Positions 1-42,558 of a stretch of 42,558 nucleotides of DNA are shown in pieces. The notes under the pieces were generated by a model. It was not told the origin of the DNA. It saw only the letters and a program-made list of their open reading frames with translations, and made no database searches. How positions within the stretch are numbered: the stretch's first letter is position 1; every line of letters starts with the position of its first letter. Origin of the DNA: Clostridiaceae bacterium (lineage in GTDB: Bacteria > Bacillota > Clostridia > DSM-8532); contig JAAYFY010000049.1 of the NCBI GenBank assembly GCA_012728015.1, forward strand, positions 1 to 42,558, written 5' to 3'. The translations under genes and the position numbers were made by a program.

Positions 1-46
1 GCTGTTAACCGCAGGGTCGTAGGTTCGAGTCCTACTTGAGGAGCCA
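1..46 (+). tRNA. tRNA-Asn (GTT), 3' part only
   Basis: The window opens inside the anticodon arm of a tRNA. The loop CTGTTAA (2-8) gives anticodon GTT at 4-6, read as Asn. The T arm is GTAGG/CCTAC around TTCGAGT, ending at 35. The acceptor 3' strand is TTGAGGA (36-42), then discriminator G43 and an encoded CCA (44-46). The 5' half lies outside the window. It is followed three bases later by another tRNA, so the two are probably one transcript. Confidence 0.9.
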
Positions 47-49
47 CTT

Positions 50-126
50 GGGCCTTTAGCTCAGTTGGTTAGAGCAACCGGCTCATAACCGGTTGGTCCG
101 GGGTTCGAGTCCCTGAAGGCCCACCA
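50..126 (+). tRNA. tRNA with CAT anticodon (elongator Met most likely)
   Basis: This is a complete cloverleaf. The acceptor GGGCCTT (50-56) pairs with AAGGCCC (116-122), followed by A123 and an encoded CCA. The anticodon stem ACCGG/CCGGT encloses CTCATAA with CAT at 84-86. It is not the initiator, because it has a G1-C72 pair and lacks the GGG/CCC anticodon stem. Elongator Met is most likely. A tRNA-Ile2 whose C34 becomes lysidine has the same anticodon and a similar body, so Ile remains possible. Confidence 0.9.
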
Positions 127-134
127 CTGATCCG

Positions 135-168
135 AGGATGACATAAAAAGTCATCCTTTTTTATTTAT
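135..168 (+). terminator. Intrinsic terminator of the tRNA operon
   Basis: AGGATGAC (135-142) pairs perfectly with GTCATCCT (150-157) across a 7-base A-rich loop, followed by a T-rich tract to 168. It lies 8 bases after the tRNA 3' end and closes the tRNA transcript. Confidence 0.9.
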
Positions 169-170
169 CT

Positions 171-265
171 GGAGGTTAGAGGTGAGTTGTGAGAAGCTGG
201 ATTATGAGATTGGCTTCGAAGCCGTGCTTAATATCGCACATCCAATATCCTGCCTCCATCTCTAC
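171..265. repeat. Dispersed hairpin repeat, copy 1
   Basis: This is an imperfect long inverted repeat centred on the 12-base palindrome GGCTTCGAAGCC (212-223). The left arm is rich in GAGGTTAGAGGTGAG-type sequence. The right arm carries the complement in the form CACATCCA...CTCCATCTCT. Similar arms occur at 1029-1092 and 5378-5462. It fills the gap between the tRNA terminator and trmK. It also keeps a reading frame open into trmK from a GTG at 182 with an upstream GGAGG, so a 33-residue repeat-encoded N-terminal extension is formally possible. Confidence 0.6.
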
Positions 266-280
266 CAGGGAGTGAACCGT

Positions 281-1003
281 GTGAAACTAAAAGGGCGTCT
301 TAAGCTGATATACGACATGATCCCCCAATGTGACATCCTTTGTGACATTGGAACCGACCATGCCCTTATACCGGCTTATGCCCTCCTCAACAAGCGTTGC
401 CGTAAGGCTGTCGCTACCGACATAAGGAAAGGCCCGCTTGATAGGGCGCGGCGAACCCTTGAATCCCACAACCTCCTGGACGTCGTGGACCTCAGGCTGG
501 GAAACGGACTTGAAGCTGTCTCCCTGGATGAAGCCGACGTTATCGTCCTGGCGGGGATGGGCGGCGTGCTGATAACCCGGCTGCTGGGCGACCAGTTGGA
601 TAAGGCGAGGAAGGCAAGAAGGATTATCATGCAGCCCATGTACGCCCAGGAAGTGGTCAGGCCTTTCCTGTGGCAGCATGGATTCGTGGTAACCGACGAA
701 GCCCTGTCACGTGAAGGAAGAAAACTGTACCAGGTCTTGGCCGCGGTTTATGACGGGGAGGCAAGCGCATCGGTCAAAAAAGACCGGTTGTTTGCGGTTA
801 TCGGCGAGGGGTTGATTGAAAAAAGGGACCCGCTGTTGGAGGACTGGCTTTGTGATAGAATAAAGAAGCAGAGGAGAATAGTTGGAGGGCTGAGGAAGGC
901 TGCAGTTCCCAGACCCGGCCTGGAAAAGGAGGAAGCGCTGCTCCAGGAGATGGAAGCCCTGCTGAAGAGATTGCCACGTCCGGCTTCACCGGGCTCCCGA
1001 TGA
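281..1003 (+). CDS. trmK: tRNA (adenine(22)-N1)-methyltransferase TrmK
   Basis: This class I SAM-dependent methyltransferase of 240 residues makes m1A22 in tRNA. The N-terminal Rossmann domain shows motif I as CDIGTDHALIP, then an acidic TDI, and a GMGG segment in VIVLAGMGG. The C-terminal part is the family's charged helical domain. I chose GTG at 281 because AGGGAG lies just upstream and the protein then opens with KLKGRLK, as TrmK proteins do. The same frame runs back to GTG 182 through a repeat. The last ten or so residues (LPRPASPGSR) are encoded by a dispersed repeat (968-1004), so the natural C-terminus has probably been replaced. The neighbouring Nif3-family gene is its usual partner in Firmicutes. 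Confidence 0.9.
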   Translation: MKLKGRLKLIYDMIPQCDILCDIGTDHALIPAYALLNKRCRKAVATDIRKGPLDRARRTLESHNLLDVVDLRLGNGLEAVSLDEADVIVLAGMGGVLITRLLGDQLDKARKARRIIMQPMYAQEVVRPFLWQHGFVVTDEALSREGRKLYQVLAAVYDGEASASVKKDRLFAVIGEGLIEKRDPLLEDWLCDRIKKQRRIVGGLRKAAVPRPGLEKEEALLQEMEALLKRLPRPASPGSR

Positions 1004-1004
1004 T
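968..1004 (+). repeat. Dispersed repeat half (AGATTGCC...CGATGA type) inside the trmK 3' end
   Basis: The sequence beginning AGATTGCCACGTCCGGCTT matches the right half of the element at 42440-42476 almost base for base over its first 19 bases, and with few changes thereafter. A more diverged copy is at 5469-5506. This copy ends in the trmK stop codon. Confidence 0.7.
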
Positions 1005-1028
1005 ATTCTGTAGGCAAGATGTCAGAGG

Positions 1029-1092
1029 CTAGAGCTGGGAGATAAAGATGGGCTTCCAGCCCGTACTGGGGAAATCTAATCTCCCACTTCCA
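1029..1092. repeat. Dispersed hairpin repeat, copy 2
   Basis: The inverted repeat is centred on GGGCTTCCAGCCC. The left arm contains CTGGGAGATAAAGAT and the right arm contains AATCTAATCTCCCAC, which pairs with it imperfectly. It occupies the trmK to nif3 gap and has the same architecture as the copies at 171-265 and 5378-5462. Confidence 0.55.
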
Positions 1093-1109
1093 AATAACGA
1101 GGTGATAGT

Positions 1110-1910
1110 ATGAAGCTGAAGGATATAATGAATTGGATTGAGGAAATCGCCCCTCTTCATCTTCAGGAGAGCTATGACAACAGCGGGCTCATTATCGGTG
1201 ATGAAGACCAGGTGATTGACAAAGCGGTGGTTTGCCTGGATGTTGATAAGGCCGTGCTGGAATATGCCAGGGAAAACGGCGCTAAACTTGTGATCTCGCA
1301 TCATCCGTGTGTTTTCTGGCCATTGAAGACCTTCAGCCCGAAATCGCCGGAAGGCTCAACCCTATATTCCGCCATCAACCATGGTATTGCGGTTTACAGT
1401 GCCCATACCAATTTCGATTCAGCCCGGGGCGGCATTGGTGACATGATATGCCGCGAACTGGGGCTGGATGGGATAAGTGTGCTATTGCCAGGCAGCAGCC
1501 CGGAATCCGGGCATGGCACAGGCAGGTGGGGCTCCTACAGGACACCCCTGCCGTTCAGGGATTTTCTCGGGATTCTTGGCGGCAAGCTTGGGATAAGATC
1601 CATGAGGGAAGTCGGGAAGCGGCCCGGACAAGTGTCCAGGGTGGCCGTTCTTAATGGATCTTACGATAATTCTTATGTTGATGAATTGTTAAGGGTGAAT
1701 CCCGACATCCTGCTGACAGGCGACCTGAAATACCATGATGCCCTGGTTCTGGATCATCACGGCATCTATGTCATGGATGCCGGTCACTACCGAACCGAGA
1801 TCATATTCGTCCGGGGATTGTCCGGCATGCTGAAAAAGGCCTTCCCGGACCTGGAAGTCCTGAGCTGGGAGGGGTCGGACATCTTCAAGGTTGTTTATTC
1901 CATTGACTGA
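1110..1910 (+). CDS. Nif3-like dinuclear metal-centre protein (YqfO / GTP cyclohydrolase I type 2 family)
   Basis: The protein has 266 residues and belongs to the NIF3/YqfO family, which carries a two-metal centre. Its exact cellular role is unsettled; some members are annotated as GTP cyclohydrolase 1 type 2. The metal ligands are visible in VISHHPCVFW (paired His near residue 65), SAHTNFDSARGG, and the C-terminal DAGHYRTE. The ATG at 1110 has GAGGTG eight bases upstream. It is the short form, without the inserted central domain seen in the roughly 370-residue Bacillus protein. It follows trmK, the common pairing in Firmicutes. Its stop codon overlaps the end of the rnpB promoter -35 box. 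Confidence 0.9.
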   Translation: MKLKDIMNWIEEIAPLHLQESYDNSGLIIGDEDQVIDKAVVCLDVDKAVLEYARENGAKLVISHHPCVFWPLKTFSPKSPEGSTLYSAINHGIAVYSAHTNFDSARGGIGDMICRELGLDGISVLLPGSSPESGHGTGRWGSYRTPLPFRDFLGILGGKLGIRSMREVGKRPGQVSRVAVLNGSYDNSYVDELLRVNPDILLTGDLKYHDALVLDHHGIYVMDAGHYRTEIIFVRGLSGMLKKAFPDLEVLSWEGSDIFKVVYSID

Positions 1911-1931
1911 TTACCGGGTATATATTATAAT
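1903..1931 (+). promoter_or_regulatory. Sigma-A type promoter of rnpB
   Basis: TTGACT (1903-1908) and TATAAT (1926-1931) are separated by 17 bases. This is a near-consensus housekeeping promoter whose -35 box includes the first base of the nif3 stop codon. A start near 1938 would leave a short 5' leader for processing of the RNase P RNA. Confidence 0.85.
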
Positions 1932-1960
1932 AGCAAGTCCATAACTGAAGTATGGGAGTT

Positions 1961-2311
1961 GGTGAGTAAGTCGGATGGTCGCGGGCGCAGCGCCGAAAGG
2001 CCGCGCACGAGGAAAGTCCGGGCTCCGCAGGGCAAGGGTGCCGGGTAATGCCCGGTGAAGGCGACTTCAAGGAAAGTGCAACAGAAATAAACCGCTGAGA
2101 TCGCATCTTAGCAAGGGTGGAAAGGTGAGGTAAGAGCTCACCGGCCCGACGGCAACGAAGGGCGCTCTGCAAACCCCATCCGGAGCAACACCGTGACGAG
2201 GAAGAATCAGGTTGCCCGCCTGTTCCTCAGAGGTGGCTGGAGCCATGTAGTGATACATGGCCTGGATAGATGATCATTCAAGACAGAACCCGGCTTACAG
2301 GCTTACTCACC
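1961..2311 (+). ncRNA. rnpB: RNase P RNA (bacterial type A)
   Basis: This is the catalytic RNA that trims tRNA 5' leaders. The ends pair as helix P1, with GTGAGTAAG at 1962-1970 against CTTACTCAC at 2302-2310. The universally conserved 5' block GAGGAAAGTCCGGGCT is present near 2010-2026. The internal ACAGAAATAAACCGC and GGTAAGAGCTCACC segments are present, as is the 3' block GACAGAACCCGGCTTACAG. The length of about 350 bases and the layout fit type A rather than the Bacillus type B. The ends are set from the P1 pairing and are good to a few bases. Confidence 0.95.
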
Positions 2312-2323
2312 ATTGACGCCAGG

Positions 2324-2352
2324 ACCGCAGGCTAAAAACCTGCGGTTCTGTT
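2324..2352 (+). terminator. Hairpin terminator after rnpB
   Basis: ACCGCAGG (2324-2331) pairs with CCTGCGGT (2339-2346) across a CTAAAAA loop. It is followed by a modest T-rich stretch TTCTGTTATT. It lies 13 bases past the mature RNA end. Confidence 0.75.
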
Positions 2353-2461
2353 ATTGAAAAAGCAACAAGGGCCGGTGGAATACCGGGTATGCCGCTCGCC
2401 TGTGCATCCTGGTTCCCGGGCTTACCCCTGCAATCCCTGATTGTTTGGCAGGGCAGGGTTC

Positions 2462-3910
2462 TCATTTCAACGGCGGCCTTGCGGGATCGTAGACTTTATC
2501 TACATCAATGAGCGGCGCCAGGGCATTGCGCGCGTAGTTCATCTTGTAGCCGTCAATGTTGATGCGCTCCATCAGCACAAAACCGTCGAAAATGTGGTAA
2601 TAAGCCCGGCTTCCCACACTGCAGACGATATAGTATCCCCTGGAAACCAGATAGCGCATCCGGGGATCATCAGGTCTGAATTCGATACCAAAGGGCGTGA
2701 TATAGATTGGCGTGGGGCCGGTTATGGAACCCACTTCATCCTCCCATCTTTCTGTATCCTGGATGAGGTCATCCAGGGTTATACTCATGTCAGAAAAAGA
2801 CCGGGAATGGGACCAACTGTGGTTGGCCACTCGCCATCCGTTTGACAGCAAGGCATCCACGACAGGCTGCGCATCGGTTTTTTCCTGTTCCCAGTTGGGG
2901 CTGGAGCTGTTGGTACGGTATCCCAGGATGCCCTGATAGCCGTTCAGCCCGAGGACACCCTTGGCATTGTTCCATGAAAAATCAGGATGGTATTTTACAA
3001 AATCGTCCAGGATGGGCATCACGTCCCCGTCCCTGGTTACGATTTCTTCTCCCTCCGGTGTTCTCACCAGCGTTGCCACCTCTTGGTTTTCATCCAGAAC
3101 CAGGCGCGTGGCAAAACCGTCCTCCGATCTGTAATCTTCATAGCTTACGTTGTCAACCGATAAAAGCAGGGGTTTGGTTCCCTCCGGAAGGTAGATCTCC
3201 TTGCGGATTACTTTGCCCGAGCCGTCCTGCTGGAACATATCCATAATGTCTATCAGGACGTAGCCCCGGTCATACAGCTGGTCCAGTATGGCCTTGAATT
3301 CCGAAACCGTGGTCATCCACTTGTTATAGCCTTCGGACATGTAATCGCCGGTGAAGCAGAGCTCGGGATATACGATCAGGCTGTGAAAGAAGATATGGTA
3401 AACAGGCCCGTCGTACAGTACCGGATTATCCAGCCTGTGCCGCGCCTGGTCAGCCAGGCCGACCAGGTCAGGGTCGCCGGGAAGGTCCGGAAGCACTTGC
3501 TCAATGATGGATAAGCATTCTTTATAATGGGCTTTATCAAAAGAAACCCGGGCAGCTTCAAGGCTTGTTTCTTTAATGCCTTCCAGGCATACTGCCAGCA
3601 GCTCCATGGCCTTGTCGTAGTGTTCGATATCCTGTTCGCTGACCTGAAGGAAGCAGCTTTTTGCCTGCTTATATTCCTTTAGTTCCAGCAGCCGGACACC
3701 TTCCTCAAAATATTCCGCGGATTTTTTAAGAACCTGGGGATCGGGAGTGGTTTCATGGAACCGGACCGGGGGATTCTCGTACGATGGGCTGGCTGTCGCG
3801 GATATTGTCGGGTTATCGGTGTAGGGTACATCATAAGGGCGATATAGAAGAATACATGAAAGGATCGCCAAAGACGCAATTATTGTCGTTATTTTCAGGC
3901 TTTTTGTCAC
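2462..3910 (-). CDS. Membrane-anchored polysaccharide deacetylase-like protein (CE4/NodB fold)
   Basis: The protein has 482 residues. I chose GTG at 3910 because AAGGTGGG lies upstream and the protein then starts directly with a signal-anchor helix (about residues 5-22). Residues about 60-160 are helical and resemble TPR-like repeats (EEGVRLLELKEYKQA). The C-terminal half is a NodB-type deacetylase domain. The HxxxH metal motif is present as HSWSH (H364, H368). Motif 1 reads LLLSVDNVSYED, so the base Asp (D253) is kept but the normally following metal-binding Asp is Asn (N254). It is probably extracytoplasmic and acts on, or binds, cell-wall glycans. The substrate cannot be read from the sequence. 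It is monocistronic and divergent from the esterase gene. Confidence 0.75.
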   Translation of the reverse strand: MTKSLKITTIIASLAILSCILLYRPYDVPYTDNPTISATASPSYENPPVRFHETTPDPQVLKKSAEYFEEGVRLLELKEYKQAKSCFLQVSEQDIEHYDKAMELLAVCLEGIKETSLEAARVSFDKAHYKECLSIIEQVLPDLPGDPDLVGLADQARHRLDNPVLYDGPVYHIFFHSLIVYPELCFTGDYMSEGYNKWMTTVSEFKAILDQLYDRGYVLIDIMDMFQQDGSGKVIRKEIYLPEGTKPLLLSVDNVSYEDYRSEDGFATRLVLDENQEVATLVRTPEGEEIVTRDGDVMPILDDFVKYHPDFSWNNAKGVLGLNGYQGILGYRTNSSSPNWEQEKTDAQPVVDALLSNGWRVANHSWSHSRSFSDMSITLDDLIQDTERWEDEVGSITGPTPIYITPFGIEFRPDDPRMRYLVSRGYYIVCSVGSRAYYHIFDGFVLMERINIDGYKMNYARNALAPLIDVDKVYDPARPPLK

Positions 3911-3973
3911 GCATATCCCACCTTGCAGGCTGACAACGCCATTCCCATCACATGCTGCCAGTTCCATTAATAC

Positions 3974-4002
3974 ATTATAACACGGCATGGCTGTTCTGTT
4001 GC
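3974..4002 (-). promoter_or_regulatory. Possible extended -10 promoter for the deacetylase gene
   Basis: On the minus strand, TGTTATAAT gives a TGn-extended -10 (TATAAT at 3979-3974). Seventeen bases upstream is a weak -35, GCAACA (4002-3997). It would leave a leader of roughly 55 bases before the GTG start. Confidence 0.45.
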
Positions 4003-4131
4003 GGGTATATGTTGCATCGTCCTTCAAAATCTGAGTTATTTGTATAAATTATGGTGTGTGTATTGGAAAATTAGGGTATAATAGACTCAGAAATTGTATT
4101 ATTCTAAGTTCGGAGATGGACTGGTGATCAT

Positions 4132-4965
4132 ATGGCTTTGCTGCAGATTAACTTCAAATCTGAAACAATCCAGATGGAGCAGACGCTGAATGTCATACTG
4201 CCGCAGGTAGGGCTCTATGAAGGGGAGAAGCAGCGGCAGATCAAGGAAAGAGGTTTCCAGGTACTATATCTTCTGCACGGGCTGTCCGACGACCATTCTG
4301 TCTGGCTCCGCCACACTTCCATAGAAAGGTATGCGCTTGAATACGGCATCGCGGTTGTAATGCCCAATGCCAGCCGCAGCTTCTATGTCGATATGAGATA
4401 CGGTCCGGATTACTACACCTATATTTCTTATGAGATTCCCTACATCGTCCAGACCATACTGCCCATATCTTCCGCCCGTGAGGACAATTTCATAGCAGGC
4501 TTGTCCATGGGTGGCTATGGCGCGTTTATGATCGCTCTTCGGAATCCTGACCAGTATGAGGCTGCGGCGAGCCTTTCAGGCACCCTGGACCTGACGCCGG
4601 GGTTCAGCTTACAGGAAGAGGGTTATAAAAAGATGGCCAGGGAGATATTCGGGACGAAGCTGGAGTACATAAAAAGCGATTACAATCTCATAAGGCTGGT
4701 AAAAAAGCAGAGCATGTCCGGGGAGAGGCTTCCCAGGTTGTATCAATGCTGCGGTACAGGTGACTTTGTATATAGCGTTAATCGCCGGTTCCGGGCCGCC
4801 GCGCTCAAGTATGGCCTTGACCTGACCTATGAGGAAAAGCCTGGCGCCTACGAATGGAGTTACTGGGACTCCAACCTGAGGCAGATATTAACCTGGATGC
4901 TGAAGCGGGAGCCCCAAAAAAGTATAATGTTAAGATTTGAAACTGTTGGCAATGCAGTCCCCTGA
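4132..4965 (+). CDS. EstA-type alpha/beta-hydrolase (esterase D family), catalytic His replaced
   Basis: This 277-residue protein belongs to the tributyrin esterase / feruloyl-esterase-like branch of the esterase D family. It is probably cytoplasmic because no signal peptide is seen. The oxyanion segment is YLLHGLSDDHSVW, the nucleophile elbow is GLSMGG (S125), and the acid is in GTGDF (D211). The family's C-terminal motif normally reads G-x-H-x-W, with His as the third triad member. Here it reads PGAYEWSYWD, with Tyr at residue 240 (codon TAC, 4849-4851). One base change would restore His. The protein is otherwise intact, so it may be a weak enzyme, a binder, or a recent loss. A TATAAT at 4077-4082 upstream lacks a convincing -35. 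Confidence 0.85.
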   Translation: MALLQINFKSETIQMEQTLNVILPQVGLYEGEKQRQIKERGFQVLYLLHGLSDDHSVWLRHTSIERYALEYGIAVVMPNASRSFYVDMRYGPDYYTYISYEIPYIVQTILPISSAREDNFIAGLSMGGYGAFMIALRNPDQYEAAASLSGTLDLTPGFSLQEEGYKKMAREIFGTKLEYIKSDYNLIRLVKKQSMSGERLPRLYQCCGTGDFVYSVNRRFRAAALKYGLDLTYEEKPGAYEWSYWDSNLRQILTWMLKREPQKSIMLRFETVGNAVP

Positions 4966-4993
4966 TCCATTGGCGTTTATTACAGACATTGAC

Positions 4994-5021
4994 TTTACAA
5001 AAATGCCTTTTGGGTTATAAT
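4994..5021 (+). promoter_or_regulatory. Sigma-A type promoter of the pheST T-box transcript
   Basis: TTTACA (4994-4999) and TATAAT (5016-5021) are spaced by 16 bases, immediately before the T-box leader. An overlapping TTGACT at 4989 is 21 bases from the -10 and less suitable. Confidence 0.75.
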
Positions 5022-5027
5022 TATGTT

Positions 5028-5326
5028 TAAAAGCGATGAAGGAGAAGGGGTTTTCCCGGCTTTTCATAAGCTTCATCAACAGAGAATTGATGCCGGAGGC
5101 TGAGAGCATCATGATGGAGGATGGAAAGTGAGTTCGCTCCGGAGCCGCCGCCTGAACGCCAGCATACGGAAGGGCAAAGGCAAGTAGGATCGGCCGGCAG
5201 CTGCCGTTATCAGCATTAAGTGCACTTTTGCCCATGACCCCCAGGTGTCGGAGCGGTCTTTGGAGGCCAGAGTGAACATAGGTGGTACCGCGAAAGAACT
5301 TCGTCCTATGGACGAAGCTTTTTTTA
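5028..5326 (+). promoter_or_regulatory. T-box leader, Phe specifier (UUC)
   Basis: This is a tRNA-sensing riboswitch that lets transcription continue when tRNA-Phe is uncharged. The 5' block GCGATGAAGGAGAAG (from about 5033) opens stem I. The specifier is read as TTC at 5133-5135 in GTGAGTTCGCTCCGGAGC, matching the phenylalanyl-tRNA synthetase genes downstream. The T-box proper, GGTGGTACCGCG (5281-5292), carries the bases that pair with the tRNA acceptor end. The terminator follows at 5299-5325. The antiterminator would form by pairing the T-box region with the upstream strand of the terminator stem. Confidence 0.92.
5299..5325 (+). terminator. T-box regulated intrinsic terminator
   Basis: CTTCGTC (5299-5305) pairs with GACGAAG (5311-5317) around CTATG, followed by seven T residues. 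It is the off-state hairpin of the T-box. Confidence 0.9.
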
Positions 5327-5346
5327 TACAAAGGGGTGTCATTTAG

Positions 5347-5508
5347 AGGAACAAGATGGCGAAGCAATCTCGCAATATAGAGGTTAGAGGTTAGAATGTA
5401 AGAATGAATGCGAAGCCATGCTAAGGAAGTCTCACATCCAGCATTCAACTTCTCACTTCTATCTTATGAGATTGCCGCGCCCAGCTTCGCTGGACTCGAA
5501 ATGACATG
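5347..5508. repeat. Composite dispersed repeat between the T-box and pheS
   Basis: The outer arms are GCGAAGCAATCTCGC (5359-5373) and GAGATTGCCGCGC (5468-5480). The right side continues through CTTCGCTGGACTCGAAATGACA, a diverged form of the end seen at 42464-42476. Between the arms lies hairpin repeat copy 3 (about 5378-5462, GAGGTTAGAGGTTAG ... CAACTTCTCACTTCT). It fills nearly the whole stretch from the T-box terminator to pheS. No open reading frame of note is present. Confidence 0.7.
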
Positions 5509-5548
5509 ACTAATAATTATCAAAATATAAATAATCGGGGTGTTTGTC

Positions 5549-6568
5549 TTGAAGCAGCAATTGGAGTCAATCCGGAAAGAAGCGCTTAATAAGCTTGTAA
5601 CAATTACCGATATCGGTGAACTTGATGATTTCCGTGTGGCCTACCTGGGAAAGAAAGGGGAGCTTACCCGTATCCTCAAGGGTATGGGCGCGTTACCGCC
5701 GGAAGAGCGGCCATTGGTGGGACAGCTTGCCAATGAGGTGAGAAATGCCCTGGAGGCCGGGATCGCCGAGGCAAAAAACAGGCTTGTCCGGGCAGCGAGG
5801 GAAGAAAGGATCAGACGCGAAACCCTGGATGTGACTATGCCGGGCCGGGCCAAAAAACTGGGAAGGAAGCATCCTATCACCATTGTGCTGGATGAGATCA
5901 AGGACATCTTCCTGGGCATGGGCTATGAGATAGCTGAAGGCCCGGAGATTGAGCTGGATTATTATAACTTTGAGGCGCTTAATATACCGAAGAACCATCC
6001 GGCCAGGGACACCCAGGACACCTTCTACATCACCGAAGAAGCCCTTCTCAGGACCCATACATCACCTGTCCAGGCCAGGTATATGAAGGAACACAAACCT
6101 CCAATCCGAATTATCTGCCCGGGCCGGGTCTACCGTTCCGATGCGGTGGATGCCACCCATTCGCCCATATTTCACCAGGTGGAAGGCCTGGTGATTGACA
6201 AGGGCATTACCATGGGAGATCTGATAGGAACCCTCCAGGTATTTGCCAAGGGTGTATTCGGGGAGGATACCAGGATACGGCTGAGGCCTCATCACTTCAA
6301 TTTCACCGAACCCAGCGCAGAAGTGGATGTTTCGTGCTGGGGATGCGGCGGAACCGGCTGCAGGATTTGCAAGGGCGAAGGCTGGGTTGAGATCCTGGGT
6401 GCCGGAATGGTGCATCCAAATGTACTCCGCGAAGGCGGGGTCGATCCCGATGTTTACAGCGGCTTTGCCTTCGGCTTGGGGATTGACCGCATTGCCATGG
6501 GCAAATTCGGCATCGATGACATGCGGTTGCTTTTTGAGAACGATATAAGGTTCCTGCGGCAATTCTAA
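5549..6568 (+). CDS. pheS: Phenylalanyl-tRNA synthetase alpha subunit
   Basis: This is the 339-residue catalytic alpha chain of the (alpha-beta)2 enzyme that charges tRNA-Phe. After the N-terminal coiled coil (about 1-90) comes the class II core: motif 2 in the [17 protein letters not shown] region and motif 3 in [13 protein letters not shown] near the end. A Cys-rich segment, [12 protein letters not shown] (about residues 257-270), is present and is common in clostridial and thermophile PheS. I chose TTG at 5549 because GGGGTG lies 6 bases upstream and the protein then begins [13 protein letters not shown], as in relatives. A GTG nine bases earlier overlaps that ribosome-binding site. It is controlled by the Phe T-box. 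Confidence 0.93.
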
Positions 6569-6589
6569 ACCACGGGGTAACCACAGAGG

Positions 6590-6609
6590 CGGGCAACCAT
6601 GGTTGCCCG
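6590..6609. repeat. Perfect 20-base palindrome between pheS and pheT
   Basis: CGGGCAACCATGGTTGCCCG is a perfect inverted repeat, 21 bases after the pheS stop. In RNA it could form a stem with a tight loop. There is no T tract, so it is not a normal terminator. It may stabilise or process the pheS-pheT message, or be a repeat remnant. Confidence 0.7.
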
Positions 6610-6643
6610 TGATTGCCGAAAATCTATGAAAGGATGATATGTG

Positions 6644-9058
6644 ATGAAGGCTCCATTAAACTGGTTGAAGGATTTCGTTGATATAAAAACAGACATAAAG
6701 GAATATATCAATGCCATGACCATGTCGGGCTCCAAGGTCGAGGGCATTGAAGATATGGGAGAAGGTATCGAGAAGGTGGTTGTAGGTAAAATCCTCGAGA
6801 TGGAAGACCACCCCAACGCCGACAGGCTGAAAGTCTGCAAGGTGGACGTGGGCAGTGAGGTGGTGCAGGTAGTCACCGGAGCCCCCAATGTAAAAACCGG
6901 TGATCTGATACCTTTGGCTCTTGTGGGCGCAAAGCTGCCGGGAGGGGAAATCAAGGCAACTACGTTCAGGGGTGTGGAGTCCTATGGCATGATGTGCTCG
7001 GTTGAAGAGCTGAATCTGTCCAGGGATTACCTGCCTGATGCGCCCGAAGACGGAGTCTATGTCTTCTCCGAGGAGATAAAGCCTGGCACCGATGTAAAAG
7101 AAGCCCTTGATCTGGATAAGGTGATAGAATTCGAGATCACATCCAACAGGCCCGATTGCCTTTCCATCTACGGCCTGGCCAGGGAATCGGCGGTGGCACT
7201 GGGAGTTCCGCTTAAAAAGCTTGAGATCCGTGTAAAGGAAGAGGCCGGCGGCAGCGCCAGCGATTATGCTTCCATCGAGATAGAGAATCCCGGGCTATGC
7301 CCCCGTTACTCAGCCAGGATTGTGACAGATGTAAAGATCGGGCCATCCCCGTACTGGATGCAGCACAGGCTGGCGGCGGCGGGCATGAGGCCCATCAACA
7401 ATATTGTTGACATAACCAACTATGTCATGCTGGAACTGGGACAGCCAATGCACGCGTTTGACCTCTCTAAAATCGCCGGCTCGAAGATTATTGTTCGTAC
7501 CGCCAGAGAGGGTGAGGTTTTAATAACCCTTGACGGCCAGGAGAGGAAGCTTGATACAGACATGCTGGTCATTGCGGATTCGGAACGTCCCGTGGGCGTC
7601 GCGGGAGTGATGGGCGGCGAGAATTCCGGGATCACGGATGAAACCCGGACGCTGCTTCTTGAATCTGCCAATTTCAACGGGACTTCCATCAGGATTACCA
7701 GCAAGAAACTGGGTATCCGCAGCGAGGCCTCCATAAGGTTTGAAAAAGGGCTTGATCCGGAGATCACCGTGAAGGCGCTCGACCGTTGTGCCGAACTTAT
7801 TGAGCTCCTGGGAGCCGGCAAGGTGGTTTGCGGCATAGTGGACTGCAATATGACCCGAAAAAGGCAGGATACCATAAAGCTTGATGCTGACCGCGTAAAT
7901 GCTTTGCTGGGAACCGACATCCCCGCCGAAAAGATGGTGGATATCTTCAGGGCACTGGAGTTTGAAGTGGATCCGGTTACAATGATGATGAAGATCCCGT
8001 CGTTCCGTTCCGATATTGAGAACGTTGCCGACCTCGCCGAAGAGGTGGCTCGATTCCATGATTATAACAACATAAAACCCAGCCTGCTTTCAGGGAAGGA
8101 ATCCATGCGCGGCAGGAAGAGCTGCAAGCAGCGCATGGAGGATGTGATCAGGAACACCATGTGCGCCTGCGGTATGAATGAGGCGTACACGTTTTCCTTC
8201 ACAAGCCCGAAGGTTTTTGACAGCATCAACCTGTCCCAGGACCATCCGCTGAGAAATGCCGTTGTCATATCCAATCCCTTAGGAGAGGATTACAGCATCA
8301 TGCGCACCACAACACTGCCGGATATGCTGCGGGTTCTGGCCACCAACCACAGCCGGAAGATAGAAACAGCCAGGTTGTTTGAGCTTTCGTATGTCTACCA
8401 TCCGGTTGACGGCCAGGACCTGCCGGAGGAGAAGAAACTGCTGACCCTGGGCATGTACGGGGAAGGCTGTGACTTCTTTGAACTTAAGGGTGTCGTGGAG
8501 GAATTAATGGCCGCCATGGGCATCGCCGACTATGAGTTCAAACCCGAGAGGGAAGATCCCTCCTTCCATCCCGGCCGCACCGCGAGCCTTCTGGTTAAAA
8601 TACCAGTCCCCGGAGTGCCCGATGGTACCGTTCTGAAGAAGGTGGGCGTCCTGGGCGAAATCCATCCCGAAGCAGCCGAGAAAACCGAATGCCCCGAAAG
8701 AACCTATGCGGCTATCTTTGAAGTGGCAAGCCTGATCCATGCGTCAACCTTTGCCAGGAAGTTCAGGCCCCTTCCGCGTTTCCCGGCAGTACCGCGTGAT
8801 ATCGCTGTTGTGGTCAGGGACGAGGTTTATGTGGCAGACCTGATCAAGGCCATCAGCAAGGCAGCCGGCGACATGCTGGAGGATGTATCGCTGTTTGACG
8901 TCTACAAGGGCAGCCAGGTTCCCGAGGGTATGAAGAGCACGGCCTTTGCCCTGACCTTCAGATCCCCCGACAGAACCCTGAAGGATGAAGAAGTCAACAA
9001 AGCCATGGAGAGAATCCTCAAGAGCCTTGAGCACCAGTTCGAGGCCAAACTGAGATAG
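6644..9058 (+). CDS. pheT: Phenylalanyl-tRNA synthetase beta subunit
   Basis: The 804-residue beta chain shows the full domain set. The N-terminal OB-fold tRNA-binding domain covers about 40-150 (HPNADRLKVCKVD). B1 and B3/4 follow, the latter carrying the editing site that hydrolyses Tyr-tRNA-Phe. The B5 and class II-like core covers about 400-690. The C-terminal anticodon-binding ferredoxin-like domain covers about 710-804 (PRFPAVPRDIAVVV). ATG 6644 is preferred. GTG 6641 directly before it is equally compatible with the AAAGGA at 6629-6634. It is co-transcribed with pheS and ends before a bidirectional terminator. Confidence 0.94.
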   Translation: MKAPLNWLKDFVDIKTDIKEYINAMTMSGSKVEGIEDMGEGIEKVVVGKILEMEDHPNADRLKVCKVDVGSEVVQVVTGAPNVKTGDLIPLALVGAKLPGGEIKATTFRGVESYGMMCSVEELNLSRDYLPDAPEDGVYVFSEEIKPGTDVKEALDLDKVIEFEITSNRPDCLSIYGLARESAVALGVPLKKLEIRVKEEAGGSASDYASIEIENPGLCPRYSARIVTDVKIGPSPYWMQHRLAAAGMRPINNIVDITNYVMLELGQPMHAFDLSKIAGSKIIVRTAREGEVLITLDGQERKLDTDMLVIADSERPVGVAGVMGGENSGITDETRTLLLESANFNGTSIRITSKKLGIRSEASIRFEKGLDPEITVKALDRCAELIELLGAGKVVCGIVDCNMTRKRQDTIKLDADRVNALLGTDIPAEKMVDIFRALEFEVDPVTMMMKIPSFRSDIENVADLAEEVARFHDYNNIKPSLLSGKESMRGRKSCKQRMEDVIRNTMCACGMNEAYTFSFTSPKVFDSINLSQDHPLRNAVVISNPLGEDYSIMRTTTLPDMLRVLATNHSRKIETARLFELSYVYHPVDGQDLPEEKKLLTLGMYGEGCDFFELKGVVEELMAAMGIADYEFKPEREDPSFHPGRTASLLVKIPVPGVPDGTVLKKVGVLGEIHPEAAEKTECPERTYAAIFEVASLIHASTFARKFRPLPRFPAVPRDIAVVVRDEVYVADLIKAISKAAGDMLEDVSLFDVYKGSQVPEGMKSTAFALTFRSPDRTLKDEEVNKAMERILKSLEHQFEAKLR

Positions 9059-9093
9059 AATAACCGGATAAATCCTGTTTTGGTGAGAAATAA

Positions 9094-9128
9094 AAGAACC
9101 ATCCCTGCATAATTCCGGGATGGTTCTT
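9094..9128. terminator. Bidirectional terminator shared by pheT and tmcAL
   Basis: AAGAACCATCCC (9094-9105) and GGGATGGTTCTT (9117-9128) form a perfect 12-base stem with an 11-base loop. The plus side is followed by GATTATTTC. The minus side reads into TTTATTTCTC. It lies between two convergent genes and can serve both. Confidence 0.88.
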
Positions 9129-9158
9129 GATTATTTCGACGATTGTGCTTTGGCCGTG

Positions 9159-10472
9159 TTATACCATCACGGGCGGGGCGGTAAGTTCAGAGCCGCCAAG
9201 TTTCAGCTCAGGCCTTTTATAGCCCAGGGAATAGACATCGGTTATCCTGGCTTCATGCTCAAACAGTTTCCTGGCAAGAGGGTTTTCCAGCTTCCTGTAG
9301 CTGGCGGGTTTTGTGATGATGGGAAGGGTTGCCTTTTTCCTTGCGGAGGCCAGTAGCTTTCTGCCCTTATCGTTAAAACCGAGAACCCGGATATATTGGG
9401 CATATCGGTTGTCCTTCAATTCATCAAGGAATGAGGCGGTCATACCTAGGAGCAGGGCGCAGAGAATCCTGCTGATCCTCGATCTTGGGTACCGGCTTGT
9501 TGTGCAGTATTCCAGGATCCCATCCAGGCTGGCGCAGTTGAGGGAAGCCTGTCGAAGGCGGTTGTGCAGGCCTTCCCCAATATAGGGGAGAGCCAGTAAA
9601 TCCTGGTCTGTGGCTGTTCTCAGCCTGTATATCAGGATATCTTCAAAATCCTGGATGAATATCGGACCGCGGCCCGTCCTGAATTCCGATTCCAGAATCC
9701 TCAGACTGCTCTCGGGCATGTTCGGTGCCAAGTCGGGATCTAAAGCGCTGAAGGCATACAGGCCCATATCGGGAAGTTTATCACCGGCAGCACCGCCCAA
9801 GGGATAATGCCTGCCTGCTGCCGTGCTCAATCGCCTGATATGGCCACGGATGGAAGTAGCGCTTGAATAACTGGAATCGAGGTCTTTGCCACCGTAGCCC
9901 TGGCCGATCCTCGGGATGGTTACGGGCTTGATTCTGCTGCCTGATCTTCTTATTGCCTTCAAGTATTCGATGCCAAGAATGTTATTGGGGGAGGAGACAA
10001 CCTCAAAGGTCCGGTCGTCCAGGCTGGTCCTGAGCGCGGCCTGCCGTGCCGCAGGGAATGAAAGTCCCTTATCCAGGTTTCTTCTCAGGGCTTCCCTGAA
10101 GGTAGGATTTTCATCTGCGAGAAAATCCGCCGCCTTCTGCATGGCGTCGAGGGATCCCGTTTCGCTGCCGAAGCTGATATAATCAACCAACCCGAGACTG
10201 TCAAGGATCCGGACGGCCGCTGAGGCGAAATACTCGGCTGAAGCGCAGGAAAATGCACCGGGCAGCTCAAGCACAAGGTCTATTCCGCAGCTGAGCGCCA
10301 TGCGGGTGCGGGCTTGCTTATTGACGATGCCTGGTTCCCCGCGCTGAACAAACTGGCTGCTGAGAACGCAGACAGCGGCATCGGCACCCGTGAGTTCCAA
10401 AGATTTTCGGATATGCCATTCATGTCCGGAATGCAGGGGGTTGTATTCAGCTACAATGCCCAGAACCGACAT
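9159..10472 (-). CDS. tmcAL: tRNA(Met) cytidine acetate ligase TmcAL (YlbM)
   Basis: The 437-residue protein belongs to the nucleotidyltransferase-like family. It uses ATP and acetate to make N4-acetylcytidine at the wobble base of elongator tRNA-Met. The N-terminal HxGH-type motif is in VAEYNPLHSGHEWHI (residues 7-21). The family segments VLSSQFVQRGEP, DLVLELPGAFS and FGSETG follow. The C-terminal helical region is complete and the length matches the family. The start has AAGGAGGAAC just upstream. A CAT-anticodon tRNA, a possible substrate, lies 9 kb away in the same window. The gene is divergent from rimP and probably has its own promoter (10519-10548). Confidence 0.93.
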   Translation of the reverse strand: MSVLGIVAEYNPLHSGHEWHIRKSLELTGADAAVCVLSSQFVQRGEPGIVNKQARTRMALSCGIDLVLELPGAFSCASAEYFASAAVRILDSLGLVDYISFGSETGSLDAMQKAADFLADENPTFREALRRNLDKGLSFPAARQAALRTSLDDRTFEVVSSPNNILGIEYLKAIRRSGSRIKPVTIPRIGQGYGGKDLDSSYSSATSIRGHIRRLSTAAGRHYPLGGAAGDKLPDMGLYAFSALDPDLAPNMPESSLRILESEFRTGRGPIFIQDFEDILIYRLRTATDQDLLALPYIGEGLHNRLRQASLNCASLDGILEYCTTSRYPRSRISRILCALLLGMTASFLDELKDNRYAQYIRVLGFNDKGRKLLASARKKATLPIITKPASYRKLENPLARKLFEHEARITDVYSLGYKRPELKLGGSELTAPPVMV

Positions 10473-10502
10473 GGGTTCCTCCTTACGTTTCAGGCTATTT
10501 CA

Positions 10503-10541
10503 GCCCGGTCCATGCCTTATTTTACCACAGCCGGACCGGGC
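10503..10541. promoter_or_regulatory. Inverted repeat flanking the tmcAL -10 box
   Basis: GCCCGGTCC (10503-10511) and GGACCGGGC (10533-10541) are perfect 9-base inverted arms. Their starts are 30 bases apart, about three helical turns, and they bracket the proposed tmcAL -10. This may be a repressor operator or a hairpin near the 5' end of the message. It is a candidate only. Confidence 0.4.
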
Positions 10542-10548
10542 GATACAA
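10519..10548 (-). promoter_or_regulatory. Probable promoter of tmcAL
   Basis: On the minus strand, TTGTAT (10548-10543) and TAAAAT (10524-10519) are spaced by 18 bases, with a TGTGG extension before the -10. The resulting leader would be about 40 bases to the ATG. Confidence 0.55.
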
Positions 10549-10643
10549 CGTATCTGTACCCCGCGCGTTCCACCTCGTTCCGGCACAATGAAATGCCGGG
10601 TTCATCGGGCGAAACAGTGTGGTATCCCTTTGCTAAAAAGGTG

Positions 10644-10672
10644 TTGCCACGGTAGTTGTTTTATGCTACAAT
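10644..10672 (+). promoter_or_regulatory. Sigma-A type promoter of the rimP-nusA-infB operon
   Basis: TTGCCA (10644-10649) and TACAAT (10667-10672) are spaced by 17 bases with a TGC extension. The same two hexamers and spacing recur before secG at 29791-29819. Confidence 0.8.
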
Positions 10673-10698
10673 GGGGTTGGTTCAAGAGTTTGCTGCAG

Positions 10699-10723
10699 AA
10701 AGAGTGGGTAGTTCCCACTCTTT
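10699..10723 (+). promoter_or_regulatory. rimP leader hairpin
   Basis: AAAGAGTGGG (10699-10708) and CCCACTCTTT (10714-10723) form a perfect 10-base stem with loop TAGTT, 22 bases before the rimP ATG. The T tract is minimal. From memory, similar hairpins precede rimP in many Firmicutes. It may act as an attenuator or message stabiliser. Confidence 0.75.
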
Positions 10724-10745
10724 GCATTTGTGTATGGAGGGTTGA

Positions 10746-11210
10746 ATGGCTAAGGTAAGCATAACCGAGATAGTATGGTCCATGGCGCTTCCCATTGTTG
10801 AAGAGGCCGGGTGCGAACTGGTTGATGTGGAATATGTCAAGGAAGGCGGTAACTGGTTTCTGCGCGTTATTATCGACAAGAACGGGGGCGTCAGCCATGA
10901 GGATTGCGAACGGGTCAGTCAGCCCTTGAATAGAATACTTGATGAGAGGGATCCCATATCCCATCCGTTCTACCTGGAAGTGTCATCGCCAGGCTTGGAA
11001 CGCCGGCTTAAAAGGCCCGGAGATTATGAAAGAGCGTTGGGGAAGCTGGTGGAAATCCGGCTGTTTAAGGCTGTGGATGGGACAAAAAGATACGAGGGCT
11101 ATCTGGAATCCTTCGACGGGAAGGAATTATCCATCAGGCTTGACTCCGGTGAGATAAAGACATTCCCGCTTGACCAGGTCGCAAAAGCAAAAACGCTGTT
11201 TAAATATTGA
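10746..11210 (+). CDS. rimP: Ribosome maturation factor RimP
   Basis: The 154-residue protein helps assemble the 30S subunit. The N-terminal alpha/beta domain contains GCELVDVEYVKEGG and LRVIIDK. The PFYLEVSSPGLERRLK segment is the family signature. The C-terminal SH3-like barrel follows (residues about 85-154). The start has GGAGGG five bases upstream. It is the first gene of the translation operon and lies 25 bases before nusA. Confidence 0.95.
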   Translation: MAKVSITEIVWSMALPIVEEAGCELVDVEYVKEGGNWFLRVIIDKNGGVSHEDCERVSQPLNRILDERDPISHPFYLEVSSPGLERRLKRPGDYERALGKLVEIRLFKAVDGTKRYEGYLESFDGKELSIRLDSGEIKTFPLDQVAKAKTLFKY

Positions 11211-11235
11211 TTTATGATATGGAGGTATATAGGAG

Positions 11236-12609
11236 ATGAGCGCTGAGTTGCTTCACGCCCTCGAGCAGTTAGAAAGAGAAAGAGGTATCAACAAGGATAT
11301 CCTGGTGGAAGCCATCGAGCAGGCGTTGATTTCTGCTTATAAAAGGAATTTTGGTTCAGCTCAGAATGTAGAGGTAACGATTGACAGGACAACGGGAGCT
11401 GTTAGGGTTTTCACCCATAAAACCATTGTGGGCGAGGTGACCGATCCCGCTACCGAGCTTTCCATCGAACAGGCTAAACGATTCGGCGCGGATTTCGAAA
11501 TTGGAGATATAGTTGAGGTTGAGGTGACACCCAGAAAATTCGGGAGAATTGCTGCGCAGACAGCCAAGCAGGTTGTGATGCAGAGGATCCGTGAAGCTGA
11601 GCGCGGTATTATTTACGATGAGTTCTCCAGCAAGGAAGAGGATATTGTAAACGGTATTATCAGCAGATTCGACCGGAAAAATATCGTCATAGACCTTGGC
11701 CGCGCTGAGGCCATTCTGCCTCCCGCGGAACAGACCCCCGGAGAAAAATACAATGTCCACGACCGCATAAAGGTTTATGTAATCAACGTGAAGAAGACCA
11801 ACAAGAATCCCCAGATCTATGTCTCAAGAACCCATCCCGGGCTGGTGAAAAGGCTCTTGGAGCTTGAAGTTCCCGAAATCGCCGACGGTACGGTCGAGAT
11901 AAAGAACATTGCCAGGGAAGCCGGCTCCAGGACCAAGATAGCCATCCATTCCAGGAATGAGAACGTTGATCCGGTGGGAGCCTGCGTGGGTCAGAAGGGC
12001 AGCAGGATCCGGGCCATCGTGGACGAACTCAAGGGAGAAATGATCGATGTCATCAAATGGAGCAGTAATCCTGAAGAATTCATCGCCAGCAGCCTGAGCC
12101 CGGCCAAGGTGGTGCAGGTTGACCTGGATGAAGAGGCCAAGGTGGCCAGGGTGATCGTTCCAGACTTCCAGTTGTCATTGGCCATCGGTAAGGAAGGCCA
12201 GAATGCCAGGCTCGCGGCAAAGCTGACCGGCTGGAAGATAGACATAAAGAGCGAATCCCAGCTGAGAAGCCAGATAGAATATGAACTTTTCCATCCGGAA
12301 GCGTTATCTGATGATGAGGATGACGTGGAGGATTACGAATCCGAAGACGTCCTTGAGGAGGTTTACGAGGAGGAAGACATGGAATCCGGCGAGCCCGAGG
12401 CTCCGGAGGAAGACATGGAAACCGACAAAGACCCTGAGGATGCGGACGAAGCTGGTGAACAGGGCCAACCGGATGATTCGCCGGAGGAAGAAAGCGAAGA
12501 AGAAACAGACGTGGATAGCCCGGAAACCGCGGATACTGAAACCGGAGATGAAACGCAGGATAACGGGGCCGGGGACGATGAGTCGGATGCCGATAAAACC
12601 GAAGAATAA
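11236..12609 (+). CDS. nusA: Transcription termination/antitermination factor NusA with long acidic tail
   Basis: NusA binds RNA polymerase and nascent RNA to control pausing, termination and antitermination. The order is an N-terminal polymerase-binding domain (1-125), S1 (about 130-200), and KH1 and KH2 (about 225-345) with VGACVGQKGSRIRAI and LAIGKEGQNARLAA. At about residue 355 the conserved body ends. A tail of roughly 100 residues follows that is about half Asp and Glu and has almost no hydrophobic residues. The total of 457 compares with about 370 in Bacillus. The tail may occupy the position of the acidic repeats in proteobacterial NusA, but it shows no helix-hairpin-helix folds. Confidence 0.94.
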   Translation: MSAELLHALEQLERERGINKDILVEAIEQALISAYKRNFGSAQNVEVTIDRTTGAVRVFTHKTIVGEVTDPATELSIEQAKRFGADFEIGDIVEVEVTPRKFGRIAAQTAKQVVMQRIREAERGIIYDEFSSKEEDIVNGIISRFDRKNIVIDLGRAEAILPPAEQTPGEKYNVHDRIKVYVINVKKTNKNPQIYVSRTHPGLVKRLLELEVPEIADGTVEIKNIAREAGSRTKIAIHSRNENVDPVGACVGQKGSRIRAIVDELKGEMIDVIKWSSNPEEFIASSLSPAKVVQVDLDEEAKVARVIVPDFQLSLAIGKEGQNARLAAKLTGWKIDIKSESQLRSQIEYELFHPEALSDDEDDVEDYESEDVLEEVYEEEDMESGEPEAPEEDMETDKDPEDADEAGEQGQPDDSPEEESEEETDVDSPETADTETGDETQDNGAGDDESDADKTEE

Positions 12610-12678
12610 ACCTGCGGATGTGCTGCTGTTTACGAAAGCAGGCAAACCTTCACAGTGTTTCGGGTTGAGGTGGGTAAG

Positions 12679-12957
12679 TTGAGAAGGAAGAAGAAGATCC
12701 CTCTGCGCCGGTGCGTTGGATGCAGGGAAATGAAGGATAAGCGGGAACTGCTGAGAATTGTTAAGAGCAACGAAGGCGAGATCTTCGTGGATCCCACCGG
12801 CAAGAAAAACGGCAGAGGGGCATATATCTGCAAGGACAAGTCCTGCTACGAGCAGGCCGTGAAAGCTAAAAGCCTTAGCCGCGAATTTGGATGCGAAATA
12901 CCAAAAGAGGTTTACGAAGATATTTCGCAGCACCTGGAGGAGCATGGAGGAGAATAG
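12679..12957 (+). CDS. ylxR: YlxR family RNA-binding protein
   Basis: This 92-residue basic protein of the YlxR/RnpM family is encoded between nusA and infB, as in most Firmicutes. Work in other species links the family to RNA binding and to RNase P modulation. I see RRCVGCREMKDKREL, then VDPTGKKNGRGAYIC, both family signatures. TTG at 12679 is chosen because GAGGTGGG lies just upstream; a frame from ATG 12655 has no good ribosome-binding site. Its end overlaps ylxQ by 14 bases. Confidence 0.92.
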   Translation: MRRKKKIPLRRCVGCREMKDKRELLRIVKSNEGEIFVDPTGKKNGRGAYICKDKSCYEQAVKAKSLSREFGCEIPKEVYEDISQHLEEHGGE

Positions 12958-13267
12958 GATTTATTCCTTTATCGGACTTGCTAAAAAGGCCGGCGGTGTC
13001 GCGGCCGGCGATTATGCGGCGGAGTATGCCATAAAATGCGGAAAGGCTGCCTGCGTAATCCTGGCGCAGGACGCGTCGCCGAATACGGCAAATAAGTACA
13101 GGAATTACTGCGGCTCAAGTGGCGTTAAGCTCATCAGCTTCGGAACTAAGAAGGGCCTGGGCAGGATTCTGGGAAAAGACGAATACTCGGTAGTAGTGGT
13201 TACCGATAAGCGCTTTTCCGGCAGGTTGGAAGAGATGATTAAAGAAGCGGGAAAACCACGACAATAG
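12944..13267 (+). CDS. ylxQ: L7Ae/L30e family RNA-binding protein YlxQ
   Basis: This is a 107-residue ribosomal L7Ae-like protein that probably recognises kink-turn RNA. It shows [15 protein letters not shown] and the family core [19 protein letters not shown] 12944 is preceded by GGAGGAG and overlaps the end of ylxR, indicating coupled translation. Upstream frame extension to 12887 lies wholly inside ylxR and is unlikely to be used. Confidence 0.92.
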
Positions 13268-13311
13268 ATTTAATGGCCAAGCCATTGGCAGAACACACGG
13301 GGGTGGCTTTT

Positions 13312-16300
13312 TTGAGTAAACTGAAAATTCATGAGCTTGCGAAGGAGCTCAATGTTACGAGCAGAAGGCTCATGGAAAAACTTGAGGAAATCGGTATTCA
13401 TCCCAAGAGTCACATGTCGACTCTTAACAACGATGAACTGGAAAGGCTCTATAAGCATATAGGGATAGTTGACCGTACCCAAAAAAAGGATGAGCAGGAT
13501 TCAAAGAAGGATGCCGGAAAAAGCAGCCGTCCCGAAAAAGTTGCAAAAAGGGACATTCCCCGTATCATCAGAAAGACCGAGGTCGTGGTCCGTGACGATT
13601 ATATCCTGGATGAGCAGAAGGAAAAGAAGAAGGAAAGGCGCAGCTATGTCCGCTCATCGGATTCCAATGACGGGTTGATGGCAGGGTTCACCAGGAGCAA
13701 TGACAGTGTTATAGCCGCTATCAGGAAGCGTCCAAAGAAGGAAGAGCCCAAGCCAGAGCCCGAGGACAAGAAACAGGAGCCCATTGACATCCTGGATTCC
13801 ATAGTTGTGACCGACAGGATCAAGAAGCCTGTTGACGATATATTGAGCATCAAGAAAGTAGCCCGCGTGTCGGATCTGGCCGAAAAACCCGAAGATAAGC
13901 AAAGCGCGGCCAAAGAAGAAGAGAGCGGCCAGAAGGAGAAAGCTGAAGCCGAAACCAAAAAGGAGGAGGCCAAGGCGACCCGGAAAGCAGCAAAGGCTGA
14001 AGACAAAGAAAAACAGGAACCGAAACCCGAAGTCGAGACCGAAAAAGCAAAGAGTAAGAAGGAAGAATCTTCCGCGGAAAAAACCGCCGGGCAGCCTGCC
14101 GGCGCCGCAGCCGCACGGGGCACGCGCAGGAAGGGCACAGCAGCCGAGGCTGCCGACAGCGCGGACAAGGGCGAATCCCGGAAGCCTGCCGGAGCAGAGA
14201 ACTCCGCCGCTGCGATCAGCGATGACACACTGAAGAGACCCCGGGGCAGCCGCTTACCCCGAGGTGAAAAAAGGACATCCGCGGACAGGGGGCCCGGCGG
14301 AAGACCTGCCGGAAGAGCCCAGGGGGACCGTCGTTCCGACAGAAGGAGCGACCAGCTGGTCATACCGAAGGTCCCGGTGCCCGGCGGACAGGTTGAGGAA
14401 AAGGTGTTTACCCGTGGTGAACGCAGGGAGATGCAGGCTGTCGAAAAGAGAAAAGAAGAAAGGAAAGAACTGAGGCGGGAAGCGGTAAAACCCACAGCAA
14501 TGTCCCAGAAGGGCCGCATGAGGAAAAAGATCGATATAGTAGGCCATAAAGCGAGCGTATCCGATATGATGTCGGATGACTTTGTCATCAATACATTCTA
14601 CGATGACGCCAGTGAGGCCAAAAACGTGAAACGCGCCGAAAGGCGCCTGAAAAAGGCGAAGATTAAGAAGGAGAAGTATATTCCGCCCAAGGCTGTGCTT
14701 ACCGTTATTACCATTCCTGAAACCATCACCGTCAAGGATCTGGCCGAAGCCCTGAAGAAAACAGTTGCCGACGTCATTAAAAGACTGTTCCTGATGGGCA
14801 TTGCCGTGACGCAGAACGAGGAGCTGGATTTTGATACGGCAGCAATTGTGGCCGATGAATACGGGGTTAAGGCGCATAAGGCGGTTGTAGTAAGCGAAGA
14901 GGATATACTCTTCGATGACAGCGAGGATGACGAGGAAGACCTGGAGCCCCGCGCCCCGGTTGTGGTGGTCATGGGCCATGTTGACCATGGCAAGACCTCG
15001 CTGCTGGATGCCATAAGGAGCGCAAATATCGCGGAGCATGAGGCGGGAGGAATTACCCAGCGCATAGGCGCTTATACCGTGAACCTGAACGGACGGGACA
15101 TCACTTTTCTGGATACGCCTGGCCATGAGGCGTTCACCGCCATGCGCGCCAGGGGAGCCCAGGTTACCGATATCGCGATCCTGGTTGTGGCCGCGGACGA
15201 CGGCGTCATGCCGCAGACCGTGGAGGCCATAAACCATGCTAAAGCCGCGGGAGTATCCATTATTGTGGCCATAAACAAGATTGACAGGCCCAACGCCAAT
15301 CCCGACAAGGTGAAGCAGGAACTCGCCGAACACGGCCTGCTGATTGAGGAATGGGGTGGAGATGTCATTGCCGTTCCCGTATCAGCCAAGAAGCGTGAGA
15401 ATATTGACCAGCTTCTTGAAATGGTGCTTCTGACCTCTGATATTCTCGAGCTGAAGGCTAACCCCAAAAAACAGGCCAAGGGTACGGTCATTGAGGCGAC
15501 CCTTGACAAGAACAGGGGCCCTGTGGCAACCCTTCTGGTACAGAGGGGAACCCTGAAGGTCGGCGACTTCGTGCTTTCAGGTTCTGCCTATGGCCATATA
15601 CGGTCCATGGTCAGCGACAAGGGCAAGAAGATCAAGGAAGCCGGTCCCTCGGTTCCGGTGGAGGTTTTCGGCCTGTCGGAAGTGCCGGAAGCGGGAGATC
15701 TGTTCTATGCGGTTACAGATGAGAAGGTAGCCAAGCAGCTTGCCGAGAAACGGAAGGACCAGGCCAGGGAAAAAAGCATAAAATCACGCGGCAGGGTTTC
15801 ACTGGAAGACCTGTTCAGCCAGATCCAGGAAGGCCAGGTCAAGGAACTCAACCTGATTGTCAAGGCTGATGTCCAGGGCTCTGTGGAGGCTGTAAAGCAG
15901 TCCATGGAGAAGCTCAGTAATGAAGAAGTCAAGGTTAAGGTAATCCATGGTGCGGTGGGAGCTATTGCCGAATCCGATGTGGCTTTGGCCGATGTTTCCA
16001 ATGCCATCATCATAGGCTTCAATGTCCGCCCGGGCCCCAATGTTATGGAAGTGGCACAGGCGGCAGGCGTCGATTTAAGGCTGTACAGGGTTATCTATGA
16101 TGCGATAGAGGACATGGAAAACGCCATGAAGGGTATGCTGAAACCCACATATAAAGAGGTTGTGGACGGGCATGTGGAGATACGCCAGCTGTTTAAGGTT
16201 TCAAGCCTTGGCACCATCGGCGGCGCGTATGTCCTGGATGGCAAGATTACCCGGAACTCAGACGTCAGGCTGGTTCGCGACGGTATAGTAGTTTATGAAG

Positions 16301-16446
16301 GAAAGCTCGCGTCACTGAAGCGGTTCAAGGATGACGTGCGCGAGGTCACAGCCGGCTATGAATGCGGCCTGATGATAGAAAAATTCAATGACATCAAGGA
16401 GGGCGACATCATAGAAGCCTACCATATGGAAGAGATTCAGCGCTGA
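13312..16446 (+). CDS. infB: Translation initiation factor IF-2
   Basis: The 1044-residue GTPase brings initiator tRNA to the 30S subunit. The N-terminal IF2 domain ([12 protein letters not shown]) is followed by a roughly 450-residue Lys/Glu/Ala-rich low-complexity linker, then a second IF2-N segment (about 455-530). The G domain starts near 550 with GHVDHGKT (555-562), DTPGHEAF and NKID. Domains II to IV complete the C-terminus. TTG at 13312 is chosen for the GGGGGTGG upstream and the standard [10 protein letters not shown] start. An ATG 39 bases earlier has no good ribosome-binding site. Large open frames on the opposite strand arise from the biased linker composition. Confidence 0.95.
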
Positions 16447-16472
16447 TTCTTCGAGGATAGCGCTTCTGACAG

Positions 16473-16506
16473 AATTCGCCGTTCCGGGAACCCGGAGCGG
16501 TGAATT
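16473..16506 (+). other. Strong hairpin after infB
   Basis: AATTCGCCGTTCCGGG (16473-16488) pairs with CCCGGAGCGGTGAATT (16491-16506) apart from two wobble positions, with a 2-base turn. There is no run of T after it, so it is more likely a processing or stabilising element than an intrinsic terminator. Confidence 0.6.
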
Positions 16507-16604
16507 TGCAATCCGGGGAATCAGGCGTTCCAGCCCGGCAAACGGGCCCGGCTTTCAGCGGCGCGGGACGATTTACAGGCCGGCATTGGGTATATTATAG
16601 TAGT

Positions 16605-16642
16605 GGGCGCGCAAGGCGCCCGGACCGGTATATTGATACCGG
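16605..16642 (+). promoter_or_regulatory. Tandem hairpins in the rbfA leader
   Basis: GGGCGC/GCGCCC (16605-16610 with 16616-16621) is followed directly by CCGGTAT/ATACCGG (16625-16631 with 16636-16642). They end 23 bases before the rbfA start. A weak promoter (TTTACA 16572, TATAGT 16596, spacing 18) lies just upstream. This suggests a secondary transcription start or regulated leader inside the operon. Confidence 0.45.
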
Positions 16643-16665
16643 ACCCATGATGATAAGGAAGAGGG

Positions 16666-17037
16666 ATGGAAGTTATGGACAGAACCGACAGGATTTCAGA
16701 GGAGATAAAGAAGGAAATCAGCCAGATCATCAGGGAGAGCGTCAAGGATCCCAGGCTGCCGGAATTTGTTTCTGTCACCGCTGTCAGGGTAACCAAAGAC
16801 CTCAGGTATGCCAGGGTCTATGTTAGCATATACGGTGATCAGGAAAAGAAGAAAGCTGCTATCGCCGCCCTGACAAGCGCCTCGGGGTTCATCCGCCGGG
16901 AAATAGGGCAGAGGATCAGCCTGCGCTATACGCCCGAGATACAGTTCAGGCTGGATGAATCCATCGAGCATGGGATGCATATAAGTAAGCTCATAGAGGA
17001 AACCATGGGCGGTTCCGGGAAAGAGTCCGACGGCTGA
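16666..17037 (+). CDS. rbfA: Ribosome-binding factor A
   Basis: The 123-residue cold-shock 30S assembly factor has a KH-type fold. The N-terminal helix is RISEEIKKEISQIIRE, followed by DPRLPEFVSVTAVRVTKDLRYARVYVS and, near the C-terminus, PEIQFRLDESIEHGMHI, all hallmarks of the family. ATG 16666 has AAGGAAG at good spacing. ATG 16675 is an equally plausible start with GAGGG upstream. It lies 28 bases before nrnA. Confidence 0.94.
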   Translation: MEVMDRTDRISEEIKKEISQIIRESVKDPRLPEFVSVTAVRVTKDLRYARVYVSIYGDQEKKKAAIAALTSASGFIRREIGQRISLRYTPEIQFRLDESIEHGMHISKLIEETMGGSGKESDG

Positions 17038-17065
17038 TTAAACTGAGATGAAGGAAAGATAGAAC

Positions 17066-18040
17066 ATGTCTGATAAAAAACTGGAAGCCATTGCAAAGGC
17101 GCTCGGCAAGGCCGGAAGCGTCGCGATCATGCCCCATCTCAATGTGGACGGTGACGCGCTTGGGGCTTCATTGGCCTTGGCGCTTGCGCTGAGCAGCGAC
17201 CATTGCCAGGCCGATGTGATCCTGGAGGAAGAAGTGCCTGCCATGCTGGATTTCCTGCCCGGGCAGGATTTGATAAAGGTGACCCCGAAAGACCGTTACG
17301 AAGTGGCGTTAAATATCGACAACGGCGATATCAACAGGCTGGGCGGGAGGCTGGAGGTATACCAGAACGCGGGAATGCGCCTGAGCCTGGACCACCATGC
17401 CACCAACAAGGTGGAGGCCGATATATCCTATGTGGATACCAAGGCATCGGCTACCGGGGAGATCGTTTACAAGCTTTTGACCCGGTACATGGGGCTGCCT
17501 GTCACCCAGGACATCGCCCTGTGCCTGTATACCGCCATTATTACCGATACCGGCGGTTTCCGGTTCTCCAATACCACGCCCGAAACCATGGTAATTGCCG
17601 GCGAGCTTATGAGGACCGGCATAGATTTTACAAGCGCTAACAAGATGGTGTTCGACAGGATATCCTATGCCAAGCTCTTCCTGATGAAACAGACCATGAA
17701 TTCGCTGAAACTTCTCTTCAATGGTAAAATGGCTGTTTCATACCTGCGCTGGAGCGACCTTGCCTCTTTCAACGCGAAACTGGAGGATACCGAAGGGCTC
17801 GTGAATATCGGCAGGAACCTGGAGGGTGTGGAGGTATCCCTGTTTCTGAAGGAGGAGAAGCCCGGGAGCTTCAAGGGGAGCCTGCGGTCCAACGAGTATG
17901 TGAATGTCGCGAAGGTCGCTGAAGAATTCGGCGGCGGCGGGCACAAACGAGCTGCCGGATTCACCATAGAAGGCGATCTGGAGGATATCGTCAGGTCCCT
18001 GGCAGATGCCGTTAAAGCCAGCCTGGCGGGTGAAGCATAG
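17066..18040 (+). CDS. nrnA: Bifunctional oligoribonuclease and pAp phosphatase NrnA
   Basis: This 324-residue DHH/DHHA1 phosphoesterase degrades short RNA oligomers and 3'-phosphoadenosine 5'-phosphate. The motifs run in order: HLNVDGDALGAS (motif I), IDNGD (motif II), LDHHATN (motif III, DHH) and TDTGGFRFSN (motif IV). The DHHA1 substrate motif is GGGGHKRAAGF near residue 292. Family members often show N-P-D-G-D in motif I; here Val replaces Pro, with the metal ligands kept. The stop codon directly abuts the truB ATG. Confidence 0.94.
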   Translation: MSDKKLEAIAKALGKAGSVAIMPHLNVDGDALGASLALALALSSDHCQADVILEEEVPAMLDFLPGQDLIKVTPKDRYEVALNIDNGDINRLGGRLEVYQNAGMRLSLDHHATNKVEADISYVDTKASATGEIVYKLLTRYMGLPVTQDIALCLYTAIITDTGGFRFSNTTPETMVIAGELMRTGIDFTSANKMVFDRISYAKLFLMKQTMNSLKLLFNGKMAVSYLRWSDLASFNAKLEDTEGLVNIGRNLEGVEVSLFLKEEKPGSFKGSLRSNEYVNVAKVAEEFGGGGHKRAAGFTIEGDLEDIVRSLADAVKASLAGEA

Positions 18041-18952
18041 ATGCACGGGATACTCAACATAAACAAGCCCTCCGGCATGACCTCTTTTGCAGTCATCCGC
18101 AAGCTGAGGGGAATTTTAAAGATCAGGAAAATCGGACATGCCGGCACCCTTGACCCTGGCGCGACTGGGGTGCTTCCTGTTTGCATTGGAAAGGCAACCA
18201 AAGTCATAGAGTTCCTCATGGAAAAGGACAAGTCATACCATGTGGTTATGAGACTGGGGATTGAAACCGATACCCAGGACGCCTCGGGTGAGATACTGTC
18301 CAGAAGGATTGTCGCAAGTACCGATGAAGAGATAGCGGAGGTCATTTTTTCCTTTGTGGGGGATATCATGCAGATACCGCCCATGTACTCGGCCGTCCGC
18401 GTAGACGGCAAAAGGCTGTACGAATTTGCCCGCAGGGGTGTTGAGATTGAGCGCAAACCCCGTCCGGTGACAATTAAGACCATAGAAAACCTGAGAATAA
18501 TGAGGGAAAGTGAGGAAGTCCGGGCCTGCTTCCATGTTACCTGCTCAAGGGGGACATACGTCAGGACCCTCTGTGCCGATATCGGCTCCAGGCTGGGCTG
18601 CGGCGGGCATATGGAATCCCTGGTAAGGACCAGGGCAGGCCCGTTCCGCCTGGAAGACGCCATCACCCTTGAGGAAGTGGAGGAGCGCGCCGATGACGGT
18701 ACTCTGCAGGATGTTGTCATCGGGATGGATATGGCACTGGCTGAATTTCCGGGACTTACGGTGGCAGGGGACCAGGCCGTAAGGCTTGGAAACGGGATGG
18801 CTGTCCCATGCCCCGTTCCCCCGGTCGAGGGCGGGGGCCTGGTCAGGGTATACCATGAAGACCAAAGCCTTATAGCAATAGGAAGGATTATCAACCGGGG
18901 CGGGAAAGCGATGCTCAAGAGTCAAAAATGGCTGGGAGGACAATCAAAGTGA
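18041..18952 (+). CDS. truB: tRNA pseudouridine(55) synthase TruB
   Basis: The 303-residue enzyme makes pseudouridine 55 in the T loop of tRNAs. The catalytic Asp is D38 in HAGTLDPGATGVL. NINKPSGMTS at the N-terminus and SRGTYVRTLCADIG in the core are family signatures. The C-terminal part (about 235-303) resembles the TruB C-terminal RNA-binding domain. It starts immediately after the nrnA stop and its own stop overlaps the ribF GTG, so the three are translationally coupled. Confidence 0.95.
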   Translation: MHGILNINKPSGMTSFAVIRKLRGILKIRKIGHAGTLDPGATGVLPVCIGKATKVIEFLMEKDKSYHVVMRLGIETDTQDASGEILSRRIVASTDEEIAEVIFSFVGDIMQIPPMYSAVRVDGKRLYEFARRGVEIERKPRPVTIKTIENLRIMRESEEVRACFHVTCSRGTYVRTLCADIGSRLGCGGHMESLVRTRAGPFRLEDAITLEEVEERADDGTLQDVVIGMDMALAEFPGLTVAGDQAVRLGNGMAVPCPVPPVEGGGLVRVYHEDQSLIAIGRIINRGGKAMLKSQKWLGGQSK

Positions 18953-19884
18953 AGGTCATAACACGGACTGGCCAACTGGATATGGGTATGCCCACTGGTG
19001 TCGGGCTGGGCAGTTTTGACGGACTTCATATAGGCCACATGGCCCTGATCGGGACGCTTATCGGCGAATGCCGCCTTAATGGGCTTGCCTCGGTGGTCTA
19101 TACCTTCAGGAAGCATCCGGATAACATCCTCAGGAAGAGCCTGGTCAATCCGCTTATCACGTCCATAGATCAGAAGACAAGGATACTGGAAGCCCATGAT
19201 ATCGACTGGCTGTTTTACCAGGATTTCGATGAGGACTTCTCGCGTCTTTCACCTGAGGCGTTTGTAAAGGATATACTGGTTGACGGTCTGAATATGAAGC
19301 TTGCCGTTGTTGGGTTCAACTACCGTTTCGGCTATATGGGCAAGGGGGATTCCGAGTTTATGAAGCGGCTGGGCGACAGGTACGGCTTCAGGGTTATCGT
19401 GATCCCGCCTGTCCGGGTGAAATCCGAGGTTGTGAGCAGTACTCTCATACGGCAGTATATTGGAAAGGGGAAGATGGAGAGGGTATTTCAGCTCCTGGGG
19501 CGTCACTTCTCGCTGAAAGGCACGGTTGTTGACGGCCGCAGGATGGGGCGCACCCTGGGCTTCCCGACAGCCAACATCATAGCTGACCCGGGGATGGTGG
19601 TTCCGGCCAATGGTGTTTATATCACCAAGACCTTCCTTAACGGCAGGTGGATGAACAGCGTTACCAATGTGGGATACGCGCCCACCGTGAGGGGCACGGA
19701 AGGCAGGTTCAGCATAGAAACACATATCCTGGACTACCATGAGGACCTTTATGGCAGCGAAATAGAGGTCTGCTTCATCAAAAAGCTCAGGGGCGAGAAG
19801 CGCTTTGAGAGCGTTGAGGCGCTGAAGAAGCAGATCCGGGAGGATATTGAAAGCGCCGCACGCTACTGGGAAGTGTACAGGTAA
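18949..19884 (+). CDS. ribF: Bifunctional riboflavin kinase / FAD synthetase RibF
   Basis: The 311-residue enzyme converts riboflavin to FMN and then FAD. The N-terminal nucleotidyltransferase domain has GLGSFDGLHIGH and VSSTLIR. The C-terminal flavokinase domain has RTLGFPTANI and NVGYAPT. GTG 18949 overlaps the truB stop (GTGA) and has GGGAGGA eight bases upstream. An ATG at 18928 inside truB is less likely. The usual downstream rpsO-pnp pair is absent; the next gene is a penicillin-binding protein. Confidence 0.94.
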   Translation: MKVITRTGQLDMGMPTGVGLGSFDGLHIGHMALIGTLIGECRLNGLASVVYTFRKHPDNILRKSLVNPLITSIDQKTRILEAHDIDWLFYQDFDEDFSRLSPEAFVKDILVDGLNMKLAVVGFNYRFGYMGKGDSEFMKRLGDRYGFRVIVIPPVRVKSEVVSSTLIRQYIGKGKMERVFQLLGRHFSLKGTVVDGRRMGRTLGFPTANIIADPGMVVPANGVYITKTFLNGRWMNSVTNVGYAPTVRGTEGRFSIETHILDYHEDLYGSEIEVCFIKKLRGEKRFESVEALKKQIREDIESAARYWEVYR

Positions 19885-19973
19885 AGGATGTACCGCTGCA
19901 TGCACCCAGCGCACATATGGCGGGATCGCACGCAATACGGCGATTGCCGGGCACCGTGGTGAAGCTTATTAAG

Positions 19974-20030
19974 ACGCGTGGTTTAGGGAATACTCACATG
20001 ATGGGAGAGTGTTGCCATGAAACCACGCGT
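19974..20030 (+). promoter_or_regulatory. Start-codon hairpin / possible attenuator of the PBP gene
   Basis: ACGCGTGGTTT (19974-19984) and AAACCACGCGT (20020-20030) are perfect 11-base inverted arms. The ribosome-binding site (GGGAGAG, 20003-20009) and most of the ATG (20017-20019) lie in the 35-base loop. The 3' arm covers codons 2 to 5. A run of five T (20030-20034) follows, so the structure also has the form of an intrinsic terminator inside the coding sequence. Confidence 0.55.
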
Positions 20031-21669
20031 TTTTCTTATCAAATACCTGTATTTGATCCTGCTGATTTTTCTTGCTTTCAGGGTGTTTTCAATCCAGGCA
20101 TCAAGGGGCCGCGAGTATTCACAGGCGGCGGCGGTCCAGCGATGGAGAAATACAAAGGTTTATACCGAGCGCGGGGACATCCTGGACAGGAACGGCATAA
20201 GGTTCACAAGCCGCAGTAAGCAATCTCTTGCCGTCGTCCTTCCGGCAGATCTCCTGGGAGAACCGTCCGCACTGGGTTGGGCATCCGATCTTCTCGGCAA
20301 GCCTGTGAGCGAACTGGAGAGGGAAGTCGCAAAGAGTTATCTGCCCTATGCCGTCAGGATATCGGACGAGCAGGCTGATGCCATTATGGATGCCGGCATA
20401 AGCGGCATTTGCATAGTGGAGGTTCCCGTACGGAACTCGAAGGATATGCCGGCTCCGCATATCATCGGGTACGTTGATGAAAAAGGTGAGAATGGGCTGT
20501 CCGGTATCGAGAAGGCATACCAGCATACGTTGAAAAACGGTGGCGGCGTTTTTGCCGGGATACTGGCCGATGCGGGCAATACGGCCATGGAGCAGTTTGG
20601 GTACCGCATCCTGGACACGACAAGAGTGAGCAGATTAAATATCAAGACAACGCTGGACTACCATATGCAGGAGATTGTGGAGGAAACCATGGACATGATG
20701 GTTGACCGGGGGGCTGTCGTCATAGTGGATATACTTAACGGAGACCTCTTGGCCATGGCTTCACGTCCCGCTTTCAACCCCGCCAATGTGAACAGCGCCC
20801 TTATTGATGCAAACCAGCCCCTGTTCAACCGTGCATTGGGCGAGTACATCCCAGGCTCCATCTTCAAGATCGTCACCGCGGCGGCGGCGCTGGAAAAAGG
20901 AATTTCTCCCGAAACAACCTTCGACTGCCCGGGCTATGTCATGATGGGTGACCTGATGATGAAATGCTGGAACTATGACAAAGGCGGCCATGGGACCTTG
21001 AATATGGCCCAGGGCTTTGCCCAGTCCTGCAACTCCTATTTTATCGGACTGGGCCAGCTGGTCGGCAAAAGGGACCTCATTGCCATGGCCGAAAGGCTCG
21101 GCCTGGGCTGCAGAACAGGGCTGTACCTCCAGGGCATAGACGAGCCCTATGGACTTCTTCCCAACACCATGGGCTATACCTCGTCCGCCGAAATTGCCAA
21201 CCTGGCCATCGGCCAGGGGGGTCTGCTCATTTCCCCGGTCCAGGCGGCCAGGCTGGTGTCTGCAATAGCCAATGGCGGAATCCTCAACCAGATCTCGGTT
21301 ATAGACTGCGTCGTTAACGACCGGGGCGAAAAGATCCGCAATATTAAATCCCAAGCCTGGGAGAGGGTGCTGAAAAAAGAGACGGCCGAAGCCCTCCATA
21401 AGATGATGAAGATGACAGTGGAGGATGGTACTGGGCGGCTGGCCGATATCAATGGTTTCGGCGGAAGCGCGGGGAAAACCGGCAGCGCTGAAACCGGATG
21501 GGTTCAGGATAACAGGGATATCCTGCATGCCTGGTTCGTGGGGTATTTCCCGGTTGTCAACCCGCGGTACGCCATGTGTGTTTTCATTGAGGACGGCACC
21601 AGCGGCGGTAAAAGTGCCGCCCCGGTATTCGCCGAAATCTCTGCCAGGATACTGGATCTGGGATACTGA
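20017..21669 (+). CDS. Class B penicillin-binding protein (peptidoglycan D,D-transpeptidase)
   Basis: The 550-residue protein has one N-terminal membrane helix (about 8-26) and an extracytoplasmic body. A short PBP-dimer region begins at RGDILDRNG (52-60). The transpeptidase domain has SxxK as SIFK (S281, K284), SxN as SCN (336-338) and KTG at 486-488. There are no PASTA repeats, so it is not a typical SpoVD or PBP2x. The compact size recalls clostridial FtsI/PBP2-like proteins used in elongation or sporulation. It cross-links peptidoglycan. The ATG at 20017 is overlapped by an inverted repeat that could limit expression. It is encoded alone after ribF. Confidence 0.9.
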   Translation: MKPRVFLIKYLYLILLIFLAFRVFSIQASRGREYSQAAAVQRWRNTKVYTERGDILDRNGIRFTSRSKQSLAVVLPADLLGEPSALGWASDLLGKPVSELEREVAKSYLPYAVRISDEQADAIMDAGISGICIVEVPVRNSKDMPAPHIIGYVDEKGENGLSGIEKAYQHTLKNGGGVFAGILADAGNTAMEQFGYRILDTTRVSRLNIKTTLDYHMQEIVEETMDMMVDRGAVVIVDILNGDLLAMASRPAFNPANVNSALIDANQPLFNRALGEYIPGSIFKIVTAAAALEKGISPETTFDCPGYVMMGDLMMKCWNYDKGGHGTLNMAQGFAQSCNSYFIGLGQLVGKRDLIAMAERLGLGCRTGLYLQGIDEPYGLLPNTMGYTSSAEIANLAIGQGGLLISPVQAARLVSAIANGGILNQISVIDCVVNDRGEKIRNIKSQAWERVLKKETAEALHKMMKMTVEDGTGRLADINGFGGSAGKTGSAETGWVQDNRDILHAWFVGYFPVVNPRYAMCVFIEDGTSGGKSAAPVFAEISARILDLGY

Positions 21670-21707
21670 ACCATACCGGACTCTTTGAAACAGGCAGCAT
21701 AGGGTAG

Positions 21708-21765
21708 GGATCCCCGTTAAGCCCGGTCGCCGTGCAGCACAGCGACCAGGCTTTACGGGGATTCC
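21708..21765 (+). other. Long hairpin between the PBP gene and pspC
   Basis: The arms 21708-21730 and 21742-21765 pair almost throughout: ATCCCCGT with ACGGGGAT, AAGCC with GGCTT, GGTCGC with GCGACC. There is one bulge and two mismatches, with an 11-base loop. There is no T run on the plus strand. It may end the PBP message with help from another factor, or be an isolated repeat. Confidence 0.6.
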
Positions 21766-21860
21766 ACTATGAAGTTATTTCATATCAGACAACGGGGAAC
21801 TTGTTCCGTATAGACTAATAGAAAGCGTGAAAAGGAGTTTTGAGAAACAGGGGTGTCTGT

Positions 21861-22304
21861 ATGGAAAGAAGATTCTACAGGAAAATAAATGACAGGATAA
21901 TCGGGGGTGTGTGTTCGGGTCTGGCCGACTATATCGGCATGGATAAATCCATTGTCAGGCTTCTGGCCCTTGTAGCCATCATAGCCAGCGGCGTATTTCC
22001 CGGCCTTATCGCGTATTTCATATGCGTCCTCATCGTTCCCTATGATGTCCAGGCATATCAGGGCCCGCGCTATGACAGCCATGAGCAAAGCCAGGGCTAT
22101 TATGAAGAAGGTCATTATAAGTATGGGCATGGTGAGCCCTGGAGAGAGGGAAACTCAAGGAAGTTCTTTGGAATCCTGCTGATCGCGGCGGGCGTTTTCC
22201 TCCTTGCGAGGTTGTTCTTCGATTGGCTCAACTGGCGATATGTTTTTGCGGGCTTGCTGGTCATCGGCGGTATTTATATGTTGTTTGGCAGCAAAAGGCC
22301 ATGA
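21861..22304 (+). CDS. PspC-domain membrane protein
   Basis: The protein has 147 residues. The PspC domain (1-60) starts RFYRKINDRIIGGVCSGLADYIGMD and includes a membrane helix (about 36-57) ending FICVLIVPYD. A His/Tyr/Glu-rich soluble stretch (about 65-100) is followed by two more hydrophobic segments (about 105-145). ATG 21861 has GGGGTG six bases upstream; a TTG at 21840 is too close to its AAGGAG. PspC proteins link to envelope-stress responses. It is paired with the LiaF-like gene 30 bases downstream, and the two probably form one operon. Confidence 0.85.
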   Translation: MERRFYRKINDRIIGGVCSGLADYIGMDKSIVRLLALVAIIASGVFPGLIAYFICVLIVPYDVQAYQGPRYDSHEQSQGYYEEGHYKYGHGEPWREGNSRKFFGILLIAAGVFLLARLFFDWLNWRYVFAGLLVIGGIYMLFGSKRP

Positions 22305-22334
22305 GTATTCTAATAGCCGGAAAGGGTGGATAAT

Positions 22335-23207
22335 ATGAGAAAAACGCATGTAATATGGGGATTGTTGCTGATTATAACCGGCATCGTATGGATCCTGGCA
22401 TCTACCGGTACCATTCAGCTAAGCATAGACATCATTGGCGCTATTAGCACATTGTGGCCTATCTTTATCGTGGCGGCAGGCGTCACGATCCTTCTGAAGA
22501 AGGAAGCCCATACAATGCGGGCTGTCGTATGGATTATTGCCGCTGCCATTGTTATCGGGTACGGAATATTCCTTGGCAGTGACCACCACGGCATTGCGGG
22601 GGGCGATGTCCATGTCTTTGAAATGAGAGACGGCATGGAGCATGCCAGGCTGGAAGTCAACATCGGGGCGGCAGATCTTCGCATAGGCGCTTCCGACTCG
22701 GTTATGGCACGGGTGAATTCCGACATAAAAGGCCTGAGGTACAATTACAACGGCGGAAGGAACGGCGGCATAGTCTTTTCCCAGGAGTGGAAGCCTTTAA
22801 AGATAGATTCGGGGAAGAATTTTTCAGCCGACCTGAATAAGAACATCATGTGGAATCTTGAGTTCAATATGGGAGCTACCGACGGAATCATCGATTTCTC
22901 AGGTTTCCCGCTGGAGAGATGCAAGTTAAACGCCGGTGCCTGCGATCTGAGGATTGTCGCGGGAAGTCTGCAGGATAATGCCGTCATAGAATGCGCTGGC
23001 GGTACGGTCAGTATCAGCATCACCATACCCGAGGGGACCGGAATCCGCATAAAGTCCGACGCCGTGGTGAACGAAATCAGCGGTAGGGGAATAACCCTCA
23101 GGAATGATGGGAGAATCTATGAATCAACAAATTATGATTCGGCAGATAAAACCATCAGCCTGAATATAAGCAGCGCGGTCACAAAAGTAACCGTGAATGT
23201 GCCCTGA
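22335..23207 (+). CDS. LiaF-like membrane protein with toast-rack type beta domain
   Basis: The protein has 290 residues. Three hydrophobic helices (about 6-26, 31-52, 60-78) resemble the DUF5668/LiaF N-terminal region. A Gly-rich beta-repeat domain (about 95-290) follows, with recurring LEVNIGAADLRIG, FNMGATDGIIDF and LNAGACDLRI units, the pattern of the toast-rack fold. ATG 22335 has AAAGGGTGG five bases upstream. Together with PspC it resembles sensor components of cell-envelope stress systems, but no two-component genes of the LiaRS type are adjacent. The role is inferred from architecture. Confidence 0.8.
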   Translation: MRKTHVIWGLLLIITGIVWILASTGTIQLSIDIIGAISTLWPIFIVAAGVTILLKKEAHTMRAVVWIIAAAIVIGYGIFLGSDHHGIAGGDVHVFEMRDGMEHARLEVNIGAADLRIGASDSVMARVNSDIKGLRYNYNGGRNGGIVFSQEWKPLKIDSGKNFSADLNKNIMWNLEFNMGATDGIIDFSGFPLERCKLNAGACDLRIVAGSLQDNAVIECAGGTVSISITIPEGTGIRIKSDAVVNEISGRGITLRNDGRIYESTNYDSADKTISLNISSAVTKVTVNVP

Positions 23208-23237
23208 AACCGATAACCGGTCTTATTAAACAAGCCG

Positions 23238-23267
23238 GCCTGTGTCCATAACACAGGCTGTTTTTTT
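23238..23267 (+). terminator. Intrinsic terminator after the LiaF-like gene
   Basis: GCCTGTGT (23238-23245) pairs with ACACAGGC (23251-23258) around CCATA, followed by TG and seven T. It isolates pspC and its partner from spo0A. Confidence 0.9.
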
Positions 23268-23394
23268 GTGCCTGACCGGCATTGTGGTGTTGGAAGTCAA
23301 GACAACTTTCGCCATATTTCCCTGATCAAATGCCGTCGGTATTGGGAAAATACAGTATCGGGGCAAAACAATTCAGGTAATATAAAAAGTTTAC

Positions 23395-23423
23395 TTGTAA
23401 ATTGTGGAATTAGACAATATAAT
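23395..23423 (+). promoter_or_regulatory. Sigma-A type promoter of spo0A
   Basis: TTGTAA (23395-23400) and TATAAT (23418-23423) are spaced by 17 bases, 34 bases before the GTG start. I see no clear sigma-H promoter and no strong Spo0A box in the gap. Confidence 0.65.
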
Positions 23424-23456
23424 TAGCACTAGAGATACAAAGGAGGTAGGTTCAGT

Positions 23457-24266
23457 GTGAAAGATAAGATTCGTGTTCTGGTAGCGGACGATAATGTCGC
23501 ATTTGGCATGATTATCTGCGAATTCCTGGAGAGCCAGGCCGACATCGAAGTAGCAGCAAGGGTGGAAAACGGTGAGGAAGCCATTGACATGATTGAAAAA
23601 ACCAAGCCTGATATTGTCGTGTTGGATATCATCATGCCTAGACTTGACGGACTGGGTGTGCTTACCCGCTACAAGGATGTTAGCCCGTCAGAAAAGCCTC
23701 TGTTCATCGTTCTTTCCGCTGTGGGGCAGGACAGGATCACTCAGCAAGCCCTCTCCCTGGGCGCCATCTATTACATCGTAAAACCCTTTGATCTGGGGGT
23801 TCTTGTTGAAAGGATCAGGGAATTGGTGAGGACCCACAGCCCGACCGTCCTGAGGATGGAGGGCAGTACCGTCACGCCGGCCTCACCCGTTAGAATAACA
23901 CATTCAGGCGGTGACAACGTCCAGTCGAAGATTACCCAGATCATGAGGGATGTCGGCGTACCAGCCCATATCAAGGGTTACCAGTATATGCGTGATGCCA
24001 TCATGATGGCCTTCAAGGACCGTGAGATCATCAGCGCTGTTACCAAAAGGCTGTATCCGGAGCTGGCCAAGACCCACAAAACAACCCCCAGCAGGGTTGA
24101 GCGGGCAATAAGGCATGCCATCGAAGTTGCATGGAACAGGGGAAGGGTGGATACCATCAATGACCTGTTCGGCTATACCATTAACACCCGCAAGGGTAAG
24201 CCTACCAATTCGGAATTCATAGCCATGGTGGCCGACACATTGAGGTTGAACGAGAAGAGCAGCTAA
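23457..24266 (+). CDS. spo0A: Sporulation master regulator Spo0A
   Basis: The 269-residue response regulator commits the cell to sporulation when phosphorylated. The receiver domain (about 4-125) has the acidic pair D11-D12, the phospho-acceptor D57 in VVLDIIMP, and K109 in YIVKPFD. The C-terminal DNA-binding domain (about 150-269) has the highly conserved recognition region [17 protein letters not shown]. The GTG start has AAAGGAGGT eight bases upstream. In most spore formers spoIVB lies next to spo0A; here spoIVB is about 9 kb downstream. The gene is flanked by terminators on both sides, so it is probably transcribed alone. Confidence 0.97.
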
Positions 24267-24315
24267 TGACACCACAGCAGGCCGACGGGCCGCAATCATT
24301 ATATTGACTATCTCC

Positions 24316-24346
24316 AGCGGGACGGTTTGTGAACAGCCGTCCCGCT
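24316..24346 (+). terminator. Hairpin terminator after spo0A
   Basis: AGCGGGACGG (24316-24325) pairs with CCGTCCCGCT (24337-24346) across 11 bases. Only a weak T-rich sequence follows. Confidence 0.65.
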
Positions 24347-24416
24347 TCAAATCATGCCGCGTTAACAGTCGCAAATCCGCCATGAGGGTCAGGCAGAATT
24401 CTATTTCCAATAAATA

Positions 24417-24445
24417 TTGCAAATGCGATTATACTGCTATATAAT
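24417..24445 (+). promoter_or_regulatory. Sigma-A type promoter of the transcarboxylase operon
   Basis: TTGCAA (24417-24422) and a perfect TATAAT (24440-24445) are spaced by 17 bases, about 90 bases before the first start codon. Confidence 0.8.
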
Positions 24446-24464
24446 AATTATGAATAATTATTAT
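24441..24464. promoter_or_regulatory. AT-only palindrome over the -10 box, operator candidate
   Basis: ATAATAATTAT and ATAATTATTAT are perfect 11-base inverted arms separated by GA, and they overlap the -10. The overlapping 24439-24453 segment matches the 7-1-7 PerR box TTATAATnATTATAA at 12 of 14 positions. A Fur-family or other repressor could bind here. AT-rich sequence makes chance matches common. Confidence 0.4.
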
Positions 24465-24536
24465 GACCAGCTTATAATTTAAGGGCATTAGCACTTTAGC
24501 AAAAAATCGACCGATTCGCAGTTTTGAGGTGAAAGG

Positions 24537-26087
24537 ATGACAACACACGATAAGATTGACGGTCTTCGCCAGAGAAAGGAGCGAACTCTTAAAGGAGGCG
24601 GAGAAGAAAGGATAGCGAAGCAGCATAAGGCCGGAAAAAAAACGGCCAGGGAACGGCTTGAACATCTGCTGGACGAGGGAAGCTTTGTGGAGATAGATGC
24701 CTTTGTGGAGTCACGGGGCACCGATTTTGGCATGCAGGAGAAGAAAACAGCCGGCGATGGTGTTGTGACCGGTTATGGGACTATCGATGGCCGGCTGGCT
24801 TTTATCTCATCCCAGGATTTTACCGTAATCGGCGGATCCCTGGGTGAGATGCATGCGAAGAAGATCACCAAGGTCATGGATATGGCCATGAAGATGGGAG
24901 CGCCGTTCATAAGCATCAACGACTCGGGCGGGGCCAGGATTGAGGAGGGTATCGATGCCCTTGGCGGTTTCGGGGAGATTTTCCGGAGAAACACGCTGGC
25001 CTCGGGAGTCATTCCCCAGATTTCTGTCATCATGGGTCCCTGCGCCGGAGGCGCTGTTTATTCCCCGGCCATCACAGATTTCATCTTCATGGTGGAGAAA
25101 ACCAGCCATATGTTCATAACGGGTCCGTCGGTCATCAAGGCTGTTACGGGGGAAAATGTCACCTTTGAAGCCCTCGGCGGGGCCGGTGCCCACAGCACCA
25201 TCAGCGGTGTGGCCCATTTCGCGTCGCCCGATGAAGAGACCTGCTTCAGCCAGATAAAGAAGCTGATCAGCTTCCTGCCCGACAACAACCTGAGCGATCC
25301 TGAGATCCTGCCTTGCCAGGATGATGTAAACCGGCTGGATGAAGACCTGAATTCCATAGTTCCCGACGATCCCAACAAGCCCTACGATATGCTGACCTTA
25401 ATTGCCAGAGTCGTGGATAACCGAGATTTTTTTGAAGTCCATGAGGGTTTCGCCAGGAATCTCATTGTTGGTTTTGGCCGGATCGGGGGCAGAACGGTAG
25501 GGATCGTGGCCAACCAGCCCAGGATCCTTGCGGGAGTGCTGGATGTGGATGCCTCCGACAAGGCAGCACGTTTTGTCCGTTTCTGCGATGCGTTCAATAT
25601 CCCACTGATCACCTTTACAGACGTTCCCGGATATCTGCCGGGCGTAAAACAGGAACATACCGGCATCATTAGGCATGGAGCCAAGCTGCTTTATGCTTTT
25701 TCCGAGGCTACGGTCCCCAAAATTAATGTCATAGTCCGGAAAGCTTATGGGGGAGCGTACATCGCCATGAACAGCAAGCATCTTGGCGCCGATATGGTAC
25801 TGGCATGGCCTACGGCCGAGATTGCCGTCATGGGTCCGGAGGGAGCCGCAAATATTATCTTCAGGAAGGAGATTGGCATGGCCAAGGATCCCATCGCCTT
25901 TAGGCAGGAAAAGATCAGGGAATACAGGGATAAATTCTCCAACCCGTATATAGCGGCTGCCAGGGGATACGTGGACGACGTAATAGAGCCTGCCGAAACA
26001 CGCCAGCGTATTGCCGGCACGCTGGATATGCTGTCGGGAAAGCGGGAAACAAGACCGCCCAAAAAACATGGAAACATACCTGTTTAA
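24537..26087 (+). CDS. mmdA: Biotin-dependent carboxyltransferase subunit (12S-type, MmdA/PccB family)
   Basis: This 516-residue acyl-CoA carboxyltransferase moves CO2 between biotin and methylmalonyl-CoA, propionyl-CoA or a similar acyl-CoA. It has two crotonase-like halves. The N half includes NDSGGARIEEG and GPCAGGAVYSP. The C half includes TDVPGYLPG, RKAYGGAYIAM and WPTAEIAVMGPEGA. The ATG has GAGGTGAAAGG just upstream. It is followed by a biotin carrier gene and a 5S-type carboxyltransferase gene, with no membrane beta subunit, which points to a soluble transcarboxylase rather than a sodium-pumping decarboxylase. The exact acyl-CoA is not certain. Confidence 0.92.
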   Translation: MTTHDKIDGLRQRKERTLKGGGEERIAKQHKAGKKTARERLEHLLDEGSFVEIDAFVESRGTDFGMQEKKTAGDGVVTGYGTIDGRLAFISSQDFTVIGGSLGEMHAKKITKVMDMAMKMGAPFISINDSGGARIEEGIDALGGFGEIFRRNTLASGVIPQISVIMGPCAGGAVYSPAITDFIFMVEKTSHMFITGPSVIKAVTGENVTFEALGGAGAHSTISGVAHFASPDEETCFSQIKKLISFLPDNNLSDPEILPCQDDVNRLDEDLNSIVPDDPNKPYDMLTLIARVVDNRDFFEVHEGFARNLIVGFGRIGGRTVGIVANQPRILAGVLDVDASDKAARFVRFCDAFNIPLITFTDVPGYLPGVKQEHTGIIRHGAKLLYAFSEATVPKINVIVRKAYGGAYIAMNSKHLGADMVLAWPTAEIAVMGPEGAANIIFRKEIGMAKDPIAFRQEKIREYRDKFSNPYIAAARGYVDDVIEPAETRQRIAGTLDMLSGKRETRPPKKHGNIPV

Positions 26088-26117
26088 TCTTGATGGAGGA
26101 TGGAAGGAGCAGTCTTG

Positions 26118-26546
26118 ATGAGAAAGTTTATTGTAAATGTCAATGGCAATCGTTATGAAGTGGAGGTAGAAGAGATAGGGGTACCGGCCCAGCCCGCCCA
26201 GGGGGCGAATGCAGACGCGGCGCCGGCGGTACCGCCGAAGGCCGTTGATCCCGTGGTTTCAGCCGCGCCGCCACCTGCTCCGAGGGTTGAGTCTACGCCT
26301 GCTCCCCAGGCAGTGCCTCAAGGCTCGGCAGGCGCTTATGAGCTTACCTCTCCCATGCCCGGAACCATACTTGATATCAGGGTGAATATAGGCGAAAAAG
26401 TGAAAAAGGGTACGGTTGTCGCAATCCTTGAAGCCATGAAGATGGAGAATGAGATTCTGGCTCCGAAGGATGCCGTAGTGGCAGGCATAAATGTTACCAG
26501 GAACCAGCAGGTGAACAGCGGCGACATTATAATGACTCTGACTTGA
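26118..26546 (+). CDS. Biotin carboxyl carrier protein (1.3S-type)
   Basis: The protein has 142 residues. A short N-terminal beta segment (MRKFIVNVNGNRYEVEVEE) leads into an Ala/Pro-rich flexible linker (about 22-70), then a biotinyl domain (about 73-142) with the biotin Lys K108 in EAMKMENE. ATG 26118 has AAGGAG eight bases upstream. An ATG at 26100 directly abuts its own purine tract and is unlikely. It carries CO2 on biotin between the proteins encoded on either side. The following gene begins after a 20-base gap. Confidence 0.93.
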   Translation: MRKFIVNVNGNRYEVEVEEIGVPAQPAQGANADAAPAVPPKAVDPVVSAAPPPAPRVESTPAPQAVPQGSAGAYELTSPMPGTILDIRVNIGEKVKKGTVVAILEAMKMENEILAPKDAVVAGINVTRNQQVNSGDIIMTLT

Positions 26547-26566
26547 ACCAGGAGGACATAAAGATA

Positions 26567-27964
26567 ATGGGAATCAGAATTACCGAAACAGTTCTGCGTG
26601 ACGCGCACCAATCCCTTATCGCCACCAGGATGACAACCGATGAGATGCTGCCCATAGTGGAAAAGCTGGACCAGGTGGGCTACCAGTCGCTGGAATGCTG
26701 GGGAGGAGCCACCTTCGATTCATGTCTCAGGTTCCTGAACGAGGATCCCTGGGAAAGGCTACGCAAGATAAGGGAAAAGGCGAAAAAGACAAAGCTGCAG
26801 ATGCTTCTGAGGGGTCAGAACCTTGTAGGATACAAGCACTATGCAGATGATACCGTGGATTATTTCGTCCAGAAATCCATTGCCAACGGAATAGATATCA
26901 TCAGGATCTTTGATGCCCTCAACGACCTGAGGAATCTGGAACGGGCTATTAAGGCGTGCAAGAGGGAAGGCGGGCACGCCCAGGGGTGCTTTTCCTATAC
27001 CATCAGCCCGTACCACAGCCTGGATACGTTTGTGGAGGATGCCAAGACGCTTGTTGAAATGGGAGTTGATTCGGTCTGCATCAAGGACATGGCCGGGCTT
27101 CTGCTTCCCTACCAGGCTTACGAGTTGGTAAAGGCACTTAAGGAGAGCGTGAAGGTTCCCGTCCAGCTTCACACACACTATACCAGCGGGGTGGGCTCCA
27201 TGACCTGCATAAAGGCAATTGAGGCCGGGGTGGACGTAGTGGACTGCGCCATATCCCCAATGGCCATGGGTACATCCCAGCCCCCGACCGAATCCCTGGT
27301 GGCAACCCTGAAGGGCACTCCTTACGATACAGGGTATGATCTCGAACTGCTTACCGAAATAGCGGAATACTTCAGCCGGCTCAGGGCGAAATACCTGGAA
27401 AGCGGCCAGTTGAACACCAAGGTCATGGGCGTTGATGTCAATGCCCTGATCTACCAGGTGCCCGGAGGTATGCTTTCAAATCTCGTTTCCCAGCTGAAGC
27501 AGGCCGGGAAGGAAGACCTTTTCATGGATGTACTCAAAGAGATACCCCAGGTGAGGAAGGATTTGGGATACCCTCCCCTTGTTACACCCACCAGCCAGAT
27601 CGTTGGAACCCAGGCTGTTTTAAACGTCATATCGGGCGAGCGGTACAAGATGGTGCCCAAGGAAACCAGGGCCCTTGTAAGGGGCGAATACGGAAGAACA
27701 CCGGCACCCATACCCGAAGAGATAATGAAGAAGATTATAGGGGACGAAGAACCCATTACATGCAGGCCAGCCGATCTGATACCCAATGAGCTGGACAGGA
27801 TCAGGGCGGAGACGGCGGAGTATATGGAGCAGGAAGAAGACCTCCTGACCTATGCCATGTATCCCCAGGTAGCGCTTAAATATTTCGAGTACAGAAGGGC
27901 TCAGAAGTATAGGATCGATCCTGATATGGTCAGCTACGAATACAAGATCCACCCCCTGGGATGA
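26567..27964 (+). CDS. Transcarboxylase 5S-type / oxaloacetate decarboxylase alpha-like subunit
   Basis: The 465-residue HMGL-like carboxyltransferase links pyruvate and oxaloacetate to the biotin carrier. The TIM-barrel domain (1-300) shows ETVLRDAHQSL with its metal-binding Asp, IKDMAGLL with the Lys that is carbamylated in relatives, and HTHYTSG with metal-binding His. A conserved carboxylase domain follows (about 310-440). The protein stops there and has no fused biotin domain, as in Propionibacterium 5S, since the carrier is separate. ATG 26567 follows AGGAGG by about ten bases. A strong terminator follows. The likely overall reaction is oxaloacetate plus an acyl-CoA to pyruvate plus a carboxyacyl-CoA. 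Confidence 0.9.
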   Translation: MGIRITETVLRDAHQSLIATRMTTDEMLPIVEKLDQVGYQSLECWGGATFDSCLRFLNEDPWERLRKIREKAKKTKLQMLLRGQNLVGYKHYADDTVDYFVQKSIANGIDIIRIFDALNDLRNLERAIKACKREGGHAQGCFSYTISPYHSLDTFVEDAKTLVEMGVDSVCIKDMAGLLLPYQAYELVKALKESVKVPVQLHTHYTSGVGSMTCIKAIEAGVDVVDCAISPMAMGTSQPPTESLVATLKGTPYDTGYDLELLTEIAEYFSRLRAKYLESGQLNTKVMGVDVNALIYQVPGGMLSNLVSQLKQAGKEDLFMDVLKEIPQVRKDLGYPPLVTPTSQIVGTQAVLNVISGERYKMVPKETRALVRGEYGRTPAPIPEEIMKKIIGDEEPITCRPADLIPNELDRIRAETAEYMEQEEDLLTYAMYPQVALKYFEYRRAQKYRIDPDMVSYEYKIHPLG

Positions 27965-27983
27965 ATGAATAAATGATTCCAGG

Positions 27984-28012
27984 CCTCCCCGCCGCTGGCG
28001 CGGGAGGTTTTT
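27984..28012 (+). terminator. Intrinsic terminator of the transcarboxylase operon
   Basis: CCTCCCCGCC pairs with GGCGCGGGAGG with one bulge around GCT, followed by five T. It lies 20 bases after the last stop codon. Confidence 0.9.
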
Positions 28013-28088
28013 GGTAACCAATAGTTGTGTAGCGCCCGTGTTTATTGGGTAAATAATCAGTATAAGTCCATTATAAGGAGTTGTTTCT

Positions 28089-28265
28089 GTGGATATTGCG
28101 GCGCTGTCTGTTGTCTATCACCAGAACGCGGTAAAGCAGCATGCTGGCATCGCGGTCTTGAAAAAAGCCATGGAAAACATGGAGGCAAATAACGAAGCCC
28201 TGCTCAGGATGATGGAGCAGAGTGTCAATCCCCATGTCGGCTCCAACGTGGACATTAAAGTCTGA
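28089..28265 (+). CDS. yjfB: YjfB family small protein
   Basis: This 58-residue protein begins MDIAALSVVYHQNAV with a GTG start. AAGGAG lies seven bases upstream. The middle is a single amphipathic helix (GIAVLKKAMENMEANNEALLRM), and the end is NPHVGSNVDIKV. This matches the YjfB family, which is often annotated as a putative motility protein and has no firmly known function. It is not linked to flagellar genes here. It stands alone between the transcarboxylase terminator and pgi. Confidence 0.85.
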   Translation: MDIAALSVVYHQNAVKQHAGIAVLKKAMENMEANNEALLRMMEQSVNPHVGSNVDIKV

Positions 28266-28314
28266 TGCCGTCATGTCTGATTTGCCTTTCTGAATACACA
28301 AGACTGATAAAACG

Positions 28315-28323
28315 TGGTAGAAT
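28315..28323 (+). promoter_or_regulatory. Possible extended -10 promoter of pgi
   Basis: TGGTAGAAT forms a TGn-extended -10 about 50 bases before pgi. No good -35 box is visible, so this is tentative. Confidence 0.35.
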
Positions 28324-28372
28324 AGTCCAGGTAAATTCTGCAAAACTATATACGTGGAAGGTATGAACCGGG

Positions 28373-29716
28373 ATGAAAAAACTGAGATTTGATTACAAAA
28401 ACGCACTGGGCTTTATCAGCGAGCATGAAATAAGTTACCTGGAGCCCCAGGTCCTTTCGGCCCACAATATGCTCCATGAAAAAAGCGGGCCGGGCAGCGA
28501 TTACCTGGGATGGGTTGAGCTCCCGAACACATACGACAAAAAGGAGTTCGGCCGTATCCAAAAAGCTGCCGAGAAGATACGCCAGGATTCGGATGTCCTG
28601 ATCGTGGTCGGAATCGGAGGATCGTACCTGGGAGCGCGGGCAGCCATTGAGGCACTGTCCCATTCATTTTACAATATTCTCCCCAGGGAAAGACGCAGCG
28701 GTCCTGAGATATATTTTGCCGGGAACAGCATAAGCTCCACCTACCTGGCCGACCTGCTGGAACTGGTTGAGGGCAGGGATATCTCTGTCAATGTCATCTC
28801 CAAGTCGGGCACAACCACCGAGCCTGCCATTGCGTTCCGTATAATCAAGGACCATATGGAAAAGAAATACGGGAAGGAAGGGGCAAAAGGACGCATTTAC
28901 GCCACCACCGACAAGGCGGTGGGCGCGCTGAAGACCCTGGCAGATTCCGAAGGCTACGAGCAGTTCGTCATTCCCGATGATATAGGAGGCCGTTTTTCAG
29001 TCTTGACTGCTGTGGGACTTCTTCCCATTGCGGTGGCGGGTGTAGATATCGCTGAAATGATGAAAGGCGCCCGGGACGCGTATGCCGATTACAAAAAGCC
29101 TTATGCTGAAAATGAGAGTTATCTTTACGCCGCGGTCCGGAACGCCCTTTACAGGAAAGGAAAAACCATCGAGATCCTTGTAAACTACGAACCATCCCTG
29201 CACTATCTGACCGAATGGTGGAAACAGCTGTACGGCGAAAGTGAGGGCAAGGACAAGAAAGGCATATTCCCAGCGGGCGTGGACTTCTCAACCGACCTCC
29301 ATTCCATGGGGCAGTACATCCAGGACGGAATGAGAAATATCTTTGAAACCGTCCTCAATGTTGAGAAGTGCAGAAAACCGCTTGAAATGCCAAAAGCCGC
29401 GGATGACCTGGATAAGCTCAATTACCTTGCCGGCAGAAAGATGGATTTTGTCAACAAGATGGCCATGAAGGGTACAATCCTGGCCCATGTTGACGGCGGG
29501 GTTCCCAACCTGGTGGTAAACGTTCCCGAAATGACAGCCTACTGGTTTGGCTACCTGGTATATTTCTTTGAGAAGGCCTGCGGCATAAGTGGTTACCTTA
29601 TGGGAGTCAACCCCTTTGATCAGCCCGGAGTGGAAGCCTATAAAAGGAATATGTTCGCTCTGCTGGGCAAACCGGGTTTTGAAGAGGAAAGGGCAAAGCT
29701 GGAAAAGATGCTGTGA
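28373..29716 (+). CDS. pgi: Glucose-6-phosphate isomerase
   Basis: The 447-residue enzyme interconverts glucose 6-phosphate and fructose 6-phosphate in glycolysis. [18 protein letters not shown] and [16 protein letters not shown] are the sugar-phosphate-binding SIS segments. [19 protein letters not shown] matches a family signature. The length fits the short Firmicutes type. The ribosome-binding site is weak (GGAAGG is about 16 bases upstream), and an out-of-frame ATG at 28362 lies in between. Confidence 0.95.
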
Positions 29717-29790
29717 TCCTGGCGCTGCAGCAATCGGTCAGGTTATGGAAGGTTGCTTCGGCCTGCCATGATTCCATGACAAATTGTTAC

Positions 29791-29819
29791 TTGCCATGGA
29801 ATACTCTTTGTGCTACAAT
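29791..29819 (+). promoter_or_regulatory. Sigma-A type promoter of secG-uvrB
   Basis: TTGCCA (29791-29796) and TACAAT (29814-29819) have 17-base spacing and a TGC extension, 40 bases before secG. The hexamers are identical to those of the rimP operon promoter. Confidence 0.75.
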
Positions 29820-29858
29820 TGTACGTGCTGTATTAACTCAATGGAGGTTTCGGGTATA

Positions 29859-30095
29859 ATGAGCATTGTTGTAAATATACTGTACCTGATAGTCTGTCTT
29901 GCCATAATAGCCATCGTGCTGCTCCAGTCCGGAAGGTCCGCCGGTTTGAGCGGGTCCATCGCAGGCGGCGCTGAAACCTTCTTCGGCAAGAACAAAGCCC
30001 GCGCCTATGAAGCCTTGCTCGGCAAGTATACCGTATGGGTTGCGGTGCTGTTCGTCATTCTTTCGGTGATACTCGTATTCCTTCTGAAGGAGTAG
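29859..30095 (+). CDS. secG: Preprotein translocase subunit SecG
   Basis: This 78-residue membrane protein is part of the SecYEG channel. It has two membrane helices (about 4-24 and 55-76) separated by the conserved loop LLQSGRSAGLSGSIAGGAETFFGKN, of which the Gly/Ser-rich core is typical. ATG 29859 follows GGAGGT. An extended frame from 29784 includes promoter sequence and is not used. uvrB starts 115 bases later and may share the transcript. Confidence 0.93.
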   Translation: MSIVVNILYLIVCLAIIAIVLLQSGRSAGLSGSIAGGAETFFGKNKARAYEALLGKYTVWVAVLFVILSVILVFLLKE

Positions 30096-30210
30096 TATTT
30101 GTTAAGCTTGAGGCGGGCTGTACATGCGATCCGGCATGTATGGCCTTTTGTATTTTTACCTGTATTCGGGCTTAGGGCCAAGTCCGGATAAAGAATGGCG
30201 GAGGGAAACC

Positions 30211-32190
30211 ATGCCTGAATTCAAGATCAAATCTGACTATAAACCGACCGGCGACCAGCCCAGGGCCATTGAGGCGCTCACGGGGCTGGTCTTAAGCAAC
30301 AGCCGTCATCAGACGCTTCTTGGCGTTACGGGTTCAGGTAAGACCTACACCATTGCCAATGTCATCGAGAGGGTCCAAAAGCCCACATTGGTCATTGCCC
30401 ATAATAAGACCCTGGCAGCCCAGCTCTGCAATGAGTTTACCGAGTTCTTTCCCGACAATGCCGTGGAGTACTTTGTCAGTTATTATGACTATTACCAGCC
30501 CGAAGCCTATATCCCCGCCACCGACACCTATATCGAAAAGGATTCGTCCATAAACGACGAGATCGACAAGCTCCGGCACTCGGCCACGGCTGCCCTGTTT
30601 GAGCGCAGGGACGTGATAATCGTGGCCAGCGTTTCCTGTATCTACGGCCTGGGCGATCCCGAGGATTATACCGACCTGATGTTGTCCCTGAGGCCAGGGA
30701 TGATAAGAGACCGTGACGAGGTCATCAAAAAGCTGGTGGATATCCAGTACACCAGGAACCAGTATGATTTCAAACGGGGAACCTTCCGGGTGCAGGGGGA
30801 TGTATTGGACATCTTCCCTCCATCTTCCGCCAATACGGCGCTCAGGGTGGAGTTCTTCGGTGACGAGATCGAGAGGATTACCGAGATCGATGTCCTGACC
30901 GGGGAGGTAATTGGCTACAGGTCCCATATAGCGGTGTTCCCCGCGTCCCACTTCGCCACCAAGCGCGAGAAACTGGAAAGGGCAATCATCAGCATTGAAC
31001 AGGAGTTGGAAGAAAGGCTGCGGGAGCTGAAACAGGAGGGAAAGCTGCTGGAGGCACAGCGCCTTGAACAGCGCACCCGTTATGACCTGGAGATGATGCA
31101 GGAGATAGGCTTCTGCAAGGGGATAGAGAACTACTCCAGGCATCTGAGCGGGCGCGCGCCCGGAAGCGCGCCTTACACGCTGCTTGACTACTTCCCGAAG
31201 GACTTCCTGCTTGTGATTGACGAGTCCCATGTCACCATACCCCAGATCGGAGCCATGTACAACGGTGACCGTTCAAGAAAGGAATCCCTTGTGGAGTATG
31301 GGTTCAGGCTGCCTTCGGCCTTTGACAACAGGCCGTTGACCTTTGAGGAGTTTAACCAGCGGATCAACCAGGTGATCTATGTCAGCGCCACCCCGGCCGA
31401 TTATGAAAGGAAGCTGTCAACCAGGGTGGTTGAGCAGATAATCAGGCCAACGGGGCTTGTGGATCCCGAGGTGATAGTGAGGCCGGTCAAGGGCCAGATA
31501 GACGACCTCCTTTACGAGGTGGACGCCTGTGCGAAAAGGGACGAGAGAGTGCTTGTGACAACCCTGACCAAGAGGATGGCCGAAGATCTGACCAAGTATA
31601 TGGATGATATGGGGGTCCGGGTGAGGTACCTCCATTCCGATATCGACACCCTTGAAAGGATGGAGATCATACGGGACCTGAGGCTTGGCAAGTTTGACGT
31701 GCTTGTGGGGATAAACCTGCTCAGGGAAGGCCTGGACCTCCCCGAGGTTTCACTGGTTGCTATCCTTGACGCCGACAAGGAAGGGTTCCTAAGGTCCGAA
31801 ACCTCGCTGATCCAGACCATAGGCCGCGCGGCCAGGAATGTCAACGGCCGGGTCATCATGTATGCCGATACCATAACAACCGCCATGGAGCGGGCTATTA
31901 GCGAAACCAACAGGCGCCACAGGATCCAGCACGAGTACAACGTAAAGCACGGCATCACTCCAAGGAGTGTCCAAAAGGCGGTGCACAATGTCATCGAGGC
32001 GACCCATGCCGCCGAGGAAACAAAGGAATACAAGGCCGCTTCAAAGGGCATGGAAACCCTGAACGTGGATACCATCATATCCCTGGTAGAATCCATGGAG
32101 AAAGAGATGCGCCAGGCTGCCCGGGAACTCGAGTTCGAGAAGGCGGCGGCCCTCCGCGACCGCATCGCAGAGCTGAGGCAGTATATCTAA
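30211..32190 (+). CDS. uvrB: Excinuclease ABC subunit B (UvrB)
   Basis: This 659-residue helicase-like damage verifier works in nucleotide excision repair. Walker A is GVTGSGKT (38-45). The beta-hairpin region [12 protein letters not shown] threads between DNA strands. Helicase motifs follow, including YVSATP and the [20 protein letters not shown] block. The C-terminal UVR motif that binds UvrC is at about 620-655 ([19 protein letters not shown]). ATG 30211 has GGAGGG upstream. uvrA and uvrC are not adjacent; a hairpin (32201-32224) and a repeat block follow. Confidence 0.96.
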
Positions 32191-32200
32191 TAGAAGCGCT

Positions 32201-32224
32201 CCTCCCTTGTGCCGTTGCGGGAGG
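32201..32224 (+). other. Short GC hairpin after uvrB
   Basis: CCTCCC (32201-32206) and GGGAGG (32219-32224) enclose 12 bases, 10 bases past the uvrB stop. There is no T tract. Its right arm lies within the repeat block that follows. Confidence 0.45.
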
Positions 32225-32356
32225 AATGGGGTGGGGCGACGAAGCAATCCCTATTACGTTTCGCAACTGGCTGCGTGTTGGAGCCGTGCTGTTCAGTCTC
32301 TCCTTCAGTCCTCGTCGCAGGAAGTTGTACATGCTCATGCTTGATCTCCCAGGGCC

Positions 32357-32388
32357 GCCGGCAACGTCGCATCCGTGCGACTGCCGGC
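32357..32388. other. Bulged GC hairpin inside the repeat-bounded block
   Basis: GCCGGCA (32357-32363) pairs with TGCCGGC (32382-32388). GTCGCA (32366-32371) pairs with TGCGAC (32376-32381). The stem has a 2-base bulge on one side and the loop TCCG. With the terminator directly after it, it looks like the 3' end of a structured RNA. Confidence 0.55.
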
Positions 32389-32389
32389 T

Positions 32390-32414
32390 AAAAACAACAT
32401 CCGGTTGTTTTTTC
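32390..32414. terminator. Terminator-like hairpin, possibly bidirectional
   Basis: AAAAACAAC and GTTGTTTTTT pair around ATCCG, with an A tract on the left and a T tract on the right. It could stop transcription in either direction. No upstream gene on the plus strand other than uvrB explains it. Confidence 0.55.
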
Positions 32415-32596
32415 CCGCTCGATCTGCACATTTCGCATACAACTTCATCTGCTCCTGCGGAGTCATTCGAGACAGAAACAGCACGTCTTATGCACGCTAT
32501 TGCGGACTATAAAATCTTATAGCTTTTGCTATTATGGGATTGCTTCGACGAGCTGATCCTCGCAATGGCAATAATAAAAACAACTGGGGGTTAATA

Positions 32597-33313
32597 ATGT
32601 CCTTCATTCCTGAAAACGCGCATCCGGCATGGTCGGATTTCCTTGACGCAAAGACAATGGAAATGCTGAAAACCATTGAGTCCTGCCTTGGAGAGGATAT
32701 ATGCCCGCAGAAGGAGAAGGTTCTGAGGTTCCTTACGGTGGACCCCGGGAAGGTCAGGGTGGTCATCCTGGGCCAGGACCCATACCCGGCGAGGGAAGCC
32801 GCAACCGGCAGGGCCTTCGAGGTGGGCTCGCTGAAATGTTGGAACCAGCCCTTCAGGCAGGTTTCCCTGAAGAACATCGTGCGCCTGATATATAAGACCT
32901 ATAATAATATAGAGGATTATTCCGATATCCCGAGCTTCTCGCAGATACTGCGGGAGATTGAAGACGGAAGGTTTCCCATTGAGTCTCCCGAAAGGATATT
33001 TGAATCCTGGGAGCGCCAGGGCGTGCTGCTGTTGAACGTATGGCTGAGCACCTGTGTATCGGAACCCGGCGCTCACCGGCTTATCTGGCATCCTTTTTCT
33101 GTAAGGCTTCTGAACTGGCTTTCAACAAATTACCCCGGCCTTACCTGGTTCCTCTGGGGTAAAAACGTCATATCCTACAAGTCTGAAATCCTGTCGGGCA
33201 CGATCATGGAGTCAAGGCACCCAATGATGTGCTCATCCGCTTATCCCGACGATTTCTTAAGGTCGGACTGCTTTAAGAGCACCATGCGAATCATCAATTG
33301 GACCGGAAGATAA
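32597..33313 (+). CDS. ung: Uracil-DNA glycosylase, family 1 type, with altered motifs
   Basis: The 238-residue enzyme removes uracil from DNA. The catalytic water-activating motif is GQDPYP (59-64, D61), where family 1 enzymes usually have GQDPYH. LLLNVWLS matches the LLLN segment. The DNA-intercalating loop, normally HPSPLSA, here reads HPMMCSSA with the key His kept (H208). ATG 32597 has GGGGG upstream. A longer frame from 32534 lies in repeat sequence. It is probably active, but the loop differs clearly from the classic form. It follows another DNA repair gene, uvrB, across a repeat block. Confidence 0.82.
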   Translation: MSFIPENAHPAWSDFLDAKTMEMLKTIESCLGEDICPQKEKVLRFLTVDPGKVRVVILGQDPYPAREAATGRAFEVGSLKCWNQPFRQVSLKNIVRLIYKTYNNIEDYSDIPSFSQILREIEDGRFPIESPERIFESWERQGVLLLNVWLSTCVSEPGAHRLIWHPFSVRLLNWLSTNYPGLTWFLWGKNVISYKSEILSGTIMESRHPMMCSSAYPDDFLRSDCFKSTMRIINWTGR

Positions 33314-33390
33314 TGGAGTAACTGGAAGGCATAAGAGTCACGCGCGAGGGTTACCTTATGAAGTGAGATTTCATATGGAGCGTGATCCTT

Positions 33391-34698
33391 TTGCTGAAAA
33401 GAAAATGGCTTCTTTTATCTTTTTTTATTTTATCTCTTATTTTGGCCGTAGTATACGCGGTGACCCTCTTTGTCCTGCCAGGACACATTACGCTGCTTGC
33501 TGGTGAGGATTACACGATCTCCATACGGTCGCCCCTGTTTCTCCAGGCGTCTACCGACAGCAGCCTCCTGAAGCTGACATACATGGAACATGAAGCCATC
33601 CATGCCTTCGAAAGGCCTTACAGGATCGTATGCACTGGGGAGGGCCAGGCGGAAATGGAACTTAAAGTGCTGGGTTTTATCCCGATCAAGACCATTGAGG
33701 TCCGGGCCATACCCAGCCAGAAGGTCCTTGTCTGCGGGTTTCCCATCGGGGTGAGGCTGAAGACCAGCGGTGTTATGATCATCAATGTTTCCGGCGTTAT
33801 ACTGGATGACGGCAACAGGGTATCACCGGCTGAAAAAGCCGGGCTGCTGGCGGGTGACATCATCATCAGGGCCGGCGGGAAGAACATTGGAAGCATAAAG
33901 GATCTTATTTCGGTAATTGAAAACTCCGAAGGAAACGATATTCCATTGACATATATGCGCCAGAACGTCAGATACGATACTTCGGTCAAGCCTATAAGAG
34001 CGGCTGAGGATACGCAATATCGCATTGGCATCTGGGTGAGGGACAGCTCCGCGGGTATAGGAACGCTGACATTTATTGATCCCGAGAGCAATGTATATGG
34101 CGCGTTGGGCCATGGCATAAGCGATATTGACACCGGCGCCCTGCTTCAGGTGGGTTCCGGCCAGTTGCTGAGATCCAGCATAAAGAGCATCAAGAAAGGG
34201 ATCAAGGGCGTGCCCGGTGAACTGGAGGGTGACTTTTTGGCGAAGAATCAGGTTATCGGCGATATTGAACTGAACACCAACTTCGGGATTTACGGCAGGC
34301 TGTTGGTCAGCTTCATCCATTCCAGGTGCCGTCCTTTGCCAATTGGATCCCATAGTCTTGTCCATACGGGAAAGGCCTCCATCCTGGCCTGCATCCGTGA
34401 TGACAAGGTGGAGGAGTTTGACATAGAGATAGAAAAGGTTGCCAGACGGGATTTGGGAAGCACCAAGAACATGGTAATCAGGATTACCGACGAAAGGCTT
34501 TTGAATGCCACCGGCGGCATTGTCCAGGGAATGTCAGGAAGCCCCATAATCCAGGACGGGCGGCTTGTCGGGGCCGTGACCCATGTCTTTATCAACGACC
34601 CTGAGAGGGGCTACGGTGTTTTCATAGAATCCATGCTGCAGCAGGCCAAATCCGTCGCGGCAAAAAGATATTCCCTGCCCGAAGCATCCGGGTATTAG
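33391..34698 (+). CDS. spoIVB: SpoIVB peptidase (S55 family)
   Basis: The forespore-secreted serine peptidase of 435 residues triggers pro-sigma-K processing in the mother cell by cutting SpoIVFA. One N-terminal membrane helix (about 7-28) leads to a beta-rich region, then a PDZ domain (about 115-195; AEKAGLLAGDIIIRAGGK). The S55 domain has the catalytic His in ALGHGISDIDTG (H241) and Ser in GMSGSP (S382). The start is uncertain: TTG 33391 suits the GGAGCGTGATC ribosome-binding sequence, while GTG 33382 lies within it. It is followed by a DUF3842 gene, not by spo0A, which is its usual neighbour. Confidence 0.93.
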   Translation: MLKRKWLLLSFFILSLILAVVYAVTLFVLPGHITLLAGEDYTISIRSPLFLQASTDSSLLKLTYMEHEAIHAFERPYRIVCTGEGQAEMELKVLGFIPIKTIEVRAIPSQKVLVCGFPIGVRLKTSGVMIINVSGVILDDGNRVSPAEKAGLLAGDIIIRAGGKNIGSIKDLISVIENSEGNDIPLTYMRQNVRYDTSVKPIRAAEDTQYRIGIWVRDSSAGIGTLTFIDPESNVYGALGHGISDIDTGALLQVGSGQLLRSSIKSIKKGIKGVPGELEGDFLAKNQVIGDIELNTNFGIYGRLLVSFIHSRCRPLPIGSHSLVHTGKASILACIRDDKVEEFDIEIEKVARRDLGSTKNMVIRITDERLLNATGGIVQGMSGSPIIQDGRLVGAVTHVFINDPERGYGVFIESMLQQAKSVAAKRYSLPEASGY

Positions 34699-34783
34699 CA
34701 TCGTGTTTTCGGTGATATACTATAATATTGCGTACCCATATCCATATTTTGGAGAACACCTGCTTTTTTATTGATGTGAATAG

Positions 34784-34792
34784 TGATATAAT
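34784..34792 (+). promoter_or_regulatory. Extended -10 promoter before the DUF3842 gene
   Basis: TGATATAAT gives a TGn plus perfect TATAAT about 42 bases before the start codon. The -35 position is a T tract with no good hexamer. A second TATAAT occurs at 34721-34726. Confidence 0.5.
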
Positions 34793-34833
34793 ATTACATT
34801 AGTGACTTATTGGAATTTGGCGAGGGAGTTAAT

Positions 34834-35250
34834 ATGCGGATAGCGGTGGTTGACGGTCAGGGGGGCGGAATGGGCAAGGTCCTGGTTGAAAGGATCAGGG
34901 CAACCTTGGGCTCCCAGGTTGAGATCATTGCCCTGGGAACCAATGCGCTGGCTACTGCCGCCATGCTGAAAGCAGGAGCCGACGAAGGCGCGTCCGGAGA
35001 GAACGCCATCACGGTGAATGCTTCCAGGGTCGATTATATCCTTGGCTCAGTGGGTATTATATCCGCCAATTCCATGCTGGGCGAAATGACACCTAAAATG
35101 GCAGTGGCCATAGCCGAAAGCCCGGCCCGGAAGATACTGATACCTTTTAACCGTTGCGGGCTTATTATTGCGGGTGCCCGGGATGAACCGCCTGTTAAGT
35201 ACATAGAGGAAGCCGCGGAATTACTTAAGACAATGATTGCAGCAAAATGA
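34834..35250 (+). CDS. DUF3842 family protein of unknown function
   Basis: This is a 138-residue soluble protein. It opens with a Rossmann-like strand and Gly-rich loop, MRIAVVDGQGGGMGKVLVE, followed by alternating strands and helices (VEIIALGTNALATAAML; VDYILGSVGIISAN). The end is KYIEEAAELLKTMI. The Gly-rich start suggests nucleotide or cofactor binding, but no catalytic motif is recognisable. The family is widespread in Clostridia. ATG 34834 has GAGGGAG upstream. It lies between spoIVB and a GGDEF gene with its own likely promoter. Confidence 0.8.
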   Translation: MRIAVVDGQGGGMGKVLVERIRATLGSQVEIIALGTNALATAAMLKAGADEGASGENAITVNASRVDYILGSVGIISANSMLGEMTPKMAVAIAESPARKILIPFNRCGLIIAGARDEPPVKYIEEAAELLKTMIAAK

Positions 35251-35332
35251 GGGTCAACCGTACGAGGGCTGCGATAGCGCCATGCTATTAGTAAGGGGAG
35301 ACCGATAACTACAGTCTTTGGTGTTGGTTATA

Positions 35333-36877
35333 ATGAAAAAGACTATCCGCGAGATCCAAAACCTCATAAAAGAAGCCGGAAACCAGATCAATACCGACCC
35401 TTCCCTTGCCCGCCAAAAGGCTTCCGAGGCATTAAAGCTTTCCGAATCATGCCAGTACATGGAGGGGAAGTTTGAAAGCCTCTTTACCCTCGGGCGGATT
35501 TCAAATCTCTACAACCAGAGTTCCGAATCCATCGATATATTTGAAAAGTGTTACAAGGCAGCAGAGGCCATGGGTGATTCCAGGCGGAAGGCCCTGTCGG
35601 TAAATGCCCTGGGGGTTACATATGACAGCATGCTGGTCAGCTCAAAAGCGCTGGAATGCTACTTTGAAGCCCTTGACATCGCAAGCAGGCATAAGTTCCA
35701 GGATCTTGAGAGCAAGATCCTGAACAACATTGCCTCGGTTTTCTCATACCTGAAGGATTATGAAACCGCCCTTTCCTATTTGCTTGAGGCCTACCAGAAG
35801 ATACAGGGCACAAGTGAGCCCATTGCTGTCTTTTTGCGCAACATAGCCAATATCTACCTGGAGATGGGTGACTACGACAAGTGCTATGATTATAGCATAC
35901 TGGCACGTAACGCGGCCTGGCGGGAACATGACGGAGAGCAGAGGGGCGACGTTTATTTCTTTCTGGCCCTTGTGTTTGCCAGGAGGAACAGGCTGCGCAG
36001 AGCCTTCAGGTATTTTAATCTCGGGTTCAAACTGATGGAACGCAACCACTGTTTCCACTCCTATGCCGAAGGCTGTTATGAACTTGCGAAGATTTTCTTC
36101 GAGCAGAAACAATACGACAGCGCCCTCAGATACCTGGGCAATGCCCGGGATCTGGCTTCCAAATATGGCTACAACCTGCTGCTTAAGGATATACATAAGC
36201 TCAGCGCCGAAACATTCCGCATGACAGGAGACACCGAAAAGGAACTCATGTCCCTAAGAGAGTTTGTTGAAATATGCACGTCACTGGAATCCAAAGATGT
36301 GGACAAGAAAAAGAGCTATGCCCAGATGCAGGTGTCCCTGTTCAAAATGCGCAAGGAGCAGGAGTACCTCAGAGACCAGGTTTACAGGGATCCCCTCACA
36401 GGATGTCTCAGTTACAGGGATTTTGAAAAGACGGTCCGGGAATTTATCAAGCGTACTGGCGGTAGTGTGGCCGTCATCTTCATGGACATGGACAACCTCA
36501 AACCCATAAATGACAGGTATGGCCATGACGCGGGAGACCAACTCATCATTGAGTTTGCCGAAACCATAAAGGAAGTGCTGGGGGATTCCGGCCTGATCTT
36601 CAGAAAAGGCGGAGACGAGTTTATTGTCATTAAGCCGTTTACAAATCGTGATAAACTAAAAGGGTTTTATTGCACACTTTTTGCCCGCCTGTCAAAGGTA
36701 AGGATCATCGGAAAAACCCTTACCAATATAAGCTGCAGCATTGGAATCGCCATAGCGCCGGATGACTCAACCGAGCCTTCCGAGCTTGTGAAGATGGCCG
36801 ACATGGCCATGTACCGCGCCAAGAAAAGTGGTAAAAGATGCTGCTGCTTTTACGGCGACATACATATAAAATTATAG
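35333..36877 (+). CDS. TPR-repeat diguanylate cyclase (GGDEF domain)
   Basis: This 514-residue cytoplasmic protein has no membrane helix. Residues about 1-330 are tandem TPR-type helical repeats (for example AEAMGDSRRKALSVNALG, SYLLEAYQKIQG, GDYDKCYDYSILA). A short coiled coil leads to a C-terminal GGDEF domain (about 355-510). The active motif is GGDEF exactly (426-430), with FMDMDNLKPINDRYGHDAGD as its metal and substrate loop, so it should make cyclic di-GMP. The RxxD inhibitory site five residues upstream is absent. The TPR part probably senses a protein or peptide partner. The ribosome-binding site is weak. It lies 25 bases before pgeF. Confidence 0.9.
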   Translation: MKKTIREIQNLIKEAGNQINTDPSLARQKASEALKLSESCQYMEGKFESLFTLGRISNLYNQSSESIDIFEKCYKAAEAMGDSRRKALSVNALGVTYDSMLVSSKALECYFEALDIASRHKFQDLESKILNNIASVFSYLKDYETALSYLLEAYQKIQGTSEPIAVFLRNIANIYLEMGDYDKCYDYSILARNAAWREHDGEQRGDVYFFLALVFARRNRLRRAFRYFNLGFKLMERNHCFHSYAEGCYELAKIFFEQKQYDSALRYLGNARDLASKYGYNLLLKDIHKLSAETFRMTGDTEKELMSLREFVEICTSLESKDVDKKKSYAQMQVSLFKMRKEQEYLRDQVYRDPLTGCLSYRDFEKTVREFIKRTGGSVAVIFMDMDNLKPINDRYGHDAGDQLIIEFAETIKEVLGDSGLIFRKGGDEFIVIKPFTNRDKLKGFYCTLFARLSKVRIIGKTLTNISCSIGIAIAPDDSTEPSELVKMADMAMYRAKKSGKRCCCFYGDIHIKL

Positions 36878-36902
36878 TAGACAGCTTGTTTCAGGAGGAC
36901 GC

Positions 36903-37745
36903 ATGCCAGGCGGTGAAACCCGAGCGCAGCTTCAGCGTATTCGGCTCAACAGACCGAGAATCATAGATATTCCGGGCATGAATGAATTCCCCGAACTGAT
37001 CAGGGGCTTTACCACGCGTTTTGGAGGGGTCAGCAGGGCTCCATACGAGTCTTTAAACCTTAATTTTTTTAAGGAGGATGATCCATCCCGGGTCAGGGAG
37101 AATTTCCGGTTGTTATCCAGGGAACTGGGAGTGCCCCCGGAGGACATGGTCCTGTCAAAACAGGTCCATGGCTGCAGCATACTAAGGGTTGACGACTCCC
37201 ACAGGGGTATGGGAATTGTGCGGGAAAGGTCCTATGGCCCTGTGGACGGGTTGACCACCGATGTGCCCGGCATCATGCTGGTTACCTATTATGCTGATTG
37301 TGTGCCCCTGTACTTTTACGATCCCGTGAAAAAAGCCATATGTTTATCCCATTCAGGATGGAAGGGTACGCTTCTCGATATAGCCGGTGAATCGGTAAAG
37401 GCCATGGAAGCGCACTACAACAGCTGTCCGGGGGATATCAGGGTCAGCATCGGACCGCATATCAGGTCCTGCTGCTTTGAGGTGGGGGATGATGTGGCCG
37501 CCCTGTTCTTTGAAAGGTACCCCTGGTCAGAAAAATCAGCCCGAAAGGGCCAGGGGGGGAAATGGGTCCTTGACCTGGAAGACATAATCCAGGAGAGCCT
37601 TTTAACTCTTGGCATACAAAAGCGGCATATTTTCGGCTGTCAAATCTGCACAAAATGTGAGTGTGACGTGTTTTTCTCGCACCGGGGAAGCGGCGGCAGC
37701 ACCGGAACCGGAGCGGCTTTACTGATGATGAGGAGAATTGTATGA
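36903..37745 (+). CDS. pgeF: Peptidoglycan editing factor PgeF (YlmD / multi-copper polyphenol oxidase-like family)
   Basis: This 280-residue protein belongs to the laccase-domain family. Relatives include peptidoglycan-editing YfiH and the purine nucleoside-processing LACC1. The metal-binding residues are visible as H89 in KQVHG, C133 in ADCVPL and H150 in HSGWKG. GPHIRSCCFEVG and the C-terminal CTKCECDVFFSHR are family segments. ATG 36903 has AGGAGG just upstream. Its stop overlaps the ATG of the next gene by four bases (ATGA), so the two are coupled. Which activity it has here cannot be told from sequence. Confidence 0.9.
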   Translation: MPGGETRAQLQRIRLNRPRIIDIPGMNEFPELIRGFTTRFGGVSRAPYESLNLNFFKEDDPSRVRENFRLLSRELGVPPEDMVLSKQVHGCSILRVDDSHRGMGIVRERSYGPVDGLTTDVPGIMLVTYYADCVPLYFYDPVKKAICLSHSGWKGTLLDIAGESVKAMEAHYNSCPGDIRVSIGPHIRSCCFEVGDDVAALFFERYPWSEKSARKGQGGKWVLDLEDIIQESLLTLGIQKRHIFGCQICTKCECDVFFSHRGSGGSTGTGAALLMMRRIV

Positions 37746-39280
37746 AAAAACCATCGATTATTGTATTAATCCTTATATTAATAACGGGCCTGGGAGGCTG
37801 CGGCCAACAGGTGTTAGAACAGGAAGATTACATATATTATACCGGCCGTGAAGAGATGCCCGTTGTATCCCAGGACTCAGGTCCTGCCCAGGGAGGGCGC
37901 CTAAGGCTTTTCATGACAACGCCGGATTCCCTTAATCCCCTCTATACAATCAATCCGTATATCCGGGAACTTTCGCTGTTTGTATTTGATTCCCTTTTTG
38001 CGGCAGACGGGGAGAGCAACTGCGTTAATATACTTGTTGAATCCTGGCAACTGAGTGAAGACGGTAAGACCCTGGATATCAGGATGCGGGACAAGATAAA
38101 ATACCATGACGGTTCGGAGTTTTCGGCGAAGGATGTTGAATTCACCATCGACGCCATCAAGAAGGCGGGGTCTAAAAGCCCATACGCTGACCATGTCAGG
38201 AACATAGACAGCGTCAAGGTCTCCGACAGGCTGAATATCCGCATCATTTTCAAGAAACCTGATCCCAACTGTCTCCTGAAGCTCACTTTCCCCATCCTCC
38301 CCGGGCATGTGTTTGAAGACTGGCCGGTTGATGAATACGATCCTGACCGGAAGCTGGTGGGAACAGGGGCATATAAATATGATTCCTTCAGGGACGGCAT
38401 GATTTCCCTGTCACGAAATGATGACTGGTGGTTTGTTTCTGCGCCCGATGGCCCCGGTCACCCCGTCTGGATCGATGGGATAGATTTTATTGTCCATGAC
38501 GGAGATTATGAAATGATGTCGGCTTTTCAGAAGAACATCATCGATATGGCCACGGTCAGTGGAAGCAACATGGATTATTACTCCAACAGATCTGATATCT
38601 TGTACAGCCAGTATGTGGGAAACCGTTTTGAGTTCATTCTGCTTTCCACCACCGGGGCCGACGGCAGAAAAATGAGAAACCCGGAGTTCAGGGCGGCGAT
38701 CCTCAGGTACTTGGCCGGTTATATGGTCATGAACCCGTTGGAAACCGGTATTCCGGCTGTTACCGAAGTCAGCTGGGGTAGTGAAACCGCGGACAGGGAG
38801 GATACTCTGGCAGCCCTGGAGCAGCTTGGATTTGTCTTTGACGAGAAGAAAAACATTCTTTACACATATCGCAACGGAGTCAGAACACCGCTGACCCTTG
38901 GGATTAAGTGCAACGGCCTGGATCTTGACAGGCTCATAACGGCAGAATGGATCAAATCAGCCCTGCGGCAGATAGGAATTAACGCTGTTATTGAAAACTC
39001 CGCCCAGGAAGATGAGATCAAAGCCGTATCCAATGGACGGTTCGACATCATGATTCTGGGAAGCCGCATACCATTTTATTCCAATCTTGAGGAAACATTG
39101 GACCTCTTATGCAGGAACCTGGGAGTAGATGGGCAGGAAGCCGTGATAATGCCCCTTTACCGCGAGCGTGAAGCCGTGCTCTTCAACCTTGAGGTCAGGG
39201 GGGTTAAGAAGCCGTTTTGGAAGAATATCTTCAATGGCTGGACAGAATGGTACATTGTCAGGTCAGAATCAGAGAAATGA
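37742..39280 (+). CDS. ABC transporter substrate-binding lipoprotein, oligopeptide-binding type (SBP family 5)
   Basis: The protein has 512 residues. A type II signal peptide ends at the lipobox LGGC (C20). The mature part matches the family 5 oligopeptide/nickel-binding fold: a first-lobe start near RLFMTTPDSLNPLYT, ADGESNCVNILVESWQLSEDG, and the signature-like HDGSEFSAKDVEFTIDAIKKA. There is no permease or ATPase gene nearby, so it either serves a remote transporter or acts as a sensor. Translation is coupled to pgeF by an ATGA overlap, which suggests a link to cell-wall peptide recycling, but that is inference. Confidence 0.88.
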   Translation: MKKPSIIVLILILITGLGGCGQQVLEQEDYIYYTGREEMPVVSQDSGPAQGGRLRLFMTTPDSLNPLYTINPYIRELSLFVFDSLFAADGESNCVNILVESWQLSEDGKTLDIRMRDKIKYHDGSEFSAKDVEFTIDAIKKAGSKSPYADHVRNIDSVKVSDRLNIRIIFKKPDPNCLLKLTFPILPGHVFEDWPVDEYDPDRKLVGTGAYKYDSFRDGMISLSRNDDWWFVSAPDGPGHPVWIDGIDFIVHDGDYEMMSAFQKNIIDMATVSGSNMDYYSNRSDILYSQYVGNRFEFILLSTTGADGRKMRNPEFRAAILRYLAGYMVMNPLETGIPAVTEVSWGSETADREDTLAALEQLGFVFDEKKNILYTYRNGVRTPLTLGIKCNGLDLDRLITAEWIKSALRQIGINAVIENSAQEDEIKAVSNGRFDIMILGSRIPFYSNLEETLDLLCRNLGVDGQEAVIMPLYREREAVLFNLEVRGVKKPFWKNIFNGWTEWYIVRSESEK

Positions 39281-39296
39281 AGGTCCGAGGTATATC

Positions 39297-39803
39297 ATGC
39301 GTGAGATCGGTTTGGATCAAATCAGCTTAAGAAACGTTAAACCGCAGGACATGCAATTCCTGGACAAGTGGTATTCCATGGGCGATGAACTGGGTTATGC
39401 CACCGGGTTCAAAAGCTTCAGGGAGGTCAGGGAAAGGATAATGTCCTATCCCATGGTATCCATGATTATAGCCCTCGCAGATGACCGGGCTGTTGGCCTT
39501 ATATGTTATGAAACGCGGAACCTGGGCGGAAAAAAGGTGGTATGGGTACATATCATCATAGTTGATCCTGCCTGGCAGAGCAGGGGCATCGGCACCCGGG
39601 CGGTCGCCAGGCTCTTGGACTTTTTTGAAGCCAGGGGCTATTCGGACGTGATGGCTTCGGTTTCCTGTCAGAACAAGCGCGGCCTCAGGTTCTGGGAGGG
39701 CCTTGGCTTTACACGTTCCCCAGCCATGGAAAGAGCCCTGGATGCCTCAGGAACCAGCGGTGTGGCTATAATGAGGAAAAACCTGGCCGAAAACCAGGCC
39801 TGA
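39297..39803 (+). CDS. GNAT family N-acetyltransferase
   Basis: The 168-residue protein is a single GNAT domain. The N-terminal SLRNVKPQDMQFLDKWY region, the VHIIIVDPAWQSRGIGTRAV acetyl-CoA pyrophosphate motif (core Q-x-x-G-x-G), and the C-terminal CQNKRGLRFWEGLGFT segment are typical. The acceptor substrate cannot be read from the sequence. ATG 39297 follows GAGG. It starts 16 bases after the lipoprotein gene and precedes comEC by 49 bases, so it may be in the same operon. Confidence 0.85.
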   Translation: MREIGLDQISLRNVKPQDMQFLDKWYSMGDELGYATGFKSFREVRERIMSYPMVSMIIALADDRAVGLICYETRNLGGKKVVWVHIIIVDPAWQSRGIGTRAVARLLDFFEARGYSDVMASVSCQNKRGLRFWEGLGFTRSPAMERALDASGTSGVAIMRKNLAENQA

Positions 39804-39852
39804 CATCGGGGGGGCACCGCAGAAAATCATAATTTTTCGCGGAGTTGCCGTC

Positions 39853-42327
39853 ATGAAAAGACCATTGGCAGTATCGGCTATTGCCCTGATTATCGGAATA
39901 ATTATCGCTGAAAAGGTATCCTCGATCATCCCCGGTCTGTGTGCGGTACTCCTTATCTGCATCGCAGCGTATCTTGCCTGGCCCAGGATTTCCTTCAGAT
40001 CGCCCTTCCTCCTTCTTGCGCTTCCGCTTTTGGTATCAGGCTTCTTGCTTCATCATTTCAATATCCGGGCAGTCAATACCAGGTTCCTGCCATGGCAAGG
40101 CCGCAAGGTGGTTATTGTGGGCGCGATCCATGATGAGCCTGTCTTCTCGGACGGCAGAATCACCTTCACCCTGTCGGCTGATACCATCGCCGAAAACCAA
40201 AGGATAACCCCGATCCGCGATGGAAAGATCAGGGTCAGGGTTTACAGTGACAGTCCTGTTGAGGAACTGCAATACGGAAGGATTGTGCAGATCAGCGCCG
40301 AGATCGAAATACCGGCAGGACGGCGCAATATCGGGGGATTTGACTACAGGCGCTTTCTTGCGGCAAGGGGCATATCGGGCATATGCAGCATCAATCGGTT
40401 ACAGCTGAAGGTGCTGGAAGGCAGCCGGGGCTTCTTCCTGAAATCGGCGGGCTATGCTGTGCGCAAAGGCATATTGAATGCCCTGTATGGAAGCATGCCG
40501 CAGAAGGAAGCCTCGATTGCGGCCGGTATGCTAATAGGCTATACCGAGGAGATGCCTGAAAGCATGGAGGAGGCCTTCAGGAAGGCTGGGCTGTCTCATA
40601 TCATGGCAGTATCCGGGGCCAACCTGGCCTTTCTTTTGCTGCCATTCATCTGGCTGCTGAAAAGGATCGGGCTGAATCCCAGGTGGGCTTCAGTGATTTC
40701 GCTGCCAGTAATGTTACTGTATGTATTTGCTACCGGTATGGAGGCTTCTGTTATACGCGCAGCTATAATGGCTGGAATTATGCTTCTGGGTATGATTTTC
40801 TGGAGGCAAACCGACTTCTATTGTTCGATATCGGCATCGGCTCTGCTGATACTGCTTTCAAACACCTTTATGCTATTCGATATAGGGTTCATCCTTTCCT
40901 ATACCGCAACCATATCCCTGGTAGTGTTCTACAAACCTGTTTTTGACAAGCTTCCCGCGAAAATACCCAAGGTGATAAGGGATACCCTGGCAGGAACATT
41001 CTCGGCGCAGCTGGGGGTAATCCCTGTTATAGCGGGAACCTTCAACAGTTTCTCGGTGGTATCCATGATTGCCAACCTGGCAGTGGTACCCATAACCGGG
41101 ATATTAACAGCACTATCAGCAATCCTGGCGGTTTTCTGGTTTGTATTCCCACCGATATGTCATATTTTGGGCTGGATTGTAACCGTTTTAACCAGCGCTG
41201 TCCTCACGGTGACCCGGACGCTCTCGTCCATGCCCTGGGCTGAGATCGCTATAGCAACGCCGGGTTTCTTTCTGACATCCGGATATTACCTTATCCTGCT
41301 GGCCATACGCTATGGCATCCCGTGGCTGGAAAAACGGGTGCCGGAACCGTGCTCCGCCGTAAAGGATGCGCCGAACAATGCCTTTAAGGATATGGGACAG
41401 GTATATAACGATACAAGCCGAGGTTCGGAAGAAAGCGGAAGGAAACGGTTTGGTTGGCTGGTCGCATGCATTCTGGCTGTTTATGGCTGTATTGTCCTGC
41501 TGGATATGGTCCCCTCCGGGAAGCTTGAGATATACTTTGCCGATGTGGGGCAGGGAGACTGCAGCATTATCAGGACCCCATCAGGGAAAAGCATCATCAT
41601 TGACGGCGGTGGGAGCATCTACGACGATGAGAATTCCTATACGGGGGAAATGATTGTGGTTCCTGTTCTCTTCGACCTTAAGATTACCCAGATTGATGTC
41701 ATGATCGCAACCCACGGACATGCCGACCATATCAGGGGTCTTAAAAGCGTCATCGACAAAATGAGGATAAAAAGACTGGTGGTGGCCGATGCGGATGACC
41801 ACGAAATGAACGAATTGACCGACTATGCCCGGAACAGGGGGATCCACGTAGAGTTGGCAGACCAGGGCGACATCATCTATTCGGAAGAAGGCCTTGTGCT
41901 GACAGCCATCTATCCCCTTGATGACAAGACACTGATACCCTCGGGCAGGACTGCCAGCGCCAATGAGCTCTCCCTGGTGACGAGGCTGGATTATGCCGGT
42001 TTCAGCGCCATATTCACAGGGGATATAGGTGCTTCCACCGAAAGGCTGCTGTTGGGACAGGAGGCGTTGAACTGTGATCTTATCAAGGTTCCCCACCATG
42101 GCTCAAAGTATTCGTCAAGCCCGGAAATGATCCGGCAGGCAAGCCCGGCCATCGCAGTGATATCGGTGGGAGAGAACAGGTATGGGCATCCCGATGAAAA
42201 TGTAAAAAAGCTCTATATGTCGGCGGGAGCCAGGATCTACGAAACCATAAGACATGGGGGCATCATGGTAAGAGTGGATCGCAGGAAGCCAGATCAAATC
42301 TCGGTTTGGACCGTTATCAAAGAATAG
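39853..42327 (+). CDS. comEC: DNA internalization competence protein ComEC/Rec2
   Basis: This 824-residue integral membrane protein forms the channel for single-stranded DNA uptake in transformation. The order is N-terminal helices and a DUF4131 OB-like domain (about 1-200), a Competence domain with many membrane helices (about 220-500), and a metallo-beta-lactamase domain (about 555-815). That domain has THGHADHIRG, FTGDIG and VPHHGSKYSSS, so the metal ligands are intact. The full-length state suggests competence or a related DNA-uptake function, although comEA and comEB are not adjacent. The start at ATG 39853 has CGCGGAG upstream. Confidence 0.93.
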   Translation: MKRPLAVSAIALIIGIIIAEKVSSIIPGLCAVLLICIAAYLAWPRISFRSPFLLLALPLLVSGFLLHHFNIRAVNTRFLPWQGRKVVIVGAIHDEPVFSDGRITFTLSADTIAENQRITPIRDGKIRVRVYSDSPVEELQYGRIVQISAEIEIPAGRRNIGGFDYRRFLAARGISGICSINRLQLKVLEGSRGFFLKSAGYAVRKGILNALYGSMPQKEASIAAGMLIGYTEEMPESMEEAFRKAGLSHIMAVSGANLAFLLLPFIWLLKRIGLNPRWASVISLPVMLLYVFATGMEASVIRAAIMAGIMLLGMIFWRQTDFYCSISASALLILLSNTFMLFDIGFILSYTATISLVVFYKPVFDKLPAKIPKVIRDTLAGTFSAQLGVIPVIAGTFNSFSVVSMIANLAVVPITGILTALSAILAVFWFVFPPICHILGWIVTVLTSAVLTVTRTLSSMPWAEIAIATPGFFLTSGYYLILLAIRYGIPWLEKRVPEPCSAVKDAPNNAFKDMGQVYNDTSRGSEESGRKRFGWLVACILAVYGCIVLLDMVPSGKLEIYFADVGQGDCSIIRTPSGKSIIIDGGGSIYDDENSYTGEMIVVPVLFDLKITQIDVMIATHGHADHIRGLKSVIDKMRIKRLVVADADDHEMNELTDYARNRGIHVELADQGDIIYSEEGLVLTAIYPLDDKTLIPSGRTASANELSLVTRLDYAGFSAIFTGDIGASTERLLLGQEALNCDLIKVPHHGSKYSSSPEMIRQASPAIAVISVGENRYGHPDENVKKLYMSAGARIYETIRHGGIMVRVDRRKPDQISVWTVIKE

Positions 42328-42340
42328 TCGCCACCCTGTC

Positions 42341-42378
42341 AGGGGACTAAGGGGACGGTTTCCCGTGGTCCCTCTTTG
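42341..42378. repeat. AGGGGAC direct repeats after comEC
   Basis: AGGGGACTA and AGGGGACGG stand in tandem (42341-42358), followed by a GGTCCCTC that complements them in part. From memory, similar GGGGACGGTT strings are dispersed in many Firmicutes genomes. Confidence 0.4.
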
Positions 42379-42391
42379 GGAGCCTCCTCCA

Positions 42392-42476
42392 TGTCATTGC
42401 GAGCGGCGCGCGGCAATCTCTGCCTGAGTGACCATGATAAGATTGCCACGTCCGGCTTTGCCGGGCTCGCAATGAC
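42392..42476. repeat. Well-formed dispersed inverted-repeat element after comEC
   Basis: The 85-base element has perfect 13-base ends, TGTCATTGCGAGC (42392-42404) and GCTCGCAATGACA (42464-42476). Inner arms GGCAATCT (42412-42419) and AGATTGCC (42440-42447) also pair. No reading frame is present. It is the cleanest copy of the family in this window, and the right half matches the trmK 3' end. Confidence 0.8.
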
Positions 42477-42492
42477 AGTAAGAAGGTGGCTC

Positions 42493-42504
42493 CTCGCAAT
42501 GACA
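42493..42504 (+). repeat. Solo repeat end CTCGCAATGACA
   Basis: This repeats 12 of the 13 bases of the right end at 42464-42476, 17 bases further on. It is probably a remnant of a second or nested element. The rest of the window (42505-42558) holds only a small hairpin, ACGCAC/GTGCGT. Confidence 0.65.
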
Positions 42505-42558
42505 CCGAAAAAGCACCGCGCAACGACGCACGTTCAGTGCGTACCCGCGCCGAAATAA

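Follow-up and report, generated by a model that had tools for sequence, protein, structure and literature searches.

For sigG (spoIIIG) of Bacillus subtilis, a large hairpin (20+ bp) is predicted to block translation of the RNA reading through from PspoIIG; this hairpin cannot form in the RNA started at PsigG (PMC5942855). The proposal dates from 1988, as cited in the same paper, which also describes a small hairpin (5 bp) at the ribosome-binding site, placed within the forespore transcript and dampening translation 2-4-fold. In phage T4, the long early RNA of gene e (also of soc, 49 and I-TevI) sequesters the SD and AUG, and the late-promoter RNA, made without the 5' strand, is translated; in gene e the fold cuts lysozyme synthesis 100-fold (PMC3014915).

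Here we describe a hairpin at the start of a class B penicillin-binding protein (PBP) gene of a Clostridiaceae bacterium, found in a stretch of 42,558 nucleotides that was analysed as a whole and is called the window below. The genes spo0A, spoIIR, gpr, spoIVA, sigG and spoIVB are all present in the source genome, and the organism presumably belongs to the spore-forming Clostridia. The protein is PBP3-like: in a one-way search, its closest PBP of solved structure is 7rd0 (E 9.5e-59), ahead of SpoVD 7rcz (4.9e-44), and it scores below the NCBIfam cut-offs of both TIGR03423 and TIGR02214. The structure 7rd0 is that of Clostridioides difficile PBP3 (PMC9334274), encoded in strain 630 by cd630_12290 and described as made under sporulation conditions in a Spo0A-dependent manner (PMC12713402). 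CD1229, to judge from its gene number the same gene, is placed in the sigma-F regulon with a listed sigma-F promoter (PMC3789822). As the gene of the nearest solved relative is listed with such a promoter, one is expected for the PBP of the window as well. From gene order, we also took B. subtilis pbpI (PBP4b) to be a possible counterpart. In B. subtilis, pbpI is listed under sigma E, F (PMC3416734).

The hairpin and the putative promoter inside it

The outer arms ACGCGTGGTTT and AAACCACGCGT pair perfectly over 11 bp, and between them lie the SD sequence GGGAG (~20003-20007) and the ATG (20017-20019) of the PBP gene (Table 1). Fold prediction adds an inner stem of 7 bp, in which 19989-19995 pairs with 20007-20013. 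The preliminary description had seen perfect 11-base arms flanking the ribosome-binding site and ATG, with codons 2-5 as the 3' arm, all of which sequence and fold confirm. It had also counted five T residues after the hairpin: the run is there (20030-20034), but its first base, T20030, still belongs to the stem, and four T lie past the 11 bp.

Table 1 Features of the PBP and spoIVB loci, in coordinates of the window
Feature	Position	Strand	Basis and remarks
ribF, co-directional upstream gene	18928-19884	+	TIGR00083, 251 bits (cut-off 184)
Candidate -35 GCTTAT	19964-19969	+	Inferred; off the GYATA consensus, invariant in four aligned genus members
Outer stem, 5' arm ACGCGTGGTTT	19974-19984	+	Sequence and fold; inside the promoter spacer
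Sigma-F/G-type -10 GGGAATACTC	19986-19995	+	Motif, by consensus; last 7 bases are the 5' side of the inner stem
Expected forespore RNA start	20001-20003	+	From promoter position, ~6-7 nt past the -10 and 3' of the 5' arm
Ribosome-binding site GGGAGAG	20003-20009	+	Sequence, loci comparison
Inner stem, 3' side	20007-20013	+	Fold, genus alignment
Class B PBP, PBP3-like, 550 aa	20017-21669	+	PF00905; best PDB match 7rd0, E 9.5e-59
Outer stem, 3' arm AAACCACGCGT (codons 2-5)	20020-20030	+	Sequence, fold, genus alignment
Five-T run, first T within the stem	20030-20034	+	Sequence
Uracil-DNA glycosylase-like gene, 5' of spoIVB	32534-33313	+	TIGR00628, 102 bits (below cut-off 185.75)
spoIVB forespore-type promoter GCATA-N15-GGTTACCTTA	33329-33358	+	Motif
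spoIVB mask, 5' arm GTCACGC	33337-33343	+	Fold; within the spacer
spoIVB mask, 3' arm GCGTGAT	33380-33386	+	Fold; overlaps the end of SD ATGGAGCGTGAT
spoIVB	33391-34698	+	TIGR02860, 425.6 bits (cut-off 305.25); TTG start assumed, alternative GTG at 33382

The hairpin folds with an MFE of -28.5 kcal/mol (z -5.56), a stability equalled by none of 200 shuffles. Perfect 11-nt arms with a loop of 3-60 match 4 times in the window, two of the matches falling at a single site. A set of 40 Markov sequences averages 0.40 matches and has a maximum that is also 4, hence the bare arm count is by itself not decisive. With 120 nt of upstream sequence, opening positions -14..+12 at the PBP start is predicted to cost 26.7 kcal/mol, the highest value among the 36 putative genes of the window: the other starts reach at most 16.3 (mean 9.5, sd 4.4).

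Two other identities were rejected. The 236-base region 19885-20120 matches its own genome once, at itself, which speaks against a repeat or mobile element. At the gathering threshold, Rfam places no family at the hairpin (within the window it finds only RNase P and one tRNA, both elsewhere), which speaks against a riboswitch or other known RNA family.

Promoters of sigma-F and sigma-G have a GYATA -35, a spacer of 14-17 nt and a GG-containing -10 (GGNNANANT-like). Compared with this consensus, the -10 GGGAATACTC of the window fits and the -35 GCTTAT does so only partly. In many relatives, a forespore-type -10 comes after the 5' arm, and the arm itself is the spacer of a GYATA...GGNNANANT-like promoter: GCATA-N15-GGAAAAACTT (locus L013), GTATA-N15-GGAAAAATTA (L046) and GTATA-N15-GGGAAAAATA (L055) are examples. 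By the same consensus, the best promoter candidate scores at least 16 in 46 of 69 PBP loci, with an exact GYATA plus GGNNANANT in 24 of 69; the mother-cell control spoIVA gives 0/30 on both counts, sigG 13/30 and 12/30, and spoIVB 15/30 and 0/30. A search for the exact consensus across whole genomes, set against a reversed control, gave no enrichment in G000 (37 vs 38) and a modest one in G012 (98 vs 73). Such a search being of no use, generality was tested on chosen genes. A G conserved upstream of the -10 has been described for sigma-F promoters (PMC3789822).

We consider it probable that the hairpin is a read-through mask on the translation start of the PBP, bypassed by a forespore promoter lying within the hairpin. 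During growth, read-through RNA from the ribF operon would hold both arms, fold, and bury the start codon with its surroundings, so that the PBP would not be made. During sporulation, polymerase with sigma-F (possibly sigma-G) would use a promoter in which the 5'-arm DNA serves as the -35/-10 spacer; transcription in the forespore would begin between the arms and give an RNA without the 5' arm, which would be translated. Because the predicted start lies past this arm, RNA begun there should lack it, and only read-through RNA should be able to fold. We infer the sigma factor from the motif and from C. difficile pbp3; start site, read-through and effect on translation are predictions too.

Conservation of the pairing and accessibility of the start

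Close relatives represent 6 of the 7 genera in a single family. The genus alignment contains G000, G003, G002 and G004, and omits G001, which is close to G002. When the G000 structure is laid on these four members, 95.8% of cells are paired, a value reached by 6 of 500 column shuffles. Both sides have changed at 4 of 18 pairs (15 of 500 column shuffles reach that); at six slid registers no pair changed on both sides and 29-57% of cells were paired. Among genus members, codon 3 of the PBP changes from Pro (CCA) to Ser (TCA or TCG): the upstream arm tracks the change in G004, and G002 has a G-U in place of the G-C. G003 is without the outer two pairs of the stem. In other genera the arm sequences differ yet are once more complementary, with some G-U; examples are AAACACCTTTGTCTG / CAGACAAGGGTGTTT in G012 and GCACCTTTACCTG / CAGGTAAGGGTGT in G006. 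An exception to compensation is G021, of the same genus as G012, where the 5' arm is identical and the 3' arm departs from it in the stem's inner portion. On the whole, pairing in the hairpin is maintained by selection. The compensatory changes that the preliminary description proposed to look for, with their lack as its refutation, are present (4 of 18 pairs vs 0 at slid registers), alongside some losses such as those in G003.

We then compared the promoter spacer and the leader of each locus by their pairing energy. These tests cover 63 of the 69 PBP loci: L066 and L067 were dropped for a promoter score below 14, and L047, L050, L068 and L069 because over 130 nt separate their -10 from the start. 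L029 is without a start, and L032-L034 duplicate L003-L005. Promoters and starts were called automatically, the promoter choice being blind to complementarity; the assemblies are mostly drafts, and kinship is handled by group averaging alone. Four visibly mis-called loci (L011, L014, L024, L062) were retained, which should weaken the result.

Averaged by group (63 loci in 20 groups), the spacer–leader energy is -14.1 for matched pairs vs -8.9 for permuted ones, a value not reached in any of 20000 permutations. With a cut-off of -11 kcal/mol, 45 of 63 PBP loci count as masked, spanning 15 of the 20 groups, and 18 as unmasked. Swapped PBP pairs reach this threshold in 997 of 3620 cases (28%), as CCUCC pairs with any SD, and the threshold count by itself is thus no proof. 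Taken singly, the loci are mixed: in 32 of 63 the native spacer outdoes 95% or more of the swapped ones, and 21 of 63 stand out at p 0.01 against shuffled spacers. Complementarity to the PBP initiation region peaks at the spacer, with -13.0 there vs -6.6 to -7.8 at ten upstream offsets. The distance between the arms ranges from 10 to 104 nt among relatives.

In the same 63 loci, opening -14..+12 is predicted to cost on average 14.9 kcal/mol in the read-through RNA vs 7.0 in the RNA started in the forespore. The mean difference is 7.9; it exceeds 5 kcal/mol in 46 loci and goes the wrong way in 4. For the window, the predicted values are ~26.7-27.5 and 6.4, respectively. Elsewhere, the long-minus-short difference is 7.3 for sigG, 3.8 for spoIVA, 3.7 for spoIIR, 1.6 for spoVT and 0.2 for gpr. 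Trimming the 5' end cuts the opening cost in control genes as well (mean 0.2-3.8), and a residual fold is retained in the short RNA.

The unpaired probability of the SD rises on average from 0.19 in the read-through RNA to 0.42 in the short one. This SD-only measure is reversed in all five genus members (0.60 to 0.19 here, 0.60 to 0.04 in G003, with smaller drops in the other three): in this genus, the AUG and codons 2-5 are hidden by the mask to a greater extent than the SD. The measure being a poor one for the genus, we went on to use the energy of opening the initiation region as a whole.

A mask of this kind concerns RNA arriving from upstream. In the window, 132 nt separate the end of ribF from the PBP start, and an upstream frame of at least 150 codons on the + strand is found in 64 of 68 loci, the window included (only this strand was considered, and some frames may not be genes). 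L008, which contains N, is omitted here. The opening cost is 14.6 vs 8.7 with the upstream half shuffled, and is the higher of the two in 63 of 68 loci. Its excess amounts to 7.7 for an upstream frame ending at most 150 nt away (44 loci) and to 3.2 for one ending further off (20 loci; MWU p 5e-5, not corrected for phylogeny). The gap has a rank correlation of -0.27 with the opening cost overall (p 0.03). Its rank correlation with the excess cost is -0.57 for the 25 family loci (p 0.003) and -0.31 for the 39 loci from elsewhere (p 0.06). The upstream gene was identified as ribF by Pfam/NCBIfam, homology to ribF was found in the family loci too, and in the remaining ones an open frame sufficed. 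In ten relatives from the class, the upstream gene encodes a U32 peptidase (six), an S41 peptidase, an ABC/AAA protein or a serine dehydratase (one each), or has no match (one). Since the upstream gene varies, the mask is not bound to one neighbour.

sigG, spoIVB and comparison genes

Similar results were obtained for sigG (29 of 30 loci), where the spacer–leader energy is -14.8 for matched vs -10.9 for permuted pairs, with 1 of 20000 permutations as good. Masking at -11 or better is seen in 24 of 29 loci, and in 387 of 736 swapped sigG pairs too (53%). Complementarity again peaks at the spacer (-15.0 vs -5.4 to -9.1 at ten upstream offsets). Locus by locus, 9 of 29 beat at least 95% of swapped spacers and 17 of 29 stand out at p 0.01 against shuffled ones.

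The signal of spoIVB is weaker: 617 of 20000 permutations match it (24 of 30 loci), 15 of 24 loci are masked vs 190 of 478 swapped pairs (40%), and the register gives -9.4 at the spacer vs -6.6 to -8.8 at the other offsets. The window has its own spoIVB mask (33329-33393; fold z -2.86, with 1 of 200 shuffles as stable), and the gene starts 77 nt past the uracil-DNA glycosylase-like gene.

No excess appeared in five comparison genes, restricted to loci with a promoter score of at least 14. Masking at -11 or better was found for spoIIR in 1/18 loci (swapped pairs 22/290), gpr in 3/13 (15/142), spoVT in 0/7 (1/40), spoVAC in 2/8 (7/54) and spoIVA in 1/12 (12/110). The permutations reaching the matched energy, out of 20000, numbered 2868, 13225, 18381, 4678 and 8996 in the same order. 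The initial sets comprised 30 spoIIR, 29 gpr, 29 spoVT, 29 spoVAC and 30 spoIVA loci; the reduction to those scoring at least 14, and the small number with a convincing forespore promoter, make these genes weak controls; spoVAC probably sits within an operon. By eye, spoIIR L095 and spoVT L253 look masked. The mask as a universal property of forespore genes is unsupported, there being no excess in spoIIR, gpr, spoVT and spoVAC, weak controls as they are.

Alternative explanations and known systems

The hairpin could instead be an intrinsic terminator or attenuator that ends the RNA of the ribF operon at the PBP start and is escaped by forespore RNA, which is without the 5' arm. A T run does mark the stem end in the window, and in genus g2 the arm leads into seven T (L007, L008, L009) or eight (L012, L013), the final two of the eight belonging to the assumed TTG start codon. 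Nothing else was seen that would stop read-through, as a scan of 18900-20400 finds no site resembling a terminator from ribF to the PBP gene. Of the masked loci, just 10 of 45 for the PBP and 7 of 24 for sigG nonetheless have at least 4 T in the 6 positions past the predicted arm, in a count that depends on the predicted arm end and misses L008 and L009. Many relatives keep the pairing although their loops are long (up to 104 nt) and T runs are missing, and the terminator scan reported none at the hairpin either, with a loop limit of 8 that would miss it. We thus regard termination as an unlikely function of the hairpin and, T runs not being conserved, rejected it as the main, general reading; the intragenic attenuator suggested earlier finds little in its favour.

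It is very improbable that the inverted repeat acts as DNA, being the binding site of a regulator at the promoter with no RNA fold involved. The repeat does surround the promoter -10, but its 3' arm comes after the SD and AUG, and its arms vary in sequence between genera and in distance from 10 to 104 nt, which a single dyad-binding protein is unlikely to tolerate.

Slightly less probable still is a switch on one transcript responding to a ligand, to temperature or to a small RNA. Occlusion of the SD and AUG would by itself fit such a device, as would the residual fold of the short RNA; however, Rfam has no family here at the gathering score, there is free variation in both arms and loops, inspection by eye shows no conserved aptamer-like loop, and with a promoter in the loop no trigger is needed. 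The translational switch of the preliminary description is in this sense kept in spirit: what throws it is most likely the RNA start point, set by a sigma-F/G-type promoter inside, and not a ligand or small RNA.

Chance or coding constraint is hardly credible, for although relatives from 6 of 7 genera of one family share an ancestry that inflates counts and single loci often fall short of significance, the fold z-score, the covariation, the 0/20000 permutations, the opening-cost rank of 1/36 and the register peak at the spacer all argue against it, as does the Pro-to-Ser change at codon 3 that the upstream arm tracks, partly via G-U.

The read-through mask is of a known kind: sigG and the T4 genes were described earlier, and pbp3 and spoIVB are further genes. 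In searches of open-access literature, we did not find the arrangement reported for pbp3 or spoIVB, or as something that recurs among the forespore promoters of Clostridia. Whether endospore formers use self-masking promoters as a design rule, by which forespore genes close behind growth-phase genes have a spacer antisense to their own ribosome-binding region, is a question on which we see the chances as evenly balanced. If it is true, one stretch of DNA would serve both as promoter and as protection against leakage from translated read-through RNA, and the two roles would co-evolve. Genes specific to one cell type often follow closely on genes transcribed at other times, and the prevention of leaks in forespore genes would become testable. 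Together, the PBP locus, sigG and spoIVB suggest a simple and evolvable clostridial answer, in which the spacer hides the start codon of an RNA begun elsewhere. Carriers of the mask would be predictable from a close co-directional neighbour, giving a search criterion for forespore genes in genomes of unculturable organisms.

Among described systems, C. difficile PBP3 (cd630_12290, CD1229) is the nearest solved relative of the protein itself, sporulation-linked and with a sigma-F promoter listed. The small sigG hairpin of B. subtilis, as its source presents it, occludes the ribosome-binding site of a forespore gene as the present one is predicted to do; the present one, by contrast, would be lost in the forespore transcript. 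With T4 gene e, in the published account, the locus shares a masked long RNA and a free RNA from an internal promoter (here by prediction), the differences being a phage late sigma in place of a forespore sigma, and unrelated genes. The large sigG hairpin of B. subtilis follows the same logic, and sigG of these Clostridia shows the same arrangement. As described there, it concerns sigG only; here, the masked gene encodes a PBP (with spoIVB as another), the 5' arm lies in the -35/-10 spacer, and covariation was tested.

Forespore gene leaders in relatives

Long complementarity between the promoter spacer and the ribosome-binding site (RBS) recurs in the sigG leaders of these Clostridia (loci L165-L194). 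There, 24 of the 29 leaders in the energy tests are masked, with a spacer-leader pairing energy of -11 kcal/mol or better. For Clostridia, the consulted parts of PMC5942855 deal with the small RBS hairpin alone. The spoVT upstream regions (L239, L241, L242, L245, L246 and L247) share the motif GCATA-N14-TCCAATACTA, which is closer to a sigma-G type, and these six loci are unmasked. In the distant genome G036, two forespore genes, spoIIR (L095) and spoVT (L253), appear masked, unlike most of their orthologues within the window's family.

A second instance at spoIVB

Testing the generality of the promoter-in-hairpin arrangement brought up a second instance of the PBP type in the window, at spoIVB, 3' of a uracil-DNA glycosylase-like gene. 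In many spore formers, spo0A and spoIVB adjoin each other; here they lie about 9 kb apart.

Features of the window
Feature	Positions	Remark
Penicillin-binding protein (PBP) gene	20017-21669	
PspC-domain and LiaF-like genes	21858-23207	between PBP and spo0A
spo0A	23457-24266	
spoIVB promoter-in-hairpin	33329-33393	
spoIVB	33391-34698	

The PBP and its neighbours

The spore PBP is adjoined by an envelope-stress pair, the PspC-domain and LiaF-like genes. Judged by eye from its translation, the PBP itself seems to carry the Cys/Cys/His/SCN pattern, which PMC9334274 describes as a zinc-binding site in C. difficile PBP3 and SpoVD.
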